Assembly (NCBI GenBank): GCA_002706765.1
Contig: PAJV01000013.1
Coordinates: 1 to 64,000, forward strand
Length of the DNA: 64,000 nt
Direction of reading: 5' to 3'
Source of the DNA: Gimesia sp.
GTDB lineage: Bacteria; Planctomycetota; Planctomycetia; Planctomycetales; Planctomycetaceae
In this document: positions 1 through 64,000 of the stretch, piece by piece
Layout of the letters: the number at the start of each line of letters is the position of its first letter
Position numbering within the stretch: the first letter of the stretch is position 1
Program-made: the position numbers and the translations under genes
Notes under the pieces: generated by a model
Database searches by the model: none
Told to the model about the DNA's origin: nothing
The model's input: only the letters and a program-made list of their open reading frames with translations

Positions 1-58
1 TTAAACTATCAATGTCCCGACCAGTTCGAGAGAATATACGCTCAACAACTGGCCGCAT
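1..58 (-). CDS. possible start of a downstream gene, cut by the window edge
   Basis: An ATG at 58-56 on the minus strand opens a frame that reads to the window edge without a stop (begins MRPVVERIFSRTGRDIDSL). It overlaps the last 17 nt of the preceding gene, a common form of translational coupling. Only 19 codons are visible, so no function can be given. It could also be the true continuation of the upstream protein if that gene carries a frameshift near its 3' end. Confidence 0.3.
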   Translation of the reverse strand, partial: MRPVVERIFSRTGRDIDSL

Positions 59-959
59 AATTCACTTTTCGGGAGTCCGCCAGTCTTGGGCTATCGCAAG
101 AAGCGTATGTGGCGTCCGACTCTTGTACTGGGTTCTTTTTTACATTCAATATTTTTGAGGTAACTGAACTGTTCTTGTCTGCGTTGAGAGTCCGCAGTAA
201 CTCTGCATATGAAAGATCGTTCAGCTTTTGTTGGTGGTAATAGACAACTCCATTTCCATAATATGCAGGAGAAGCTTGTCGCTTTAATGGAGAGTACGAA
301 TCAGGAAATAATAACGGATCACCATTTGAATTATGAAAGATGTGCAGTATGCCTCCCGAATAGACCCACTCTTTAAAGGCTTCACGCCGCGTTTTCTCCC
401 ATCTGGGAAGGTGATCTAAGAGCATGATCTGTAATGCATCTGTCGCCCCTGTAACGGGAGGATAGAGATCCTCGGGAAATTGCTTGATACCAGGGATGAC
501 AGTACTCAATCTGTCTGGTGCGACCAGTTGTATAATTGACTTATCTGATACCGGGCGGGGAGACAGGAAAGTTTTTGAGTGCTGAATGCCTTTCTGGCTC
601 CAACTGATTCTCCAGTTGGCATTAAAGTCAGAAATATAGGGATAAAACTGGAGCCATTTCTTTTCGAAGGGGGCAACGTATGTGGTTGCCGCAAGGGCGA
701 TATCAATTTGTTGTCCTCGAAAGGATTCCTGGTGAAAAAAGATTTCACCTTCAAACGGTGTGGAATCCGGGTTCTCGACCAGCACAGTGACAGGATTAAT
801 GTGATAAGCAGTAAGGCGATCATTAAATCCCCATCGAATATCATGAAATTCAATGGCTTCGGCAACCTGTTCGCTCGTAACAACGAACACTAGAAGTACG
901 AGTAACCATTTCAAGTATAAGTTAGCTGGAAGCATTTTATGAATTCTAAAATTCTCCAA
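42..959 (-). CDS. exported protein of unknown function at the end of the pseudopilin operon
   Basis: 305 residues. The N-terminus has a hydrophobic segment (about residues 14-35) that looks like a signal peptide or signal anchor, so the rest is probably periplasmic or outside the cell. The middle (about 40-130) is beta-rich, with a phrase like PVTVLVENPDSTPFEG that recalls Ig-like modules; about 165-235 contains LDHLPRWEKTRREAFKEWVYSGGILHIF, resembling glutamine-amidotransferase-like or DUF4159-type folds, which is only an impression. It overlaps the end of the DUF1559 gene (start at 959, that gene ends at 946), so it belongs to the same operon. The last roughly 25 residues look low in order and may be a frameshifted tail. 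Confidence 0.7.
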   Translation of the reverse strand: MENFRIHKMLPANLYLKWLLVLLVFVVTSEQVAEAIEFHDIRWGFNDRLTAYHINPVTVLVENPDSTPFEGEIFFHQESFRGQQIDIALAATTYVAPFEKKWLQFYPYISDFNANWRISWSQKGIQHSKTFLSPRPVSDKSIIQLVAPDRLSTVIPGIKQFPEDLYPPVTGATDALQIMLLDHLPRWEKTRREAFKEWVYSGGILHIFHNSNGDPLLFPDSYSPLKRQASPAYYGNGVVYYHQQKLNDLSYAELLRTLNADKNSSVTSKILNVKKNPVQESDATYASCDSPRLADSRKVNYAASC

Positions 960-1914
960 TCAGATTCGAGTCGTGTCGGTTAGCAAGGTTTTTGAGAATC
1001 AGTTCGTCGGTCAACTGGCTGACATATTTAACTGACCCATCTCCAAAACAAAAGTGGGCTCCACCTGTATGATTGCTTGAGAATCCAGCTGATTTCAGCA
1101 ACGATAAACGCTCTTCCGGGGCTAGCTCTTTTATTACTTTGGGAGACTCATCTGAGAAATCAGGAGATGATTGGGTTTCAAATTCATTCATCTCAGCTAA
1201 ATCGGAGTTCTCTTCAAAGGAATAATGTCCTCTGCCTCCATAGTTAAATCCCAAACCATAGTTCTTGGGTGTAGACATGTTGGAATTGATTTTGCTACCC
1301 ATATTCCTGAGAGTAGAAGATGATCCGGAGGTCCAACTCAAAAAACCACCATCGCTTGCTTCTCCTATAAATATTGTATGTGATCGACCATCCTTTAAAT
1401 CTTTTTCTCGGATACTGCTGTTTAAAAATAAGACGCCATTATTGTTTATGTCTATAGGTGACTCCACGTCATTATGACAGCCAGTATAGTTCCAGGTGTC
1501 ATTTGGATTAGATGGACAATAAAGTCCGGGGATATTGTGATTAGCGATTGTGCGATTTTTTAGATCGTAAACGCCATATTTAAAATCATAATTGATGAAG
1601 GCCGTTTTTTCGTCCAGTTGTGGTAGTATTTGAATCAACCAGCCTACATGATACCCAACAGGTCGATTCAGAATTGGGCCGCTCGAATTAACGGTTCCCG
1701 AAGGAAGAACACGATGTGCCATCTGGTAATTTTGCAAAGCCAGGCCGATTTGTTGAAGATTATTTTTACAAGTCGTTGCCCGTGCTGCTTCTCGAGCCTG
1801 CTGCACTGCGGGTAATAAAAGTGCAATCAGTATCGCGATAACCAGAATGACTGTAAGTAATTCGATCATCACAAAACCAGAATGGTGCCTGAGGCTTTCT
1901 CGAATTAGTTTCAT
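946..1914 (-). CDS. DUF1559 family pseudopilin-like protein (second copy)
   Basis: 322 residues. The N-terminal prepilin segment has FVMIELLTVILVIAILIALLLP with the Glu at +5 expected of type IV pilin-like proteins, followed by the planctomycete DUF1559 hallmark QQAREAARATTCKNNL. The C-terminus carries the GxxHTGGAHFCFGDGSV block (H-x9-DG motif). The residue before the mature Met is Val rather than the usual Gly (SGFVMIELL), so cleavage by a prepilin peptidase is less certain than in its neighbour. It lies 50 nt after the other DUF1559 gene and overlaps the next gene. The family forms secreted or surface-attached beta-rich proteins; exact roles are unknown. Confidence 0.9.
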   Translation of the reverse strand: MKLIRESLRHHSGFVMIELLTVILVIAILIALLLPAVQQAREAARATTCKNNLQQIGLALQNYQMAHRVLPSGTVNSSGPILNRPVGYHVGWLIQILPQLDEKTAFINYDFKYGVYDLKNRTIANHNIPGLYCPSNPNDTWNYTGCHNDVESPIDINNNGVLFLNSSIREKDLKDGRSHTIFIGEASDGGFLSWTSGSSSTLRNMGSKINSNMSTPKNYGLGFNYGGRGHYSFEENSDLAEMNEFETQSSPDFSDESPKVIKELAPEERLSLLKSAGFSSNHTGGAHFCFGDGSVKYVSQLTDELILKNLANRHDSNLIGEF

Positions 1915-1964
1915 GGTGCAACAATTTTACAGAAGAATAGAAATACGTGTGACATTTCAATCAG

Positions 1965-2873
1965 TTAAAATTCTGAGAGGAGCTGGCCATCGTGCCGATT
2001 AGCCAAGGCTTCATAGACAGACTGATTGATATTTTCGCTTAAAAATCGAATAGCACCATCACCGATACCAAAATGGCTCCCTCCTGTATGGTAACTCGAA
2101 AAACCGCCTACAAATGATTTTTTATTGCTGGTATTGGTGACTGGAGTATCAGAATCAGTTCTTTCATCCTCTGGCGTGAAGCGTCTTTCATATGCGTCCT
2201 GTCCGGTAAATATCTTTCCGTCATCTGAATTAATCCGAGTGCCGGAATTACGGAGTGTGGAGCGTGTTCCCGAGACCCATCCCAGTTGATTTCCTTCGAT
2301 AAATTCACCGACAAAAAGAGTTTTCGAGCAACCATCCAGAATGTCGTCATAACTGACACTGCTGTTTAGAAAAAGGACTCCATTAGTATCTTCACTGATC
2401 GATGCTTCGATATCGTTTTGTACTCCGGCATAACTATGACCCTGATTCGGATTTGATGGACAATGTAAAGTAGCAATACGATAATTGGCAACTTCCTTGT
2501 TTGCGGGGTCATAAACACCTCTATCAAAGTCATATTTATTGAAGGCGGTTCGCTCATCCAGATAGGGTAAAATCTGCAAAAGCCAACTGACATGATAACC
2601 TTTCGGTTCATTGAGGATAGGACCGGTGGGATTGACCGAGCCTGGTGGAAATACATTGTGGGCCATCTCATAATTTTGCAACGCCACATTGAGTTGGAGC
2701 AACTTGTTCTTGCAGGATGATCTACGTGCTGCTTCTCGTGCCTGTTGAACAGCTGGTAGCAGCAGGGCGATTAGTATGGCTATGATTGCGATCACTACCA
2801 GTAATTCGATTAAGGTAAAACCTCCACGAATTCTCCGCTCATAACCAGAATTAGATGATGCCAGGTGTTTCAT
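1965..2873 (-). CDS. DUF1559 family pseudopilin-like protein (first copy)
   Basis: 302 residues. It has a classical prepilin leader: GGFTLIELLVVIAIIAILIALLLP, with Gly-Phe at the cleavage site and Glu5, followed by AVQQAREAARRSSCKNKLLQ. The C-terminal SYHTGGSHFGIGDGAIRF is the H-x9-DG motif of DUF1559. It aligns throughout with the next gene in the operon (GxHVSWLLQILPYLDE versus GYHVGWLIQILPQLDE; TLHCPSNPN versus GLYCPSNPN), so the two are tandem duplicates. It probably assembles with, or is exported by, the type II secretion-like machinery encoded upstream. Confidence 0.93.
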   Translation of the reverse strand: MKHLASSNSGYERRIRGGFTLIELLVVIAIIAILIALLLPAVQQAREAARRSSCKNKLLQLNVALQNYEMAHNVFPPGSVNPTGPILNEPKGYHVSWLLQILPYLDERTAFNKYDFDRGVYDPANKEVANYRIATLHCPSNPNQGHSYAGVQNDIEASISEDTNGVLFLNSSVSYDDILDGCSKTLFVGEFIEGNQLGWVSGTRSTLRNSGTRINSDDGKIFTGQDAYERRFTPEDERTDSDTPVTNTSNKKSFVGGFSSYHTGGSHFGIGDGAIRFLSENINQSVYEALANRHDGQLLSEF

Positions 2874-2934
2874 AACAATTCCTTCAGTTTAGCTTGTCTT
2901 TAGAGAAGGAGAATAAATTCTCAATAATTGAATT

Positions 2935-3372
2935 TTAAAGCTGGACTGGCCATTCATGAATGACGCGAACCCGTTTGCTTTCGTCTGCCGGATAGCTTGC
3001 TTTGGTTCGAACTAAAATGGTACTTTGATTTTGTTCAGAATTTCTCTCAATTTCGATAATCACCTCTCCAGGATATACCCCACCCATTTCCTCTGACGAG
3101 ATCTGCCAGACCTCACCAGAATAATCCATGTTTTCTTTAAGTCTTCTAACAGTGCGTTGGACAGCAGCTTCGCCAAGCCAGGTTGCCTGTAGATGGAATT
3201 GCGATTTTTTTAATTGATTGATTTCAAGTGAGGTCTGCTTTAACAATTCACCGACGACAGCCAATGCAAGAATCAGGCAGACTAACGGGATTATGATAAC
3301 GGCGCCCTTACGGGAACCGGGTATGAGATTGTGGTTCTGAGAGAATGAAGAATCGAGATCGATTAATTTCAT
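2935..3372 (-). CDS. PilX/GspK-like minor pseudopilin-type protein
   Basis: 145 residues. One hydrophobic helix (about 24-44: AVIIIPLVCLILALAVVGEL) is preceded by basic residues and followed by a helix LKQTSLEINQLKKSQFHLQATWLGEAAVQ, the layout of PilX-N or GspK-like proteins, whose helix carries contacts such as QAxWLxEAAVxR. The C-terminal part is a short beta-rich domain (VIIEIERNSEQNQSTILVRTKASYPADESKRVRVIHEW). It sits between the two minor pseudopilin genes and the DUF1559 pair. I infer that it is a minor component of the pseudopilus; the length is shorter than a typical GspK. Confidence 0.7.
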   Translation of the reverse strand: MKLIDLDSSFSQNHNLIPGSRKGAVIIIPLVCLILALAVVGELLKQTSLEINQLKKSQFHLQATWLGEAAVQRTVRRLKENMDYSGEVWQISSEEMGGVYPGEVIIEIERNSEQNQSTILVRTKASYPADESKRVRVIHEWPVQL

Positions 3373-3386
3373 AACTCACCTAAAGC

Positions 3387-3974
3387 TTATTGCTCTTTAT
3401 TTATTACATAAGAATATTTCCGGTTAATCACTGCATCAAACTGGAGTGTACTATACGGCATTTTGACCGTCTCATTTTCATGAGAATTATCAGTTGTCAT
3501 TTTTAACTGCAGGGAAGCAATCTGGCGCTGGTTGATATTTTCAATGCGAAAATGAAGTTGCCCTTCTGAAATCGGATATTCATTCCGTGAAATTAACTTA
3601 TCAGAAATTATTTGTTCGCGGCTGATAAAATTTCCATAGCTGTTTTCGCCAGCTGAGTAAATTATGAAACGGTCAACCCCTATATCTAACTTCAGTTTTT
3701 GTCGTTGTTGTTTCTTTTCCGATATGAGTGATGCCCTTCTGGCAGAGGCGATGTCTTGTCGAAACTGCTTCGATAATCTCTGGATGTTAAATGATTTATG
3801 GATGCGGTCTGTTCCTTGTAACTCTACTCGCATCAGAAATGCCAGCATGGTTACTCCCACAGTAAAAATGACCGAGATTAACGAAATCATTACCAGCATT
3901 TCAATCAGGGATACACCATGAGGCGCTGATCGAATAAACTGAATTCTGCAATGATTAACCTGCAGGCGATTCAT
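3387..3974 (-). CDS. GspJ-like prepilin-type protein
   Basis: 195 residues. The prepilin motif HGVSLIEMLVMISLISVIFTVG lies after a 19-residue leader; Glu is at +5 of the mature chain and Gly-Val at the cleavage site. Then comes a long amphipathic helix (RIHKSFNIQRLSKQFRQDIASARRASL), as in GspJ-type minor pseudopilins, and a beta-rich C-terminus. It overlaps the next upstream gene by 4 nt (its ATG begins inside the stop of that gene), which supports the start and co-translation. The assignment to the GspJ type rests on gene order and helix pattern only. Confidence 0.8.
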   Translation of the reverse strand: MNRLQVNHCRIQFIRSAPHGVSLIEMLVMISLISVIFTVGVTMLAFLMRVELQGTDRIHKSFNIQRLSKQFRQDIASARRASLISEKKQQRQKLKLDIGVDRFIIYSAGENSYGNFISREQIISDKLISRNEYPISEGQLHFRIENINQRQIASLQLKMTTDNSHENETVKMPYSTLQFDAVINRKYSYVINKEQ

Positions 3975-4423
3975 GTTTTATCCTCCAGATTATAAAACCA
4001 GATCGAGAGTGAAACAGGATCTACAATTTCTCCATATGGATTTTGCCACGTCAGTTGGATAATCAGTTGTTTTATCGCAGGTAACTTAGGGTTTTCTATC
4101 AGGTTGAAGGCGAGTTTTGGCTCTTTTAAAGATAGTTCTTTCGTTACTTCTTCCTGGTATGAATCCAGTCTTTGGGAAGTAAGGCTGTTCCAAGTTTCTT
4201 CTGCTTTCAATCGTTCTGACAGATTGGTCAGGGTTGTCGTTGCAATAAAGCGCTCGTTGAGGGACTTTCTCTGAAGATTGACGACACGTAAAGTCGGTAT
4301 TGTTATGGAGACAGCTGTGCTGACCAGGATTAATGAGATAAATGCTTCAAAGATGGTAAATCCTGACCGTTTATTCCATTCTGAATTATTCTGATGTTTG
4401 TATATCATGGAATCTAATTTCAA
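3971..4423 (-). CDS. GspI-like prepilin-type protein
   Basis: 150 residues. The leader ends at SGFTIFEAFISLILVSTAVSITIPTL, where Gly-Phe is the predicted cleavage site and Glu at +5 is kept. A helix follows (NLQRKSLNERFIATTTLTNLSERL), then a short strand-rich region ending in QNPYGEIVDPVSLSIWFYNLED. It overlaps the GspF-like gene before it by 4 nt and the GspJ-like gene after it by 4 nt. Size and position fit a minor pseudopilin of the GspI type. Confidence 0.8.
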   Translation of the reverse strand: MKLDSMIYKHQNNSEWNKRSGFTIFEAFISLILVSTAVSITIPTLRVVNLQRKSLNERFIATTTLTNLSERLKAEETWNSLTSQRLDSYQEEVTKELSLKEPKLAFNLIENPKLPAIKQLIIQLTWQNPYGEIVDPVSLSIWFYNLEDKT

Positions 4424-5943
4424 CTGAGATCAAATATTAAATGAATCATGGGGATAAACAATGCAATGACAAACAGTCCCACGACGACTCCCAGAAAACA
4501 GACAACAACTGGTTTTAAGAGATCTGCCAGTACCTTCAGTTTTCTGGTTCTGCGTTGTTCTATCGTGAATGCCAGTGACCTCAATACTTCGGGCAGGTTG
4601 CCAACACGCTCAGCTGTGTCACAAAGTGCCGCTTCAGAACGGGAAATGATTTTAGCATTCTGTAGAGACTTCCAGAGGTTTTCACCTTGATTAACACTGG
4701 TTTCTACAAGCCGCGATCTTATTTTAACATCTGACCAAAGGTGGTATTGAGAAGCGGAACTTAATGCGACCTGAGGCTGTTGTTGTGCCGAAATGGATTG
4801 GGCTATTTGCCTCAGGCAATCAGGTGTATTTAAACGCGGGAACCAGCCTGTGAAGTGAGGCACTCGTAGATTTGACCACCCGTAATAATTCCCAATGTGT
4901 ATCAGAATTAATAATGTAAACGGGACTGAAAAGACTGGTAAGAACAGAAAAAAATTGGCAATGATAAATTCACTAAGATTAATCACCGTAAGAGTCATGG
5001 GAGGGAGTTCGGTGCCGAAATCCATGAATATCTTTTTAAACTTGGGGATGATCCAGTACATGATAAAACCTGCAACTGAAAACAGGATCGTTCCAATGAC
5101 GGTCACATAGACCGCAAGATAGGTACCGCTTGGATTCCCTGATTCGTTCTTCAGGTATTTTGAAGACTGCACGGCAGCATCGCGGAGCGCTATACCCAGA
5201 GTATTGCTTTCTTCTCCAATACGAATTGCTACGACAGCTGATTGAGGGACGAGTCCTGGAGTATCAGAGAGGGCGGTTGAAAGAGAGATGCCTGAATACA
5301 TTCGACTACTGAGTAATTCAATTTTAGTTCGATACTTTCGTGTTTGCGTTTCTGCATAGGCATCAAGTTCAGGACCCAGTGGAATATTTTTTTCAACACA
5401 TAATGTTAATAACCAGAGTAATTCAGATTCATTAGCCCGTTTGTTTAATGAAAATATATTGATGAGAGAACTGAGCACTAAGCATGCCAGTAGTAATGGT
5501 AAAAATGATACTAATATGGGCAGGAAGATGAGTGAGGGGAGTCCCACCAGTATCCAGCCGAAAATCCGTATTGATTGAATTTTCATCTGCAATCGTTCGG
5601 GCAGGTCGTATTCCTCCCCCTGATTCAGAGCGGAAGCTACTTGAATACACTGAAGTTCCTGAAAGATGGTAACAAGATAGAGAATCAGGCTGGGGATAAC
5701 CAGAAGTAAAGCACCCAGGGATGACTGTTTGTTGAATAGGATAACAATAATGCTGAGACCAGTTAAACCAAATCCGCAGAGCATCAGGAAAAACGAAAAC
5801 AGAATCCAGCAGACTTTAATCAGTGGGTTAACGCCTTGGTGACCAAAGTCTTTTATTCTGCGAGCCAGCAGAATTGAGGAGACTCCTGCGATCGGAAAAT
5901 AGGCAAAAAATGCCAGACAGAATATAAGACCAAGTGATTCCAC
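4420..5943 (-). CDS. type II secretion system F family protein (third copy)
   Basis: 507 residues, polytopic. The first 180 residues hold several extra membrane segments (about 1-25, 38-95, 130-165), unlike standard GspF. A first T2SSF domain follows (SELLWLLTLCVEKNIPLGPELDAYAE ... LSTALSDTPGLVPQSAVVAIRIGEES) with the characteristic short helix and two membrane helices (IGTILFSVAGFIMYWIIPKF). A second half-repeat is near 400-507 (LVETSVNQGENLWKSLQNAKIISRSEAALCDTAERVGNLPEVLRSLA). GspF/PilC proteins form the inner-membrane platform onto which pilins are assembled. The extra N-terminal membrane block is unusual. Confidence 0.85.
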   Translation of the reverse strand: MESLGLIFCLAFFAYFPIAGVSSILLARRIKDFGHQGVNPLIKVCWILFSFFLMLCGFGLTGLSIIVILFNKQSSLGALLLVIPSLILYLVTIFQELQCIQVASALNQGEEYDLPERLQMKIQSIRIFGWILVGLPSLIFLPILVSFLPLLLACLVLSSLINIFSLNKRANESELLWLLTLCVEKNIPLGPELDAYAETQTRKYRTKIELLSSRMYSGISLSTALSDTPGLVPQSAVVAIRIGEESNTLGIALRDAAVQSSKYLKNESGNPSGTYLAVYVTVIGTILFSVAGFIMYWIIPKFKKIFMDFGTELPPMTLTVINLSEFIIANFFLFLPVFSVPFTLLILIHIGNYYGWSNLRVPHFTGWFPRLNTPDCLRQIAQSISAQQQPQVALSSASQYHLWSDVKIRSRLVETSVNQGENLWKSLQNAKIISRSEAALCDTAERVGNLPEVLRSLAFTIEQRRTRKLKVLADLLKPVVVCFLGVVVGLFVIALFIPMIHLIFDLS

Positions 5944-5973
5944 TGACGATTTAACTTTCTAGTAATCTGGTGA

Positions 5974-7236
5974 TTACGAGAGATCATTGAGGAGCTTTAT
6001 GAGCGGTAAGTAAATTGCCCCGATTGGGAATGTAATAATAATTAAGATTCCAGCTAATATGATTGGCTGTAGAGCAAATACCAGAGAGCCGGTTTTCATA
6101 TTTGCTTTGGCCTGGAAAATATTGCTGCTGGCTCGTAAAGAATCGATAAATATGTCTGGACGATCTTGCCAGCGAAAAATATGGATAAAGCTTTTTGAGA
6201 ACTGAGGAATTCCAGAAGAGGTTTCTGAGAGACTTAAGCCTTCTTTCATTCTACTTTTCAGTACTTGGCAACCCGCGATCAGATTGGGGTCGTTAGTTGT
6301 CTTTGCAGACAGTTCGATGGCATCAGGAAGATATATTTTTGCTTCAGTCATAGTGGCCAGCATACGACAGAATTGAGCATAAGAGGTATTGCTGAGAATA
6401 CCACCAAATACAGGGATCTTATTAATCAGCCGTCTACGAACAGGCTGTAATTTAAATAAATCGAAACCGAACCAGAAAGCCACTGATAACAGTAGAAACC
6501 AACCCAGAATTTGGAGACCATGTTCAGAAAGTAGATCTGAAATTTGAAAGGCTAGAACTGTCAGGCTGGGTAATTCAGTGCCAAATCCCTCAAATATCGA
6601 TTCGAAGCTGGCAACTACTGTAACCATCAAAAAATAAAGCAGCAGAAAAGAGGCCGCAATAAGCACTCCAGAATAAAAGAGAGAAATTTGAATTTTGTGA
6701 CGAGATTGCGCGAGACACCTTTGGCTTTCGATATAATCTTCGATGATCGATTCCAGGTGTGCGGTTTGAGCTCCCGCCAGAATAATTGATTCCAGATGAT
6801 GTGGTATTGAATTCAAGTTTCGACCTAAGCTGTCTTCGGGGGGCATGCCTTGTTCCAGATCATTTGCAATATTCTGGAAGATGCGAGACAGCTTCCGAGA
6901 ACTGGTTTCTTCAGCCAGTGTCAGAAAGCTGGCTGACAGCGGAATTCCATGGATTTCCGGTTGAGAAAAATTCGGTAAATCGCTTACATATTCTGAGTCC
7001 GAATACCAGGCAGCCTTTCCAAAGTCAGAAAGCTGCACACATTCAAAATTTTCTATTTCAAGACGCTCCGATTTTCCGGCATCGATGTCGCTCTCGGATA
7101 ATAACAGGTCAACTCGCAGGATTTTTAAACCTTGCTCCATCAGTTTGATTCGAGCAGATTCATCACTTGCTGCTTCAATAATTCCTTGCAGTTCCTGCCC
7201 CTCTTTATTCAGACAGCTATATGAATAGCGACTCAT
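5974..7236 (-). CDS. type II secretion system F family protein (second copy)
   Basis: 420 residues. The N-terminus is a small soluble domain (YSCLNKEGQELQGIIEAASDESARIKLMEQGLKILRVDLLL) typical of GspF/PilC. Two T2SSF domains follow: LTLAEETSSRKLSRIFQNIANDLEQGMPPEDSLG and FCRMLATMTEAKIYLPDAIELSAKT, each ended by membrane helices near residues 190-215 and 395-415. Close to the usual length of about 400, so this is the most canonical of the three F-like proteins here. Its start codon overlaps the stop of the previous gene at 7236, indicating coupling. Confidence 0.92.
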   Translation of the reverse strand: MSRYSYSCLNKEGQELQGIIEAASDESARIKLMEQGLKILRVDLLLSESDIDAGKSERLEIENFECVQLSDFGKAAWYSDSEYVSDLPNFSQPEIHGIPLSASFLTLAEETSSRKLSRIFQNIANDLEQGMPPEDSLGRNLNSIPHHLESIILAGAQTAHLESIIEDYIESQRCLAQSRHKIQISLFYSGVLIAASFLLLYFLMVTVVASFESIFEGFGTELPSLTVLAFQISDLLSEHGLQILGWFLLLSVAFWFGFDLFKLQPVRRRLINKIPVFGGILSNTSYAQFCRMLATMTEAKIYLPDAIELSAKTTNDPNLIAGCQVLKSRMKEGLSLSETSSGIPQFSKSFIHIFRWQDRPDIFIDSLRASSNIFQAKANMKTGSLVFALQPIILAGILIIITFPIGAIYLPLIKLLNDLS

Positions 7237-8318
7237 TATAATGTGGGACTCCCTAGCATTTTTAATAACTCAATAAAAGGAAGAAAAACGATAATGGCGT
7301 AACTGGCGGTGATACCACCAGCCACTATGACGAGTAATGAGATCGGAAGAATACGTTTCACCCAATCGATGCGATTTGAAACTCGCGATTGATAAACGCG
7401 TGAAATTTCAGAAAAAATTCTAACGAGATGGTTTTGATGCGCATCCTTTATCAACATCTTTTTTATATAAGATGGAAAATATTCACTGTTTTGAATTCCA
7501 TCTGGTAATGAAGAACCGCTTTTCAACTTTTTAGAGAGTAATTCGGATTCTGAAATCAGTTTCGAATTTCCGGTAGAGCCAGCCGCCAGCACCAGCGCTT
7601 CATGTAATGGAACATGATAGGAAAGCAGGATGCTGATCATTTTTGTAAAAGTCGAAAAATTCATTTCCGAGATCAATTTTTGATATCCTGGTATCCAACC
7701 ATAGGCAACTGTGGTAAATACACCCTTGTAGAAAGAAGTGTTTTTCTCTCTTGTAAGGAGGAAAGAGAAACGGCTTGCTTTCCAACTGATGATCAAGGAC
7801 AGAAATATTACTGGTACAATCAGAAACCAGCCCTGATAGAAATAAAAGAACTTCGCGACTAAATCCATTAACCGCGTATTGGGGACTTCGAACATTTTGT
7901 GAATCTCAAGCAGTTCCGGAAATATGATAAAGCAGGCGAATAGTGAAAGAAAAAAAGCCATGACCAGCACAATGCCAGGATATATCAATGCTATACTGAT
8001 TTCCTGACGCAGTTCCATCCTTGATCGTGCAAATGCGGTATAAGCCGACAGTGCTTCCGGCAGTTTTCCCATTCGTATGGCTGATTTCAGCAGAGATATA
8101 TACGAATGGGGTAGATCATTCGCCCCTGGCTCAATGGCTTCTTCCAGAGAAAAACCTTCTTCTATTCTAAGAGCCAGCTGTTCCGTGAATCGTTTTGAAT
8201 CTTTATTTAAATGTTTGGCTGCGTTTCGCAGTCCTTGATCAAGGGGGATCCCTGCGCGAATCATCGCGATCAGTTCATCGTTTAAATCTACCAGATTAGC
8301 GATCGATATTTCCGGCAT
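7236..8318 (-). CDS. type II secretion system F family protein (first copy)
   Basis: 360 residues; first visible gene of the minus-strand secretion operon. Two T2SSF domains: LNDELIAMIRAGIPLDQGLRNAAKHLN and FTKMISILLSYHVPLHEALVLAAGSTG, each followed by hydrophobic helices (about 105-135, 160-180, 325-350). It lacks the N-terminal soluble segment seen in the second copy, so it is somewhat shorter than canonical GspF. The ATPase (GspE/PilB) that normally partners these proteins is not in the window. asnS is transcribed divergently from 8747, so the promoter should lie between 8319 and about 8500. Confidence 0.9.
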   Translation of the reverse strand: MPEISIANLVDLNDELIAMIRAGIPLDQGLRNAAKHLNKDSKRFTEQLALRIEEGFSLEEAIEPGANDLPHSYISLLKSAIRMGKLPEALSAYTAFARSRMELRQEISIALIYPGIVLVMAFFLSLFACFIIFPELLEIHKMFEVPNTRLMDLVAKFFYFYQGWFLIVPVIFLSLIISWKASRFSFLLTREKNTSFYKGVFTTVAYGWIPGYQKLISEMNFSTFTKMISILLSYHVPLHEALVLAAGSTGNSKLISESELLSKKLKSGSSLPDGIQNSEYFPSYIKKMLIKDAHQNHLVRIFSEISRVYQSRVSNRIDWVKRILPISLLVIVAGGITASYAIIVFLPFIELLKMLGSPTL

Positions 8319-8746
8319 CTCTTATAATCAGACTTAAAATTGAGGTTCGGTTTTTAAATTTCGGGCGGGCCTGTGGCCGGATGTTCATTCTGCTCCTTCT
8401 GATAATATTTTGCTACATGTTTCTTGAAAAAATATTCCGATGTGAAAGCCAGTCGATTGAAACTCATTGAATTCTGCTACTGATTAATAGATCCCGAGTG
8501 GAACAGATTTTGTTTAAAATTCATCTCACTCCTTCGGGAATAACAGGATCAGTGGCAGCAACTGATATATCAGTATGTCCTTATCCCAGGTCTCCTGCCA
8601 TGATCTCTTCAGAATTACAGTTTACAGAATCCAGAATGCAAATTAAAAAGGGATGCAGAAAGCAGAGTAAGTATTGCATGTGCTTAAACTCTTGGTGTAA
8701 AAGCGATTTAAAAGAAAATAATTCAATTCTGGAAAGTGTCACTTCA

Positions 8747-10138
8747 ATGATCCGAACAAAAATAAAAGCGGCGCTGCATACTTCTCAACCGGGAGAAACA
8801 ATCAAGGTTTGTGGCTGGGTTCGTACACGTCGAGATTCTAAAAGTGGATTTTCTTTTGTGGAATTGAATGATGGCAGCTGTATGGCCAATCTGCAGATTG
8901 TGATTGATCAAAATGTTCCAGACTATGAAAGAGTGATAAAAGATGTGACCACCGGGAGTAGCCTTTCGGTGACCGGCAAGGTGATTGAGTCACCTGGAAA
9001 AAACCAGAGAATTGAATTACATGCAGAGTCGTTCTATCTGTATGGTACTGCGGATCCCGAAACATATCCGCTACAGAAAAAACGACATAGCTTTGAGTTT
9101 TTGAGGGAAATTGCTCATTTGCGCCCACGCACAAATACTTTTGGAGCAATTACGAGGGTCCGGAATGAAGCTGCTACTGCGATCCACCGATTCTTCCAGA
9201 CGCGGGGATTCGTTTATATCCAGACTCCCATTATTACTACCAGTGATTGTGAGGGAGCTGGAGAAATGTTTCAGGTGACCACACTCAATTTAGACCGACT
9301 GGCTCAAGTCCAGACAAAGATCGATTTTTCTCAGGACTTTTTTGGAAAGCCGGCTTCGCTGACCGTCTCTGGACAATTGGAAGCAGAAATATTTGCAACA
9401 TCGATTGGTGAATGTTACACATTCGGTCCCACTTTTCGAGCTGAGAATTCAAATACAACTCGTCATTTAGCCGAATTCTGGATGATTGAGCCTGAGATGC
9501 CCTTCTACGATCTGCAGGATAACATGGCACTGGCAGAGAGTTTTGTGAGAACTGTTATCGGTGATGTTCTGGAGAATTGTGCCGAGGATATGGAATTCTT
9601 CAACCAAAGGATCGATAAAACAACTCTTGAGACCTTACGCAATATTACAGAAAATGAATTTATTCGCATCTCGTATTCAGAAGCGATCGAGATTGTGAAA
9701 TCCAGTGGCAAAGAATTCGATTTCCCCATTGAATGGGGTAGCGATATGCAGTCTGAACATGAACGCTTTCTGACGGAGGAGCATTTTAAGCAGCCTGTAA
9801 TAGTATATAATTATCCCAGAACGATTAAACCTTTTTATATGCGCTGCAACGATGATGGCAAAACAGTTTGCGCAATGGATGTGCTTGTTCCTGGAGTCGG
9901 AGAAATTATTGGCGGAAGTCAGCGTGAAGAACGTTATGATATTCTGGTAGACCGTATGCAAGAGGGCGGCTTAAATCCAGATGAATATTGGTGGTACACC
10001 GATCTGCGTAAATATGGAACTGTACCACATTCAGGATTCGGATTAGGCTTCGAGCGTCTCATTCAATTAATCACATCAATGACAAATATCAGAGATTGCA
10101 TACCGTTTCCCAGAACTCCCAAAAATGCAGAATTTTAA
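8747..10138 (+). CDS. asnS: asparaginyl-tRNA synthetase
   Basis: 463 residues, a normal AsnRS length. Order of parts: N-terminal OB-fold anticodon-binding domain ([25 protein letters not shown]), then the class II catalytic core with motif 2 region ([23 protein letters not shown]) and motif 3 ([13 protein letters not shown]) near the C-terminus. It charges tRNA-Asn with asparagine using ATP. The open frame extends 83 codons upstream to 8498, but homology begins at [11 protein letters not shown], which is preceded by GGAAAG 10 nt upstream; I therefore chose 8747. The upstream extension is rich in Cys and Lys and does not look like part of the enzyme. Confidence 0.96.
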
Positions 10139-10161
10139 CGAAATCAGGCGTACAAAATTCT

Positions 10162-11016
10162 TCAAGGGTTCAATAAATACTTTTTGAACCAGTCCACAAC
10201 TGCCTGACTGGCACGGTTTTGGTCTTCACCTTTAAAGCCATGTGCAGCATCTTTAATAACGATCAGTTCGGCTGGAACTTTTTGTTCTTCGAACTTCTTC
10301 ATAATATTATTACTATGACTTATGGGGACCAGTTTATCCTGGTCTCCATGTATGAGCAGTGTTGGCGGATCATCAGGGGTCACATGGAGAAGGGGAGAAA
10401 AATCATCTGCCAGATCCGCTTTGAACTGCAGAGCAGGAAATCGGTGGTAATAAGGAGACTTCTCATCCACGAATTCTCGAATATCGGTTGGTGGGTAATA
10501 GGCGGCAACTGCTGCTACCCGATTACTGTTCTTTAAAACGGGGTCTTTTGTATCAGGATCACCTTGATCAGAAGTCGTCCCGAGTATTAGCGAAAGATGT
10601 CCGCCTGCACTGCCTCCCCAGACACCGAGCTGATTGGGATTAACGCCATATTCCTGTGCGTGCTGTCGAATGAAGCGGACACTGCGTCGAACGTCTTCCA
10701 CCACTTCCGGGATTTTAAATTTGGGGCTGCTACCATGCCTGACACAGAAAACGGTGAATCCCTCTTCCAGTAGTGGATTAAACCAACCCAGCATACTTTG
10801 AGGCTCAGTCCAACGTGAATACCAGCCGCCACTCACCATAAACAGCACTCCCGCTCCATTGGGCTTTTGAGGTTGGAAAACGTCGAATGTCAATGCCATA
10901 CCAAATTTGTGACCATAAACTACGTCTGGAATAATTTTAACTTTTTCATCTGCAGCTCCGGAATGTCTGGGAAGTAGAGTCAGAATAAGAAATACACAAG
11001 CCAATACCGATTTCAT
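10162..11016 (-). CDS. exported alpha/beta hydrolase (esterase, HSL/BD-FAE-like)
   Basis: 284 residues with a signal peptide (MKSVLACVFLILTLLPRHSGAA). The nucleophile elbow is GVWGGSAGGHLSL (Ser within GxSxG); the oxyanion region reads FMVSGGWYSRW. The catalytic Asp is probably in LIHGDQDKLVPI and the His in KDAAHGFKG. The phrase VVEDVRRSVRFIRQHAQEYGVNPNQLG is typical of the dienelactone-hydrolase/BD-FAE esterase group common in planctomycetes, often acting on esterified carbohydrates. Substrate is not readable from the sequence. It is convergent with asnS, the two ends being 23 nt apart. Confidence 0.9.
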   Translation of the reverse strand: MKSVLACVFLILTLLPRHSGAADEKVKIIPDVVYGHKFGMALTFDVFQPQKPNGAGVLFMVSGGWYSRWTEPQSMLGWFNPLLEEGFTVFCVRHGSSPKFKIPEVVEDVRRSVRFIRQHAQEYGVNPNQLGVWGGSAGGHLSLILGTTSDQGDPDTKDPVLKNSNRVAAVAAYYPPTDIREFVDEKSPYYHRFPALQFKADLADDFSPLLHVTPDDPPTLLIHGDQDKLVPISHSNNIMKKFEEQKVPAELIVIKDAAHGFKGEDQNRASQAVVDWFKKYLLNP

Positions 11017-11325
11017 CTAATCTCTCCTAATATTCTTTTCCTGGAAATGACATTACGAATGAATTCTTATAGAAGCCTGTTGGTTAACAAAGAAAATGGC
11101 AGTTCATGAGTAGTAAGTGCTGAGTGTTTACCTGGAAGCAAAGTCTTATCCTTGGATTATCTTGACCTTCCCGTGCCGATAGCAAGGATAGGGATTCAAT
11201 ATCATTTAAATCTATTTGAGGTTGAATGGGTAGTCTTTGAAGCTTGTATATCAAGCTTCCCATCAAATCCCGTAAACGAGGAATGATCTACGAAGTATCT
11301 TCTTCCGTGATCTTGCAATGCAAAA
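11017..11325. other. 309-bp spacer before the phage-derived block, with one strong inverted repeat
   Basis: No gene is visible. The only clear structure is a perfect 8-bp inverted repeat, GAAGCTTG at 11239-11246 and CAAGCTTC at 11252-11259 with spacer TATAT, lying 67 nt before the terminase start. It could be an operator or a transcript hairpin for the downstream gene. A short frame beginning ATG at 11283 ends at 11333 and overlaps the terminase start in another frame. Confidence 0.5.
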
Positions 11326-13032
11326 TTGACTGATCTGGACTCCGATTATGTGGAATATTTGCTTGAGCTTGAACAGCATCTTCATGCCCATGAACAAAAA
11401 CAAGAGGATTCAGGAGTTGAAGCAGCAATCCGTCAGGCTCGATCTGGCGACATCCGCCCTTATGTTAATATCCAATGGCCTGAAGCGGTGCTTGATGACT
11501 GGCAGTGGGATATTCTCGAATCGATGTTTGATCCCACGATTCGCCGTGTATTTGTTAAAGGAAATACAGGTTGTGGTAAAGGGGCTGCAGCGGGAATCGC
11601 CTGCTGTGCTTACTTTCATATCTGGGACGATGCAAAAATCATCATTACACGAGATTCTGTGAGAACAGCTCAAAAAATTGCCTTTGGCGAGGTTGATAAA
11701 TGGTGGCGAAAAATGCGGTGCAAGCCACCTGGGAAACTTTTAACTTCTGGCGTGTTCGATACCAATCAGCATTCAATTTCGCTAGCTAACCCGCAGCATA
11801 TTGAAGGCTTTCGAGGTGCACATTCACCCCATGTACTATTCTGGTTTGATGAAGCGACTGCACCCAATCTGGAAGATAAATATAAACTGGCCAATACGCA
11901 GGCCAAAAAATTTCTCGCGCTGTCAAATCCATCGACCTTATCCGGTACGTTTCGGGAATCCTTTCCAATTGTTGATCCCGATAAAACGCAGACGATTATA
12001 GATCAATTTGGCAAAACTCGGTGTATCACAGTCAGTGGCTGGGAATGCACAAATGTGAAAGAAAAATGTCTGGAGCAACCCGTTGCGCCGATCGGGGGTA
12101 TCGAGATTGCTGGTACTTATTACTCACATGGAAGCCCCATCGCGGAGAATGATTTCCAATTGGTGCGCCCGCGAATTCCAGGGCAGACCTGTTATGACGA
12201 ATTCATGTCACTTCTGAATGATGCAGATCCTCTTATACGTAATGTATATGCACTGGGAAAATTTCCTGATCAGGATCCTGAAAAACAGGTTATCCTCCCA
12301 GACTGGCTGTTAGAGCCTGTGAAATTCTGGACTCGCTGGAATCGTCTTTCTCTGAGAGCCCGGGAGCAATCTCATGAACTTGCGTTGAAATTGTTAGAGC
12401 GGATTTTGCCCGTAGAGAGTTTTGGGCTGGATGTAGCAGCATCAAGGTATGGTGATACTTCTGTTTTAGCAGTGGGAGGGCAATATGGGATTCGGGCTGT
12501 CCATGAGTGTCAGTTTTCTGATACCCAGCAGACGATGTGCTGGGTACTGGATACGGCGCAAACATATGGAATCGACTTAAGTCAGGGTATCGTGCCGATT
12601 GGCATTGATTGGGGAGGTGGGTATGGGAACGCGGTGGGGGACCCCTTGAAAAAAAGAAATGTCCATGTCATAGAAATTCATGGCAACGCAACCAGTATTC
12701 TGGATTCCAAAAAATATGCAAATAAGAGGGCAGAGTTGTATGGGGAGACAGCAAGAAGGCTTGACCCTGCTGGTGACTTTCGCATGATGCCATTTGCTCT
12801 GCCTGATAATCAACGGCTCAAAGAAGAACTGGTGGCTCCTGAAAAAATATTCGCTGGCCATGATGGCGAAAAATTCTATATCACCCCCAAAGGAAGACGT
12901 GGTTCAGATGCGAGTTACAACGGGAAAACGCTGCATGAAAGATTAGGAAGATCACCCGATCGTGCTGACGCTGTCGTTTATTGCCTAAGTGCATTGAGGA
13001 ATCAGCGGCGGCGCCAGTTGATGGTCGCCTGA
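11326..13032 (+). CDS. phage terminase large subunit
   Basis: 568 residues. The N-terminal ATPase has Walker A GNTGCGKG at about 79-86 and Walker B VLFWFDEA at 170-177. The C-terminal RNase H-like nuclease has GLDVAASRYGDT (Asp369) and a late acidic motif SPDRADAVVYCL. The protein cuts and pumps DNA into a prohead. The start is uncertain: the only in-frame candidate near the upstream stop is TTG at 11326, with no good ribosome binding site. No small terminase gene precedes it; the neighbour is a host esterase on the other strand. Base composition resembles the host more than the later tail genes do. Confidence 0.9.
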   Translation: MTDLDSDYVEYLLELEQHLHAHEQKQEDSGVEAAIRQARSGDIRPYVNIQWPEAVLDDWQWDILESMFDPTIRRVFVKGNTGCGKGAAAGIACCAYFHIWDDAKIIITRDSVRTAQKIAFGEVDKWWRKMRCKPPGKLLTSGVFDTNQHSISLANPQHIEGFRGAHSPHVLFWFDEATAPNLEDKYKLANTQAKKFLALSNPSTLSGTFRESFPIVDPDKTQTIIDQFGKTRCITVSGWECTNVKEKCLEQPVAPIGGIEIAGTYYSHGSPIAENDFQLVRPRIPGQTCYDEFMSLLNDADPLIRNVYALGKFPDQDPEKQVILPDWLLEPVKFWTRWNRLSLRAREQSHELALKLLERILPVESFGLDVAASRYGDTSVLAVGGQYGIRAVHECQFSDTQQTMCWVLDTAQTYGIDLSQGIVPIGIDWGGGYGNAVGDPLKKRNVHVIEIHGNATSILDSKKYANKRAELYGETARRLDPAGDFRMMPFALPDNQRLKEELVAPEKIFAGHDGEKFYITPKGRRGSDASYNGKTLHERLGRSPDRADAVVYCLSALRNQRRRQLMVA

Positions 13033-13087
13033 AGATTTAAATGCCCATTCATAATATGATTCTCTTAAACCGGAAAAAAGGCTTCAA

Positions 13088-14524
13088 ATGTGGAATCCAT
13101 TCAAACAACTTAAAACACGCTTAAAATCAAATCGGTTTGCTGTTGCATTACGAGCAGTTTTGGGGGCGGGGCAGCCGGGGTCCTGGAGTAGTGATCATAG
13201 CAGGGAAGCTGATCAATATTCTGGATGGACTTTTGTTGCGATCCGGGCCATATGTCTGCAAGCAATGCAGGCATCAGTTTCAGTTTATGATGATTCAATT
13301 AATGGCTCCAAACAGCAAAGACTAAAAGAGAAAATTCAAAATAAAAGCGGATATTCGCAGTTCAAAAGTTTGTATGCCGGGGAATATGGTGCAGCAGAAC
13401 CGCTCTCTAACGAACATCCGATTTGTAAAATATTAAAGCATCCCAACCCGACTCAATCTGGCGCCTCATTTCGCTATGAACGTGTCTTACAGCTTCAACT
13501 GACAGGGACCAGTATTGTATGGAACGTGCCCAATCAATTCGGAAAAACGGTCCAGAGGTATGTTATTCCCACGGCGATTGCCACCCCGGTACCTCCCAGT
13601 CATGAATTTCCGGAAGGTGGATACAAAATCCAGACTCCCTCTCTCAGATATTTTAGTGAGTCGCATGGCAGTTCATTTGCAGAAACGAGTATGTTTCATC
13701 AAGTCGTAGGAAATGTAATTCCGATTTCTCAACTCCAAATATCACGTTGGCCTCATCCGGTTTATAAAGATGATGGACAGTCTCCGGTAAGTGCTGGAGC
13801 AAGATGGGTTGATTCTGCCAATCAAATTGATTCCGCTCGATGGGCACAGATGAATAATGGGGCAGATCCATCGATTGTCGTAACATGTGGCAAAGACATG
13901 AATCCGACTCGTGAAGAGCTCGAAGCAGCAGCAGCGATGTTTGAGCAGAAATATGGAGGAACCGAAAACACAGGAAAGGCGATCTTTACTACAGGAGAAC
14001 AGGTTGTTGCTCTCACGGCGACTCCCCGGGAAATGGATTATAATTCTTCTTTTATTCAATTCAGAGATGCAATTCTTGCCTTGCATGGAGTTCCGGGAAT
14101 TGCTGCAGGGATCTCGGATGGAGGAAGTTATGCAGCATTTTATGCGAGCCTTAAACAGTTTATAAGCCTTACTGTTCAGCCAATACTTGATCTATTGGCA
14201 GAAGATGATACCGAGCATCTAGCATCGCAATTTGGAAAACATCTTACCGTAGAGATTGAGGCAACCCAAATTGATGATCCGGATCTGCTTGAAAAAAGGC
14301 TGGCTACAGATATCCGTGCAAAAATAATCAAAGTCGATGAATTGAGAGCAATCAGGGGGTTGCCTCCCCTGGGACCTGAAGGAGGTGGCGATCACCTTGT
14401 CAGTGAGGGGAGATCAAGTTTACTACAGAAAGAAGATGAAGAGATAGATAAACATGACTCTGATTCGGCAGCTCCCAGACTGCAAAAAACTAAGCTTTCT
14501 AAAAAAGAATTCAAAGTCTGTTGA
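13088..14524 (+). CDS. phage portal protein (HK97-like)
   Basis: 478 residues. Typical portal opening: WNPFKQLKTRLK, then AVLGAGQPGSWSSDHSREADQYSGWTFVAIRAICLQAMQ. The middle includes a block like RWAQMNNGADPSIVVTCGKDMNPTREELEAAAAMF and the late segment LHGVPGIAAGISDGGSYAAFYASLKQFISLTVQPILDLL, which matches the stem/clip region of portals. It forms the ring at one capsid vertex through which DNA passes. Start ATG has AAGG 6 nt upstream. It follows the terminase by 55 nt, but the next head gene, the protease, lies 4.5 kb away behind three host-type genes. Confidence 0.88.
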   Translation: MWNPFKQLKTRLKSNRFAVALRAVLGAGQPGSWSSDHSREADQYSGWTFVAIRAICLQAMQASVSVYDDSINGSKQQRLKEKIQNKSGYSQFKSLYAGEYGAAEPLSNEHPICKILKHPNPTQSGASFRYERVLQLQLTGTSIVWNVPNQFGKTVQRYVIPTAIATPVPPSHEFPEGGYKIQTPSLRYFSESHGSSFAETSMFHQVVGNVIPISQLQISRWPHPVYKDDGQSPVSAGARWVDSANQIDSARWAQMNNGADPSIVVTCGKDMNPTREELEAAAAMFEQKYGGTENTGKAIFTTGEQVVALTATPREMDYNSSFIQFRDAILALHGVPGIAAGISDGGSYAAFYASLKQFISLTVQPILDLLAEDDTEHLASQFGKHLTVEIEATQIDDPDLLEKRLATDIRAKIIKVDELRAIRGLPPLGPEGGGDHLVSEGRSSLLQKEDEEIDKHDSDSAAPRLQKTKLSKKEFKVC

Positions 14525-14570
14525 GATACCCTGAGTGAGTACAAGTCCAAGGTGGCAGACCAGCCAATGT

Positions 14571-16181
14571 TCAGCTGTGGGCAGATTTATTGCTGCGTTG
14601 ATAAGAGGCAATCAGATAGCTGACCAGACACCCGCTGGCAATATTCACAGTGACCGCAGCGGGGGCAATCCATTGAAAGCTGATTGGATCGGGTTCGTTG
14701 GGGCCCATAAAGATTGGTCCGGAGAATGCAATTAAGACTGCAGTTGTCGTTCCCAGGATTGCCCCGACAATAACTCCTGCTGGTCTGGAATACGGAACAA
14801 ACAGAGCAAAGAAAAACAGGCAAAAGATTGGCGTGGTCAATAAATTTGCTGTTTTGTTGGTTACAGCTGTTATATTTCCAGGGATGCTTCCCATGACAGA
14901 GCTGGATAAAACCACGATGGTACCAATACCAAATGCCAGCAGTCGTGCAGTAAAAACGTGACCCTTTTCTGTGCGCGGAGATTTGTCAAACCGATCTAGA
15001 AAGTCTGTCATGACAACCGCCGTGATAGAGTTAACTCCGGAATCAATGCTGGACATGGCAGCGGCAAACATAGCTGATACAACGCATCCAGAAATTCCGA
15101 CTGGAAGATGATAGGCTATATAGTGCGGAAAGAATTTGTCAGCATCTATTTTTAGATCGATTCCTGCAGGGATTTCGTTTGGAAATTCTTTGAAGTATCC
15201 CAGTAAAGCAAAACCAACCATGGCTAATGTGAGTGAAACAATAACAGAAACGCTTAATTGAACTGCCAGGGACTTTCTGGCTGCACTTGCATCTTTTGTA
15301 GACATAAAGCGTTGGACTGAAACCTGATCACCGCAAGAGGTCGCGACATACCAGACCAGTATTGAGAGAAACGTTCCAACATACGTCACTCGTGTTGACG
15401 GATCGAAGCTGAAAAAAGGTTGAGTATCCCAGTTTTGATCCCATTTTGTTGGAAACCAGCCAAAACCACCCAAATGATAAGTAATTGTGGCAATGACCAG
15501 TAAAGCGCCACCAAATAAGAGAATCGTTTGAATTAGATCTGTTATCACGACTGCACGCAATCCACCCAGTGAAGTGTAGATAATCGCAACCAGACCTGTC
15601 CCTAATACGATATAGGGAATCCATTCTTCGCCAACATTCAGCATGGTTGTAATCGCTTTAGCTGTCAGATAAACCAGCAACGACATCCAGATCAATCGCA
15701 AGCTGACAAACATGACTGCTCCGAGTAATCGAATGCCCAGCCCCAGTTTTTCTTCCAGTAGTTCATAGGCGCTGGTGACACGTTGTCTCATATAAACCGG
15801 GATCATTACAAAGCCAACAATAAGAAAGATAAATGGCATCGCGAGATCTTTTATCAGATATACAGGTCCTTTTCCCAGGATTTCACCTGGCGTCGAGAGA
15901 TAGGTGATAGTGCTAAGCAGAGTGGCAAATAATGAGACCCCGATTAATATGGGATTCATCTGTCCGCTTCCGACAAAGTATTCCGATGTATCTTCTTGAC
16001 CTCGACTGAAGTGCCAACCCAGGAAGATAGTTGAGATCGCATAAATTGCTATAATCACCCAGTCTATGGGGTGTAAACCGGCATTTAAGGCGAGAGGTTC
16101 GGGGGAAGTCTCAGCCGCCAGAAGAGGACTTTCAAGCAAACAAAATATCAACAGGGATGAACTGAAAAATAACGATTTCAA
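14571..16181 (-). CDS. sodium:solute symporter (SSS family)
   Basis: 536 residues with a signal-like N-terminus (about 1-22) and 13 or more membrane helices. Family signature features: DWVIIAIYAISTIFLGWHFSRGQEDTSEYFVGSGQMNPILIG near the start, LGGLRAVVITDLIQTILLFGG in the middle, and QVSVQRFMSTKDASAARKSL followed by GCVVSAMFAAAMSSIDSGVNSITAVV. It imports a solute with Na+; planctomycete relatives are thought to carry sugars or sialic-acid-like compounds, but the substrate cannot be read here. It stands between the portal and protease genes in the opposite direction, which splits the phage head module. Confidence 0.93.
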   Translation of the reverse strand: MKSLFFSSSLLIFCLLESPLLAAETSPEPLALNAGLHPIDWVIIAIYAISTIFLGWHFSRGQEDTSEYFVGSGQMNPILIGVSLFATLLSTITYLSTPGEILGKGPVYLIKDLAMPFIFLIVGFVMIPVYMRQRVTSAYELLEEKLGLGIRLLGAVMFVSLRLIWMSLLVYLTAKAITTMLNVGEEWIPYIVLGTGLVAIIYTSLGGLRAVVITDLIQTILLFGGALLVIATITYHLGGFGWFPTKWDQNWDTQPFFSFDPSTRVTYVGTFLSILVWYVATSCGDQVSVQRFMSTKDASAARKSLAVQLSVSVIVSLTLAMVGFALLGYFKEFPNEIPAGIDLKIDADKFFPHYIAYHLPVGISGCVVSAMFAAAMSSIDSGVNSITAVVMTDFLDRFDKSPRTEKGHVFTARLLAFGIGTIVVLSSSVMGSIPGNITAVTNKTANLLTTPIFCLFFFALFVPYSRPAGVIVGAILGTTTAVLIAFSGPIFMGPNEPDPISFQWIAPAAVTVNIASGCLVSYLIASYQRSNKSAHS

Positions 16182-16431
16182 TATTCGGTTTCCTACTGAG
16201 TAGATGTTGTTTCAGGAGCTGCAACTGGAGACTGGTATTTGGCATTAAGAAATACAAACATCGGAATTTCTTTCCAGTATGCTGATTGAGACTCCCAATT
16301 TCAATTCTGTATGATCCAACTTCGTAGTAAATCACTCAGACCTCAATTATGATATTAAGGCAGCATTTGGTCCGGTTAATAGAGTTGTTGCCGGCTTCTG
16401 GATACACAAATAAGGCAATTCGAGTAATAAA

Positions 16432-17733
16432 ATGGCCCTTTCAAATGAAATTCGATTCAGTAAAAAGAGAACCTGGAGCCACGATTTACCGATCAGTTAT
16501 CTGATGCAACAGGGAGTTGAAAATCCTGGAGTTCTATCGCTGGCGGCTGGATTAGTTGATCAAAACAGTCTGCCAGTTTCCATTACAAAAAACGCATTTG
16601 AATCTCTGTTTTCAGATTCTGGGGCAGCCAGGGAAGCACTTCAATACGGGACGACTGCAGGTTCGTTGTCTCTTAGAAAATTACTTCTAACACACTTAAC
16701 TAACCTGGAACAGAAATCAGCTGAAGAACTGGGAGTGACAGTAGACAACTTGATTGTCACAACAGGTTCACAACAATATTTGTCACTCTTAGGTGAAGTA
16801 TTACTTGATCCAGGTGATATTTGTCTGGTTGCAGCGCCCACTTATTTTGTTTTTCTCGGTGTATTACAGGGATTAGGAGCCCGAATCATTTCTGTCGATA
16901 CAGATGAATCCGGAATGCGTATGGATTCTCTGGATTCAACGCTGGAAATGTTGGAGTCACAAGGACAGTTGGACAGAGTGAAAATGATTTATCTCGTAAG
17001 TGATTATGAGAATCCCTCAGGATTATCACTTTCGGTAGAACGGCGAAAGCAAGTCATTGGTGTTGCTCAAAAATGGTCAAAACAACATCGAATTCATATT
17101 TTAGAAGATCTTGCATATCGAGAACTCTGTTATGACGGGCCTGTTCTGCCCAGTATCAGGAGTTTTGACAAGACAGGTGAAACTGTCATTCTCACCCAAA
17201 CGTTCTCGAAGAGCTTTGCTCCCGGGTTGAGAGTCGGATTTGGGGTGGCATCGAAACAGGTGTGTGCGGCCATATCAGATAAAAAGGGAAATGATGATTT
17301 TGGCTCAACAAATATGAGCCAACATATCTTGGCAGATGCTCTTCGTGAAAATTTATATTATGATCATGTGGATTATTTGAGATCTGTATATCGTGAAAAA
17401 CGAGATTGTATGCTGGATTCTGCGGAGTCTTATTTCTCAAAATTCAGGAACGTGCATTGGATCCACCCGAGGGGTGGACTTTACGTGTGGATGACTTTGC
17501 CTGAATCAATAGAAACAGGGTTTCAAAGCCCACTGTTTCAGAAAGCGATCCATCAGGATAAAGTCATGTACGTACCAGGAGAGTTGTGCTATGCATTCGA
17601 TCACGGCATTGATAGCAGTGAGCAACCTGTTATACAAAAAAATCATATGCGGCTGACATTTGGTGTTCAGAACATTGAAGGGATACGAGAAGGAATGAAG
17701 AGGTTGTCAGACGCGGTCAAGTCATTCATATAA
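16432..17733 (+). CDS. PLP-dependent aminotransferase, class I/II (2-aminoadipate transaminase-like)
   Basis: 433 residues. Fold type I landmarks: SLAAGLVDQNSLP, LIVTTGSQQYLSLLGEVLLDPGD, the aromatic cofactor-stacking site APTYFVFLGVLQ, YENPSGLSLSVERRKQVI, ILEDLAYRELCYDG (Asp binding the pyridine nitrogen), and ILTQTFSKSFAPGLRVGF with the Schiff-base Lys. The layout matches the MocR-like, LysN-type enzymes without a GntR domain. The amino donor is not determined. Host-type gene located inside the split phage region; no link to the phage genes is apparent. Confidence 0.92.
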   Translation: MALSNEIRFSKKRTWSHDLPISYLMQQGVENPGVLSLAAGLVDQNSLPVSITKNAFESLFSDSGAAREALQYGTTAGSLSLRKLLLTHLTNLEQKSAEELGVTVDNLIVTTGSQQYLSLLGEVLLDPGDICLVAAPTYFVFLGVLQGLGARIISVDTDESGMRMDSLDSTLEMLESQGQLDRVKMIYLVSDYENPSGLSLSVERRKQVIGVAQKWSKQHRIHILEDLAYRELCYDGPVLPSIRSFDKTGETVILTQTFSKSFAPGLRVGFGVASKQVCAAISDKKGNDDFGSTNMSQHILADALRENLYYDHVDYLRSVYREKRDCMLDSAESYFSKFRNVHWIHPRGGLYVWMTLPESIETGFQSPLFQKAIHQDKVMYVPGELCYAFDHGIDSSEQPVIQKNHMRLTFGVQNIEGIREGMKRLSDAVKSFI

Positions 17734-17889
17734 AACAAGTTATAGCTGAAAAGGATACAGCAGTTTCCCCAGATGTCTTGTTTGAATTCTGGATTGTATT
17801 CAAGCGACTTTAACGATTATGACGATAGGCTGGAAAGGGTTTGATGGTTTGATTCGTAATTGAGTTTCCCCACGTGAAAGACGTCTCGG

Positions 17890-18636
17890 GTGATGGAATC
17901 AAATCATATCTCATTATCTCACGGAATTCCTGTCAGAATAAGAAGTAAAATGGGTATTTGTGATTCCTGCCATTCCGGATGTTGTCGCTCTTTTGCAGTC
18001 CCAATCTCTGGTGCAGATATTCATCAATTTACGCAATACCAGAATAAGAATTTCTGGGACTTTGCTTGTCGCTGGGAGGACTCGGAGGGACTGATATCTC
18101 GCAATTTAGCTCCCCATTTCTTTTTTGAAGATGCACTAAATGTGCCTTTTGTCATTTGCCTTAAGCATATTCCAAGTGTTTCGTTTCCGGGTACCACAAA
18201 GTGTCGATTTCTCATGGAATGTTTACCGGATGAGGAACATCCAAAAGGTTTAGGACGTTGTAGTATTTACCATTCACGTCCCCATACCTGCCGCAGTTTC
18301 CCGGCAAAACTGAACGATGACAGTGAACTGGCAATATTATATGAGATTCCTGCCAACGGGAGGAACGGCGAACCTGCATACGATCTTTGTTCCCGTCAAT
18401 GGACTCCCGCGGATTTAGAACCAAATGAAACGATACAGAGTCTGGTTATTGCAAAATACGAAATGACTTTTTTTAAAAAAATCGCAGTAGTCTGGAACCA
18501 GAATCCTGGTCCGTGGAATTCATTTCCAGAGTTCATCAATCTGATTTATTCAAATCGCATTTCTTCTTCTGAACTCAGCAATTCTAATCAGAATCAGTCA
18601 CAAGTAGATGCTGAGTCGTTACCTAAAGCGGCATAA
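17890..18636 (+). CDS. YkgJ-like cysteine cluster (zinc/iron chelating) protein
   Basis: 248 residues. The N-terminal cluster CDSCHSGCCRSFAVPIS and a second set KCRFLMECLP ... GRCSIYHSRPHTCRSFP give the CxxCxxxCC and CxxYxxRPxxCRxFP pattern of the YkgJ family (CxxCxxCC domain), thought to bind Zn or an Fe-S cluster. A WxxxDLxxNETIQSLVIAKYEMTFFKKIAVVW segment follows. The function of the family is uncertain. The ATG chosen is at 17890-17892 (MMESNHISL, the second Met being at 17893); a later Met (MGICDSCH, about residue 21) could also be used. Confidence 0.88.
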   Translation: MMESNHISLSHGIPVRIRSKMGICDSCHSGCCRSFAVPISGADIHQFTQYQNKNFWDFACRWEDSEGLISRNLAPHFFFEDALNVPFVICLKHIPSVSFPGTTKCRFLMECLPDEEHPKGLGRCSIYHSRPHTCRSFPAKLNDDSELAILYEIPANGRNGEPAYDLCSRQWTPADLEPNETIQSLVIAKYEMTFFKKIAVVWNQNPGPWNSFPEFINLIYSNRISSSELSNSNQNQSQVDAESLPKAA

Positions 18637-19050
18637 TTCATAAATGTAGTTTATTGATATAGCTGCGCCTTCGGGCTTAGATGAATTGTATCCCCGCAGT
18701 CTTTCGGTATCGCATCACAATTAACCATAGCATCTCTCGAACTGTCATGCTCGGTTCCAAAGTCCCTGAAGACAATACAATAAATCGGGACATAGTCCAG
18801 AACTAATTTGTCTTAGAATGATTTGTATCGAATCAGGTCGAAAAATTCTTTTCCTGTAGAGTATAAATCAGAGACACGGGACACTCAACTTTGAACCGGT
18901 GAGAACTGAGTTCATCCTCATACTGAAAATTGAGCAGTTCATCGTGCAGGAAAAAGTCAATATTGTGATTTTAGTATCTTGACCTGTGTATGCCGAATCT
19001 TAAAACACTGCCCTGTCGCAAACATGATATGTTTCTCAGCGGGGTAAACA
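18637..19050. other. 414-bp spacer; holds one copy of a 41-nt dispersed motif
   Basis: No gene is visible. At 18721-18761 lies a motif that reappears at 46912-46951 with 32 of 41 positions identical by hand alignment (shared blocks: CATAGCA, CTCTC, CTCGGT and CCAAA). The rest shows no clear structure. The phage protease gene begins with GTG at 19051 after a GGGG run, so its promoter, if separate, should be within this spacer. Confidence 0.5.
18721..18761. repeat. dispersed intergenic motif, copy A
   Basis: Begins TTAACCATAGCATCTCTCGA and ends CTCGGTTCCAAA. It matches the sequence at 46912-46951 at 32 of 41 aligned positions, both in non-coding DNA. It may be a conserved promoter or a short repeat family of this genome; with only two copies in the window neither can be decided. 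Confidence 0.45.
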
Positions 19051-20391
19051 GTGAATACAAACCAGAGTTCAGATTCATTTGAAGTTCTTCTCAAAAACCG
19101 GCAGCAGACATTTGGAGCTTTCTGCAAGATTGCTGGTAAAGCTTCAGAACTTTCACTGGCAAGTCAGACTCATCCGATGATCGATGAAAGACTGATGTCT
19201 GCCCGAGCAATCATCAACACACCTCGCGAAGACCGCGAAGGTGACATTATCGAACCTGCGGGAGTGCAGCTTGAAAATTTCCGTAAAAACCCGGTAGTTC
19301 TCTGGGAGCATGGTTTAGGCGAAATTACATGCCCCATCGCAAAATGCCAGCATCCGGATGGCCGTCTGGCAATTGAAGTAGACCAAGAAAAAATATCTGC
19401 GACATCTTATTTCACTTCCAAATCACTGGAATCGTTGCAGATATTCCACCTGATCGCTGAGGGCTTAGTCAGAGCAACTTCGGTACGTGCTCTGCCAATA
19501 AAATCATCAACCAGGAAAACAGCAAATTCCAGAATTGGAATAGTATTGGAACAATGGGAACTGATTGAATGGTCTTGGGGTGCATTAGGCGTCAATCCAG
19601 ATGCCATCGCTAGAACCCTTGATCGGGGAACGATTGAAGGCCGCAAAATAGTAGAGCCGCTATTAAAATCACTACGAACGGTGCTCCCTCAAAAAAAACA
19701 CCAGATACCTGGTTGGTCGCTAACGGGTACTGATGATGTAACGGACAATCAGCATCTTCCATTAATTTTATCTGAAAACATAGACAACCCACGAGTGCAT
19801 GATACCAGTAGTCGTCCGAAGCTGAGAGACCAGCCACAAAAATTATCAGCTTCAAATACTGAGAACGAATACGATCTGGGAATGTCCGTACCGCCAGGCG
19901 CTCTGATTTTAAAATCGATTTCAAGCTGTTTCTCAGATATGAAAAAAAATGTGAGATCAAAAACAGCAGAACTCGAAAATTCGCCCGTTAAGTCGTTTCT
20001 GGAAAAGCTGCTCTTAACACTAGAGTTTGAACAGGAAAACTTAAAGAAGACGTTTGCAGAGAATTATGCCCAGTTCAAGCTTGTTGATGACAATTCTGAA
20101 GAACTGAATGCGAATAACGATTCTGATTCGATTGATTTTCCTGGAGCAAGTGAGATTACGCACAGATTGAAACGGATTGCTTCAAAAAATCATTCTGAAT
20201 CAGCTTCACAGCTCCATGCTTTCTCGGATCATCAATGTCAGCAAATTGCAGATGTAATCAAACGAACGAACCTGTTGGCTCAACAGAAAAAATTCTGCGA
20301 TGAAAATCGACTGTTGGAGAATGTCGAAGCACTATCGCGTGTAGTAAAAGAATTACGGCAGAAGGTATCCGATCTGCTACCTCACATCTGA
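19051..20391 (+). CDS. phage prohead protease with long C-terminal (scaffold-like) region
   Basis: 446 residues, about twice the usual protease length. Residues 45-200 read as an HK97-type (U35-like) prohead protease: SARAIINTPREDREGDIIEPAG, the likely catalytic His in VVLWEHG (His87), and the likely Ser in LVRATSVRALPI (Ser144). The following 240 residues are polar and predicted mostly helical, ending in VEALSRVVKELRQKVSDLL, as expected of a fused scaffolding domain. GTG start at 19051. It lies directly before the capsid gene, the classic order, but is separated from the portal by 4.5 kb. Confidence 0.82.
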   Translation: MNTNQSSDSFEVLLKNRQQTFGAFCKIAGKASELSLASQTHPMIDERLMSARAIINTPREDREGDIIEPAGVQLENFRKNPVVLWEHGLGEITCPIAKCQHPDGRLAIEVDQEKISATSYFTSKSLESLQIFHLIAEGLVRATSVRALPIKSSTRKTANSRIGIVLEQWELIEWSWGALGVNPDAIARTLDRGTIEGRKIVEPLLKSLRTVLPQKKHQIPGWSLTGTDDVTDNQHLPLILSENIDNPRVHDTSSRPKLRDQPQKLSASNTENEYDLGMSVPPGALILKSISSCFSDMKKNVRSKTAELENSPVKSFLEKLLLTLEFEQENLKKTFAENYAQFKLVDDNSEELNANNDSDSIDFPGASEITHRLKRIASKNHSESASQLHAFSDHQCQQIADVIKRTNLLAQQKKFCDENRLLENVEALSRVVKELRQKVSDLLPHI

Positions 20392-20479
20392 TGTGGTCGC
20401 AATTGACTTCAATGGAAAGTGATATCTTTGCGCCGATGTAAAATGCTTATTAAAAATAATTTATCAGAAAGGACATTCT

Positions 20480-21754
20480 ATGTCTGAAACACTCGAAGAA
20501 AAAGTAAAGTCTCTCTCATCAAACATTGAAAATCTTACTAAAAGTGTAGATCAACTAAATGGCCCAGATATGAGCGGCATTCATCATGATGAACAGGGAC
20601 GTCTGGCAGCTTATTGGGAAACGGAGAAAAATCAAACGGACCATCAGGCTTTCAAAAAAACGTTCTCCGGGCAGAGGAGCCGCGCATTCCCCCTTGGTTA
20701 CAAACCATTTTCAGAATTTCAATCGTTTGGAGATTTTATCCGCTGTGGATTTAAAGACCGTAGCGAAGTCATCGCCAAGACAAAAAAATCCTGGGGAATG
20801 TGCAAATCGATTCAGGGAATGTCTGAAATTGTAGGCGCGGACGGTGGCATCGCGGTATTACCTGAGTTCCATCAGGAAATTCTGACACGAATTTATGAGA
20901 ACGACATTTTCAGCCGCACAGATCATTATCGGGTCGCTGGAAATAATATGACGTTCCCGACAGATTCGGAAACCAGCCGCACGGATGGAGCTCGTTCAGG
21001 GGGATTGCGTGCTTATTGGGTGGGTGAAGGCGACCCATTAACAGGTTCAACACCGAAGCTCGGAGAAACGACGCTGAAACTTAACAAGTTGGCAGTGTTG
21101 GTTTATCTGACAGAAGAGTTAATTAACGACAATGGAATGGCTCTTGAATCTTATGTAAACAAAAAAGTCACTGAGGAAATGGAATTTATGCTGGGGGAAT
21201 CCATCTTCAATGGCAATGGTGTTGGAAAACCACTGGGCGTGATGCGATCTTCTGCAAGAGTGACAGTTCCTAAAGAATCTGGTCAGGCGGCAAATACGAT
21301 TTTGGCAGAAAATATTTTACAGATGTGGAGCCGTATGAAAGCATCTTCACGAATGAATTCTGCCTGGTTTATTAACCAGGATACTGAACCGCAGCTCCAT
21401 CAGATGAGTCTGGGTGTTTCCACTGCTGGTGGACAGTTAGTTTATATGCCACCTTCCGGACTTTCTGGGGCGTCTTATGCGACTTTGATGGGACGTCCTG
21501 TAATTCCAACAGAGTTCAACGAAACCTTGGGGACAGAAGGAGATATTCTGCTAGCCAGCCTCGATGACTACATCACCATCAGTAAAGGCGGCATTGAACA
21601 GGCAGAATCCATGCATGTTGAATTTCTGACGGATCAACTGGCGCTGCGATTTATTATGCGAATTGATGGAAAGCCGTGGGAGACACAGCCATTAACTCCT
21701 TATAAGGGAACTGCGACACAGTCAAGTTTTGTCACTCTGGCGACTCGTGCATAG
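20480..21754 (+). CDS. HK97-type phage major capsid protein
   Basis: 424 residues. The N-terminal delta-domain-like coiled coil (LEEKVKSLSSNIENLTKSVDQL) is short. The HK97 core has RTDHYRVAGNNMTFPTDSET, YWVGEGDPLTGSTPKLGETTLKLNKLAVLVYLTEELINDNGMALESYVNKKVTEEM, and the FNGNGVGKPLGVM loop; the A-domain region includes LMGRPVIPTEFNETLGTEGDILLASLDDYI. AAAGGA precedes the ATG by 8 nt. The family builds the icosahedral shell of tailed phages, gene transfer agents and encapsulins; the neighbouring protease points to phage or GTA rather than encapsulin. Confidence 0.95.
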   Translation: MSETLEEKVKSLSSNIENLTKSVDQLNGPDMSGIHHDEQGRLAAYWETEKNQTDHQAFKKTFSGQRSRAFPLGYKPFSEFQSFGDFIRCGFKDRSEVIAKTKKSWGMCKSIQGMSEIVGADGGIAVLPEFHQEILTRIYENDIFSRTDHYRVAGNNMTFPTDSETSRTDGARSGGLRAYWVGEGDPLTGSTPKLGETTLKLNKLAVLVYLTEELINDNGMALESYVNKKVTEEMEFMLGESIFNGNGVGKPLGVMRSSARVTVPKESGQAANTILAENILQMWSRMKASSRMNSAWFINQDTEPQLHQMSLGVSTAGGQLVYMPPSGLSGASYATLMGRPVIPTEFNETLGTEGDILLASLDDYITISKGGIEQAESMHVEFLTDQLALRFIMRIDGKPWETQPLTPYKGTATQSSFVTLATRA

Positions 21755-21836
21755 TTTTCCATTTGCAGAGAGTAGTTGATTTACTCTGCTGGTCCAATTT
21801 ATTTCATGCAATCTCGATTATTTAGGAACTCATTAA

Positions 21837-22349
21837 ATGTTTAATAAAGAATTTTTAGAAGGTCACGATATCATTCCTGCTTTTATGCCGATCGACTTGT
21901 CGGCGGATGTGAATACAGGGGACAGAGTCAACCTCCAAAATTATGACCGGTGTCTCTTTGTATTGTTGGCATCCATCGGTACTGCCGGAGATGACCCTGT
22001 GATTTCAGCGCAGCAGCATACTGCTGCGAATTCAGGTTCATCCAAGCCACTTAACTTCAGGCGGATTCGACATAAAGTCGGTGCTACAGATATCGAATCT
22101 ACTGGTCAGTTTATGCTTGTGGAACAATCGGAGGCAGCCAGTTTTGATACTGATTCTATTGATGGTGCCGAGAATGAGGCATTGATTGCTATTGAAGTGA
22201 TGGCGAAAGATCTGGATTCGGATAATGGATTCACTTTTGTTTCATTTAATGTGGATGATGTGGGTTCCAACGCCCAGCTAGGAGCAGGATTTTACATTCT
22301 CCAGGGGGCCAGCTATGTCAACGAAATTCAACAGTCTTCCATTGTATAG
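21837..22349 (+). CDS. small protein next to capsid; possible head decoration or stabilising protein
   Basis: 170 residues, acidic, without signal peptide or membrane segment. It begins with MFNKEFLEGHDIIPAFMPIDLSADVNTGDRVNLQNYDRCLFVLLASIGTAGDDPVISAQQ, which has the look of a beta-sandwich, and ends ILQGASYVNEIQQSSIV. Located 82 nt after the capsid gene in the place where many phages encode a decoration protein. I do not recognise a family, so the role is positional inference only. It is the last gene with the AT-richer composition of the head block. Confidence 0.65.
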   Translation: MFNKEFLEGHDIIPAFMPIDLSADVNTGDRVNLQNYDRCLFVLLASIGTAGDDPVISAQQHTAANSGSSKPLNFRRIRHKVGATDIESTGQFMLVEQSEAASFDTDSIDGAENEALIAIEVMAKDLDSDNGFTFVSFNVDDVGSNAQLGAGFYILQGASYVNEIQQSSIV

Positions 22350-22472
22350 ACTTTGAAAGATGACACCTGATGCACAAAGGTTTTGGGAAGACCTGGTTAC
22401 ATAACACAATAAAACTCAATTAGTCAGTGCTGATCTCTGATTCAAAATAATTATTTGGAGTAGTAATTTCCA

Positions 22473-23135
22473 ATGTCGCTGACCACAAAGGCCACAATCA
22501 AAACTCTCATAGGCGTCAGTGATACCTCACTGGACGCTGTGATTGATTTATTGATCCCTCAGGCCGAAGCGATCATCAAAGGGTATCTGAAGCGGGAGAT
22601 TGAAGAAGCGACGTACACAGAGTACTACAGCGGCTCAGGTGACCAGATCATTGTTCTCAATCAAACGCCCGTCCAATCCATTACCTCAGTCAACGAAGAC
22701 TCAGGCGGCTACTATGGGGACGGCACGGATGTTTTCCCCGCCTCTTCTCTGTTGGTTGAGGGAACCGATTACGTTCTCCGGAAAGACGATGCCACCAATA
22801 CCGAAGTCAGCAAAAGCGGCATTCTGTACCGGATCGGTAAAGCATGGCCCAGGCCCTACTCCCGCTTACGTGGTCAGCTGGCGAGCGCACCCGGTTTAGG
22901 ACTGGGGAATATCAAAGTGGTGTATGTGGCCGGTTGGGCAACTGTGCCGGCTGATATCACATTCGCTGCGAATAAGCTCGTTACGTCGATGCTGGCGTCT
23001 CGTAAACTGCAGGGGCGGGTTGAATCGGAGAGCATCGAAGACTACTCGTACACGCTCGCTGGTGCCGACGACGAAGCCAAAATGCTGGATAGCGTCAAAG
23101 GCTCTCTGGCTCGTTACAAGAAGGTGGTGATCTGA
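22473..23135 (+). CDS. phage head-tail connector protein (gp6-like)
   Basis: 220 residues. The opening SLTTKATIKTLIGVSDTSLDAVIDLLIPQAEAIIKGYLKREIEEATYTEYYSGSGDQIIVLNQTPVQSITSV is the standard start of gp6/DnaT-like head-tail connectors: a helical bundle followed by a beta hairpin. A later helix is KVVYVAGWATVPADITFAANKLVTSMLASRK. It forms the ring under the portal. First gene of a tightly packed operon running to 32925; the composition from here on is visibly more GC-rich and codon choice differs from the head genes. Confidence 0.85.
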   Translation: MSLTTKATIKTLIGVSDTSLDAVIDLLIPQAEAIIKGYLKREIEEATYTEYYSGSGDQIIVLNQTPVQSITSVNEDSGGYYGDGTDVFPASSLLVEGTDYVLRKDDATNTEVSKSGILYRIGKAWPRPYSRLRGQLASAPGLGLGNIKVVYVAGWATVPADITFAANKLVTSMLASRKLQGRVESESIEDYSYTLAGADDEAKMLDSVKGSLARYKKVVI

Positions 23136-23473
23136 TGGTGACGACTCAAGATCTGGACTACCTGTATCTGAAGATGCCAGGAACGGAACCGGTAACCCTG
23201 ACGACCCGACGTGGGGCAGCCAACACAACAACCACGGTATCTGTCTCCCATGCGTGGATGCGAGACATCTCGAGGGATGATATCGCCAAAGGGCTGGCGG
23301 TATCGGCACACGAAGGCATCGTCTGGAATATCCCCAACGTCTTACTGGCCGGGACAGAGATCGAAGTAGACGACACCATCACCGATTCATCAAGCGTGAA
23401 GTGGAGAGTCCAGTCGGTGACTCGGACTCGCCTGAGAACTCACTGGCGTTGCATCTGTCGGAGAGAAAAATGA
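23135..23473 (+). CDS. head-tail joining/closure protein
   Basis: 112 residues. The start ATG overlaps the stop of the connector gene. Small beta-rich protein (TVSVSHAWMRDISRDDIAKGLAVSAHEGIVWNIPNVLLAGTEIEVDDTITDSSSVKWRVQSV), resembling the closure or adaptor barrels that sit between connector and tail (for example SPP1 gp16-like or lambda gpFII-like). The last residues RLRTHWRCICRREK look basic and odd, and the gene ends in an ATGA overlap with the next one. Function is inferred from order and fold impression. Confidence 0.65.
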   Translation: MVTTQDLDYLYLKMPGTEPVTLTTRRGAANTTTTVSVSHAWMRDISRDDIAKGLAVSAHEGIVWNIPNVLLAGTEIEVDDTITDSSSVKWRVQSVTRTRLRTHWRCICRREK

Positions 23474-23919
23474 CAGCCATCCTGGAAGACATCCTGACAG
23501 CGGTGAAAACCCAGATTGAGGGGCTGGATCTGGCGGATATTGCCGACGCATCTATCCGCATTCTGAAGGAGCCGACCACCCGCAACTTCGCAGCAGCTGA
23601 TTTTCCGGCAGTTTTAATCGCTCCCAAGACACCAAAACACAACCCATCCCAGGGTACCAACCTCAGAGACCAGATCGAATATCAGATCAGCGTGGTCCTG
23701 GTGGACTCGGACGAAGACCAGGTCGCCAACCGAAACAAGTACCTCACATGGTACGAAGCCATTGTGAAGTCATTCCGCACTCCCCGTTTAACCGGAGTTG
23801 CGTCAGTCGTAAACAGTTATGTTGCCCCCGGTGCGGTCGTTGATCCAAGCTGGTTTGAGGCAGGAGAGTATCACGCAGGTATCACCCTGTGGTTTGTTAG
23901 TTGGGAAGCGAGAACATGA
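23470..23919 (+). CDS. tail terminator/completion-like protein
   Basis: 149 residues from the ATG at 23470, which shares ATGA with the stop of the preceding gene; a longer upstream extension of the frame to 23401 overlaps that gene and is unlikely. MTAILEDILTAVKTQIEGLDLADIADASIRILKEP begins a mixed alpha/beta fold, with YQISVVLVDSDEDQVANRNKYLTWYEAIVKSFRTPRL in the middle, similar in size and order to gpU-like tail terminators. It would cap the tail tube at the head side. Assignment by position. Confidence 0.6.
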   Translation: MTAILEDILTAVKTQIEGLDLADIADASIRILKEPTTRNFAAADFPAVLIAPKTPKHNPSQGTNLRDQIEYQISVVLVDSDEDQVANRNKYLTWYEAIVKSFRTPRLTGVASVVNSYVAPGAVVDPSWFEAGEYHAGITLWFVSWEART

Positions 23920-24194
23920 CCGAAGAAAAGTTTGAAATCGAATCCAAAGACGCGGAGTTCCTGAAGGTCAGCACCAATATCCACGGGGGTTTGCGGTTCA
24001 AAACCAGTAAAGAATCCGAAGCCGTCAAAATGTATGCCGAGCAGATCAGCACTGACCGCAGAGCATATGGCCCTGCCGACGTGAAGAAGATGTCCGGCTT
24101 CAAAGTCATCACAGTGAAGGACAAGACGCGATGTCTAAAACCCTTACAACCAAAGAACTCGGTGGATTCCTCAACGGCGTTGTCAACCGATTAG
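23916..24194 (+). CDS. small phage protein of unknown function
   Basis: 92 residues from the ATG at 23916 (ATGA overlap with the previous stop). Begins MTEEKFEIESKDAEFLKVSTNIHGGLRFKTSKESEAVKMYAEQIS; no family recognised. The last roughly 20 residues overlap the next gene by 64 nt, which is long compared with the 1-4 nt overlaps elsewhere in this operon. A small indel near 24130 that extended the frame would explain this; otherwise the overlap is genuine. Confidence 0.55.
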   Translation: MTEEKFEIESKDAEFLKVSTNIHGGLRFKTSKESEAVKMYAEQISTDRRAYGPADVKKMSGFKVITVKDKTRCLKPLQPKNSVDSSTALSTD

Positions 24195-24598
24195 AGCAGC
24201 CCAAAGCGTCCAAGGTTCTCAGCGAGTGGAATGACGAGCTGGCCGGGGATCTGGCGAAAGGCTTCCTCAGCGGTGAATCACCTGACGGGGTTCCCTGGGC
24301 TCCGTTGAAGAATCCACGACCACCGGGACACAACCCCGGAACACGACCGTTGATCGACACAGGCGACCTGCTGCGAAGCGTGGTCTCGGATGGGCCGGGG
24401 CATATTGAGATTGTGACAGACGATGCGACGACATTCGGAACCAATATCGTTTATGCCGGAGTGCATCAGGACGGATCGAAAGAGGACAGTAAAAACAACA
24501 TACCGGCAAGGCCGTTTATCGGCATCCCGGACGAATCATTAGACAAGGCAATCGAGATGTTGTCCGGTCACTTAATCACCACTATCGACGCGATTTAA
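24131..24598 (+). CDS. phage virion morphogenesis protein (Mu gpG / P2 gpS-like)
   Basis: 155 residues. LAKGFLSGESPDGVPWAPLKNPRPPGHNPGTRPLIDTGDLLRSVVSD is the characteristic W-x-PL ... LxDTGxLxxS pattern of the tail-completion/virion morphogenesis family, followed by the globular FGTNIVYAGVHQDGS ... IPARPFIGIPDE, also typical. It helps join tail and head or complete the tail. It is one of the more secure assignments in the tail operon. Confidence 0.87.
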   Translation: MSKTLTTKELGGFLNGVVNRLEQPKASKVLSEWNDELAGDLAKGFLSGESPDGVPWAPLKNPRPPGHNPGTRPLIDTGDLLRSVVSDGPGHIEIVTDDATTFGTNIVYAGVHQDGSKEDSKNNIPARPFIGIPDESLDKAIEMLSGHLITTIDAI

Positions 24599-24611
24599 TA
24601 AGGATAGACTC

Positions 24612-25484
24612 ATGACATTAGGCATCGGAACATTTACCCGTGTGGCAATCGATAGTGCATTGCCGTTTGACGCAAGCAGCATCCCGATTGAGATCGTAGG
24701 CGCTGAGTCTCTGGTCGAATCGCAGACGATTGATGAGACCGGTGGTACGACCGGCACCACAGAACACATTGTCGAGCGTACCCGTTTGGGGCAGAAACGC
24801 TGCTCAGGAACCATTCGAGTTCCCGCAAGTAAGTTGGCCCTCGACACGCTCCTGCCATTGATTCTGGGGGCTGCTGAGTCCACAGACAGCTTTGCTCTTG
24901 CGGACTCTCTGCCCGAGTTTGTGATGATGATCGACCGAGATGAGAAGGTTTACTCATATTCAGGCTGCCGGATTGCCCGCGCAACCTTCAACGGATCATC
25001 CGGGCAGATGGTCATGGTGGATCTGGATATCGAAGCCGAGACTGAATCCGAGGGGGCTGCCGGCTCATTCCCAACTCTGGCGACTCCCACAGAAAGCCCA
25101 TACCGGTTTGAGGATGGTGTTCTCACTATCGTTGGTGAAGCTCGGGAGTTCAGCGAGTTCAGCCTGGTCATTGAAAACCAGCTGGATACAGAACGCTTTG
25201 AAAACACGCTCACCCGCGTGGATATCCCATTACTCGACCGGATCATTACCCTGGGCACCAACCATCCATGGAGTACGGATAACCTCGACCTGATTAAACA
25301 GGACCTCGCCGGGGCTGGGGGATCTCTGGTGCTGACAAACACCGAAAGCGACGATGCGTTGACCTTCACCTTCGGAGCCATCCAGTACCGGAGCCATCGG
25401 ACTGCCCCGCGTCAATGCCGACGGCGATACTTCATATTTCGAATACCGCGACCAGTACCTGAAGATCGGTGCCACCCTGCTTAA
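24612..25484 (+). CDS. tail tube-like protein; 3' end out of frame
   Basis: The frame encodes 290 residues; the first about 254 read as a phage tail tube protein (SLVESQTIDETGGTTGTTEHIVERTR ... SGCRIARATFNGSSGQMVMVDLDIEAETE ... GEAREFSEFSLVIENQLDTERF ... DALTFTFGAI). The last about 36 residues are basic and unlike the rest (RSHRTAPRQCRRRYFIFRIP), as expected after a frameshift. The change coincides with a 10-bp direct repeat at 25373-25398. Good sense coding continues in the +1 frame. Tail tube proteins of similar phages end near TFTFG, so the real C-terminus may lie close to 25385. Confidence 0.7.
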   Translation: MTLGIGTFTRVAIDSALPFDASSIPIEIVGAESLVESQTIDETGGTTGTTEHIVERTRLGQKRCSGTIRVPASKLALDTLLPLILGAAESTDSFALADSLPEFVMMIDRDEKVYSYSGCRIARATFNGSSGQMVMVDLDIEAETESEGAAGSFPTLATPTESPYRFEDGVLTIVGEAREFSEFSLVIENQLDTERFENTLTRVDIPLLDRIITLGTNHPWSTDNLDLIKQDLAGAGGSLVLTNTESDDALTFTFGAIQYRSHRTAPRQCRRRYFIFRIPRPVPEDRCHPA

Positions 25485-26136
25485 CATCGGAGACAAGCAG
25501 GGCGACGGCTCGGAACGCATCAAGATCAACCTGGGATCTGTCCAGACAACAGCCCTGATCACCAACTCGGGAGACAGCCCGGACGGCAACACCCCTGCGA
25601 TTCTGCTGCTGGGAACACACGCCAGCAACACGATCAACATCAACCGGGGTTCGCTGGGAATTGCCTACTATCCGACAGAGGTCGCGACCGTCGCCACATT
25701 ACGGCAGGCGTTCTTCGATAACGCTCTGGACGACACCACGGTATATCTCGGAGCTGGTGTCGCCGTTGCTGACATTGTCAAGAGCGGTGGCGTGCTGGAT
25801 ATCAATTCCGACACGACCTCATTCCGCCAGACAGCAGGCACCACCACGATTCACGCCGGGGCACATACGGTGCTTAACATTTTGGCCGGGCTGCTCAATT
25901 ACAACTCGACAGGCACTCTTGCAGCCGTGAATCTGTCGGGTGATGGCGTGCTGGTGTTCGATCAGGACGCACGGCCCAAAGACGTGACCGTGATTGACAA
26001 GTTCACCGATGAGTCAGAGATCTTCGACGAATCGGGCAGTATCGCCAGTCCGGTGATTGACCTGAACAATTGCGGTGACCTCAGTACCATTCACATGGGA
26101 CAGGACTTCAAACTGACCTTCGGGGCCACATCATGA
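25363..26136 (+). pseudogene. coding region without a start codon: continuation of the tail tube gene or an orphaned tail gene
   Basis: The frame opens after a TGA at 25360-25362 and runs to 26136, where the stop shares ATGA with the next gene. It reads as ordinary protein throughout (GLPRVNADGDTSYFEYRDQY ... INLGSVQTTALITNSGDSPDGNTPAILLLGTHASNTININRGSLGIAYY ... SGDGVLVFDQDARPKDVTVID), with beta-helix-like repeats. There is no ATG, GTG or TTG before GTG at about 25786, roughly 140 codons in. Removing one 16-nt unit at 25373-25388 joins it in frame to the tail tube gene as a protein of 502 residues. Alternatives are a lost start codon or ribosomal frameshifting. Confidence 0.7.
25373..25398 (+). 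repeat. 10-bp direct repeat at the frameshift point
   Basis: CGGAGCCATC occurs at 25373-25382 and again at 25389-25398, so the units are offset by 16 nt. Because 16 is not a multiple of three, an insertion by slippage or duplication here moves the reading frame by one, exactly what the flanking coding regions show. No homopolymer slippery site is seen. Confidence 0.8.
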
Positions 26137-28247
26137 GCAATTTCGATCAGGGCATCGGATACGTTTTCTATCCGGGCATCAAGCAGATCGTCAGTGCGAA
26201 CTATTCGCGCTCGCACGGCATCACTCCCGACGTGTGTCAGATCGAAATGGCACCTCAGACTCTGAATGCCAGCGACTCGGATTACACGCCGATTGAGCCT
26301 GATGGTTACCTGCTGTTTCAGTTCGACGAATTTACCAACGATGCCCGCACAGGTCGCACACAGATTCTCCTGCAGGGATGCCGACCGGACAGAGCGTCTG
26401 TCAGACAGTCCGCGACCTCGAAGAACTGGACGATCCCGATTTATGATCGTCGCTGGAAGTGGAAGTTTGGCAGCTTCTCCGGTCATTGGAACGTCAAAAA
26501 GAACGGCGAAATCGAACCCCGCAAAAAGAAAACGCCGCGGCAACTGGCTGATATGTGCCTCGAAGCCATGGGCGAACAGAACTACGACACCCGTGACCTG
26601 CTCGACCTCGAAAAGAAACAGTCGCTCCCGTACCGCAATCAGATCTTTCCTGAAGTGCACTGGGACCGCATTCCCCCGGCACAGGCCCTGAACGAGTTGG
26701 TGACGCCATTGGGCTATCGCATCTGCTTAGGCTGGGATGATCGGGTGAGAATCCGCAAGTACGGTGAAGGGGCATTGCTTCCCACTGAGGACCTGATGTC
26801 AGGGGGGTTTGAAGCGAATCTGCCGGAGACACCTGATTCGGTGACGGTCCTGGGCGGGTTGACCATGCACGAAGTAATGTGGATGCTTGAAGCGGTCGGG
26901 CTCGACATTGACGGCGAATGGCGACCGATCGACCACTTGAGCTACCGCCCTAAAGAGGGGTGGAAGATCTGTTCTCCTGGCGTGTTCGATGAAATTAAAG
27001 CCCCCTTGGAAGAGATCGAAGCGGAGAAAACTTCCGGTGCCCCGGTTGACAAAGCCAAGTACCTCAAACTGAAAGAGCAGTACAGCCTCGCGATCCAGAC
27101 CGTCTATCGCTGCTATCGGTTGAAGTACCCCGCCGGCGGGAAGAGTGAATCAGAGTACCTGCGTTTAAATTATGACCACTATGGTGAGTCACTCGCCAAG
27201 GCAGTTGATAATGGCGAACGGCGTGGAGATCGTGATTACGACTATCGGGCCGAAAGTTATGACGAAGCCCGGCGAGAACTGTTCAAAGCCACAAAACCTG
27301 TTATCCCCGGACCGTGGAAAATCGATCCCCGCACCGGCAGACGTGGCGATTACGTGATTGAAGAATTCGAGCAGATCCTGCCGACCTTCACCACCCGCGC
27401 TGAACTGGGCATCGACACTTACTCAGGCAAGCTGATTCGTAAACCGGTTGAGGTAACCGGGATCTACTTCGATGAAACCAAAGGTGGCAATACGCTCTCC
27501 ATGGCGGACCGGATCTATAGCGTCGAAGGCGATAAGTTCTCGATCATCCCAGAGCTGGGAATCATTCGATTCAACGAACCGATGTTTCGTTTCAAGAAAG
27601 AGAAGGTCAAAGACAAAGACGGGAAGACATCCAAAGAGGAACACGAAGTTCCCTACCCCGCTGAGCTGCGGGCACTGATCGCCACCCCGCTGAAGAACCT
27701 GGTCGGCGAACCGGCTCGCTACGAGCACAAAGAGGAGTTGAAATCCAAGTACCGCACAAAGCCTGCCCCGCTTCCCGGTGGGCTGAAAGACAACCCCCGC
27801 AAACTGCCGGGCGGCACCGACACCAAAGCGGTGATTAAGAATGAAATCGTACTGACTTACAAAACTGAGTATAAGCTGGAGAAGATATACAACGACGAAT
27901 TCCCCGACTGGTTTTACGTCAAGGAAGTCACCAGCAACGAAGAAAAAGAGAACCTGAAAAGCCAGGCCCTCGCCGCGATCGATGTGGAGAACCTGCGAAT
28001 CACCTCAGAAGACTCTGGTTCTGGAGTATACGCAGGTCTGAAGAAAATGGAGCTGGACGGTGCAATTCAACAGGTCGCCATCACCCGCACCACATCAGAC
28101 GGCATGACCACCACCATCTCGCGTAATTCCGAAGTGAATACGATTGTGCCCCCGTTCGACCAGCGGCAGCGTGACCTTGCTCTGAAAGAGCTGATCAAAC
28201 AGCAGGAACAGACCGTAGACAAGACCCAGCAGCCGGAGGATCAGTAG
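26133..28247 (+). CDS. large tail protein, possibly the tail hub
   Basis: 704 residues, no signal peptide. The N-terminus (IGYVFYPGIKQIVSANYSRSHGITPDVCQIEMAPQ ... SGHWNVKKNGEIEPRKKKTPRQLADMCLEAMGEQNYDTRDLLDLEKKQSLPYRNQIFPEVHWDRIPPAQALNELVTPLGYRICLGWDDRVRI) resembles hub proteins of the gpD/gp44 type, in which a bound-domain pattern precedes a late domain. The middle is Lys/Glu-rich. Start ATG shares ATGA with the preceding stop. Expected role: core of the tail tip. In a siphovirus a tape-measure gene normally sits just before this one; none is present here. Confidence 0.55.
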   Translation: MSNFDQGIGYVFYPGIKQIVSANYSRSHGITPDVCQIEMAPQTLNASDSDYTPIEPDGYLLFQFDEFTNDARTGRTQILLQGCRPDRASVRQSATSKNWTIPIYDRRWKWKFGSFSGHWNVKKNGEIEPRKKKTPRQLADMCLEAMGEQNYDTRDLLDLEKKQSLPYRNQIFPEVHWDRIPPAQALNELVTPLGYRICLGWDDRVRIRKYGEGALLPTEDLMSGGFEANLPETPDSVTVLGGLTMHEVMWMLEAVGLDIDGEWRPIDHLSYRPKEGWKICSPGVFDEIKAPLEEIEAEKTSGAPVDKAKYLKLKEQYSLAIQTVYRCYRLKYPAGGKSESEYLRLNYDHYGESLAKAVDNGERRGDRDYDYRAESYDEARRELFKATKPVIPGPWKIDPRTGRRGDYVIEEFEQILPTFTTRAELGIDTYSGKLIRKPVEVTGIYFDETKGGNTLSMADRIYSVEGDKFSIIPELGIIRFNEPMFRFKKEKVKDKDGKTSKEEHEVPYPAELRALIATPLKNLVGEPARYEHKEELKSKYRTKPAPLPGGLKDNPRKLPGGTDTKAVIKNEIVLTYKTEYKLEKIYNDEFPDWFYVKEVTSNEEKENLKSQALAAIDVENLRITSEDSGSGVYAGLKKMELDGAIQQVAITRTTSDGMTTTISRNSEVNTIVPPFDQRQRDLALKELIKQQEQTVDKTQQPEDQ

Positions 28248-29581
28248 TGTTTAACTCTGCCAAACCAAGCCCCGGCGAATGGTTCAGTTGTCTGAATGTC
28301 GGTGATGACAAAATCGTTGACAAAGACGAACGCCGCAAGGATAAAGACCTGTTGATTCCCGGTCACTCGCTGGTTGAAATCGTCGGTGTCCGCACGCTAA
28401 ATGGTGACACTCCGGTGTTTGAGATCCGTCTGCCGGTCGGCGACACTGCAGCAGGGCAGGATGAACCAGCCGACGCAGATGGTAAAGTGCCGAAGTACGT
28501 CACCAACGGCATCAACTTCGCATTCACTGGCCCGAAGGTGATCACCAAGGGGCAACTGGGCCGGATTAAGTACGCTCCCGCATTCGTGCGTTACGAGGGC
28601 GATGAAAGCGACAACGAGAAGATTCACGGCAGATATGTCAGGCCGGAGAACAGCAGGCTGTCAGACGCAACCCTCGACGGCCTGGAGCTGCTTTACGGCA
28701 CTGGCACAGTGCAGCAGTTGATCGGTGATCCAGCGGGACACCTGAAGCTGCCTAACGATCTGACCAAGGCGAGCCGGTTCAAGATTCAGCACCAACTGCT
28801 CGGCTGGAATGTCCACGGGATTTATAAAGTTACGACAGGCGACAAAAAAGAAAATAAGGACAGCACGAAGAATCTCCTCGCGTTCGTTGCACCGGCGAAT
28901 CAGATTGCTGCACCGACTCCGGTCAGGTTCATTACTCATGAACCGTATTCCACATTTACACTGCGGACATATCCCCCTGACAGTTATGACCTCGACGGTG
29001 ACAATCGGTCGAATCAAGACTATTACAGAATGGTGGACGGAGAAATAAAAATTCCGTGCAGCCTGTTCTACTGGGATCCGGACGGCAACAGCAAGCAGAT
29101 GATTGAAATTATAGGCGATTCCATCAATGCGGAAATCAAGCTGGTGTTAGAGGGGCACGAAACAGAACCGTTTTCCCTGCTCAAGCAGTATCTTTCGGAA
29201 GAATCGCTGACCACCCTGATTGAGGACCTGCCGAACGTGGGGAGAGGAAATGTCTCTGTCTCTCTCTGGCCGGGGCACTGGCTGATTGAGTTCATCGGCG
29301 ATCTGGCAGGTGTCGTGTTCGATCAGTTCGTCATCGACAAGCCAGAAGATTCCGATTTTGAATGCCTGTCCTACTACACGAACTGGGCTGACAGCAGGGT
29401 TGATGACGAAGTGCTGTTTCCGATCCCGCTGGCCGGCAAGTGGGACGGCGATGATGACGCGATCAATGACGCCGTGGCAGCAGGTTCAATCGGCTGGGCG
29501 ACCTGTGCCCCAGGGATCGGACTGGTTGCCCCCACTGTTCAATGCCGCGATTATAACGGCGATGGAACCCCAGATTTATAA
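28247..29581 (+). CDS. phage structural protein of unknown function (tail/tip)
   Basis: 444 residues beginning with GTG at 28247 that overlaps the preceding stop (TAGTG). The N-terminus has FSCLNVGDDKIVDKDERRKDKDLLIPGHSLVEIVG, and the C-terminal part has a beta-rich region (VSVSLWPGHWLIEFIGDLAGVVFDQFVIDKPEDSDFECL). The end ACAPGIGLVAPTVQCRDYNGDGTPDL is close to a dockerin/EF-hand-like calcium loop DYNGDGTPD, followed directly by the stop. I do not recognise a family. Place in operon suggests a tail-tip or fibre component. Confidence 0.55.
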   Translation: MFNSAKPSPGEWFSCLNVGDDKIVDKDERRKDKDLLIPGHSLVEIVGVRTLNGDTPVFEIRLPVGDTAAGQDEPADADGKVPKYVTNGINFAFTGPKVITKGQLGRIKYAPAFVRYEGDESDNEKIHGRYVRPENSRLSDATLDGLELLYGTGTVQQLIGDPAGHLKLPNDLTKASRFKIQHQLLGWNVHGIYKVTTGDKKENKDSTKNLLAFVAPANQIAAPTPVRFITHEPYSTFTLRTYPPDSYDLDGDNRSNQDYYRMVDGEIKIPCSLFYWDPDGNSKQMIEIIGDSINAEIKLVLEGHETEPFSLLKQYLSEESLTTLIEDLPNVGRGNVSVSLWPGHWLIEFIGDLAGVVFDQFVIDKPEDSDFECLSYYTNWADSRVDDEVLFPIPLAGKWDGDDDAINDAVAAGSIGWATCAPGIGLVAPTVQCRDYNGDGTPDL

Positions 29582-29589
29582 GGTGTGAA

Positions 29590-30474
29590 ATGGGACAAAC
29601 TGATTGCGCCATGTCACTGATGAAAAAGCCCTGCCCGCGCTTGAGATTTCCCTGTAATCGCTGCGGGGCAAAGATCGTCAACGCGGGTCTGCAGTGGGAA
29701 ATAGATATTCCGCTGTATAAAAAGTGGTATTACATGGACGGGCTGATGGTGCAGAATGCCCCCGCTGGTGAGCCGATCAGCACGGTTACTGTCAGACGTT
29801 ATCACCCGTTTATTGATCCGGAAACGTCGAAGCCTTCTCCCTGCAATTTCACGGGGCCTGCTGCCGTCGAATCAACGCCATTATTTACAACGGGCCAGAC
29901 TCCCGCTGATTATGGAACCTGGGTTCAGGATTTTGAATGGTTTAATTTCGGACCCCCACCACACGGGCCAGACAACTGGAATAACTTTGTTCGTCTCCAT
30001 CAGTGCGTGGTGGATTTCGAGCAGGCCGAACTGGAAGAGGGGAGCGGGGATCTGGTCAAGCCGGGACGCTGGCGTATTAACCTACAGGTTTTGCAGATTG
30101 CAGCCGGAACCACGACTCCCGAAGAGGCAGAGTTTGACGAAATCTATAAAAACTATGCCATCGGTGCCAGTTATGTTCCCTGGGGTATTCTTACGGAATT
30201 TGCAGCCCAGATCGTAGGTCAATACTATCCTCCCGATGATTTCAATTGCGTGATTCCAGCCGGTGAAACCCAACGCTGGCACAGATCCGTTCCCACACTT
30301 CCGATTCTTCCGTTCGGCGTGACATCGTACACCCGGGAGACACTGCCAGACGGTTACGACTGGAACGAAGATTTAGCCGAGCCCAGTTCAGGCCCGTTTT
30401 ATCCCACAGGCTTTGAGAATCTGAACGCATATTATGCCCCTCCCTACATTGATGTGAGACACGTTAAGATATGA
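29590..30474 (+). CDS. phage-operon protein with N-terminal CxxC pair
   Basis: 294 residues. Begins MGQTDCAMSLMKKPCPRLRFPCNRCGAKIVNAGLQ, so a small zinc-ribbon-like CNRC motif precedes a compact domain with many Trp, Pro and Tyr residues (WVQDFEWFNFGPPPHGPDNWNNFVRLHQCVVDF). The C-terminus is PFYPTGFENLNAYYAPPYIDVRHVKI. No family recognised. The stop is overlapped by the glycosyltransferase ATG (ATGA), so it is co-translated with it and may act on, or be modified by, the same pathway; that is inference. Confidence 0.55.
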   Translation: MGQTDCAMSLMKKPCPRLRFPCNRCGAKIVNAGLQWEIDIPLYKKWYYMDGLMVQNAPAGEPISTVTVRRYHPFIDPETSKPSPCNFTGPAAVESTPLFTTGQTPADYGTWVQDFEWFNFGPPPHGPDNWNNFVRLHQCVVDFEQAELEEGSGDLVKPGRWRINLQVLQIAAGTTTPEEAEFDEIYKNYAIGASYVPWGILTEFAAQIVGQYYPPDDFNCVIPAGETQRWHRSVPTLPILPFGVTSYTRETLPDGYDWNEDLAEPSSGPFYPTGFENLNAYYAPPYIDVRHVKI

Positions 30475-32282
30475 CACTGACCGTCGAAGCAAAACAGAAA
30501 CTCTGTGAAGCCTGCGAGTTCAAGCGTAATTACCTCTGCCGGAAACACGGTGATGAGGTACGGCGACTGGTCAAGACTCGATCAACCTGCGAAGGCTGGG
30601 GCAATGTCAAAGCAGTTGAGACCCGTGGTATCAAATCGCTGACTGTCGTCTCCTGCTACTTCAACCCCACTGGCAGTGATTCACGCCTGGATAATTTCAG
30701 AGCGTTTCAGGCCGCACTGGGTGTGCCTGTGACTGTTGTGGAACTGTCGTTTGATGGAACATTCCAGATTGACGGTGCCATTCAGCTGAGAGGCGGTATC
30801 AATCAAAACCTGATGTGGCAGAAAGAACGGTTGATCAATATCGGGATCCAGTCGCTGCCGGCAGACGTCGACGCGGTTGCCTGGATTGATGCTGACCTTG
30901 TCTTTCAGAACCCCGACTGGTACGAGCAGACAAAAAGCCTCCTTGGCACACATGAGTTTGTGCAGCTGTTCGAGCGGATTGAGTATCTGGATCCGGATGG
31001 AAACGTGGAACGGTCGCTCCCCAGCTGGTCAGCATCACGCAACGGTCAGAGAATGCCGGGGGGAGCATGGGCCGCGCGACGGGATGCAATCAGTGGCGGA
31101 ATTCCTGATACCTGCATCATCGGCGGCGGTGACTGGTCGCTGGTCAATTCCTGGCCTGTCGATCAGAAAACAGGCTGCACACCTGGCACAGTGCGACATC
31201 TATTCCACGGAACCCAGGCAGGCAGGCAACACGGCACGCGCGAAAAGATCCTGAAGCGACACCATTTCAACCCGCAATACGATATTGTGATTGACCCGAA
31301 AAACGGGCTGTGGAAGTGGGGGACATTTAAGCCGGAAATGCAGGCAGATGTGAGAGCGTATTTCCAGAATCGAAAGGAAGACAGGCAGCCCGTAAAACCA
31401 GCCCCCCAGGAAGTGAAGCCAGCCAGAGAACCGAGGCTGATACCGAAGCTGTATTCGCCAGTCGAACCTCAAAAACACCGGGAAACGTTCGCCTGTGATG
31501 TGATTCTCCCGTATAGCCAGCCAAACTATCAATACCTGGAGGACTCCATCAAATCAGTTCTGAACCAGAATTTTGTCCGGACGGTGATTCACCTGGTGAA
31601 TGATGGAGTGGATGAAGACCCGATCGGGGAAAAGTACTCGAAGCTGGAAAATGTGCGCTGGTATCAGAACACTGATCGACCTGTGGGGCCTTATGTGATC
31701 TACAACAGGCTGTTTGATTACCTGGAAAGCGACCTGGTCGCAAATCAGGATTCAGATGACCTGTCACTGCCGATGCGACTTTACAAGAGCATTCAGTTGA
31801 TTCAGCAGGGGTTTGACGTTGTGGGCGGTTCCATGGAGCAGTTTGTTTCCTACGACGATCCCAGCGAGCGAATGAGGCGCGCCCTGACCTGGAAACCGTA
31901 CCACTATTCCGGGAAAGTTTATGCTGCTTCACCATCCGGGACCGTGGTGAATTCCACGATGGTGATGAAGAAATCCGTTTATGAAGCCTGCAATGGCATG
32001 GCTCCCTGGATTGCCGGGGCTGACAGCGAGTTTTACGAACGTTGTATTCAGGCTGGTTTCAAAGCGGTGGCCATGCAGGACATCGTAGCACTCAGACGGT
32101 TACACGATCCCTCATTATCCAATGACCAGGTCAGCAGCGGGCATGGTTCCAATCTGAGGGAAGAAATCAAGCGAATGACTGCCGAAAGCATTGAACGGCA
32201 AAAGCAAGGCCCAGATCATTCCATTGGAGGACTGGCAAAACATCGAAACGACAATCAATTGATTCAGATCAAAGGGAAATGA
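30471..32282 (+). CDS. double-domain glycosyltransferase (GT-A type) with Cys-rich head
   Basis: 603 residues. The first 45 residues carry four Cys (12, 15, 23, 40), a likely zinc site. A first GT-A-like domain follows: TVVSCYFNPTGSDSRLDNFRAFQAAL and the metal-binding WIDADL (Asp140-Ala-Asp142), ending near HLFHGTQAGRQHGTREKILKRHHFN. After a Pro-rich linker a second family-2-like domain starts about residue 340: CDVILPYSQPNYQYLEDSIKSVLNQNFVRTVIHLVNDG, NQDSDDLSLPMRLYKSIQL, and AGADSEFYERCIQAGFKAV. The product is probably a bifunctional enzyme that adds two sugars. The acceptor may be a tail protein, cell-wall glycan or capsule. Confidence 0.85.
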   Translation: MTLTVEAKQKLCEACEFKRNYLCRKHGDEVRRLVKTRSTCEGWGNVKAVETRGIKSLTVVSCYFNPTGSDSRLDNFRAFQAALGVPVTVVELSFDGTFQIDGAIQLRGGINQNLMWQKERLINIGIQSLPADVDAVAWIDADLVFQNPDWYEQTKSLLGTHEFVQLFERIEYLDPDGNVERSLPSWSASRNGQRMPGGAWAARRDAISGGIPDTCIIGGGDWSLVNSWPVDQKTGCTPGTVRHLFHGTQAGRQHGTREKILKRHHFNPQYDIVIDPKNGLWKWGTFKPEMQADVRAYFQNRKEDRQPVKPAPQEVKPAREPRLIPKLYSPVEPQKHRETFACDVILPYSQPNYQYLEDSIKSVLNQNFVRTVIHLVNDGVDEDPIGEKYSKLENVRWYQNTDRPVGPYVIYNRLFDYLESDLVANQDSDDLSLPMRLYKSIQLIQQGFDVVGGSMEQFVSYDDPSERMRRALTWKPYHYSGKVYAASPSGTVVNSTMVMKKSVYEACNGMAPWIAGADSEFYERCIQAGFKAVAMQDIVALRRLHDPSLSNDQVSSGHGSNLREEIKRMTAESIERQKQGPDHSIGGLAKHRNDNQLIQIKGK

Positions 32283-32283
32283 A

Positions 32284-32925
32284 ATGGTAGACTGCAGAAA
32301 ATCAGACTTTTATGACGCGAAATATGCCGAAGGCGGTTTCGTTTACAATGAGCAGCGGGAACGGGACTGGCTGAAAAAACACCTGGTCGACCGGTTCAAT
32401 CTGCAACCTGGTGACAAGCTGCTGGAAGTAGGCTGTGGAAAGGGCCTGCATTCGTCCCTGCTGGCTGACCAGGGGCTTGATGTGTATGGAGTCGATATTT
32501 CCCGCGTTGGTATCGAGGCAGCCCAGGAGCGGGGTTCACAGGCTCATTTCATCGCTGCCAGTGCTTCAGACCTGCCGTTGTATTTTGATCATGGATATTT
32601 TGATGTGATCTTTGCCCGTGGAATGTCCTGGTATCATTACGAACTCGACCGGGAAATGAAGCTGGGTGTAGACCCGCGCATCGAGACAGCCAAGTTTTTC
32701 CGGTTCCTGAAGCCGGGCGGCCTGTTCGTTCTGCAAATCAAAACTGATTTTTCCGGCAGCAGGCCGGCGGGTGACGTGCACCATAATCGACTGAGTGACT
32801 ACCGGGGCCTGTTTGAGCCCTTGGGGGACATCGTCCACGTGTCGAACATGGCCGGGGTGGAACTGATCGATGACAACCAGGCAGCAGAGGTCAAAGGCGG
32901 GGTTGTGATTGCGACGCGGAAGTGA
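32284..32925 (+). CDS. class I SAM-dependent methyltransferase
   Basis: 213 residues. Motif I is LLEVGCGKGLHSSLLADQGLDVYGVDISRVGIEAA; motif II/III region is YFDVIFARGMSWYHYELDREM, then FLKPGGLFVLQIKTDF, as in methyltransferase_11/25 enzymes. It transfers methyl from S-adenosylmethionine to an unknown acceptor. It starts 2 nt after the glycosyltransferase stop, so glycosylation and methylation may act in sequence on the same glycan. Last gene of the tail operon. The remaining 33 kb is host DNA plus the comM island. Confidence 0.87.
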   Translation: MVDCRKSDFYDAKYAEGGFVYNEQRERDWLKKHLVDRFNLQPGDKLLEVGCGKGLHSSLLADQGLDVYGVDISRVGIEAAQERGSQAHFIAASASDLPLYFDHGYFDVIFARGMSWYHYELDREMKLGVDPRIETAKFFRFLKPGGLFVLQIKTDFSGSRPAGDVHHNRLSDYRGLFEPLGDIVHVSNMAGVELIDDNQAAEVKGGVVIATRK

Positions 32926-33212
32926 TATTGAAAGAACTCAATTGGCTGAGGTGACTTTGAGTCTATGGTAAAACGAGTTTAGTTATCGAGGAGTTACAAA
33001 CTTTCAGTGACCGTTTGCGGAATCAGTTTTGATAAGGGCTCATCATTCCACTAATGCTCATTCCTGAGAGCGTTAGCTGAGAAGAATCTCAGCCACAAAT
33101 TTATAAATAAAATATCAGCTATGATAATCCACTTCATTTAAGGATCAAAATCAACTCGATTTATTAGAGCAACCGTGACTACATTGGTGTTTGAGCTACA
33201 ATTCAGTTCTGA
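32926..33212. other. 287-bp spacer at the end of the phage-derived operon
   Basis: No gene or attachment-like direct repeat is evident. A perfect 6-bp hairpin (GCTGAG at 33076-33081, CTCAGC at 33088-33093, loop AAGAAT) occurs about 150 nt after the methyltransferase gene, followed by an AT-rich stretch, and might weakly terminate the operon. No tRNA gene is visible that could have served as an integration target. Confidence 0.4.
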
Positions 33213-33806
33213 TCAGGTTGAGCCAGATTTTGTATCTGCAATCAATTGTCTCACAAGATCTTCAACTTGTTTCACATTCTGAATTGCCAGAAATCCCAAG
33301 TCGTGCTGTTGCCGGGTGTTGCTCTGTTCAAAGCGGAATTCTTTATCAAAGATGAGATCTCCAGAGCCATCTTTCCATTGTTTTCGATGCAGTTTGCCGA
33401 GACTCTCTGGTTCGAAAGATCGGATATCAGTTTTAAAACCCCCGTTAAAGATAATTGCTCGATTTGAAGTTAAAACATAGGCAGTATTCCGAGCTTTTCT
33501 CATCATCCAGAATGGTGAAGTCAGCATGCCGAAACCAATCAGGACGAATGGGATTCCAAACAGTGGAAAGAAATCAAATCCTTTTTGAAAATCAGGAATT
33601 TTAAAGCCAGCCGCTCCTGCAATCCAGAACAGTGCAAAAGCTGTCCACGGAATACCAAACAAAACAATACCGATTGACCGCATACTAAAATGTCTGGGTA
33701 TCGGTGTTCCGACCCAGGTGATCTGCTCTCCTTCATTGAGTTCAGACTGAATCAATGATTGCAAATGCAGTGGAAGCTGCCAGAGACTCGAAGTTTGATC
33801 GTCCAT
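33213..33806 (-). CDS. membrane protein with bacterial PH-like domain
   Basis: 197 residues. The N-terminus is soluble (MDDQTSSLWQLPLHLQSLIQSELNEGEQITWVGTPIPR), followed by two membrane helices (about 45-70 and 85-108), then WMMRKARNTAYVLTSNRAIIFNGGFKTDIRSFEPESLGKLHRKQWKDGSGDLIF. That last block is the pattern of bacterial Pleckstrin-homology-like domains (DUF-type bPH) often paired with two helices. The role is unknown; such proteins may sense or organise the membrane. Stand-alone gene on the minus strand. Confidence 0.75.
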   Translation of the reverse strand: MDDQTSSLWQLPLHLQSLIQSELNEGEQITWVGTPIPRHFSMRSIGIVLFGIPWTAFALFWIAGAAGFKIPDFQKGFDFFPLFGIPFVLIGFGMLTSPFWMMRKARNTAYVLTSNRAIIFNGGFKTDIRSFEPESLGKLHRKQWKDGSGDLIFDKEFRFEQSNTRQQHDLGFLAIQNVKQVEDLVRQLIADTKSGST

Positions 33807-34004
33807 TCTGAGTTATTACCGGCAATCAAAAAAACTGAAATGAAAGAGTTAAAACAGCGGTATCGGGCAGGTTAGCAATAATACTGTAGTCAATTTGCTA
33901 GATGAAAACGAGAACAGGGTTTTTCAGGTTGGCTATCAGATTTAATTAGAAATCTGATGCTTTCTCCAACTCACGATGCCGACTTTTGCAATAGACATTC
34001 AATG

Positions 34005-35336
34005 TTAAACCAGTTTCCATCCCTTGCGATACTCTCGACGGATATACTGATCCGACTCGGGAGCGTTGGTTGCCTTCATAGCCTGGGAGTCCCAGTGCAG
34101 TTTTTTACCCGTGCGATATGCAACATTACCCAGATGATTGGCTTCGGTAAGCAAACCTGCGTATTCGAAATTGCAGGTTGTCGGCGCACCGGTTTTGCAG
34201 GCATGAATCCATTCCGCATGATGACCCAGAGATTTTGGAATGAAGGGCTCTGGACGTTTGAAGTCTGCGAATTCTTGTTCGGGTAATAAGACATGTTTAC
34301 TGTAATCTGACAGCAGCATGCCTTTTTCACCGACGAATAACACCCCATTGGCCCATTGCGGAATTTTACCTTCCTGCCAGATACGGGGCTTGTTTGTTCC
34401 CTGGTACCAGCCCACCCTAACAGGGGGCATCTCTCCACGTTGACCGTATTCATAAACGGCCTGCATCGAAGCCGGTGCGATTTCTTTCTGGACGGGTGGT
34501 CCTTCCGCTTCGATTGTGAGCGGGTAATCCAGCTTCAATGCCCAGAAAGGCAAGTCAATCCAGTGGCTTCCCAGGTCGGACATTGTGCCATTGCCAAAGT
34601 CCCACCACCGATACCATTTGGGTCCAGGAAAATAAATATTATTGAAAGGACGTTCCGGAGCAGGACCTACCCAGAGATCCCAGTCCAGTCCTTTTGGAAT
34701 CTCGTCAGTATGACTCGGCCGTTTTTCCGAGTATACAAGATCTTTTGCGGCGCGGGCTGCTTCTTCGGAAGGATGCCAGCCCCACGCCCGCGAAACCCAG
34801 ACATGTGCTTCCTGAACAGGTCCAATCGCGCCGGATTGAATCAGTTCGACGACCCGGCGGTAATTGTCTCCCGCATGAATCTGGGTACCCATTTGAGTGG
34901 CGACATTCGCTTTACGGGCTGCTTCCCGAATCACACGTGCTTCCCAGACACTGTGGGTCAGAGGTTTTTCGCAATAGACATGCTTTTTCATCTGCAGTGC
35001 CGGTAGTGTTGCGAAGGCATGCGTGTGCTCGCAAGTGCTGACGACGACGGCGTCAAACTGATCAGGGTGATCGTACACTTCGCGAAAATCTTTGAACTGT
35101 TTTGCTTTGGGATGACTCTGTGCAGCGCGAAACAAATTCTGTTCATTCACATCACATAAAACCGAGATATTCTCAGAAGAGACCGAACGGAGATTACTGC
35201 CACCTCGTCCCCCAGAGCCAATGATGGCGATGTTGAGCTTTTCATTCAGGTTAGTTCCCCGGACTATGGCAGGGGCGCCGAAGCCAATTGCGGCGGCAGC
35301 CGATGCAGAAGTTGCCAGAAATCGTCTGCGATTCAT
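34005..35336 (-). CDS. Tat-exported Gfo/Idh/MocA family oxidoreductase
   Basis: 443 residues from the ATG at 35336. The N-terminus [27 protein letters not shown] is a twin-arginine signal of the RRxFL type. The Rossmann fold starts [22 protein letters not shown]; the family signature [21 protein letters not shown] has the catalytic Lys in EKP. The C-terminal part includes [25 protein letters not shown]. These enzymes oxidise or reduce sugars and related compounds with NAD(P). The frame opens 27 codons earlier, but the Tat start fits the export signal and the extra peptide looks non-coding. Common in planctomycetes for polysaccharide breakdown products. Confidence 0.94.
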
Positions 35337-35528
35337 GGAACAATGAGTCTGGTCTGCTTTTTCCGGTTGATCTTGCACAGGAAACCTCCACCTCTGTATG
35401 AAATAGTCTGAAAGCATGGGATCGCTTTAATAAACTATCGTAAACTATGGCAGGATTCAGAGGACAAGGCAAGACAAAAGGAGAGACTCTGATGAATTCC
35501 GTTCTGATTGGAAGCCGTCTATTGCAGG

Positions 35529-36641
35529 TCAGTCATTTGAGCACTGGGGGCAACTTCCTGACAGGTTCAGATCTTCACTGAGCCAGTGCTGATGACAGTC
35601 ACAACATAGATCCAGTTGACCTGGATATTCTTCCAGAAGATTTAAATAATCGACGATTTGTGCATGAATCTCAGAGTCGCAGGTGAGCTTCCTGCTGAGA
35701 ACGAGTGTTTCATTGATTAACGCAGCCGAATCCGTGAGAAAGGTGGCTTGTCGTTGATCAAGCTGACAGCGACCCCGTAAAATCCGCCCTGCCTGGCAGC
35801 TGCTTTCTACAGACCAGAAATGTCCTGCGCGCCAGTTTCCTTCACTGGTTGGTTGCAGATAAACTTCGACACGATTCGTTTCCGGGCCCGTAACGGGTAT
35901 ACGAATGATACTGACTGGTTTACTTAACTCGGATGATTGCTTAGCTGGTTCACTCTGTTGCCATTGCAGGCCATTTAAGGATGGCGCCTCGGGTTCTGTG
36001 ATCGATACTGTTTCCTCTTTGAATTCTTCCTCTGTTAATTCATATTGCTGATTGAGAAACTGCATCAGTTGCTTGCGGCTGGTATTTCGTTCCTGTCTGG
36101 TCTGCTTAAGCTTGAGTCGAAGTTGCTTCAGTGAATCTCCTGCCTGATTGAAGCGGATAATCAATGATTTCAATTGCTGTGGTACTGTTAAAACGGTCTC
36201 TTCGTGTGTACTGTCAGATTCCGGCGTACTCAATTCCTCCAGAAAATCCAGTGACTCACCGTGATACCAGCAGCAATATGCTTTACGCCACACATGCCAG
36301 CCCGTTGTATCGAACAGGTAGGGATTGTCAGTGAGTGGCACTTCGGCTTCACAGGCATTGAGCGCCTGTTCTATGATTTCTTCTCGTGATAAAGATGCCA
36401 GTTCTCCCTTCATTTCCAGTAATTCACTTTCCATAAAATCAGGAAGTGATGCAAACTCAGCCTGGTATACTTCGTCTGCTTCCACGCCAGCATTGATCCA
36501 GGTCTGCAACTGTTGAATTTGAACGGGTGCGAGCTGTGCCACACGTGACTGAGAAAAATCAATACCCCATTCAGCAAGTTGACCACTGATGGTGCGGCAG
36601 CTTATTTCATTGATATCGGTTTGTGAAAACTGGTTTGTCAT
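35529..36641 (-). CDS. conserved hypothetical protein with C-terminal zinc ribbon
   Basis: 370 residues, no signal peptide. The start MTNQFSQTDINEISCRTISGQLAEWGIDFSQSRVAQLAPVQIQQLQTW looks helical, then TGWHVWRKAYCCWYHGES; a coiled-coil follows (NQAGDSLKQLRLKLKQTRQERNTSRKQLMQFLNQ). The C-terminal tail CCDCHQHWLSEDLNLSGSCPQC is a zinc ribbon with two CxxC pairs. Preceded on the same strand by the LexA-CsrA fusion and the coiled-coil gene, so probably one operon. No known family recognised; a structural or regulatory role in a stress-linked operon is speculation. Confidence 0.7.
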   Translation of the reverse strand: MTNQFSQTDINEISCRTISGQLAEWGIDFSQSRVAQLAPVQIQQLQTWINAGVEADEVYQAEFASLPDFMESELLEMKGELASLSREEIIEQALNACEAEVPLTDNPYLFDTTGWHVWRKAYCCWYHGESLDFLEELSTPESDSTHEETVLTVPQQLKSLIIRFNQAGDSLKQLRLKLKQTRQERNTSRKQLMQFLNQQYELTEEEFKEETVSITEPEAPSLNGLQWQQSEPAKQSSELSKPVSIIRIPVTGPETNRVEVYLQPTSEGNWRAGHFWSVESSCQAGRILRGRCQLDQRQATFLTDSAALINETLVLSRKLTCDSEIHAQIVDYLNLLEEYPGQLDLCCDCHQHWLSEDLNLSGSCPQCSND

Positions 36642-36700
36642 GTACGTACTTTCTCTGTGAAAAAAATGAATGTGAATCCGAATGTGTCAGGACGAGAAGA

Positions 36701-37390
36701 TCAGAGACAGCTCACGGCAAAAGTGGCGGTTCCCTGTTGACACTGCGTTAAAGCAAGTCGTGCGGTTTCAGTACGAAGGGAGACCGGTAAATAATCACCC
36801 AGAACCTCAACCGTAATCTCATCTGGCAGCAGGCCTTCCTGCTTTGGCACGGTTGTTGAACCATAGGGAGTATGAATCACTTCCCATCTGGTCTTATTTT
36901 CCAGTTCGGTGATAGCCTGTTGTTCAACATGCTTCAGGTCGTCCCATGCCTGTTCGGCTATTGAAAATCCCTGCTGACTTTGAAGGGTCGACTGATAATG
37001 GGCTTCGAAAATCTGAATCATCTCTCGCCAGCCTGTGATCGCCGCTTCGTAGGATTGTGCCATTGCCTGACAGACTTCCGCTTCTTCCAGATCGCCTTTC
37101 AGACGTTCCAACTTCGATTTTTCCTGATTCAATTTACGAACCAGCTGCTGAATCTGCTGTTCCTGCTTCATCAATAGTTCGTTGCATTGCTCCACATCAT
37201 GGGAAGCTTCACCTGATGTCAGGCCCTCGTATTCATCTTCAATTGTCAGCAGATTGGTGTAACCATTTTTTATTGCTTCGGGAAATTCTAAAGCGGATTG
37301 CCCACTCTCCGTTCCCGTTTTCGTGTTTCTATTAAACGGTAAGAGCTCATTCTTCTCGTTTGATTCCTGCTTATGATCCATACGTGTCAA
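36701..37390 (-). CDS. coiled-coil hypothetical protein
   Basis: 229 residues. The centre is a long coiled coil (NELLMKQEQQIQQLVRKLNQEKSKLERLKGDLEEAEVCQAMAQSYEAAITGWREMIQIFEAHYQSTLQ). The C-terminal domain reads GSTTVPKQEGLLPDEITVEVLGDYLPVSLRTETARLALTQCQQGTATF. The gene starts 81 nt after the LexA-CsrA fusion and ends 60 nt before the zinc-ribbon gene, so the three probably share a transcript. No family recognised. Confidence 0.65.
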   Translation of the reverse strand: MTRMDHKQESNEKNELLPFNRNTKTGTESGQSALEFPEAIKNGYTNLLTIEDEYEGLTSGEASHDVEQCNELLMKQEQQIQQLVRKLNQEKSKLERLKGDLEEAEVCQAMAQSYEAAITGWREMIQIFEAHYQSTLQSQQGFSIAEQAWDDLKHVEQQAITELENKTRWEVIHTPYGSTTVPKQEGLLPDEITVEVLGDYLPVSLRTETARLALTQCQQGTATFAVSCL

Positions 37391-37471
37391 GCCTCCATAT
37401 ATAAAGATGTTTTCAAGCCAGGTTTGGAATCGCGAAATGCGTTCAGCGGTCTTTCCCGGAAGTCAGACTGC

Positions 37472-37855
37472 TCAAAGGTCTTTGCGAATTTCTCCCAGGG
37501 TGTCAGGGGCAATCAGTTCCAGAGTGACACTGCGATCTTTCACTCCCACACAACCGACATAGATCTCACCAATACAGCCGGCTTCACCTGGAGTGAGTGT
37601 GATCATCTGAGTGACCGGTTCTGCCACCAGCGTGATCCCCCGCGACAGATAATGATCACGTTTGATCCAGCCTTTCCGTTCCAGGGCGCGCAGATGGCAC
37701 ATCACTCCATTTGATGATCGTATTCCGAACTGCTCTCCAATTTCCCGCACTGTCGGCGATAAACGTTGCTGGGTGATTTCCTGTTTGATAAATGAGTAGA
37801 TCGCCTGTTGCTTTTCCGTCAGTTTTTTTCTTGTCGAAACTTCAGTGGTCTGCAT
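37472..37855 (-). CDS. LexA-type winged helix fused to a CsrA-like domain
   Basis: 127 residues. Residues about 11-78 match the LexA DNA-binding domain (LTEKQQAIYSFIKQEITQQRLSPTVREIGEQFGIRSSNGVMCHLRALERKGWI, then LSRGITL). The S24 peptidase/dimerisation domain that follows in LexA is absent. The remaining about 45 residues (from MITLTPGEAGCIGEI to the end) align with CsrA: L-T, G-E, I-G-E, G-V-K, V-x-L-x-L-x-A-P, and an Arg (R124) where CsrA has the RNA-binding Arg of VHREEI. If so, one protein joins DNA binding with an mRNA-binding fold. TATAAT at 37908-37903 may serve as its promoter. Confidence 0.75.
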   Translation of the reverse strand: MQTTEVSTRKKLTEKQQAIYSFIKQEITQQRLSPTVREIGEQFGIRSSNGVMCHLRALERKGWIKRDHYLSRGITLVAEPVTQMITLTPGEAGCIGEIYVGCVGVKDRSVTLELIAPDTLGEIRKDL

Positions 37856-38279
37856 TTGAAAACTCCCTTGTGTACTGGTGAAGTGCTGTGCGTTACGTGG
37901 GAATTATAGCGGGAAAAAAGCAGTCTGATTTTTTCACTGCAGGCTTCAAATCTCCGAAAAGATTGATGCCGCCAGTTCGCGACAAAATCTGAATATTTGC
38001 GAAAGATGCTGCCTGCTGAGGCCAGAAAAAGTTGTGATTTTTTTATTTTTTCAGCGCGCGCACTTTCTGTGAAAGCAGGACATGAGAAATCCAATCCTCA
38101 GTTCCAATGCAACGAGAGGCAGCTACTCAGTCATTCGACCAGTGGGGAATCTGATTAATTCTTCAGAATCCTGTTTGTGCCCATTCTTTACTTTGTTTAC
38201 AATGTCATGTCCTCCCTGAGATTTAACCCGGGTATCTTCATTCGTTGACTTATTTTCCTGCCTGATAAGGGTGACTGCT
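37856..38279. promoter_or_regulatory. divergent promoter region between the LexA-CsrA gene and the PVC cytochrome gene
   Basis: 424 bp with no gene. On the minus strand a perfect -10 element TATAAT lies at 37908-37903, 48 nt before the LexA-CsrA start; no good -35 is visible, the best 17 nt away being AAATCA. I see no clear LexA-style palindrome (CGAAC/GTTCG). For the plus gene, AAGG at 38267-38270 is 9 nt before GTG at 38280. The centre is GC-rich with a CGCGCGC stretch. Confidence 0.5.
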
Positions 38280-41200
38280 GTGAATCTTCTTCCGAATAAT
38301 AAATCGATTCTGAATGTTTTTTTTCTGGTGGTTCTGGTTGGTCTCTTTCCATCAGTGAAAGTGACCGCAGAAGATCTGCCCCGTGTTCCAGAAGGCTTCA
38401 GCATCGAACGAGTCACCAACAGTGAACTGACGAAATATCCGATGATGGCAGGCTTTGATGATCGCGGACGGCTGTTCATCGCGGAAAGCTCAGGCGAAAA
38501 CACACCTGCTCCCCAGTTGATTAAAGAACCAAAAAGCATGATCCGCATGCTCGTTGACCGGGATGGCGATGGTCGTTTTGATCAGAGCACTGTATTCGCA
38601 GATAAGTTAACCCTCCCGATGGGCGCACTCTGGCATGAGGGGTCACTCTATGTCGCCAGTCCTCCCAATATCTGGAAGCTGACGGACCACGATGACGATG
38701 GGGTAGCGGATGAGCGAAAAATCATCGTCGATTCCTTTGGCTTCTCCGGGAATGCTGCGAGTATCCATGGATGCTTTCGTGGGCCGGAAGGACGGCTCTA
38801 CTGGTGTGACGGCAGACATGGTCACGAATTTAAAGACAAGTCAGGAAATGTTACGAGTAAAGGATTGGCTGCCCGGATCTTTTCCTGTAATCCCGATGGC
38901 TCTGATATCGAGGTGCATTGTGGAGGGGGGATGGATAATCCCGTCGAGATCGATTTCACTCCCGAAGGAGAAATGATCGGTTCGGTCAATATTCTATTGA
39001 ACCGACCCCGAGTGGATTGCCTGGTACACTGGATGGAAGGAGGCGTTTATCCGCACTTCGAAGACTGTGTTGCTGAATTCAAGCGTACGGGAGAACTGCT
39101 GGGGCCGATTACTCGTTTCGGTCACGTCGCTGTTTCGGGCATGCTGAGTTATCGCGGTTCCCAGTTTGGGCCGGAATATCAAGGTAACATTTTCACTACA
39201 ATATTTAATACTCACAAAGTCATTCGTTCTCAACTGGTACGCAACGGCGCTACATTTGAAACCAGAGAAGAAGACTTCCTGGTATCGGAAGATCCTGATT
39301 TTCATCCGACTGATATCATCGAAGACGCCGATGGCAGTCTGCTGGTCATTGACACCGGCGGTTGGTTCCGCATTGGCTGTCCCCAGTCTCAAATTTCAAA
39401 ACCAGATATTCATGGTGCCATCTATCGTATTCGTAAAACAGATACCCCCTTACTGAAAGATCCTTATGGGTTGGCCCTGGACTGGAAATCGCTGTCCCCC
39501 AATCGCAAGCTGCAATTGCTGAATGACACACGACCATTTGTGCAACAGAAGGCAATCGAAGAACTGGCCGATGTGGGTGATCTGGCGGTGCCACAACTTG
39601 CAAAAGTCATTACTTCACCCAGCGGATCTTTTTATAACGATACCAGCAAGCGCAATGCGATCTGGACTTTATCTCGCATCGGATCAGACAAAGCGGCTGT
39701 TGCAATCAAAGGCGGCTTGAACTCTTCCACGAGTGTGCAGATGACGGCGGCGAAAGCACTGGGAAGTCTACGAAGTTCGCAATCTGTAGAAGAGTTAACT
39801 CAGTTGTTGAAACAGGATCAACCGGCTGTGCAGCGTACTGCTGCCACTGCGCTGGGCCGCATCTGTGAAGCAGGTCGACGGGACTCTGTCCCGGATGAAC
39901 AGTTGCAGTCAGTGGTGGACTCTCTCTTTCAAGTAATCAAATCAGGGTCTCCTGATCGAACGCTGGAGCATGCTCTCATCTATGCCTTGATTCGCATCGA
40001 CAACCGCAATCTGGTTCTCGCAGGCCTGGGTGATTCCAGTCCGGCTGTCCGCCGGGCAGCATTAATTGCTCTGGATCAGATGAATTCAGGGAATCTGACA
40101 CGGGAACTGGTGACCCCCCTGCTGGATACCGATGACCCGGCTTTGCAGAAAGAAGCTCTTACGATTATCGGCGAACATGAGGGCTGGGCCGGAGAAACAT
40201 TAACATTGTTGAAAACATGGTTAAGCGAAGCGGAACTGAACCCGGAACGGGCTGCCGTCCTGCGAGGCTTTCTCGTCGCGCAATCTGCGGATTCCGAAGT
40301 GCAATCACTAATTGCTAAATCACTGACCGATGCTGAAACGTCACAGTCTGCGAAAGCAATTCTACTGGAAGTGATCCAACGTTCTGCGTTGAAAGAGTTT
40401 CCTGTCTCCTGGCGTTCTGCATTAGAACAGACTTTGCAGACCGCTAAACCTGAGTTACAGATTCTCGTCATCCGTATTGCTCAGACTCATGATCTACCGG
40501 ATCTCAATGGACAGTTGACATCTTTAGCCCTGGATGTGAAACAGCCGGCTTCTCTGCGAATTGAAGCATTATCCGCTGTTGGCGGTCATTTAAAAAGTAT
40601 CGACCAGATTACATTCGATTTTCTCATGTCCCGGATGAATGAAGAGTATCCTCCCCTGGATCGACTGGCGGCGGCGAGAGCATTATCCGCTCTACCGCAT
40701 TCAGCCGAACAGTTGATTCAGTTATCGAAACAACTGGAGGCCCCGGGACCACTGGCACTGCCTGTTCTGCTGAGAGCTTATGCGAAAAGTGTTGATGAAA
40801 GTGTGGGCCAGGCACTGATTACCGGATTGAACAGTTCTTCCGCTGCGACGAACCTGTCCGCGGATGAACTGGCGAGTCTATTGCAGAAATACCCTGAATC
40901 GGTCCAGCAGGCGGCAACACCATTGTTGAAAAAACTGGGCGTTGATCTGGCAGAGCAGAAAGCACATCTGGAATCGTTAAAACCTCTACTCACAGAGGGG
41001 CGGCTGGAAGAAGGGCGTAAAATCTTCTTTGGTAAGAAAGCGGCCTGCTCAGGCTGTCACGCGGTAGAAAATTCTGGTGGAAAAGTCGGCCCCGATCTCA
41101 CGAAAATCGGCGCTATTCGGACCGGGACTGATCTGCTCGAAGCGATCGCACTTCCCAGCGCCAGTTTTGCGCGTGGCTATCGCTCTTATCTGGTAGTGAC

Positions 41201-41414
41201 AGATGCCGGCCGCATTTATACGGGAGTCATCAGTCGCGAATCCACGGATACCGTCTACCTCAGAACCGCCGATCTGTCCGAAGTCCGAATCGCCCGTGAT
41301 GAGATTGAAGTAATGAAAGAGTCGCCGACATCCATCATGCCCAAAGGGCTGGAACAGCGTCTGTCACAGCAGGAAATACGGGATTTACTTGCGTACCTGC
41401 AGAACCGCAAGTAA
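38280..41414 (+). CDS. PVC-type membrane-bound dehydrogenase / HEAT repeat / cytochrome c protein
   Basis: 1044 residues from GTG at 38280 (AAGG 9 nt upstream); an in-frame GTG at 38271 is an alternative. A signal peptide (about 10-30) is followed by the PVC dehydrogenase domain (LPRVPEGFSIERVTNSELTKYPMMAGFDDRGRLFIAE ... RMLVDRDGDGRFDQSTVFADKL, a WD/NHL-like propeller). HEAT-like repeats come next (about 400-880, for example VQMTAAKALGSLRSSQSVEELTQLLKQDQPAVQRTAATALGRI). The C-terminus is a heme-binding domain: KKAACSGCHAVENSGGKVGPDLTKIG (CxxCH). Periplasmic electron-transfer protein, probably for oxidation of sugars or alcohols. Confidence 0.94.
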   Translation: MNLLPNNKSILNVFFLVVLVGLFPSVKVTAEDLPRVPEGFSIERVTNSELTKYPMMAGFDDRGRLFIAESSGENTPAPQLIKEPKSMIRMLVDRDGDGRFDQSTVFADKLTLPMGALWHEGSLYVASPPNIWKLTDHDDDGVADERKIIVDSFGFSGNAASIHGCFRGPEGRLYWCDGRHGHEFKDKSGNVTSKGLAARIFSCNPDGSDIEVHCGGGMDNPVEIDFTPEGEMIGSVNILLNRPRVDCLVHWMEGGVYPHFEDCVAEFKRTGELLGPITRFGHVAVSGMLSYRGSQFGPEYQGNIFTTIFNTHKVIRSQLVRNGATFETREEDFLVSEDPDFHPTDIIEDADGSLLVIDTGGWFRIGCPQSQISKPDIHGAIYRIRKTDTPLLKDPYGLALDWKSLSPNRKLQLLNDTRPFVQQKAIEELADVGDLAVPQLAKVITSPSGSFYNDTSKRNAIWTLSRIGSDKAAVAIKGGLNSSTSVQMTAAKALGSLRSSQSVEELTQLLKQDQPAVQRTAATALGRICEAGRRDSVPDEQLQSVVDSLFQVIKSGSPDRTLEHALIYALIRIDNRNLVLAGLGDSSPAVRRAALIALDQMNSGNLTRELVTPLLDTDDPALQKEALTIIGEHEGWAGETLTLLKTWLSEAELNPERAAVLRGFLVAQSADSEVQSLIAKSLTDAETSQSAKAILLEVIQRSALKEFPVSWRSALEQTLQTAKPELQILVIRIAQTHDLPDLNGQLTSLALDVKQPASLRIEALSAVGGHLKSIDQITFDFLMSRMNEEYPPLDRLAAARALSALPHSAEQLIQLSKQLEAPGPLALPVLLRAYAKSVDESVGQALITGLNSSSAATNLSADELASLLQKYPESVQQAATPLLKKLGVDLAEQKAHLESLKPLLTEGRLEEGRKIFFGKKAACSGCHAVENSGGKVGPDLTKIGAIRTGTDLLEAIALPSASFARGYRSYLVVTDAGRIYTGVISRESTDTVYLRTADLSEVRIARDEIEVMKESPTSIMPKGLEQRLSQQEIRDLLAYLQNRK

Positions 41415-41465
41415 AGTGGAATCAATGTCCCTGATTCCTCTGATTCCAGCCGTTAAAGGTGCGCT

Positions 41466-42983
41466 ATGTTTAATGGTTCCTTTGTATTACGCTGTCTGTT
41501 CTGCTGTATCATAATCTGCTCATTCTGTGTGGTTAAAAACTCTCAGGCAGCGGAACAGCAGAAGCGACCCAATATTCTGTTCGCAATCGCCGATGACTGG
41601 GGCTGGCCACATGCGGGCGTCTATGGCGATCCGGTAGTCAAGACTCCCACCTTTGATCGGCTGGCGCGTGAAGGTGTGCTGTTTCAGAATGCATTTGTTT
41701 CGTCGCCTTCCTGTACTCCTTCACGCGGGGCCATTCTGACCGGGAAATACCACTGGCAACTCGAAGCAGGGGCGAACCTGCATTGCATTTTTCCTGACAA
41801 GTTCGAAACGTATCCGGAAATTCTCAAAGCGAATGGATATCAGGTAGGTTACACCGGGAAAGCCTGGGGACCGGGACGCACCGAAACCGCCGGTCGCGAA
41901 CTGGCGGGAAAACGCTTTAAGAGTTTTCAGGATTTTCTGCAGCATCAGAAACAAGGCGAGCCGTTCTGTTTCTGGCTGGGCAGCAGTGATCCGCATCGCC
42001 CTTATGAAGCGGGGACCGGGGTGCAGAGCGGCATGGATCTTTCCAAAATCAAATTGCCTGCCTGCTTTCCGGATGCTCCAATTGTCCGCAGTGATGTCGC
42101 CGACTATTACTTTGAAGTTCAACGTTTCGACAAGCTGGTGGGTGATGCGCTGAAGTCACTCGAAGAAAAAGGCGAACTCGATAACACCATCGTATTCATG
42201 ACCGGCGATCATGGCATGCCGTTCCCGCGTGGAAAAAGTTGTCTGTATGATACGGGTACGCGCGTGCCTCTCGCAGCCCGCTGGCCCGAAAAAATCAAGC
42301 CCGGACGCTCGGTCACCGATTTTGTCAGCCTGATTGATCTGGCGCCCACCTATTATGAGGCAGCGGGAGTGAAAATTCCGGCAGATGTGACCGGTCGCAG
42401 CCTGATGCCTGTCTTGACGAATGCAAAATCAGGCCGAATTGCAGACAACAGGAACGAAGTTATCTTCGGTAAGGAGCGGCATGTGCCTTCACAGGAAGCA
42501 CCCGACATGGGGGGCTATCCCTGTCGTGCCATTCGTACCGATGACTTTCTTTACATTCACAACTACCGACCCGATCGCTGGCCGGCAGGGACCCCTGATT
42601 ATCAACTTGCGGCCATTCCCGGCACCTGGTATGGAGACTGTGACAACGGCCCCACCAAGACTTACATGGTCGAGAATAAAGATAAGGATGAGACTCACCG
42701 TCGGCTGTATGAACTCGCATTCGGCAAACTTCCCACCGAAGAACTGTATGATCTGCGGAATGATCCCGATCAGTTGCAGAACGTTGCCGCCGATCCCATG
42801 TACGAGATGGTCAAAGCGAAACTGGCAAAAGAACTGCAACAGCAACTCGTGGCCACCCATGATCCCCGCGAGTTGGGGCAAGGGGATCAACTGGAAAAAC
42901 ATCCCTACTTAGGCGGTGGTCCCAAACATCCGAGCTTGGAAGTCAAACGGAAAAAACAGGGCAAGAAACCGAAGAAAAAGTGA
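41466..42983 (+). CDS. sulfatase (arylsulfatase family, Cys-type)
   Basis: 505 residues with a signal peptide (about 1-29, SQAAEQQ). The active-site motif CTPSR (residues 83-87, in VSSPSCTPSRGAILTGKYHWQL) carries the Cys converted to formylglycine by a maturase. Metal residues are in NILFAIADDWGWPH and FMTGDHGMPFPRGKSCLYDTGTRVPLAARW. It removes sulfate esters, probably from marine polysaccharides. The end is basic (KRKKQGKKPKKK). It follows the PVC cytochrome gene by 51 nt and is likely co-transcribed, a pairing common in planctomycetes. Confidence 0.95.
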   Translation: MFNGSFVLRCLFCCIIICSFCVVKNSQAAEQQKRPNILFAIADDWGWPHAGVYGDPVVKTPTFDRLAREGVLFQNAFVSSPSCTPSRGAILTGKYHWQLEAGANLHCIFPDKFETYPEILKANGYQVGYTGKAWGPGRTETAGRELAGKRFKSFQDFLQHQKQGEPFCFWLGSSDPHRPYEAGTGVQSGMDLSKIKLPACFPDAPIVRSDVADYYFEVQRFDKLVGDALKSLEEKGELDNTIVFMTGDHGMPFPRGKSCLYDTGTRVPLAARWPEKIKPGRSVTDFVSLIDLAPTYYEAAGVKIPADVTGRSLMPVLTNAKSGRIADNRNEVIFGKERHVPSQEAPDMGGYPCRAIRTDDFLYIHNYRPDRWPAGTPDYQLAAIPGTWYGDCDNGPTKTYMVENKDKDETHRRLYELAFGKLPTEELYDLRNDPDQLQNVAADPMYEMVKAKLAKELQQQLVATHDPRELGQGDQLEKHPYLGGGPKHPSLEVKRKKQGKKPKKK

Positions 42984-42997
42984 AACAGGAAATTCTG

Positions 42998-43444
42998 TCA
43001 GCAGTCGTTTTTCTCTGAAACAGAGATGTTTTCGCTTAAAAAATCAATGACTTGTTGAAAGCAATCAATTGTTCTCGGGGGAATTTCTTTTATTTGGACA
43101 TTATAGAACTTGTTTGCGCTATCGTAAAAAATAGTAACTCCTTCAGGTAATTCGTAGACAATCCAATATCGTTCGCGGATATATTTGGGAGCCCGAAGCT
43201 GAGTTTCACGCAGGTGTTGCTTCATTACAGAAGCCCGGCAGTCCCGACGTTGTGATTGAACTTCATAGAAAACATAAGATGGTTTATACGAGTAATCGAA
43301 CGTTTTATTGCACACGGGACAGGTAAGTACTGGTAGCTTGTTGCTGCAGGCCTGGCGAACTGCAATAAGCTCTACTTCACAGTCTGGGCAAATGCCATGG
43401 AATCCAGGAGGATGCTCCGGTTCAGATTTCCCAAAAGGCCACAT
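42998..43444 (-). CDS. hypothetical protein with zinc-binding Cys pairs
   Basis: 148 residues from the ATG at 43444, which overlaps the end of the HAD gene by 23 nt. The frame opens 47 codons earlier but that part lies inside the HAD gene. MWPFGKSEPEHPPGFHGICPDCEVELIAVRQACSNKLPVLTCPVCNKTFDYSYK has two CxxC pairs, a zinc ribbon. The rest (ETQLRAPKYIRERYWIVYELPEGVTIFYDSANKFYNVQIKEIPPRTIDCFQQ) is a compact alpha/beta domain. No family recognised. Convergent with the sulfatase gene, 14 nt apart. Confidence 0.65.
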   Translation of the reverse strand: MWPFGKSEPEHPPGFHGICPDCEVELIAVRQACSNKLPVLTCPVCNKTFDYSYKPSYVFYEVQSQRRDCRASVMKQHLRETQLRAPKYIRERYWIVYELPEGVTIFYDSANKFYNVQIKEIPPRTIDCFQQVIDFLSENISVSEKNDC

Positions 43445-44114
43445 GACTCGTTTCCTCCTGTTGTTCGAGATTCCACTGTCTCGCGAACCCACCTGCTGCT
43501 CGGAACACATCGCAGTTGATTTCAAGATCGTCCAGCAGTAGGGCGTTACTGAATGTAAAGGACTGGCGCTTGAGCCAGTTTGCAAAAAAGCGTTGAGGGT
43601 CTTCTCTTTTTAATATACGCTGTTCGCTGGAGCAGAGGATGTCATCAAATAGTTGAACCGTAGAGGCAAACGAGATGGTTTCTTCCTCAATGCACTTCCT
43701 TTGCTGTTTCGCCTGTTGAATGGCTTCAAAAAAACAGTCCATATTATCTGTCGCAAGGACAATTTTTGTCCCCGCTGTTTTGGCATCTTGTAAAGCTCGA
43801 ACCAAAGGAGCGTTGATTCGCATCAATTGGCAGTCTTCGATTACTTTGCGATTCAGATAGTCCAGCGGAAATTCAGGACCCGGAGTCATCTGAAATGATT
43901 CGATGATTTGATTTGACGTCAACTCTCCTCGCATCCAGAGATGCACCCTGTCGATTTGGTGATTGAAGAGATTTTCTGTTGCCTCTGATAACTGTTGATG
44001 CAGCGGGTGCCATGCATTCCTAAGAATTGAGATCCAGAACGGGTCAAGGCTCAACACTCCATGCCAGTCTACGAAGATCACCTTGATTTCTGTAGGCTGA
44101 GTCTGCTGAAGCAC
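43422..44114 (-). CDS. HAD-like hydrolase
   Basis: 230 residues from GTG at 44114, which has GGAG 7 nt upstream and follows the previous gene's stop (44140); the longer ATG start at 44207 would overlap that gene by 68 nt. HAD motif I is VIFVDWHGVLSLD (DxHG rather than the usual DxDG), motif II TKIVLATDN, and motif IV-like SNALLLDDLEINCD. The second Asp of motif I, the general acid, is replaced by His here, so catalysis may be altered. Substrate unknown. Confidence 0.7.
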   Translation of the reverse strand: MLQQTQPTEIKVIFVDWHGVLSLDPFWISILRNAWHPLHQQLSEATENLFNHQIDRVHLWMRGELTSNQIIESFQMTPGPEFPLDYLNRKVIEDCQLMRINAPLVRALQDAKTAGTKIVLATDNMDCFFEAIQQAKQQRKCIEEETISFASTVQLFDDILCSSEQRILKREDPQRFFANWLKRQSFTFSNALLLDDLEINCDVFRAAGGFARQWNLEQQEETSHVAFWEI

Positions 44115-44139
44115 GAAGTGTCTCCGGTTTCCGTTGAGT

Positions 44140-44973
44140 TTATTCCAGGTTCTTTGGTTTCTGGTTGGGTGGCTGATCGGAGTGAGCAGCCTGGTAGAGC
44201 CGATCAATAAATTCGTCTGTCATGCCTGTCTCTCTGCGTGCTTCCCGGTTGAACGTATAGCCTACAGAAAGTGCAGCGCGGATGGGCCAGTGCAGGTGCT
44301 GTTCGTAGGCTTCCCAATCGGAAAGGTGATCGGGCTTTAACTGACGGAGCCAGTGCAGGCCGAAGGCGACGTGTTGAATTTCATCTCGATAGACGACCTT
44401 CATCAAAGCGGCACTGCGCTGATCGCCGGCATCCAGAAAGTACTGCTCGAATTCCCCGGTATGATCCAGATTGCGCCCTTCAAAAGTCAGAGGCAGGCCG
44501 GCCAGATAATCGAGCAGACTTTCATAACTAAGCGCCTTCTTCCAGATATAACAGTTCACAGGCAGACTGCCGAACTCCAGTCCCTGGATTGCGGCCCGCT
44601 CTTTATGCATGCGGGTGTGTCTTTGTTCGTCGGCCATGATCGCGCACATGCCCTGACGAAATTCCGCTGGTGCATCGGGAAAAGCACACAGAATATAGGC
44701 CATCACTTCCAATGCCTGCAGTTCATGGTTCGCCATGATGTGATGGGCGAGCGCCCGTTTTTCCTGCTCGAACAACGCAGCGGGTTTCGGCATGGCAGGC
44801 GCGGTGCGGGGGGCGGCGAACTGCAGATTGGCCGGTCGCGTCGGTTCTTTGATGCGCAGCGGTTCTCCCGGACTGTCGTCGCTTAAAATCGGAGGGGCGG
44901 GCTTCAGTTTCTCTTCCAGTGAATCACTGAGGAGAACCCGTTCTGCAAACTCACGAATTTCCATACTGGTCAA
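44140..44973 (-). CDS. DUF455 family ferritin-like protein
   Basis: 277 residues. A helical bundle with the carboxylate/His pattern ferritin-like folds use for di-metal sites: HHIMANHELQALEVMAYILCAFPDAP, MCAIMADEQRHTRMHKERA (ExxH-like DEQRH) and MKVVYRDEIQHVAFGLHWLRQL (DEIQH). DUF455 proteins are related to ferritin-like oxygenases/hydroxylases; some are implicated in tRNA or nucleic-acid modification, but the role here is not shown. The start overlaps the previous gene by 4 nt. Confidence 0.9.
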   Translation of the reverse strand: MTSMEIREFAERVLLSDSLEEKLKPAPPILSDDSPGEPLRIKEPTRPANLQFAAPRTAPAMPKPAALFEQEKRALAHHIMANHELQALEVMAYILCAFPDAPAEFRQGMCAIMADEQRHTRMHKERAAIQGLEFGSLPVNCYIWKKALSYESLLDYLAGLPLTFEGRNLDHTGEFEQYFLDAGDQRSAALMKVVYRDEIQHVAFGLHWLRQLKPDHLSDWEAYEQHLHWPIRAALSVGYTFNREARRETGMTDEFIDRLYQAAHSDQPPNQKPKNLE

Positions 44974-45647
44974 TTTGTTGTAGAAGGAATGTAGCGGGTA
45001 CGAAAGAGGGCCACACAGCCAGTCACTTTCAGTTCCACGTCAGTATAACGACTCTGCAACTGATATTGTAACTCTTCCAGACTGTCTGCTGAGTTAGTGA
45101 AGATCTTTTTCTCATTATAGAAATTCATCAACTTGCAGGCAGACAGACTGCGAGGAACTCCTTCTGCCAGAATGGTCGAGCCCGAGATGATCGCTCCCGG
45201 ATTCAACCATTGATTGAGGTGATCAAACAGGGTTGACTTTGAATTCAGATCGCCGGGCAGGCAATGCAGCAGATAATTCAGACTGACCGAGTCGAATCGA
45301 TGTGGCTGGTCGGGCAGGGGCTGCAGAATATCTGCCTGATATGTTTCCGGAGCATATCTGCTCGCCCGACTGGCGGCCGCTGCGAGGCTGTTTGGATTCA
45401 GGTCGAGCAGGCCCAGTCTGACGCTCGCATTTGGAAATGAGCAGTGATCCAGATAGTAACCGGTGCCCACACCTACATCCAGATGGTTGCTGGTCAGGCT
45501 CTCGTTCATCCAGTTTAATATGGCTTTCGTACGGCACTTCCAGATCAGGGAATTAGAAATGCCCAGCACCCAGAGATCATAGATCGATAAAATGCGTTTG
45601 GAATTGACGGCCTGACCGGCGGCGCTTGCTTCGGATTTTGAGTTCAT
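44970..45647 (-). CDS. class I SAM-dependent methyltransferase
   Basis: 225 residues. Motif I LDVGVGTGYYLDHCSFPNASVRLGLLDLNPNSL, then LPDQPHRFDSVSLNYLLHCLPGDL and LNPGAIISGSTILAEGV. The end includes a basic/aromatic tail FRTRYIPSTTN. It could be a small-molecule methyltransferase. Its start at 45647 lies downstream of dprA, with a 41-nt gap, and its 3' end overlaps the DUF455 gene by 4 nt. Confidence 0.85.
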   Translation of the reverse strand: MNSKSEASAAGQAVNSKRILSIYDLWVLGISNSLIWKCRTKAILNWMNESLTSNHLDVGVGTGYYLDHCSFPNASVRLGLLDLNPNSLAAAASRASRYAPETYQADILQPLPDQPHRFDSVSLNYLLHCLPGDLNSKSTLFDHLNQWLNPGAIISGSTILAEGVPRSLSACKLMNFYNEKKIFTNSADSLEELQYQLQSRYTDVELKVTGCVALFRTRYIPSTTN

Positions 45648-45688
45648 TCAGAGATATTAATCAAATTCACTCGGATTGGGAATTGTAA

Positions 45689-46819
45689 TCATCCCATGGC
45701 ACGTACCAGGTATCCCCCGGGCAGGCGTTTGACCACTTTGCGCATTTCCAGAATCGTGAGAGTGGAGAGAATCCGTGAGGAATCGAGATTACTTGACTGG
45801 ACGATTTCGTTGAGATGTTGTGGCTCCAGCGTGACGAGGTTCAGAATATCACGTTCAAATTCACTTAACGAGAGTTCGCGGGGCGTATGAACTTCCCGGT
45901 TCTGCGCTGTCATTACCGGTGCTTTTGCCGGGCCCAGTCCCTCCAGGATATCATCCACATCCCGGACGAGCATGGCACCATCGCGAATCAGGTCATGGCA
46001 GCCGGCACTGGCGGGGTGATCGATACGGCCGGGGACGGCAAATACTTCGCGTCCCTGTTCGTAAGCATGCCGCGCGGTATGCAGGGCACCACTTTTGCGC
46101 CCCGCTTCGATCAACAGTACACCCATGGAAAATCCGCTGATGATGCGGTTTCGTTGGGGAAATAAACCAGCGACGGGTGCCTGATCCAGGGGAAACTCGG
46201 TGACGATGGCTCCCTGCCGGGCAACCTGTTCCGAAAGTTCCCTGTGTTCGGGAGGGTAAATGTGCGCCAACCCGGTCGCCATGACGGCGATCGTTCGTCC
46301 TCCCGCTTTGAGCGCGCCGGTGTGGGCCGCCTGGTCGATGCCTCGGGCAAGACCACTGACAATGGTAATCCCGGCGCGTGCCAGTGCAGCGGCGATCTTT
46401 TCTGCCTGCTGTAATCCGTAGTGTGTGCATTTGCGTGAGCCGACGATGGCGACAGCCAGCTCATCTTCCGGCATCAGGCTCCCTTTACAGTAGAGCAGTG
46501 AAGGGGGATCGTGCATTTCTCTCAGGAGGGATGGATATTCAAGCGATTCCTCAGACAAGATCTGATAACCGGCTTCGCGACAACGGCGGAGTTCGTCTTC
46601 CGCAGTCGATTTTGCCTCGCGATAAATGATCGCATCTGCCAGTTTAGTCCCGATGCCCGGTACATTGAGCAATTCCTGGCGAGGCGCGTTCAGGATTTGA
46701 GCCGGACTGCCAAATCGATCCAGTAACGTCCGTCGAATCCGCGGACCGACTCCCCGGATCAGATTCAACTGAATCAGTTCGAGCAGTCGCTGATCAGATT
46801 CCTGTATTGTTTCGTCCAT
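45689..46819 (-). CDS. dprA: DNA-processing protein DprA
   Basis: 376 residues from ATG at 46819 (GAAGG upstream). N-terminal helix-hairpin-helix-like part (LNLIRGVGPRIRRTLLDRFGSPAQIL ... VPGIGTKLADAI), then the Rossmann-like core with VAIVGSRKCTHYG, ITIVSGLARGIDQAAHTGAL and VFAVPGRIDHPASAGCHDLI. A C-terminal winged helix is present (EFERDILNLVTLEPQHLNEIVQSSNLDSSRILSTLTILEMRKVVKRLPGGYLV). It loads RecA on incoming single-stranded DNA in natural transformation. Frame continues 30 codons upstream, unlikely to be used. Confidence 0.96.
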   Translation of the reverse strand: MDETIQESDQRLLELIQLNLIRGVGPRIRRTLLDRFGSPAQILNAPRQELLNVPGIGTKLADAIIYREAKSTAEDELRRCREAGYQILSEESLEYPSLLREMHDPPSLLYCKGSLMPEDELAVAIVGSRKCTHYGLQQAEKIAAALARAGITIVSGLARGIDQAAHTGALKAGGRTIAVMATGLAHIYPPEHRELSEQVARQGAIVTEFPLDQAPVAGLFPQRNRIISGFSMGVLLIEAGRKSGALHTARHAYEQGREVFAVPGRIDHPASAGCHDLIRDGAMLVRDVDDILEGLGPAKAPVMTAQNREVHTPRELSLSEFERDILNLVTLEPQHLNEIVQSSNLDSSRILSTLTILEMRKVVKRLPGGYLVRAMG

Positions 46820-46911
46820 ATGAGCAGGACCTTCTTTTAGAGTAAATCCGTGATTCACGAACGTACATGCTCTCAGAAAAGTAAGGAAAAAACAACCAGA
46901 GCGGATCACAT

Positions 46912-46951
46912 TTAATCATAGCACCTCTCAAGCTAGTATACTCGGTCCAAA
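46912..46951. repeat. dispersed intergenic motif, copy B
   Basis: Begins TTAATCATAGCACCTCTCAA and ends CTCGGTCCAAA. It matches 18721-18761 at 32 of 41 aligned positions, with one gap. It lies 92 nt before the dprA start on the minus strand, in the region where a dprA promoter would be expected; on that strand it contains TATGATTAA, which might be a -10 element. Confidence 0.45.
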
Positions 46952-47096
46952 TGGCCCGGGAGAGGCTAGAGTAAGACTGGACACAAGTTAAGATCGGCAG
47001 TCATTTCCGGAGAAGCGACTGTTCACACTTGACAGTAGCTGTCTGCAGCCTCTAAACACGAAGCACACCATTCTGAACTCCGTTAAGGTCAAGTAC

Positions 47097-47243
47097 ATGC
47101 TGGACAAGATCTTCTTTATCATTGCCTGCATCATCATTCCCGTTTTATGGGGCGTGATTGTGAACTGGATCTTCAATCAATGGCAGGATCGCTCGAACAA
47201 CAACTCAGACGACGATTATATTTTCCCTGATTATCAGATCTGA
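47097..47243 (+). CDS. 48-residue membrane protein
   Basis: Short frame MLDKIFFIIACIIIPVLWGVIVNWIFNQWQDRS followed by an acidic Asn/Asp-rich tail (NNNSDDDYIFPDYQI). One transmembrane helix near residues 5-25. It ends 12 nt before the TSUP transporter gene and starts just after the divergent dprA region, so it may be its small partner. Too short to place in a family; coding potential is supported by the membrane helix plus polar tail. Confidence 0.5.
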   Translation: MLDKIFFIIACIIIPVLWGVIVNWIFNQWQDRSNNNSDDDYIFPDYQI

Positions 47244-47255
47244 GGCGGCGGCGTT

Positions 47256-48134
47256 ATGGGTTTTGGATGGTTTGACTTTTTTCTGATCTCATCTGCCGGA
47301 GGCTTGATTGGCTTTCTGGCGGGAATGTTCGGTGTGGGAGGAGGGTTCCTACTGGTCCCCATTCTGAATATTGTGCTGGGAATTCCGATGGAACTGGCTG
47401 TCGGCGCCAGTGCCTGCCAGGTTTTAGGGCCCGCAACCACATCGCTGCTGGCGCGGAAGATCAAGTTCCGGGATCTGTTCTTCCCGCTGGTAATTACGGG
47501 GGGACTGTTACTCGGCGTCATAGCGGGAACAGGAATTCTGGAACACGCGAAATCATCCACTTCTGTCGTTCTCAATGCAAGAAACATCATTGTCGCGGAT
47601 CTGGTGGTACTGATTGCCTATCTGTTTATGCTGACCGGCCTGGGAGTGCTTTCGTTGCGAAGTGCCCGTCGCGATGATTCTGAGTTGAAAGGGACGCTTT
47701 TTACAGAACGGTTCCAGATCCCTCCTGTGGCCCGCTTTCCCAGCCTGGTGGAGGAACCCCTCTCGATTCCGGTCATTGCCTGGTTTGGACTGGGGCTGGG
47801 ACTGCTCTCTGGTTTATTGGGAATCAGCGGAGGCCTGCTTTTGTTTCCCGTGCTGATATTCGGGCTGGGCATTCCCACCCATCGAGCCATTACCTGCAGT
47901 CTGATGATTGTCTGGATTGTAGCGTTCCAGTCCACAATTGCGCATGCCTGGCATGGCAATATTAATATCATGATTGTGATTGCCCTGCTGTTAGGCGGGA
48001 CAGTAGGCGCCCGGCTGGGCTCTGATCTGAATGCGCGGCTGAAAGGGCTGCAACTGAGACGGCAGTTTGGCTGGTTATTACTCTCGGTGGCTCTTATGAT
48101 TGGGGCGCGGCTGGTGTTTCTGCTGGCAGGTTAA
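47256..48134 (+). CDS. TSUP (TauE/SafE) family transporter
   Basis: 292 residues with about eight membrane helices. Duplicated Gly-rich motif: IGFLAGMFGVGGGFLLVPILNIVLGIPMELAVGASACQV and GLGLLSGLLGISGGLLLFPVLIFGLGIPTHRAITCSLM. The N-terminal WFDFFLISSAGG forms the first helix. This family exports sulfite, sulfoacetate or similar anions; the specific substrate cannot be read. Confidence 0.92.
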   Translation: MGFGWFDFFLISSAGGLIGFLAGMFGVGGGFLLVPILNIVLGIPMELAVGASACQVLGPATTSLLARKIKFRDLFFPLVITGGLLLGVIAGTGILEHAKSSTSVVLNARNIIVADLVVLIAYLFMLTGLGVLSLRSARRDDSELKGTLFTERFQIPPVARFPSLVEEPLSIPVIAWFGLGLGLLSGLLGISGGLLLFPVLIFGLGIPTHRAITCSLMIVWIVAFQSTIAHAWHGNINIMIVIALLLGGTVGARLGSDLNARLKGLQLRRQFGWLLLSVALMIGARLVFLLAG

Positions 48135-48158
48135 AACATCATCAGAGGAGATGAAACA

Positions 48159-48740
48159 ATGGCAAAAAAATCAATCCTGTTTTTAACGGGTGACTATGTA
48201 GAAGACTATGAAATCATGGTCCCGTTCCAGGCATTAACAATGGTGGGTTATCAGGTGGATGTGGTCTGTCCCGATAAAAAAACGGGTGAAATCATCCGGA
48301 CTTCGATTCACGATTTTGAAGGCGATCAGACCTACTCCGAAAAACGGGGACACAACTTTACGCTCAATGCCACTTTCGCTGAAGTGAATGCAGACGACTA
48401 TACCGCTTTGCTGATTCCCGGCGGACGGGCTCCGGAATATATTCGACTGAACGAACGAGTAATCGAGATCGCACGGCAGTTTGCGACCGCAGGCAAGCCG
48501 ATCGCTGCTATCTGCCATGGACTGCAGCTGCTGGCAGCCGCCGGTGTGTTGAAAGGCAAAAGCTGTACGGCTTATCCGGCGTGTGCCCCCGAGGTGACTC
48601 TCGCCGGAGGCACGTTTGTAGAAACACCCATTGATGGCGTCCACGTGGATGGAAACCTGGTTTCCGCACCTGCCTGGCCAGCTCATCCGCAGTGGCTGGC
48701 TGCGTTTCTGGAAGTGCTGGGTACGAAAATCGAGTTATAA
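48159..48740 (+). CDS. DJ-1/PfpI family protein
   Basis: 193 residues. [43 protein letters not shown] is the family opening; the nucleophile elbow is [19 protein letters not shown] (Cys-His-Gly). Then [42 protein letters not shown]. Relatives include glyoxalase III/deglycase- and PfpI-like proteins. Starts 24 nt after the TSUP gene, suggesting an operon. Confidence 0.92.
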
Positions 48741-48790
48741 TTTCACCTGCCGAAGTTCTGGTATCCTATTTCAATCAGGGAGATACGTGG

Positions 48791-49279
48791 ATGTCGTGTT
48801 GTTCAATTAACTGGTCGACCATTGGTGCAGCGCTGGGCGGACTGGCAGTCATTTTAGGAGCCTTCGCAGCACACGGCATCGATGGCTATTTTGCTGAGAA
48901 ATATGCCGGTCAGGTGAAAACGGTGACCGGCGTGGAAGTGCCTACGGCGCAGAAATATCTGAACGATTTCAAAACCGGAGCGCAGTATCAGATGTTTCAC
49001 TCGATTGCTTTGGTCCTGGTCGGATTTGCCGGACTGACTTCACAGAAGAAAAAGCTGTTGAATCTTGCCGGCTGGTGTTTTCTGCTGGGGATCATTTTTT
49101 TCTCCGGAAGTCTTTACGTTTTAACACTCAGTGGTCAGACTTTCTGGGGAGCCATTGCCCCGATCGGGGGAACGCTGTTCATTGTCGGCTGGTTTTCTTT
49201 TGCTGCAGGAATCTGTTCCTGTGGCGGAAATTCAATCGATGTGACAGGGCCCGAAACTCCTTCCTCAACGGATGCCTGA
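48791..49279 (+). CDS. DUF423 family membrane protein
   Basis: 162 residues from the ATG at 48791; the frame opens further upstream but overlaps the DJ-1 gene. Four membrane helices: IGAALGGLAVILGAFAAHGIDGYF, MFHSIALVLVGFAGL, LAGWCFLLGIIFFSGSLYVLTLSG and GGTLFIVGWFSFAAGIC. The AAHG and GAQYQMFHSIAL motifs are typical of DUF423 (YgdD). Function of the family is unknown. Confidence 0.9.
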   Translation: MSCCSINWSTIGAALGGLAVILGAFAAHGIDGYFAEKYAGQVKTVTGVEVPTAQKYLNDFKTGAQYQMFHSIALVLVGFAGLTSQKKKLLNLAGWCFLLGIIFFSGSLYVLTLSGQTFWGAIAPIGGTLFIVGWFSFAAGICSCGGNSIDVTGPETPSSTDA

Positions 49280-49349
49280 TTTGCAGGACATCGTGATATA
49301 AAATGATCGACCACGATCATCCCCACCTTCTTTTCAGAATGAGAAACCT

Positions 49350-50432
49350 ATGCTGATTTTTGATGCACACCTTGATATGGCCTGGAATGCCTGTGAATGG
49401 AACCGGGACCTGGAATTACCTGTCAGCGACATTCGCAAGTTTGAACGGCAGTTTGAAAATATTATCCCCGGAGAAGCGACCGTCTCCTGGCATGCTCTTC
49501 GCAAAGGGGGCGTGGGGATCACGATCTCCACTCTGTTGCCACGTCTGCATCGCAAAGATGCGGCGTTGACACATTATCAGTCGAGAGAAGCCGCCTATGG
49601 TGTGGCCATGGGGCAACTGGCTTATTACCAGGCTATGGTAGCAAAAGGCGTTTTGAGAGAAATCCCGGACAGCAGCACACTCGCCAGTCATGTCGCCGAA
49701 TGGGAGGCCAATGAAGCAGCTGCCCGCGCGGAAGGCAGTACGATTCCCATTGGTTTCATTCTGAGCATGGAAGGGGCGCCTCCCATTCTGTCACCCGAGC
49801 AGATTGGGGACTGGTTTGATGCGGGGCTGCGAATTTTAGGTCCCGCCCATTATGGACCTGGTCCCTACTGTTTTGGAACAGGCAGTGAAGGGGGGCTCAA
49901 AGAGCAGGGGCCCGCGCTGCTGAAAGAGATGGATCGGGTGGGCATGCTGCTGGATGTAACGCACCTTGCCGATGAGACGTTCTGGGAAGCGCTGGAGATC
50001 TTCGAGGGACCAGTACTGGCCAGCCATCACAACTGCCGGTCACTGGTGAATGCCGACCGCCAACTGACGGATGAGCAAATTAAAGTATTAATTGAACGGG
50101 GGGCTGTGATTGGTTGTGCCTTTGATAACTGGATGATCAAACCAGGCTGGACGATTGGGGTTTCCGATCCCAAGACGACCTCCGTCGCAGATATTGCCAA
50201 TCACACCGATCACATCTGCCAGCTGGCGGGAAATGCAAAACATTGTGGCCTGGGAACCGACCTGGATGGTGGTTTCGGAAAAGAGCAGACCCCCCACGAT
50301 CTGGATACAATTGCCGATCTGGAGATGTTTGCCGGGATTCTGGAAAAACGGGGATACAGCTCCGCAGACATCAAAGGCATCATGTCACAGAACTTTGTGG
50401 ATTTCTTCCTGAAGGCATTGCCCCAGAACTGA
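49350..50432 (+). CDS. membrane dipeptidase-like protein (peptidase family M19)
   Basis: 360 residues. Metal ligands in IFDAHLDMAWN, a second set in LLDVTHLADETFWEALEIFEGPVLASHHNCRSL, and GLGTDLDGGFGKEQTPHDLD near the end. The usual length for this zinc-dependent family is about 320-400. No signal peptide is seen, so it may act in the cytoplasm. The terminator at 50461 follows closely. Confidence 0.93.
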   Translation: MLIFDAHLDMAWNACEWNRDLELPVSDIRKFERQFENIIPGEATVSWHALRKGGVGITISTLLPRLHRKDAALTHYQSREAAYGVAMGQLAYYQAMVAKGVLREIPDSSTLASHVAEWEANEAAARAEGSTIPIGFILSMEGAPPILSPEQIGDWFDAGLRILGPAHYGPGPYCFGTGSEGGLKEQGPALLKEMDRVGMLLDVTHLADETFWEALEIFEGPVLASHHNCRSLVNADRQLTDEQIKVLIERGAVIGCAFDNWMIKPGWTIGVSDPKTTSVADIANHTDHICQLAGNAKHCGLGTDLDGGFGKEQTPHDLDTIADLEMFAGILEKRGYSSADIKGIMSQNFVDFFLKALPQN

Positions 50433-50460
50433 GAATCTTAAAATTGAACTCTATCTATCA

Positions 50461-50507
50461 CGCCGTATCCTGTTGTATTTCAATAGGATACAGCGTTTTT
50501 TATTTTT
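50461..50507 (+). terminator. strong rho-independent terminator
   Basis: Stem CGCCGTATCCT (50461-50471) pairs with AGGATACAGCG (50485-50495), with one A/C mismatch, closed by a 13-nt loop, followed by TTTTTTATTTTT. It ends the transcript of the dipeptidase gene. Confidence 0.85.
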
Positions 50508-50636
50508 CGGGCCAACTTTTTGAAAAACTTTCAAGAACCTGAAATGAGCGACGAATAACTCCCTGTGACGTGGCCGATCGGTTTGGCCTACTGTTCCGAA
50601 TCGAACAATTGTTGTTGTATTGAGGGAGTCTGGACA

Positions 50637-51443
50637 ATGATATTCATGTGTAAAAAATTTGTAATAGGTGCTGCAGTGCTGGCCACGCTGGGAACCTTCG
50701 TATTTGGCCGCGATGTGGTGAGCTATGTAAAGACAGCTGGCAATTCTGTCAGACAGGCGGTCAAATCGGAAGTCCCTGTTGATTTTGAAGTCGACCGGGC
50801 TCGTAAAATGGTGGAGGATCTAGTGCCTGACATTCGTCGTTGCATGCATGTGATTGCAGAGCAGCAGGTGGATGTCGAAACACTGCAGAGTGAGATGCAG
50901 GAAACAGAACTCGCTATGAAACAGCAGAAAGATGCGATGTTTACACTGCGTTCGGACCTGGAATCCAACGAGACGGAATTTGTGTACGCAAGCCGGACCT
51001 ACAGTAAAGACGATATCCGCAGCGACCTGGCACAACGTTTCGATCGTTATAAAGTCGCCACCGACACTCTGAAGCGAAACGAACAGATTCTGAAAGCGCG
51101 CCAGAAGGCCCTGGATGCCAATCGCGAGAAGCTGGAAAACATGCTCTCCGCGAAGATGGACATGGAAGTACAGATCGAGCAACTGGAAGCACGTCTGAAA
51201 TCAGTTCAGGCAGCGGAAACCGTGAGTAATCTGGAAATTGATAATTCCCAGCTGACACGCGCCAAAAGCCTGATTAAAGACTTGAATAAGCAGCTGGATG
51301 TCAAAGAAAAGATGCTGGATGCAGAAGGAAAATTCACAGGCCTGATTCCCGTCGATACCAAAGTGGAAGAAAAGCGGGATGTGGTCAAGCAGATGGATGA
51401 ATACTTCAAATCCAAATCAGGCGACCGTGTCGCCGTTCACTAA
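50637..51443 (+). CDS. exported/membrane-anchored coiled-coil protein
   Basis: 268 residues from ATG at 50637 (GAGGGAG 8 nt upstream). A signal-anchor helix (KKFVIGAAVLATLGTFVFG) is followed by about 200 residues of coiled coil (EVDRARKMVEDLVPDIRRCMHVIAEQQVDVETLQSEMQETELAMKQQKDAM ... NEQILKARQKALDANREKLENMLSAKMDMEVQIEQLEARLKSV). Ends VKQMDEYFKSKSGDRVAVH. Conserved hypothetical in planctomycetes as far as I recall. Genes for an FHA protein, a kinase and a sigma factor follow on the same strand. Confidence 0.8.
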   Translation: MIFMCKKFVIGAAVLATLGTFVFGRDVVSYVKTAGNSVRQAVKSEVPVDFEVDRARKMVEDLVPDIRRCMHVIAEQQVDVETLQSEMQETELAMKQQKDAMFTLRSDLESNETEFVYASRTYSKDDIRSDLAQRFDRYKVATDTLKRNEQILKARQKALDANREKLENMLSAKMDMEVQIEQLEARLKSVQAAETVSNLEIDNSQLTRAKSLIKDLNKQLDVKEKMLDAEGKFTGLIPVDTKVEEKRDVVKQMDEYFKSKSGDRVAVH

Positions 51444-51480
51444 AATCGACTGAAAGACGAACGTAATTGGCGCGAGTGGT

Positions 51481-51531
51481 GGCAGGTGGCTCTTGTTTTC
51501 GAGTAGAGCTGCCTGCCCCCCTGCCCGTTTT
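51481..51531 (+). terminator. probable terminator hairpin
   Basis: GGCAGGTGGCTC (51481-51492) pairs with GAGCTGCCTGCC (51506-51517) with a one-nt irregularity, and a 13-nt loop. A TTTTATTT tract follows about 11 nt later, so it is a weaker terminator than the one at 50461. Confidence 0.55.
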
Positions 51532-51666
51532 ATTTCGTGATGAAATCTAAATGTTCCCCTGCGAAAAATAGATTCTAAGACACCATTTGCTGAAATCATT
51601 CGCTAAAATCAAGAGTACATTGTTTTAACCACCGTGCCTCTTGCTTCCTGATTCCGGAGAATTACC

Positions 51667-52329
51667 TTGGGCTTCTTCACTTCATCATCCCGACAGGATC
51701 ATTCAGCGAAATCGTCCGCTGGCGTGAGCTATCTGTTGTGGATTGACGGAGTCGGGACGTACCTGGTTTATCTGCCCGAAACTCTGAGGATTGGCGGTCC
51801 GGGGGAAACAGGAGTGACAAGCGGCCTCGCATCGGACTGGGCTGATTTGTCATTACTGGCGAATCTGTCGCGACACCACGCATCGATTATCCGCTCCGGA
51901 GAGAATTATTTTCTGGAAGCACAGGCCCCCGTTTTCTGTAATCAGCGAGCAGTCAACGATCGTGTCTTGCTCACGGATCAGGCGGCGCTTAGACTGAATA
52001 CAGACACAGTACTCACATTTCGACAGCCTACGGCATTGAGTGCTTCTGCCTGTCTCGAATTCACAAGCCATCATCAGCCACAACAGCGACTGGATGGCGT
52101 CGTGCTGATGGCGGAAACCTGTCTGCTGGGAGCGAGCAGTGAAAATCATATTGTCTGCCCCCACTGGCCGGGGACTGTGATTCTGTATCGCCAGGGAAAT
52201 CAGGTCTTGTGTCGTTCCAGGTTGAACATCGATGTGAATCAGGTGGCTGTTTCTGAGGGAGCCGTTTTAACCCCGGGTTCTCTGGTAACCGGACCTGAGC
52301 TGCGTTTTCGCTGGGAGGTTGTTGCTTAA
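51667..52329 (+). CDS. FHA-like domain protein
   Basis: 220 residues; TTG start at 51667 with GGAG 8 nt upstream (the only plausible start). Ser-rich head, then SYLLWIDGVGTYLVYLPETLRIGGPGE and ANLSRHHASIIRSGENYFLEAQAPVFCNQRAVNDRVLLTDQAALRL, the forkhead-associated pattern (RIG ... SRxHxxI ... VN). Second half resembles a decayed repeat of the same fold. FHA domains bind phosphothreonine, and a Ser/Thr kinase gene lies two genes downstream, so it is a candidate adaptor or substrate of that kinase. Confidence 0.78.
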   Translation: MGFFTSSSRQDHSAKSSAGVSYLLWIDGVGTYLVYLPETLRIGGPGETGVTSGLASDWADLSLLANLSRHHASIIRSGENYFLEAQAPVFCNQRAVNDRVLLTDQAALRLNTDTVLTFRQPTALSASACLEFTSHHQPQQRLDGVVLMAETCLLGASSENHIVCPHWPGTVILYRQGNQVLCRSRLNIDVNQVAVSEGAVLTPGSLVTGPELRFRWEVVA

Positions 52330-52369
52330 TTTAACATGGGGTTAATCGTGCCAACTGGATTGTTACATC

Positions 52370-52603
52370 ATGGAATTTGGAATTTTGATTTTTGTCGTTC
52401 TGGCGTGGCTGATCGGTTTGGGGCTTACGATCCTGGGAATTGTATTCTGGATCTGGATGTTGATTGACTGCCTGAAGTATGAACCTTCAGAAGGGAACGA
52501 CAAAGTGATCTGGGTATTAGTCATTGTGTTGCTGAACTGGGTGGGAGCACTGGTGTATTATATCGTGCGTCGTCCGGAACGAATTAAGCAGATGGGGCAG
52601 TAA
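52370..52603 (+). CDS. small PLDc_N-type membrane protein
   Basis: 77 residues, two membrane helices (about 4-27 and 41-60) around a short loop with FWIWMLIDCLKYEPSEGNDKVIWVLVIVLLNWVGALVYYIVRRPER. That is the phospholipase D N-terminal (cardiolipin synthase-like) two-helix domain found as a stand-alone protein in many bacteria. Located between the FHA and kinase genes. Confidence 0.85.
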   Translation: MEFGILIFVVLAWLIGLGLTILGIVFWIWMLIDCLKYEPSEGNDKVIWVLVIVLLNWVGALVYYIVRRPERIKQMGQ

Positions 52604-52700
52604 TCAGAGTAAATTAATTGATCCACGGCCGCATTAAGAACGTTATTAAAATCGTCGAGAATCGAATCGTATACCGTACAACTGTCATGTTGTTTAACGG

Positions 52701-54734
52701 ATGGAACGAAACATGAAATTCACCTTTGCACCAGAATCGAAACCTTTAGCAGGATTTACGATCAAACGCGCCATCGACCGGGGCGGATTTGGTGAGGTGT
52801 ACTATGCACTGAGTGATTCCGGTAAAGAGGTTGCTTTGAAGCTGCTGCAGCAAAATATGGATATTGAGTTGCGCGGTGTGACGCAGTGTCTGAATCTGAA
52901 GCATCCCAACCTGGTGACCATTTTTGATGTCAAAACAGACCATGACGGCGATCACTGGGTGGTCATGGAATATGTCTCAGGACAGGGCCTGGATAAAGCG
53001 TTGCAGCAGTATCCGCAGGGCATGCCTATGGAGCAGGTTCGCTACTGGCTGTCGGGCATCTCGGAAGGGTTGTCCTATTTACACAGTCGCGGCCTGGTAC
53101 ACCGGGACCTGAAGCCTTCGAATGTCTTTCGCGATGGTGAGACGATCAAAATTGGCGACGTTGGTTTATCCAAATTCATCACTCACAGCCGCCGGAGTGC
53201 GAATACACAAAGTGTAGGGACCGTCTATTACATGGCTCCCGAAGTCGCACGCGGCCGCTACGGTAAAGAAGTGGACGTGTACGCCGTTGGTGTGATGGTT
53301 TATGAAATGATTACAGGCGTCGTCCCCTTTGATGGAGAGTCGACTGCAGAAATACTGATGAAACACCTGTCAGAAAAACCGGACCTCAGCCGCTTACCGG
53401 TACATCTGCGGGCGGTCATGGGACGCGCTCTGGAAAAAGATCCTGACAAACGAGTGGGGGATATCAAAATATTCAAACAGGAGTTCGAACGCGCAATCTT
53501 CCAGCGAAATTCTTCAACGGAAATTCCTGAAGATTCATTTGAGTCACATCTGGCTACGCCTGCAGGCGCTTATGATACGAGCGTGGGTTCACACCACGAA
53601 GACACGTCTTATGTCAAACGGGAAGTGAATACTCTACTGACCCCGATGCTGTTTTTGTTTCTCTTTCTGATCAGCGGCCTGTTATTCGCTGCCTCAAGTA
53701 CCCGTGCCGGTATGCCGGTATTTACGGTTGTGATAGCGTTGGCACTCTTCTGGGTTGCCGTTTCCCTGTTCACCAAAGCTGGAGCGGCAGCCGTTTCAAG
53801 AGGATTTTCGGCGATCGTAAAAGGGCCGCCACCGATCAGTAATTTATGGGACAAAAAGCACAAAATTCAAAAAAGTCAGACTGCAGATCAATATCGGGAA
53901 TCCAATCTTGAGAAGACCCAGATTATACGAGAAGCAGAACGAAAGAAAGCCGAAGCCCAACGCCGGCAGGCACATAACAGGAACCGTCAGAAACCTTATT
54001 ATCCCCGCGCCTTAACCCCGCGGACTCCCCGCATAATTTCAAACCGGACGCGGCTGTACAACCTCTCGGTCTCGATGATCAAGGCAGCAATCTGCACGCT
54101 GGTGATCGTCGTGGGGCTGGTCTGTTTTACCGATGGTTCTTTATTTCAGGGAGCGATGGGTGACATGTCCCGGGGGGTCATGCGGGGATACAACTACGCC
54201 CCCTTCTGTCTGTTAACGTGCGGAACGCTCATCGCTGCCTGGAGTGTGTTAGCAGTCGCGAAACTGACCGAAGGCAAGCCTTACGATCAGAGCACCCGCC
54301 GCATCATCTGGCTGACAACCGGAGCTGTTGTCGGCGCAGTGATCTACCTGCTGCAGACAGAAGTCCTGATGACTACAATTGGTTCTGCAAAAGAGGATTA
54401 TCTGGGGTTGAGACCACTGTTCGATGCTGTCGGCCCGAATTCACTGGTTCTGGTGAATGGGCAACCCAGCCTGTTCAGCTATGTGATCTTTTTCGGAGTT
54501 CTGTTTTGTTTCCGTCGCTGGTGGTGGCACGCCGATTCATTCCGCCCCCGAAAATTCCGGGTTTTGTCTGTGCTGATCACAGTCTTCACCGCTTACATTA
54601 TTACAGCCATCTGGGCGTTTCCGATGATCCCGGCAATGTGCTGGGCAGCCATTATTTCGAGTGTCGTGCAGCTTTCTGCCAGCTGGATACCAGCCGAACA
54701 ACGTTTTATTGAAATGAAAGGGGGCGCACAATGA
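52701..54734 (+). CDS. Ser/Thr protein kinase with C-terminal membrane domain
   Basis: 677 residues. Kinase domain about 15-270: Gly-rich loop IDRGGFGEVYYA, Lys47 in VALKLL, HRDLKPSNV (His134-Asp136), and GTVYYMAPEVARG. The DFG motif is replaced by DVG (153-155, IGDVGLSKF); the metal-binding Asp is kept, so activity is plausible. A membrane block follows at 310-360, then a basic, Arg/Lys/Gln-rich stretch at about 385-440, and more helices to the end (450-670). The topology places the kinase in the cytoplasm. Confidence 0.93.
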   Translation: MERNMKFTFAPESKPLAGFTIKRAIDRGGFGEVYYALSDSGKEVALKLLQQNMDIELRGVTQCLNLKHPNLVTIFDVKTDHDGDHWVVMEYVSGQGLDKALQQYPQGMPMEQVRYWLSGISEGLSYLHSRGLVHRDLKPSNVFRDGETIKIGDVGLSKFITHSRRSANTQSVGTVYYMAPEVARGRYGKEVDVYAVGVMVYEMITGVVPFDGESTAEILMKHLSEKPDLSRLPVHLRAVMGRALEKDPDKRVGDIKIFKQEFERAIFQRNSSTEIPEDSFESHLATPAGAYDTSVGSHHEDTSYVKREVNTLLTPMLFLFLFLISGLLFAASSTRAGMPVFTVVIALALFWVAVSLFTKAGAAAVSRGFSAIVKGPPPISNLWDKKHKIQKSQTADQYRESNLEKTQIIREAERKKAEAQRRQAHNRNRQKPYYPRALTPRTPRIISNRTRLYNLSVSMIKAAICTLVIVVGLVCFTDGSLFQGAMGDMSRGVMRGYNYAPFCLLTCGTLIAAWSVLAVAKLTEGKPYDQSTRRIIWLTTGAVVGAVIYLLQTEVLMTTIGSAKEDYLGLRPLFDAVGPNSLVLVNGQPSLFSYVIFFGVLFCFRRWWWHADSFRPRKFRVLSVLITVFTAYIITAIWAFPMIPAMCWAAIISSVVQLSASWIPAEQRFIEMKGGAQ

Positions 54735-55672
54735 TGGTCAGTATACTTGAACTGTTGGTTTTGGTGCTTGTGGTCCCGGTGATCATTCTGATCGCAGCCG
54801 TTGTTGTTCGTTATCTCTCTCAGAAGAATGGAGCGCTGCTGGTAACCCTGGGGGGACTGGCGGTAATGGGGTTCATATTTCTGGTATTTGCCGGCTTCTT
54901 TTATGTGAGTGTAGAATCCAGATCAGCAACTCGCGTTATCCAGGAATCAACGATTGAAGCAGAGGCCGAGGCTTTGCGGCAGCATATTGGTGATCCCCTG
55001 CGGGCCGTTCCGGAATCAAATCGCGTAGAAACGGAAATTTCAGATGATGTGTTGCAGGAACGAAGTATAGAGAATCAGCCATTGGTGGCCTCCAAACCCG
55101 GCGTTCCTCAAAAAGCAGATGATCTCGGATTAAAGAACTCTGCTTCTGTACCGAAGGATGCGGAATTACCGGGCTGGGTGATTGAGGGAATGAAAACGGC
55201 AGTGATGCAGAAACAAAATCTGTTTAACAACAGCCGCCCGGTCTTTCAGTCCGGCCTGTTTGCGACGCGTGACGAAGCCCTTCAGGACGCGCTGGCAAAT
55301 GGGATGCACCAGATGCAGGCAAATTTGACGATGCGTGAGCCTCAGCTGAATCGCAGTAAGCTGAAACTGACTCCGGAACTGGTTCGCCAGACGGCTTACC
55401 GCCGATCTTACTACCAGACGGTCGAACATGATTTTGGTGACGTGTTGAAATCAGGAGACTCATTCAAGCAGAATATGTTTCGAGCCTATGTTGAGCTTGA
55501 TGACTCACCTGTAGTGAGACATCAGTTAGTCACCCGTTGGAAGCAGAACATTGGAAATGAACGTAGTCTGTGGGTGGGCGGTCTCTTCGGACTGATGACA
55601 TTGATCTGCATAGGAGCAGCCGTTTATTTGAGAACCGACTCGAGTCAGGCTACAATCCATTCGTCTCACTAA
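54731..55672 (+). CDS. membrane protein of the kinase/sigma cluster
   Basis: 313 residues. ATG overlaps the stop of the kinase gene. Two N-terminal helices (about 5-32 and 38-60), a long periplasmic or cytoplasmic middle (ESRSATRVIQESTIEAEAEALRQHIGDPLRAVPES), a conserved-looking block with NSRPVFQSGLFATRDEALQDALANGMHQMQANLTMREPQLNRSKLKLTPELVRQ, and a C-terminal helix (WVGGLFGLMTLICIGAAVYL). No family recognised. Co-transcription with the kinase suggests a sensor or substrate. Confidence 0.75.
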   Translation: MMVSILELLVLVLVVPVIILIAAVVVRYLSQKNGALLVTLGGLAVMGFIFLVFAGFFYVSVESRSATRVIQESTIEAEAEALRQHIGDPLRAVPESNRVETEISDDVLQERSIENQPLVASKPGVPQKADDLGLKNSASVPKDAELPGWVIEGMKTAVMQKQNLFNNSRPVFQSGLFATRDEALQDALANGMHQMQANLTMREPQLNRSKLKLTPELVRQTAYRRSYYQTVEHDFGDVLKSGDSFKQNMFRAYVELDDSPVVRHQLVTRWKQNIGNERSLWVGGLFGLMTLICIGAAVYLRTDSSQATIHSSH

Positions 55673-55702
55673 TTTCTCTTCTAATCAGTCTGTGATGGAC
55701 TT

Positions 55703-56347
55703 ATGCCGATCGACGAAGCTGACCAGCTGCTGGTCTCACAAATCAAAGCCGGTGACTCGGAAGCCTGGTCTGAACTGATCGCCAGATATGAAGGTCGGCT
55801 GCTCGCATTTGTCAACAGCCGCTTACGGAATCTCACGAGCAGCGAAGATGTGGTTCAGGAAACATTCCTGGGATTTCTGATCAGCCTGCCCAATTACGAT
55901 CCAGGAACGCCGTTAGAATCATTTCTGTTTGCCATCGCTTCCCATAAACTGACAGATTTATTGCGCAAGCAGGGGCGACGTCCCACCATTCCTTTATTTC
56001 CGGACGAAAGCGGTGCGCGGGATAATCATCGGGAACCGGCGGGGCATGCGCGGGTGGCCTCGAGTCTGGCACGCAGCAAAGAACGCAGATTCAAAGAAGA
56101 GCAGATCATCTGCATAAGCCTGCAGACGCTGATTGAATCCTGGATTAAGAATGGCGAGTTCGAACGGCTGCAGTGCATCGAACAGCTGTTTGTCTCAGGA
56201 AAAGCAAATAAAGAGGTGGCGACACAACTGCAGATCACAGAGCAGGCAGTTGCAAATCATAAGCACTTTGTGGTCGGCAAACTGAAAGATGCGATTAAGA
56301 CAGCCCGGATTCATGATGCGGATTTCGCCGGCCTGGGATTGAATTAA
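55703..56347 (+). CDS. ECF-type RNA polymerase sigma factor
   Basis: 214 residues. Region 2 is ISQIKAGDSEAWSELIARYEGRLLAFVNSRLRNLTSSEDVVQETFLGFLISLPNYDPGTPLESFLFAIASHKLTDLLRKQGRR (ECF sigma-70 region 2 with the DVVQET helix). Region 4 is LFVSGKANKEVATQLQITEQAVANHKHFVVGKLKDAI. The linker between them is longer than usual, with an Arg-rich stretch. Last gene of a kinase/FHA cluster; planctomycetes commonly link such sigma factors with Ser/Thr kinases. No anti-sigma gene is obvious. Confidence 0.9.
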   Translation: MPIDEADQLLVSQIKAGDSEAWSELIARYEGRLLAFVNSRLRNLTSSEDVVQETFLGFLISLPNYDPGTPLESFLFAIASHKLTDLLRKQGRRPTIPLFPDESGARDNHREPAGHARVASSLARSKERRFKEEQIICISLQTLIESWIKNGEFERLQCIEQLFVSGKANKEVATQLQITEQAVANHKHFVVGKLKDAIKTARIHDADFAGLGLN

Positions 56348-56367
56348 GCGAAAAGGATCCGCGCAGC

Positions 56368-56408
56368 AAAAAACCTCGCCTGATCATCACAGGACGAGGT
56401 TTTAATCT
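56368..56408. terminator. bidirectional terminator
   Basis: AAAACCTCG pairs with CGAGGTTTT (stem arms ending at 56378 and starting at 56395), with a further CCTG/CAGG pairing inside. The A-run before and T-run after allow it to stop transcripts from both the sigma gene (plus) and the small basic protein gene (minus). Confidence 0.8.
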
Positions 56409-56432
56409 TCTCAGGTCAGCTGCCGCATCAAA

Positions 56433-56531
56433 TTAGAATTTGATGTGCTTGCGTTTTGCCTTACGTGCTTTGGCACTGGCAGGACGGCGACCATGATTTG
56501 CTTTTTTCAATTTACGCTGTGTTTTAGCCAT
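56433..56531 (-). CDS. 32-residue basic protein
   Basis: MAKTQRKLKKANHGRRPASAKARKAKRKHIKF by direct translation, in two parts: MAKTQRKLKKANHG and RRPASAKARKAKRKHIKF. AAGGA stands 7 nt before the ATG. The high Lys/Arg content and small size resemble tiny ribosomal proteins such as bTHX-like or bL37-like types, but I do not recognise a named family. Convergent with the sigma gene across the bidirectional terminator, it probably has its own promoter upstream of 56540. Confidence 0.7.
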   Translation of the reverse strand: MAKTQRKLKKANHGRRPASAKARKAKRKHIKF

Positions 56532-56833
56532 GACTTTATCCTTTGATGGTCTTCAGATATTGCTGATCGAGACCACACGTTGACTGATGAGGTCTTCTGT
56601 AATTATCGGTATCGGGTCGGGTATTCTAGTCAAAGCCTGTCTTGAAAAAAAGCCATTCAATCAAAAAAACACCACGCCTGAGAGGATTTCGTCGACTTTT
56701 GTCCGGGTTTTTGGACTTAAAATCGATTTGTAAGCCCTCTGTTATGTGGACTGTTGTTCTGATTCGGGGTAGCATGGATCAGATCAGCTGGATACTGGAC
56801 AAAACGATTTCGGTTTAACTGAAGAAAATCAAC

Positions 56834-57496
56834 ATGCTGGCCAAGCTATTTACCTATTCGCTGTTTGGCATTGATGCCAAGCCTGTGGAAGTGGAAGTCG
56901 ATATCTCTCCCGGGGCGATGCCTAAAACGATTCTGGTGGGGCTGGCCGAAGCAGCTGTCAAAGAGAGTACGCATCGTATTGAGCGGGCGCTGGTCAACAG
57001 TGGCTATAACCGTCCCATCGATCGCATTGTCATTAATCTGTCTCCCGCGGATCTCCCCAAGGACGCTGCTTCGTTCGATCTCCCCATCGCGCTGGGTCTG
57101 TTGACTGCCAGCGGGCAACTGGCTTCAGATCGCTTTCAGGATTATGCGGCAGTTGGCGAACTGGCACTGGATGGCACGATTCGCCCGGTGCGCGGTGCTC
57201 TCTCAATGGCGCTGGCAGCGCGGGAGCAGGGTAAACAGGGTTTACTGGTTCCCGTTCAAAATGCAGAAGAAGCAGCTGTTGTAGATGGACTGGATGTCTT
57301 TGCCGTCGGGACCCTGGCGGAAGCCGTTGGTTTTTTCACAGGCTCTTTACCAGTTGAACCGGTAGAATTCTGCTGGGAGAATGCCCTGGAAGAACATGGC
57401 CACTACGATATCGATTACAGTGATGTGAAAGGACAGGAATACGCCAAGCGGGCCATTACGGTCGCTGCTGCCGGAATGCATCATTTATTGATGTGA
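56834..57496 (+). pseudogene. comM: comM (YifB, Mg chelatase-like) truncated after the N-terminal domain
   Basis: 220 residues of an expected about 500. The N-terminal ChlI-like domain is intact (LFTYSLFGIDAKPVEVEVDISPGAMPKTILVGLAEAAVKESTHRIERALVNSGY ... NLSPADLPKDAASFDLPIALGLLTASGQL). It ends DYSDVKGQEYAKRAITVAAAGMHHLLM and then stop; the family continues IGPPGTGKT, so the break is right before Walker A. Foreign, AT-rich DNA follows. In competent bacteria ComM is a hexameric helicase helping branch migration of transformed DNA; dprA lies intact 10 kb upstream. Confidence 0.9.
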
Positions 57497-57506
57497 TGTC
57501 AATAAA
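57484..57506. mobile_element. recombinase core-like inverted repeat at the comM/island junction
   Basis: TTTATTGA (57484-57491) and its perfect complement TCAATAAA (57499-57506) flank the 7-bp spacer TGTGATG. The left arm is comM coding sequence (the His-Leu-Leu-Met codons); the spacer carries the stop. Arms of 8 bp around 7 bp are the usual layout of a tyrosine recombinase crossover site, so this is a candidate attL. No integrase gene is in the window; it may lie beyond 64000. Confidence 0.7.
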
Positions 57507-57552
57507 CCCTTTTGTGGGAAACAGCGATTTTTTAAGTAAGAAGTAGGAGAAA

Positions 57553-58026
57553 ATGAAAATGGTTTGTCCAGAATGTGGAAGTATGAATGTTAAATATGAT
57601 TATAGAAAACCAACTTTTCAATCTGGACAGTCTGCTACCTATTCAAGAGGTGCAGGAAGAAAGCTCTGTTCTGATTGTGGCTGTGACTTGTCCGCAGTAC
57701 AACAACCGCAGCAAACTGTAAAACAAGAAGAAGTAGAACAGCAACCTTCAGTTAAGTTTAAGGTTACAATCGAATCTCCTGATCAGAATGAGATTGATGA
57801 TATAATTGAGAAGGCCAAATCTGATTTACAGAATAATTTAGCTAATATTGATCATATTAAAATTACTGAAATAATCCCAAGTGATTTAAAACCAACCATT
57901 GGTGCAGGATATAAGGTAGAGGTCAGTGGTATTATCTACCTTACAAGCGCTGATGAGCTTTCAATAGAGCAACTGCAATCTGCTGGTGAAAAATATTTTG
58001 GTGATACATTCAAACCACATCCATAA
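57553..58026 (+). CDS. zinc-ribbon protein of unknown function
   Basis: 157 residues, first gene of the island. Two CxxC pairs (MVCPECGSMNVKYDYR and CSDCGCDLS) make a zinc ribbon; a Gln/Glu linker leads to a domain with QNEIDDIIEKAKSDLQNNLANIDHIKITEIIP and a C-terminal YKVEVSGIIYLTSADELSIEQLQSAGEKYFGDTF. AT-rich codon use. Start ATG has AGGAG 5 nt upstream. The gene is transcribed away from comM. No family recognised. Confidence 0.75.
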   Translation: MKMVCPECGSMNVKYDYRKPTFQSGQSATYSRGAGRKLCSDCGCDLSAVQQPQQTVKQEEVEQQPSVKFKVTIESPDQNEIDDIIEKAKSDLQNNLANIDHIKITEIIPSDLKPTIGAGYKVEVSGIIYLTSADELSIEQLQSAGEKYFGDTFKPHP

Positions 58027-58238
58027 ATCTCTTATATTTCATTTTTGGTCTCAAATTTGGATGCAGTAATAGTAAGAGTGTATTGAGAACAGATAAATCA
58101 TTGAACAGGAGGCATGGGAGTCCCTGTTGTTAATTCGTAGATGATTTTCACAGTAGTCAATACTTGTGCTATGGGGGTATTTTTGAGTGTGGCTATTGAT
58201 CAGACTTTTTTTCCCATTTGCGTATTGAGTCGAACTGA

Positions 58239-58373
58239 TCATTTCTTTTTCTTGTTTCGAACTGGCTTTGGCGGTTTCTCTTGAGTTATTTCTGCCTTCC
58301 TTGGAGTCTTGGGGCGGTTGAATGGAACTACCCCCTCTGTTATCCGAGTTCCCTTCTCTTCATTACTAGTCAT
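58239..58373 (-). CDS. microprotein 5 of the Pro/Lys-rich operon
   Basis: 44 residues: MTSNEEKGTRITEGVVPFNR then PKTPRKAEITQEKPPKPVRNKKKK. Carries the shared G-x-[VI]-P core (EGVVPFNRPKTP) and a Lys-rich tail. Last gene of the six-gene minus operon; it starts 12 nt after microprotein 4. Too short for family recognition, but the shared motif and tight spacing make it coding. Confidence 0.6.
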   Translation of the reverse strand: MTSNEEKGTRITEGVVPFNRPKTPRKAEITQEKPPKPVRNKKKK

Positions 58374-58385
58374 TCTAATTCACTC

Positions 58386-58502
58386 TTATTTCTTTACCTG
58401 CTTGTTTGATTGTGATGGTTTAGTCTGTCCCTTACCGTGATCTTTCGGTGGTTTGGGAGACACATATCCTCTTTTGATTGAATCGTCTGAATTATCGCTC
58501 AT
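58386..58502 (-). CDS. microprotein 4 of the Pro/Lys-rich operon
   Basis: 38 residues: MSDNSDDSIKRGYVSPKPPK then DHGKGQTKPSQSNKQVKK. It begins acidic, then has the motif GYVSPKPPKD, then a basic tail. Its ATG shares one A with the stop of microprotein 3 (TAATG), so translation is coupled. Confidence 0.65.
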   Translation of the reverse strand: MSDNSDDSIKRGYVSPKPPKDHGKGQTKPSQSNKQVKK

Positions 58503-58645
58503 TACTTTTTATCCTGTTTGGGTTTATCTGGCTTACTGACTTTTGCTTCAGTTTTCATAGCTTTTGGTGGACTTGCTGGTACTCTGCCTAATTTTGCATT
58601 TTCCTCGTCGTCGTCACAATTCCTTAAATTGAATTCTTTATTCAT
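58502..58645 (-). CDS. microprotein 3 of the Pro/Lys-rich operon
   Basis: 47 residues: MNKEFNLRNCDDDEENAK then LGRVPASPPKAMKTEAKVSKPDKPKQDKK. Acidic head with one Cys, motif GRVPASPPK, basic tail. It starts 11 nt after the three-helix membrane protein gene and its stop overlaps the next ATG. Confidence 0.65.
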   Translation of the reverse strand: MNKEFNLRNCDDDEENAKLGRVPASPPKAMKTEAKVSKPDKPKQDKK

Positions 58646-58656
58646 AAATCAATTCC

Positions 58657-59088
58657 TTACAAATTTAGATAAACGAAAATGCCTAAAAAGATTGAACCAA
58701 GTATGAGAAAACCGAATGATGCAAGGTTGCAGTATTTTACATGATCCATTTTAGAATCATATATTTTCAATTTAACCTCATCCCAAACTAAATCCGGTTC
58801 CAAGACTTCTTCACGATAAAATCGAGTGCAGGATTGACTCAACAAGAAAGATGTAAGGGTTGAGAAAAGACACAAGAAGGAAAAAAACCAAGATACTGCA
58901 AGATAGAACTTTGAGCATTTTTCAATATTATCGATGCTATTGACAAAAAGGATTGAGAGCGAGAAAGCACCACTTGAGAGAGCGACTAGAAGCTTGTCGT
59001 ATTGTTCCGACTCTCTATGCTCCATTTCAATAGTCTTTTCCCTTTCGCTCAAATACAAATCATATTTCTTCTGATCTTCTTCAGTCAT
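58657..59088 (-). CDS. three-helix membrane protein (SLATT-like)
   Basis: 143 residues. N-terminal helix with charged repeats (KYDLYLSEREKTIEMEHRESEQYDKLLVAL), then three membrane helices: about 35-52, 62-85 and 118-141. The layout and the phrase GAFSLSILFVNSI recall SLATT-type conflict proteins, in which a charged helix precedes two or three membrane helices. Its ATG overlaps the end of microprotein 2 (ATGACTGA). Hypothesis: membrane partner of the microproteins, possibly in defence or toxicity; no evidence for either beyond architecture. Confidence 0.75.
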   Translation of the reverse strand: MTEEDQKKYDLYLSEREKTIEMEHRESEQYDKLLVALSSGAFSLSILFVNSIDNIEKCSKFYLAVSWFFSFLCLFSTLTSFLLSQSCTRFYREEVLEPDLVWDEVKLKIYDSKMDHVKYCNLASFGFLILGSIFLGIFVYLNL

Positions 59089-59224
59089 TGCGATTAGGTT
59101 TTCTATCTGAAATGAGTTTGTTTTTAGGTTCAGATTTTGGGGGTGGCGCTTGCGGTCTTGCAGGTGGTTTCGCTGGTCTGGGCGGTATCACGCCATGTTT
59201 TCTCTCTTTATCTCTGTCGTTCAT
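59081..59224 (-). CDS. microprotein 2 of the Pro/Lys-rich operon
   Basis: 47 residues: MNDRDKERKHGVIPPRPAKP then PARPQAPPPKSEPKNKLISDRKPNRND. Motif HGVIPPRPAKP; the richest in Pro. The 3' end overlaps the start of the membrane protein gene by 8 nt, so the two are translated together. Confidence 0.7.
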   Translation of the reverse strand: MNDRDKERKHGVIPPRPAKPPARPQAPPPKSEPKNKLISDRKPNRND

Positions 59225-59265
59225 GATTCAATGCTTTCAAAATACTTTTGCTTCTGATTGGTTTA

Positions 59266-59376
59266 TTAGTCTTTATCTTTTGGTGGTTTTGGTTTCGGTG
59301 GTTCAGTCTTTTCATTCGTAAGGGGCTTTGCAGGCTTCGGCGGAACATAACCACCATTGATTTTTTCTTTACGCAT
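59266..59376 (-). CDS. microprotein 1 of the Pro/Lys-rich operon
   Basis: 36 residues: MRKEKINGGYVPPKPAKPLT then NEKTEPPKPKPPKDKD. Motif GGYVPPKPAKP. AAGGAG stands 10 nt before the ATG. First gene of the operon; the frame extends upstream but this ATG has the ribosome binding site and gives the size of its neighbours. Confidence 0.7.
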   Translation of the reverse strand: MRKEKINGGYVPPKPAKPLTNEKTEPPKPKPPKDKD

Positions 59377-59415
59377 GGGGATCAATCTCCTTTTGGCTTT
59401 TGAAACAGTCTCAAT

Positions 59416-59421
59416 ATTATA
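59416..59421 (-). promoter_or_regulatory. probable -10 element of the microprotein operon
   Basis: Perfect TATAAT on the minus strand (59421 to 59416), 40 nt before the first microprotein start and in an AT-rich stretch. The -35 region is weak (no TTGACA near 17 nt upstream). Confidence 0.5.
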
Positions 59422-59551
59422 CAAAATATCGAGAAGTAGTGTACGGTTGGGGTTGAGTGTTTTTCTGCTGGTTACAAATAGATGTTTTCCAAAGATGCAA
59501 GCTAGATGTGTAGTGTGAGAATCTTGGGCCAATGTTCACACTATTTTTGCT

Positions 59552-59716
59552 TTAACACGTTCCTGCATCGCTTTTACCTGCTCTGCTGTCAGGTTTGGCT
59601 TCTTTCCTTTTTCGCAACATCTTCTTCTCTTTCTCATCGGCTCCTTTTGCTGCTGCTTCATAGAAGTCCCAGAGCACAATCAAGACTAAACCACCATTAA
59701 AATTATTTGAATTCAT
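59552..59716 (-). CDS. small 54-residue protein
   Basis: MNSNNFNGGLVLIVLWDFYEAAAKGADEKEKKMLRKRKEAKPDSRAGKSDAGTC by translation; a hydrophobic stretch (GLVLIVLWDFYEA) is followed by a basic/acidic helix. GAGGA lies 8 nt before this ATG, which is the second Met-rich start in the frame. Head-to-head with the plus gene at 59789. Not recognised. Confidence 0.4.
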   Translation of the reverse strand: MNSNNFNGGLVLIVLWDFYEAAAKGADEKEKKMLRKRKEAKPDSRAGKSDAGTC

Positions 59717-59742
59717 CACAGCCATCCTCATTTGCGCATGAA

Positions 59743-59756
59743 AGGACACCGGCAAG
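59743..59756 (+). repeat. cassette tag, copy 1 (AGGACACCGGCAAG)
   Basis: Exact 14-nt copy located 33 nt before the ATG at 59789. Identical copies are at 60852-60865 and 62831-62844; a partial one (AGGACAC) is at 62220-62226, 37 nt before the GTG at 62263. The tag does not appear elsewhere in the window as far as I could see. Confidence 0.8.
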
Positions 59757-59788
59757 ATCAGCAAAAATCCTCATTCAAGGAGATCAAA

Positions 59789-60397
59789 ATGCTGCTTGCC
59801 CGACTGTTCCTCATCTCGCCACTTTGGGTGGCATACTTTTGCCATGAAACCTACAACGGCCCGATGCACGAAGAGATGAGCTTCTCCACGCTCCTGATCA
59901 TATCTGTGGTCGCCTACCTCGTTCTGTCTTGGAAAGACAGTGGGCGGGCACCTCGGTCGGCAATCTCGATTATCATGAGAAACATGGTATTGATGTACTG
60001 CGTGGTGTGGTCTTTCCTGCTACTTTTCGGGTGCAGTTGGTTTTTCTGGTACATGATTTCACACGCTACCCTCTGGGTCATTCTATTCTGGCAATGGGTT
60101 GCTCATACCATCGCTCATCATTTAATTTACCCCTATGCGGACCCGAACTACCACTCCTTAAGGAAGTCTGGCTGGCATCCATTCTGGGACACTACCGTCT
60201 ACAATCACGACAGCGAATTGATCAAGGATGGTGGCTTCGAGGAACCGATATACGAAGGCTTTGTGCCGCCTCCTGATTGGAGATTTCAGTGTCCTGTTTG
60301 TGGCGCAAGGCAACAAACCAATTTCGGTGTATGTTGGAGATGCGACTACGGAGCAGATGGTGATGATACGGCATACCATCAACGCTGGGGAATTTGA
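59789..60397 (+). CDS. four-helix membrane protein with C-terminal zinc ribbon
   Basis: 202 residues from ATG at 59789 (AAGGAG upstream). Membrane helices: about 2-15, 28-50, 60-82 and 90-112, in a small integral protein. The C-terminal tail CPVCGARQQTNFGVCWRCDYGADGDD is a zinc ribbon. No family recognised. It is preceded by tag copy 1, and a hairpin terminator follows at 60406. Confidence 0.7.
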   Translation: MLLARLFLISPLWVAYFCHETYNGPMHEEMSFSTLLIISVVAYLVLSWKDSGRAPRSAISIIMRNMVLMYCVVWSFLLLFGCSWFFWYMISHATLWVILFWQWVAHTIAHHLIYPYADPNYHSLRKSGWHPFWDTTVYNHDSELIKDGGFEEPIYEGFVPPPDWRFQCPVCGARQQTNFGVCWRCDYGADGDDTAYHQRWGI

Positions 60398-60405
60398 CAA
60401 GTTCT

Positions 60406-60450
60406 GCCCACTTTCCAAGGTGGACTGGGCATCAAATGAAGTGGGCTTTT
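60406..60450 (+). terminator. terminator of the zinc-ribbon membrane protein gene
   Basis: GCCCACTT (60406-60413) pairs perfectly with AAGTGGGC (60439-60446) around a 25-nt loop, followed by TTTT. The loop is long, so it is moderately supported. Confidence 0.5.
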
Positions 60451-60561
60451 CATTGAATAACATTTAATTAACAAGACTGTCTCAAAAACCAACACCCTCC
60501 TAAAATTTCAGTCAATAACTGTGGATGACGCTGGCTCCTGACTGTATATTGATACACGAAT

Positions 60562-60829
60562 GCTTCGACTGTTTGCCGAAGCTATTAAAAGAAAAAATAT
60601 AGGAGAACTAGTTAACGGCCTTGAAAGGCCATATTGACAATTTGAATGACGTGCGAACGTCAAGTTTTGCTTCCCACTAACCGACCAACCTGAGCCGTAA
60701 GGTTCTTGAGCAACAGAAGCAGTGCTTGGACGAACGCTCCCCGAACGGGGGGCGTCGGCCTTGTACTGTTCTGTTGCGCCCCTTGGTCGGGGTAGTGGGA
60801 GCGGTCATGGTTCGGCGCTCCCTCTTTTT
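60562..60829 (+). ncRNA. structured RNA candidate with terminator (possible attenuator or riboswitch)
   Basis: Elements by hand pairing: hairpin GCTTCG/CGAAGC (60562-60582); GGCC-TTGAAA-GGCC (60617-60630); TGACGT-GCGA-ACGTCA (60647-60662, GNRA loop); a closing helix TCCCACTA.CCGACCAA (60672-60688) with TTGGTCGG..TAGTGGGA (60783-60800); within it a 5-bp hairpin GAGCC-GTAA-GGTTC (60692-60705, GNRA loop) and a long arm GCAACAGA.GCAGT (60710-60723) with ACTGTTCTGTTGC (60765-60777). Then GGGAGCG/CGCTCCC with T-tract (60797-60829). The GGGA is shared by the closing helix and the terminator. GC-rich against AT-rich surroundings. Confidence 0.55.
60797..60829 (+). terminator. rho-independent terminator overlapping the RNA closing helix
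   Basis: GGGAGCG (60797-60803) pairs with CGCTCCC (60816-60822), followed by TCTTTTT. Its left arm shares GGGA (60797-60800) with the closing helix of the upstream fold, so the two structures exclude one another. Confidence 0.7.
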
Positions 60830-60851
60830 GTGCGCTGATATTTATCGGACG

Positions 60852-60865
60852 AGGACACCGGCAAG
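60852..60865 (+). repeat. cassette tag, copy 2 (AGGACACCGGCAAG)
   Basis: Exact match to copies 1 and 3; 42 nt before the ATG at 60908. Extends as GAGGACACCGGCAAGACG here. Confidence 0.8.
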
Positions 60866-60907
60866 ACGACAAAACAAAGTCAGTTGCACAAATTCTGGGA
60901 GAGCACA

Positions 60908-62212
60908 ATGCCGCAAGAATGGTACTACACGAAAGACGGTGAAAGGCAAGGCCCAATCACATCCAAGCAGTTGAAACACCTTGCCAATGTTGGTGAACTT
61001 CAGCCAACCGATTTGGTGTGGACAGAAGGAAAAGACGAGTGGAAGCCTGCGAGTATTGTAAAGGGATTGTTCCCTACGAAGACAGATTCGCCAACGCCAC
61101 CACCGGTCCCCGGCTCAACGAATACGGCCAAAATGGATACGGCACCTGCTCTTTGGAATCCAACTGCCATTCGATTATGGAGTTTGCTTTTTACGTGGGG
61201 CTTTGGTGGATTTTTGATGGCTCAAAATTGGAAGTCATTGGGGGAGCATGAAAAAGCAAAGAAATCGATGATATGGTTTTATTCAATATTTGGTTTCATC
61301 TTTCTTGGGCTGATAACACCTGATGATGATTTCACGCTAAAAATATTTCGTTTTGTAGGACTTGGAGTTCTTGCAGCATGGTCAATATTTTCGGCACAGC
61401 CTCAAATAAATTATATCAAAGAGCGTTTTGGAAATGACTATCAAAGACGTTCTTGGGGAAAGCCAATTGGCATTGTGTCGGCGAGTTTATGCTTTCTGCT
61501 TGTGTTTGCCCTGCTCCCTATGCTGCTTGGTACACCGGCAGAAGTTCTCACAGTCCGGTACGGAAAACTCGACGCTTATCCGGGCATCAGCCTTGGGAAT
61601 GCCATCGACGAGTTTCTATCTGACCCCGAATGGTCTGTTATCGAAAGTGAAGACGGCAATCACTTCGTCAGTATCACTGGCGGAATGACGTATCAGGAAA
61701 AACCCGTGAAAGCATTGCTCCAGTTTCTTGTCGTCGATGATCGCTTTGAATTTACCACTCTTGAGTTTAATGGAATCGATCAGAATGAAATTATGAGAAT
61801 AAGTCTGATGGAAAAGATGATGAGTGATTTCATTGATTCGGCGGGATCGAATGCAGGCGGTGTGGTGCCACAAGAGACGGCATCGCAAGTAACGACATTG
61901 AGCGATTCAGAGATAATGGACTTCATTGATAACACCAAAGAGTACAAAGGCAAGGTCATTAGAATGATACTGACGATGCCTAGTGGTTTTCTTCGATCAG
62001 GTGGATCGATTGCGTTCTATGCTTTTGTCGGGACCAATAAGCTTGACGTGATGATTAACGTTGCGCCGTCTTCTGTAGATTCTTTGGCAGAGTTCAATTC
62101 CCTCGACGATCTTCCAAATGCAGATCTATTTTCCAAACTTGAAGTCACATTTCTGTGTGAAGAGGGTTCCTTGAATTACGGAAATCGAGCGATCCGAATT
62201 GAACGACCATAA
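60908..62212 (+). CDS. GYF_2 domain membrane protein
   Basis: 434 residues from ATG at 60908 (GGGAG 6 nt upstream). The first 60 residues, EWYYTKDGERQGPITSKQLKHLANVGELQPTDLVWTEGKDEWKPAS, form a GYF_2 (DUF4339) domain that binds Pro-rich peptides. Several membrane helices follow (about 85-210), then a globular C-terminal part (about 220-434). GYF domains read proline-rich ligands, and the Pro-rich microproteins lie 1.5 kb away in the same island, a link that is only suggestive. Preceded by the structured RNA and tag copy 2. Confidence 0.8.
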   Translation: MPQEWYYTKDGERQGPITSKQLKHLANVGELQPTDLVWTEGKDEWKPASIVKGLFPTKTDSPTPPPVPGSTNTAKMDTAPALWNPTAIRLWSLLFTWGFGGFLMAQNWKSLGEHEKAKKSMIWFYSIFGFIFLGLITPDDDFTLKIFRFVGLGVLAAWSIFSAQPQINYIKERFGNDYQRRSWGKPIGIVSASLCFLLVFALLPMLLGTPAEVLTVRYGKLDAYPGISLGNAIDEFLSDPEWSVIESEDGNHFVSITGGMTYQEKPVKALLQFLVVDDRFEFTTLEFNGIDQNEIMRISLMEKMMSDFIDSAGSNAGGVVPQETASQVTTLSDSEIMDFIDNTKEYKGKVIRMILTMPSGFLRSGGSIAFYAFVGTNKLDVMINVAPSSVDSLAEFNSLDDLPNADLFSKLEVTFLCEEGSLNYGNRAIRIERP

Positions 62213-62219
62213 TAAAGTC

Positions 62220-62226
62220 AGGACAC
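62220..62226 (+). repeat. partial cassette tag (AGGACAC)
   Basis: First seven bases of the tag, 36 nt before the GTG at 62263; the following bases (AAAAAAAC) differ from the full copies. Position relative to the gene fits the other three, so it is listed as a likely degenerate copy. Confidence 0.45.
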
Positions 62227-62262
62227 AAAAAAACATCAGCGTAATTTAGCAAAGGGAAAGCC

Positions 62263-62817
62263 GTGAGTACATGTAACTATTGTGGGCGTTATTTTGTTTA
62301 TCCAACAGACCATTTCCCTACCAGTCATGTCGATGCTTTTGCTGGCACTTATTGTAGCCTTCAATGCAAGAGTCAGGGAGAGGGGCATCAACAGAATGAA
62401 AAGAAAGAGAACGCCGAAGTATTTTTCATGATTGTAGCCGGAGTAATCTCTTTAATTGCATTTGTACTTCCCCTAATCATAAAGGGGGGCTCGATGTTGT
62501 TCTCTTGGATTCAAGTTCAATTATCGGGAACTCAATCAAATTCATTTGTTAGTCAGCAGACTCAAGAAACAGACGATTTAGAGATCAATATAGTTGATGA
62601 GAGTGAACCAGTATCGTTTCCATCAACAACACCTCCCCATTCTCAACCAAGAAAGAATCGCCCGAAACAACTCCCTCCTGCTCTGCCAAAATCATTTTCT
62701 TCAACGAAGCACAAATCGAAATCTAGCCCTCCACCAATTCCAAAAACGATTCGATCAAAAGCAGAACCGCCACCACTTCCAATGGATATAAGTCAAAAAA
62801 AACCTCGATCACAATGA
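62263..62817 (+). CDS. membrane protein with N-terminal Cys cluster and basic Pro-rich tail
   Basis: 184 residues with GTG start at 62263 (AAAGGGAAAG upstream). TCNYCGRYFVYPTDHFPTSHVDAFAGTYCSLQCKSQG has CxxC and CxxxC pairs. One membrane helix (FFMIVAGVISLIAFVLPLII) follows, then a tail rich in Pro, Ser and Lys (PRKNRPKQLPPALPKSFSS and PPPIPKTIRSKAEPPPLPM). The tail is Pro-rich like the island's microproteins, and a GYF gene is next door. No family recognised. Confidence 0.65.
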   Translation: MSTCNYCGRYFVYPTDHFPTSHVDAFAGTYCSLQCKSQGEGHQQNEKKENAEVFFMIVAGVISLIAFVLPLIIKGGSMLFSWIQVQLSGTQSNSFVSQQTQETDDLEINIVDESEPVSFPSTTPPHSQPRKNRPKQLPPALPKSFSSTKHKSKSSPPPIPKTIRSKAEPPPLPMDISQKKPRSQ

Positions 62818-62830
62818 ACCGTCGCTCATT

Positions 62831-62844
62831 AGGACACCGGCAAG
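62831..62844 (+). repeat. cassette tag, copy 3 (AGGACACCGGCAAG)
   Basis: Exact match to copies 1 and 2; 44 nt before the ATG at 62889. It lies just after the stop of the preceding gene. Confidence 0.8.
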
Positions 62845-62888
62845 CCCATCCAACAATACATCCTGCAAATCCCAGATTGGAGAACCAC

Positions 62889-63941
62889 ATGTTTCGGTCG
62901 AAAGTTTCTATCGTATCGCTGATATTGTTTTTGTTGATTTCAGTAACCGTTCAAGCAGAAGTCGTTTCCATTGAAGCAACGGTCAAATCTATTGATGCGA
63001 AAGCTCACACCATTACCGTCCAGAGAAAAGACAAAACAACAGAATTAGATGTCAGCCGCAAAGCAAAAATCACACTGCTCGATAAGGATGCAACACTTGA
63101 ATCACTGAAAGCCGGGCAAGAAGTCACATTAACATTCCACACAGAATTGGAGATCGTGCTAAAGATCGAAGCCAGTAAAGAGCCAGAAAAATCCGAGGTT
63201 TTGAATCTGTCGGAATTCAATACGAGTGAGACAGATATGACTCCGTGGCTGTCATCTGACGGCTTGACAATTTATTGGAGTGCGGGAACATTTCCTTCAG
63301 ATTGGTGGATCTGGACTGCTTCTCGAAAAGATGCAAGCTCATTGTTTAAAGACAAGAAGCGATTGTTTCGAGGGCATTCACCAGTCGTGAGTCACGACGG
63401 GTTAGAGTTAATTTTTAATGCTCCTGACTCTCCTAAATTCTTTGCTACTACAAGGGATTCGACAGAAGATGAGTTTCGTAGGCCAAGAGTGATTGAAGAA
63501 TTGCGATTTAACAAGGAAAATCAGTCCGCTCCTCGTTCGCTCTCACATGACGGGTTGAGTCTGTATTTTGATTATTTAGATAAGAAGCATAATCCAAAAT
63601 TCGAAATTTGGTTCACGACCCGAAAGAATCGTAATTCCGCTTGGAAGCCAGCCCAGCCTGTTAAGATATCTACACAAGATGCTTTGAAAGGATTGTCGTT
63701 CACTCAGCCCTTTCTGACGGACGATCAATTGGAGATGTATGTGGTCGTCGGAAAGGAATCTGAAAAGCCGAATATACGATTTGGCATCCTCTCAAGAAAA
63801 ACTCTTGATGCGCCTTTTTCGTCCATTCGATATATCGACCATCAAGGATGGCAAAGGCCCGTTTCCGAATTGCCTGACCCCACGCTACGTCCATGCCACG
63901 CAGGAACTATTCCTCATCTCAAGACTTCTCTTTCGGTCTGA
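62889..63941 (+). pseudogene. exported PD40/TolB-like beta-propeller protein, frameshifted near its 3' end
   Basis: 350 residues from ATG at 62889 (GGAG upstream); the frame extends upstream through the tag but this start has a signal peptide (VSIVSLILFLLISVTVQA). After a small N-terminal domain, repeats such as DMTPWLSSDGLTIYWSAG, HSPVVSHDGLELIFNAP and SAPRSLSHDGLSLYFDYL mark a PD40 propeller. The frame ends at 63941 with PDPTLRPCHAGTIPHLK; in the +1 frame the text continues YVHATQELFLISRLLFRSDDETKKNGIDLWVVKDFIPP to the window edge, as expected for the family. A one-base loss near 63885-63895 is the likely cause. Confidence 0.7.
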
Positions 63942-64000
63942 TGATGAAACCAAAAAGAACGGCATAGATTTGTGGGTGGTGAAGGACTTCATTCCTCCCC

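What the first reader, a model, noticed from the sequence alone, without database searches (positions are those of the whole stretch)
58239..59376. Operon of five Pro/Lys-rich microproteins and a three-helix membrane protein
Six minus-strand genes with overlaps or short gaps (8-nt ATGACTGA overlap, TAATG overlap, gaps of 11-41 nt). Five encode 36-47 residues and share a G-x-[VI]-[PS]-x-x-P core (GGYVPPKPAKP, HGVIPPRPAKP, GRVPASPPK, GYVSPKPPKD, EGVVPFNRPK) between a polar or acidic head and a Lys-rich tail. The sixth is a SLATT-like membrane protein. Five divergent versions of one peptide around one membrane protein suggests a multi-peptide system: a bacteriocin-like set, a defence system, or a scaffold that binds a Pro-recognising partner. 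Genes this short are usually missed in annotation.
Basis: partly seen in the sequence, partly recalled or inferred. Interest (0 to 1): 0.8.

Follow-up and report, generated by a model that had tools for sequence, protein, structure and literature searches.

The report
Membrane protein with proline-rich microproteins
Five tiny proline-rich proteins encoded around one small membrane protein turn out to be the most expanded example seen here of a gene set that also occurs in distantly related bacteria, plasmids and phages, matches no family in the libraries searched, and has no known job.

Summary
The six genes exist as described and the group is real. The membrane protein (M, 143 aa) matches no Pfam, NCBIfam, PADLOC or PHROGs family. 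By M sequence I found 14 other M-like loci: in the window's phylum, a Bacteroidota and an Alphaproteobacteria plasmid, a Mu-like prophage of Marinobacterium, and phage-type contigs. Directly behind M lies a short ORF of at least 15% proline in 9 of 15 loci, against 6 of 245 control ORF ends (Fisher p 1.7e-9); counting second or upstream ORFs, 12 of 15. A loose core, G-x(1,2)-[VI]-[PS]-x(1,3)-P, recurs in independent peptides (9 matches, 1.5 expected), and their starts carry Shine-Dalgarno-like sites (13 of 21, background 15%). In two loci a Pro-rich stretch is fused in frame to M. The window copy lies 0.75 kb inside an apparent 88-kb serine-recombinase element in comM. "SLATT-like" is not supported by sequence. 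Best guess: M is an oligomeric inner-membrane effector, and the microproteins are co-translated disordered ligands that hold or tune it, as accessory conflict cargo. The module is well supported; its mechanism is inference (about 0.3).

The parts
59266..59376 (-). microprotein A, 36 aa (core GGYVPPKP)
   Evidence: ORF with GGAG 10 nt before ATG; core recurs at other M loci
59081..59224 (-). microprotein B, 47 aa (core HGVIPPRP); overlaps M by 8 nt; no Shine-Dalgarno 4-mer found
58657..59088 (-). M, 143-aa predicted three-helix membrane protein of a family absent from the libraries searched
   Evidence: model
58502..58645 (-). microprotein C, 47 aa (core LGRVPASPP)
   Evidence: ORF with AAGGA before ATG
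58386..58502 (-). microprotein D, 38 aa (core RGYVSPKPP); start overlaps the stop of C (TAATG)
   Evidence: AGGA before ATG
58239..58373 (-). microprotein E, 44 aa (looser core EGVVPFNRP); no Shine-Dalgarno 4-mer found
56834..57496 (+). 5' part of comM, cut at the left end of the apparent element that carries the operon
   Evidence: Mg_chelatase fragments at three places in the genome

Best explanation
Shown: a recurring accessory module of one small membrane protein (M, three predicted helices) plus one to five short proline-rich ORFs placed at the end of M or beside it, several overlapping it. Inferred: M sits in the inner membrane with its long N-terminal helix and second loop in the cytoplasm and assembles into a ring or bundle that can leak or disturb the membrane. 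The microproteins are disordered cytosolic ligands; many offer a G-x(1,2)-[VI]-[PS] core to M (or to an M-bound partner) and, being made with M by coupled translation, keep it closed. Several variants widen or stabilise that hold. When their supply or binding fails, for instance during phage takeover, M opens and the cell stops growing. It works like a toxin with labile inhibitors, carried by mobile elements.
For: Association: 9 of 15 M have a directly next ORF of at least 15% P against 6 of 245 control ORF ends. Overlapping or abutting starts: -74 nt L034, -53 L028, -47 L030, -4 L004, 0 L069. In-frame fusion in two loci, L004 (GYTPPPAP and GYVPPPAPP tail) and L070 (AVPPPLP tail, with the same AVPPPLP in the separate peptide), argues for a shared site of action. 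Shine-Dalgarno-like 4-mers at 13 of 21 peptide starts against 239 of 1604 background ATG/GTG. Three-helix layout in two models; N-term and loop 2 hold more K/R than loop 1 in 12 of 12 M (not corrected for segment length, and loop 1 is the shortest). Location: apparent serine-recombinase element in comM, integrase and DUF3987 near L004, Mu-like prophage L034, TerL 1.4 kb from L060, resolvase beside L066; 12 nt behind an MmeI-like methylase in L006 and about 330 nt behind an Eco57I-type one in L032.
Against: No toxicity, binding or oligomer is shown. No useful PADLOC match. Under the inferred topology M's C-terminal tail would face outward while free peptides stay inside, so the fusions fit only if the tail is also made separately from an internal start, or if the topology is wrong. 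Peptide charge is not conserved (net -9 to +14). L003 and L071 have M without a peptide, L056 is borderline, and L003 is not recovered by the nine-member profile. The strict core is absent from 9 of 12 non-window loci and the looser one from 6 of 12. Eight of 21 peptide starts lack a Shine-Dalgarno 4-mer. Six of the 15 loci come from plasmid, phage or viral collections, so mobility is partly built into the sampling; both plasmids are typed non-mobilizable.
Confidence: 0.3

Rival explanations
1. Scaffold or adaptor: M is a membrane anchor and the microproteins are multivalent short-motif ligands that recruit a cytosolic (perhaps host or phage) partner to the membrane. No pore is involved.
For: Repeated core-like copies per locus, counted by eye (five in the window, two to three in L004, L028, L060, L069, L070); proline-rich disordered sequence is typical of ligand motifs (established knowledge); in-frame fusion to M.
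Against: No conserved third gene was recognised, but neighbours were read by eye and only ten were scanned with profiles. The only candidate partner in the window, the GYF_2 protein at 60884, lies on the other strand, and the peptides have no PPG.
Confidence: 0.3
2. Phage or element exclusion factor: M plus peptides sit in the membrane of the lysogen or carrier and block entry of competing phages or plasmids, without killing.
For: Positions in a Mu-like prophage among head genes, 1.4 kb from TerL in L060, and between VirB11 and VirD4 on a plasmid.
Against: PHROGs gives nothing better than E 0.07, all of unknown function, for ten proteins searched; by eye the peptides have no export signal.
Confidence: 0.15
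3. Translation-stress sensor: the proline runs stall ribosomes when EF-P or translation is impaired, which changes how much M or peptide is made.
For: Runs of three or more prolines in several peptides, for example L006b, L028, L030, L034, L036, L060b, L066a.
Against: Four of five window peptides have no PPP; outside the window the peptide ORFs found follow M rather than lead it.
Confidence: 0.07
4. Multi-peptide bacteriocin set with M as immunity protein.
For: Several small basic peptides beside a small membrane protein; peptide A has a GG near its N-terminus.
Against: GG occurs in A only, among the five; no exporter was recognised beside the loci (by eye); fusion of the peptide to M does not suit an exported toxin.
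Confidence: 0.05
5. The peptides are chance ORFs behind a membrane protein.
For: They are short, low-complexity and poorly conserved; spurious P-rich frames do follow other ORFs now and then (6 of 245).
Against: Enrichment of P-rich ORFs, of the core and of Shine-Dalgarno-like sites in unrelated loci; the window operon is 38% GC, where P-rich ORFs are less expected by composition.
Confidence: 0.04

Closest known systems
SLATT effectors (small membrane effectors of SMODS/SLOG and reverse-transcriptase systems)
   Same: Small helical membrane protein, patchy, in mobile or defence neighbourhoods (SLATT features recalled; of papers I saw search listings only)
   Different: No SLATT model matches any of 12 M; three predicted membrane helices where SLATT has two (recalled); no nucleotide synthase, SLOG or reverse transcriptase recognised beside the loci (by eye); Pro-rich microproteins are not a SLATT feature known to me
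8xMP octameric membrane protein family (PF24838)
   Same: Similar length; one M (L070) aligns over profile 24-133 of 136 at 20.2 bits
   Different: Below the cut-off of 30 bits; a profile comparison with two 8xMP proteins gives probability 0.2%
Toxin-antitoxin systems with a small membrane toxin
   Same: Two kinds of small gene, overlapping or adjoining, often in mobile surroundings
   Different: Nothing shown to be toxic or neutralising; several divergent partner peptides instead of one
Multi-component (class II) bacteriocins
   Same: Several small basic peptides and a small membrane protein
   Different: No leader, exporter or secretion sign recognised (by eye)

Membership tests
SLATT | match to a SLATT profile | tested here: not met
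   0 of 12 M matched any SLATT model in Pfam-A at E <= 0.1. A search of 21 genomes with SLATT_5 rang nowhere, controls included, so it is uninformative
SLATT | linked signal-generating gene (SMODS, SLOG, RT) | tested here: inconclusive
   None recognised among neighbours, which were read by eye, with ten neighbours scanned in Pfam
8xMP (PF24838) | score above the curated cut-off of 30 bits | tested here: not met
   best 20.2 bits, L070; hhalign probability 0.2% against an alignment of only two members
8xMP (PF24838) | octameric assembly | not testable with these tools
   no multimer prediction was available
Known anti-phage defence protein | match to a PADLOC model | tested here: not met
   window proteins: none at E <= 1; 12 M: best E 0.031, to CRISPR ancillary (Can1, CARF) models
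Toxin-antitoxin system | toxicity of one gene, relief by the other | not testable with these tools
   needs the bench
Bacteriocin | leader or signal peptide and exporter | tested here: inconclusive
   by eye only: GG in one of five peptides, no exporter gene recognised beside the operon
GYF ligand | PPG core (recalled) | tested here: not met
   0 of 5 window peptides contain PPG

The most novel reading that the evidence does not exclude
An undescribed class of mobile conflict system in which a small membrane channel is held closed by a set of co-translated proline-motif microproteins; in this window the set has diversified to five variants, perhaps so that different phage proteins that mimic, cleave or compete for the motif each trigger it.
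Probability: 0.15. Interest if true: 0.85.

Novelty: categorically new. Interest (0 to 1): 0.62.

Why it matters
The microproteins lie near or below usual annotation limits, yet the same pairing with one membrane protein family appears in the window's phylum, in Bacteroidota and Alphaproteobacteria plasmids and in phage-type contigs. That gives a concrete set of small genes, a motif and a partner to test, and a possible new kind of mobile-element cargo. It also shows how a whole gene module can stay invisible when half of it is very short and the other half is in no family library searched.

Tried and rejected
SLATT and 8xMP membership. Fold comparison: Foldseek against PDB with two models and against viral models with one gave nothing at E <= 0.001; the models are only moderate and rest on four sequences. 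Sequence search of solved structures gave nothing meaningful. A DNA pattern for the GY-x-PP peptide in 170 family genomes matched 17 genomes, and its reversed control 5. Under the 17 matches one search found an ORF with the motif in 10; none of the ten is a microprotein (169-654 aa) and 7 of them look by eye like one family of long proteins. Dropped as false M hits: L005, L033, L057, L058 (no M-like ORF). L002, L027 and L059 were not examined further. L035, L037, L052, L061, L086 and L087, among others, are repeats of loci already held. The two scans of genome contigs gave only the host of L034 (Marinobacterium litorale); their patterns reach close relatives only, so rarity there is not shown. 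No M relative came from phage records by three of the four M queries tried there (only L060 found one, L066; five searches in all). Literature: ten searches over the held open-access library found no description of such a module; I saw listings only and opened no paper. In one search I gave a wrong-frame peptide for L056; one search repeats the test with the right one. The promoter and terminator scan gave no clear operon borders.

Full report
OBSERVATION. The six minus-strand ORFs are present at the stated places with gaps of 41, -8, 11, -1 and 12 nt. The strict core G-x-[VI]-[PS]-x-x-P is in A, B, C and D; E has a looser form. Within-peptide shuffles give 0.02 expected strict matches against 4, and dinucleotide shuffles of the region give a mean of 0.002 such ORFs. 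Since the core was read from these peptides, the real test is elsewhere. The region is 38% GC against 47% for the window. A promoter and terminator scan gave no clear operon borders: one terminator-like site, on the other strand and fewer than the shuffles give. Co-transcription is therefore inferred from spacing only.

M IS AN UNLISTED FAMILY. M has no hit at E <= 1 in NCBIfam, PADLOC, Pfam or PHROGs. In the window's own genome the only other match at E <= 1 is a weak one with a stop inside. In 170 family genomes, 4 gave a match at E <= 0.01: the window's own, G032 (L003), G005 (L004) and a false one (L005). Iterating from there I collected 14 further M-like loci: L003, L004, L006 (Hymenobacter plasmid), L028 (Acuticoccus plasmid), L030, L032, L034 (Mu-like prophage contig; the same sequence lies in Marinobacterium litorale), L036 and L060 (IMG/VR contigs), L056, L066 (MT837343.1, fecal sample), L069, L070, L071. 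In whole genomes M is rare and patchy: 5 of 392 phylum genomes (one of the five, L033, false), 7 of 392 (a sample that shares genomes; L057 and L058 false, L059 not examined) and 5 of 297 class genomes (L003's genome not among them). Twelve sequences align with majority consensus SYDKxxxTLSGGALGLSIxF and three hydrophobic stretches; only W81 and G141 are invariant. No Pfam match of these 12 reaches its cut-off where I saw one: the weak ones, each in 1 of 12 members, have best E 5.5e-4 (8xMP, L070), and NCBIfam's best is 0.0021. The 8xMP lead is not supported by a profile comparison.

THE MICROPROTEINS GO WITH M. The loci were found by M sequence. Two alignments held tails: A1, with L004's tail, brought in no new locus that I kept, and A7 held tails of L034 and L028, but its scan patterns came from the core. 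Directly behind M (start -80 to +60 nt, 25-100 aa) there is an ORF with at least 15% proline in 9 of 15 loci, against 6 of 245 ends of other ORFs of at least 150 aa in the fetched DNA (Fisher p 1.7e-9). The thresholds were set after seeing the first loci, and the control ORFs are mechanical, not annotated genes. The window is not among the 9, as its next ORF C has 11%. Looking further, L006 has a 45-aa ORF at 31% as second ORF, L060 a 38-aa ORF at 26% as second, and the window has A and B in front; with these, 12 of 15 carry a Pro-rich microprotein. That wider count has no control. L003 and L071 have none; L056 has a 91-aa disordered ORF with KPVKPPAPAE. In L004 and L070 a Pro-rich stretch is the in-frame tail of M, followed by a separate peptide with a related core.

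THE CORE AND THE STARTS. In 17 peptides or tails from 12 other loci the strict core occurs 4 times (0.32 expected, p 2e-4) and the looser G-x(1,2)-[VI]-[PS]-x(1,3)-P 9 times (1.5 expected, p 5e-5), in 3 and 6 of the 12 loci. Examples: L028 GLVSPAPP and GSVSPKPP, L036 GYIPPPPP, L060 LGIRVPIIPP and GLRVPIPPP, L066 GPVPRPP. Half of the loci lack it, so proline richness is the more general trait. Shine-Dalgarno-like 4-mers precede 13 of 21 starts, against 239 of 1604 ATG/GTG codons in the same DNA (p 1e-6; without the window 10 of 16, p 2e-5; in the window 3 of 5). Two of these lie inside M's own frame just after the last helix, GGAGG before a GTG in L004 and GGAG before an ATG in L070, so even the 'fused' tails may also be made as free peptides. 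That nested-start idea is inference.

ANATOMY OF M. AlphaFold with four sequences gives three long helices for the window M (3-51, 60-95, 104-142; pLDDT 70.5, pTM 0.48) and for L060 (4-66, 74-110, 120-153; pLDDT 70.5, pTM 0.59). N-terminus and second loop carry more K/R than the first loop in 12 of 12. The counts are not corrected for length (the first loop is the shortest) and acidic residues are as common, so N-in, C-out is only a working guess. Foldseek finds no match at E <= 0.001.

CONTEXT. The operon starts 0.75 kb inside the left end of an apparent element in comM. comM pieces lie at C13:56834-57496 and C13:145910-146536, with a middle piece on contig C56 beside what reads by eye as the start of a serine recombinase. 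A serine recombinase (Resolvase and Recombinase domains) lies at C13:144215-145852 beside the right piece. That the middle piece is on another contig means the assembly or the element structure is not fully understood. L004 has a phage integrase and DUF3987 within about 6 kb; L034 lies between a Mu F-like gene with a nuclease domain (one gene further upstream) and the Mu-like protease; L060 is 1.4 kb from TerL; L066 is beside a resolvase; L006 starts 12 nt behind an MmeI-like methylase; L032 starts about 330 nt behind an Eco57I-type methylase; L028 lies between VirB11 and VirD4. Both plasmids are typed non-mobilizable. Six of the 15 loci came from plasmid, phage or viral collections, so only whole-genome loci are an unbiased sample: 2 of 6 with peptides (window, L004) show a recombinase or integrase in the stretch read, and for L069 and L070 only about 3.3 kb was read.

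MECHANISM. What is shown is the module, its order, its recurring core, and signs of translation. What follows is inference. Close coupling and fusion suggest the peptides act at M; no export signal visible by eye puts free peptides in the cytosol; accessory location beside restriction-type genes and in prophages suggests conflict. I therefore favour a membrane effector held by its co-translated ligands (0.3), with the scaffold reading equally likely (0.3). The topology problem, outward tails against inward free peptides, is unresolved and is the first thing to test.

NOVELTY. No library searched holds M (Pfam, NCBIfam, PADLOC, PHROGs) or the window peptides (Pfam, NCBIfam, PADLOC), and ten literature searches (listed under Tried and rejected; listings only) over the held open-access papers found no description. 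Most subscription papers are outside that library, so an existing description cannot be excluded.

Noticed in passing
window 56834-57496; contig C13:145910-146536; contig C56:11418-11705: comM is in three pieces in this genome. A serine recombinase lies beside the right piece, and by eye another begins beside the middle piece: comM looks like an attachment site used by one, perhaps two, large serine-recombinase elements.
   Followed up: partly
window 60884-63941 and contig C13 135896-138944: Near both ends of the element lie clusters that look alike by eye: a GYF-domain-type membrane protein (GYF_2 confirmed for the first only) and a secreted protein with a similar N-terminal region.
   Followed up: no
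contig C13 about 99000-119200: By eye, a defence-like cluster inside the same element: type I restriction-like genes, a DUF262-like protein, a GIY-YIG-like protein and a helicase. Not checked with profiles.
   Followed up: no
L034 1013-2230: A Mu F-like head protein is fused to a PBECR2 nuclease domain, two genes upstream of M in that prophage.
   Followed up: no
L060 4409-4870: A 153-aa protein between M and the microprotein has internal repeats (LPAGT, VKLP) and ends in two copies of a G-I-x-V-P-x-I-P-P core with lysines.
   Followed up: partly
L007, L009, L010, L011, L013, L014, L019: By eye, one family of long proteins in several genomes of the window's family shares a GYTPP-proline stretch; unrelated to the microproteins as far as seen.
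   Followed up: no
L028 2657-2848: A 63-aa ORF (MSGKNLRPGQKAPRSGQYEI...) precedes M on the Acuticoccus plasmid; it looks like a separate, widespread small-protein family (recalled).
   Followed up: no
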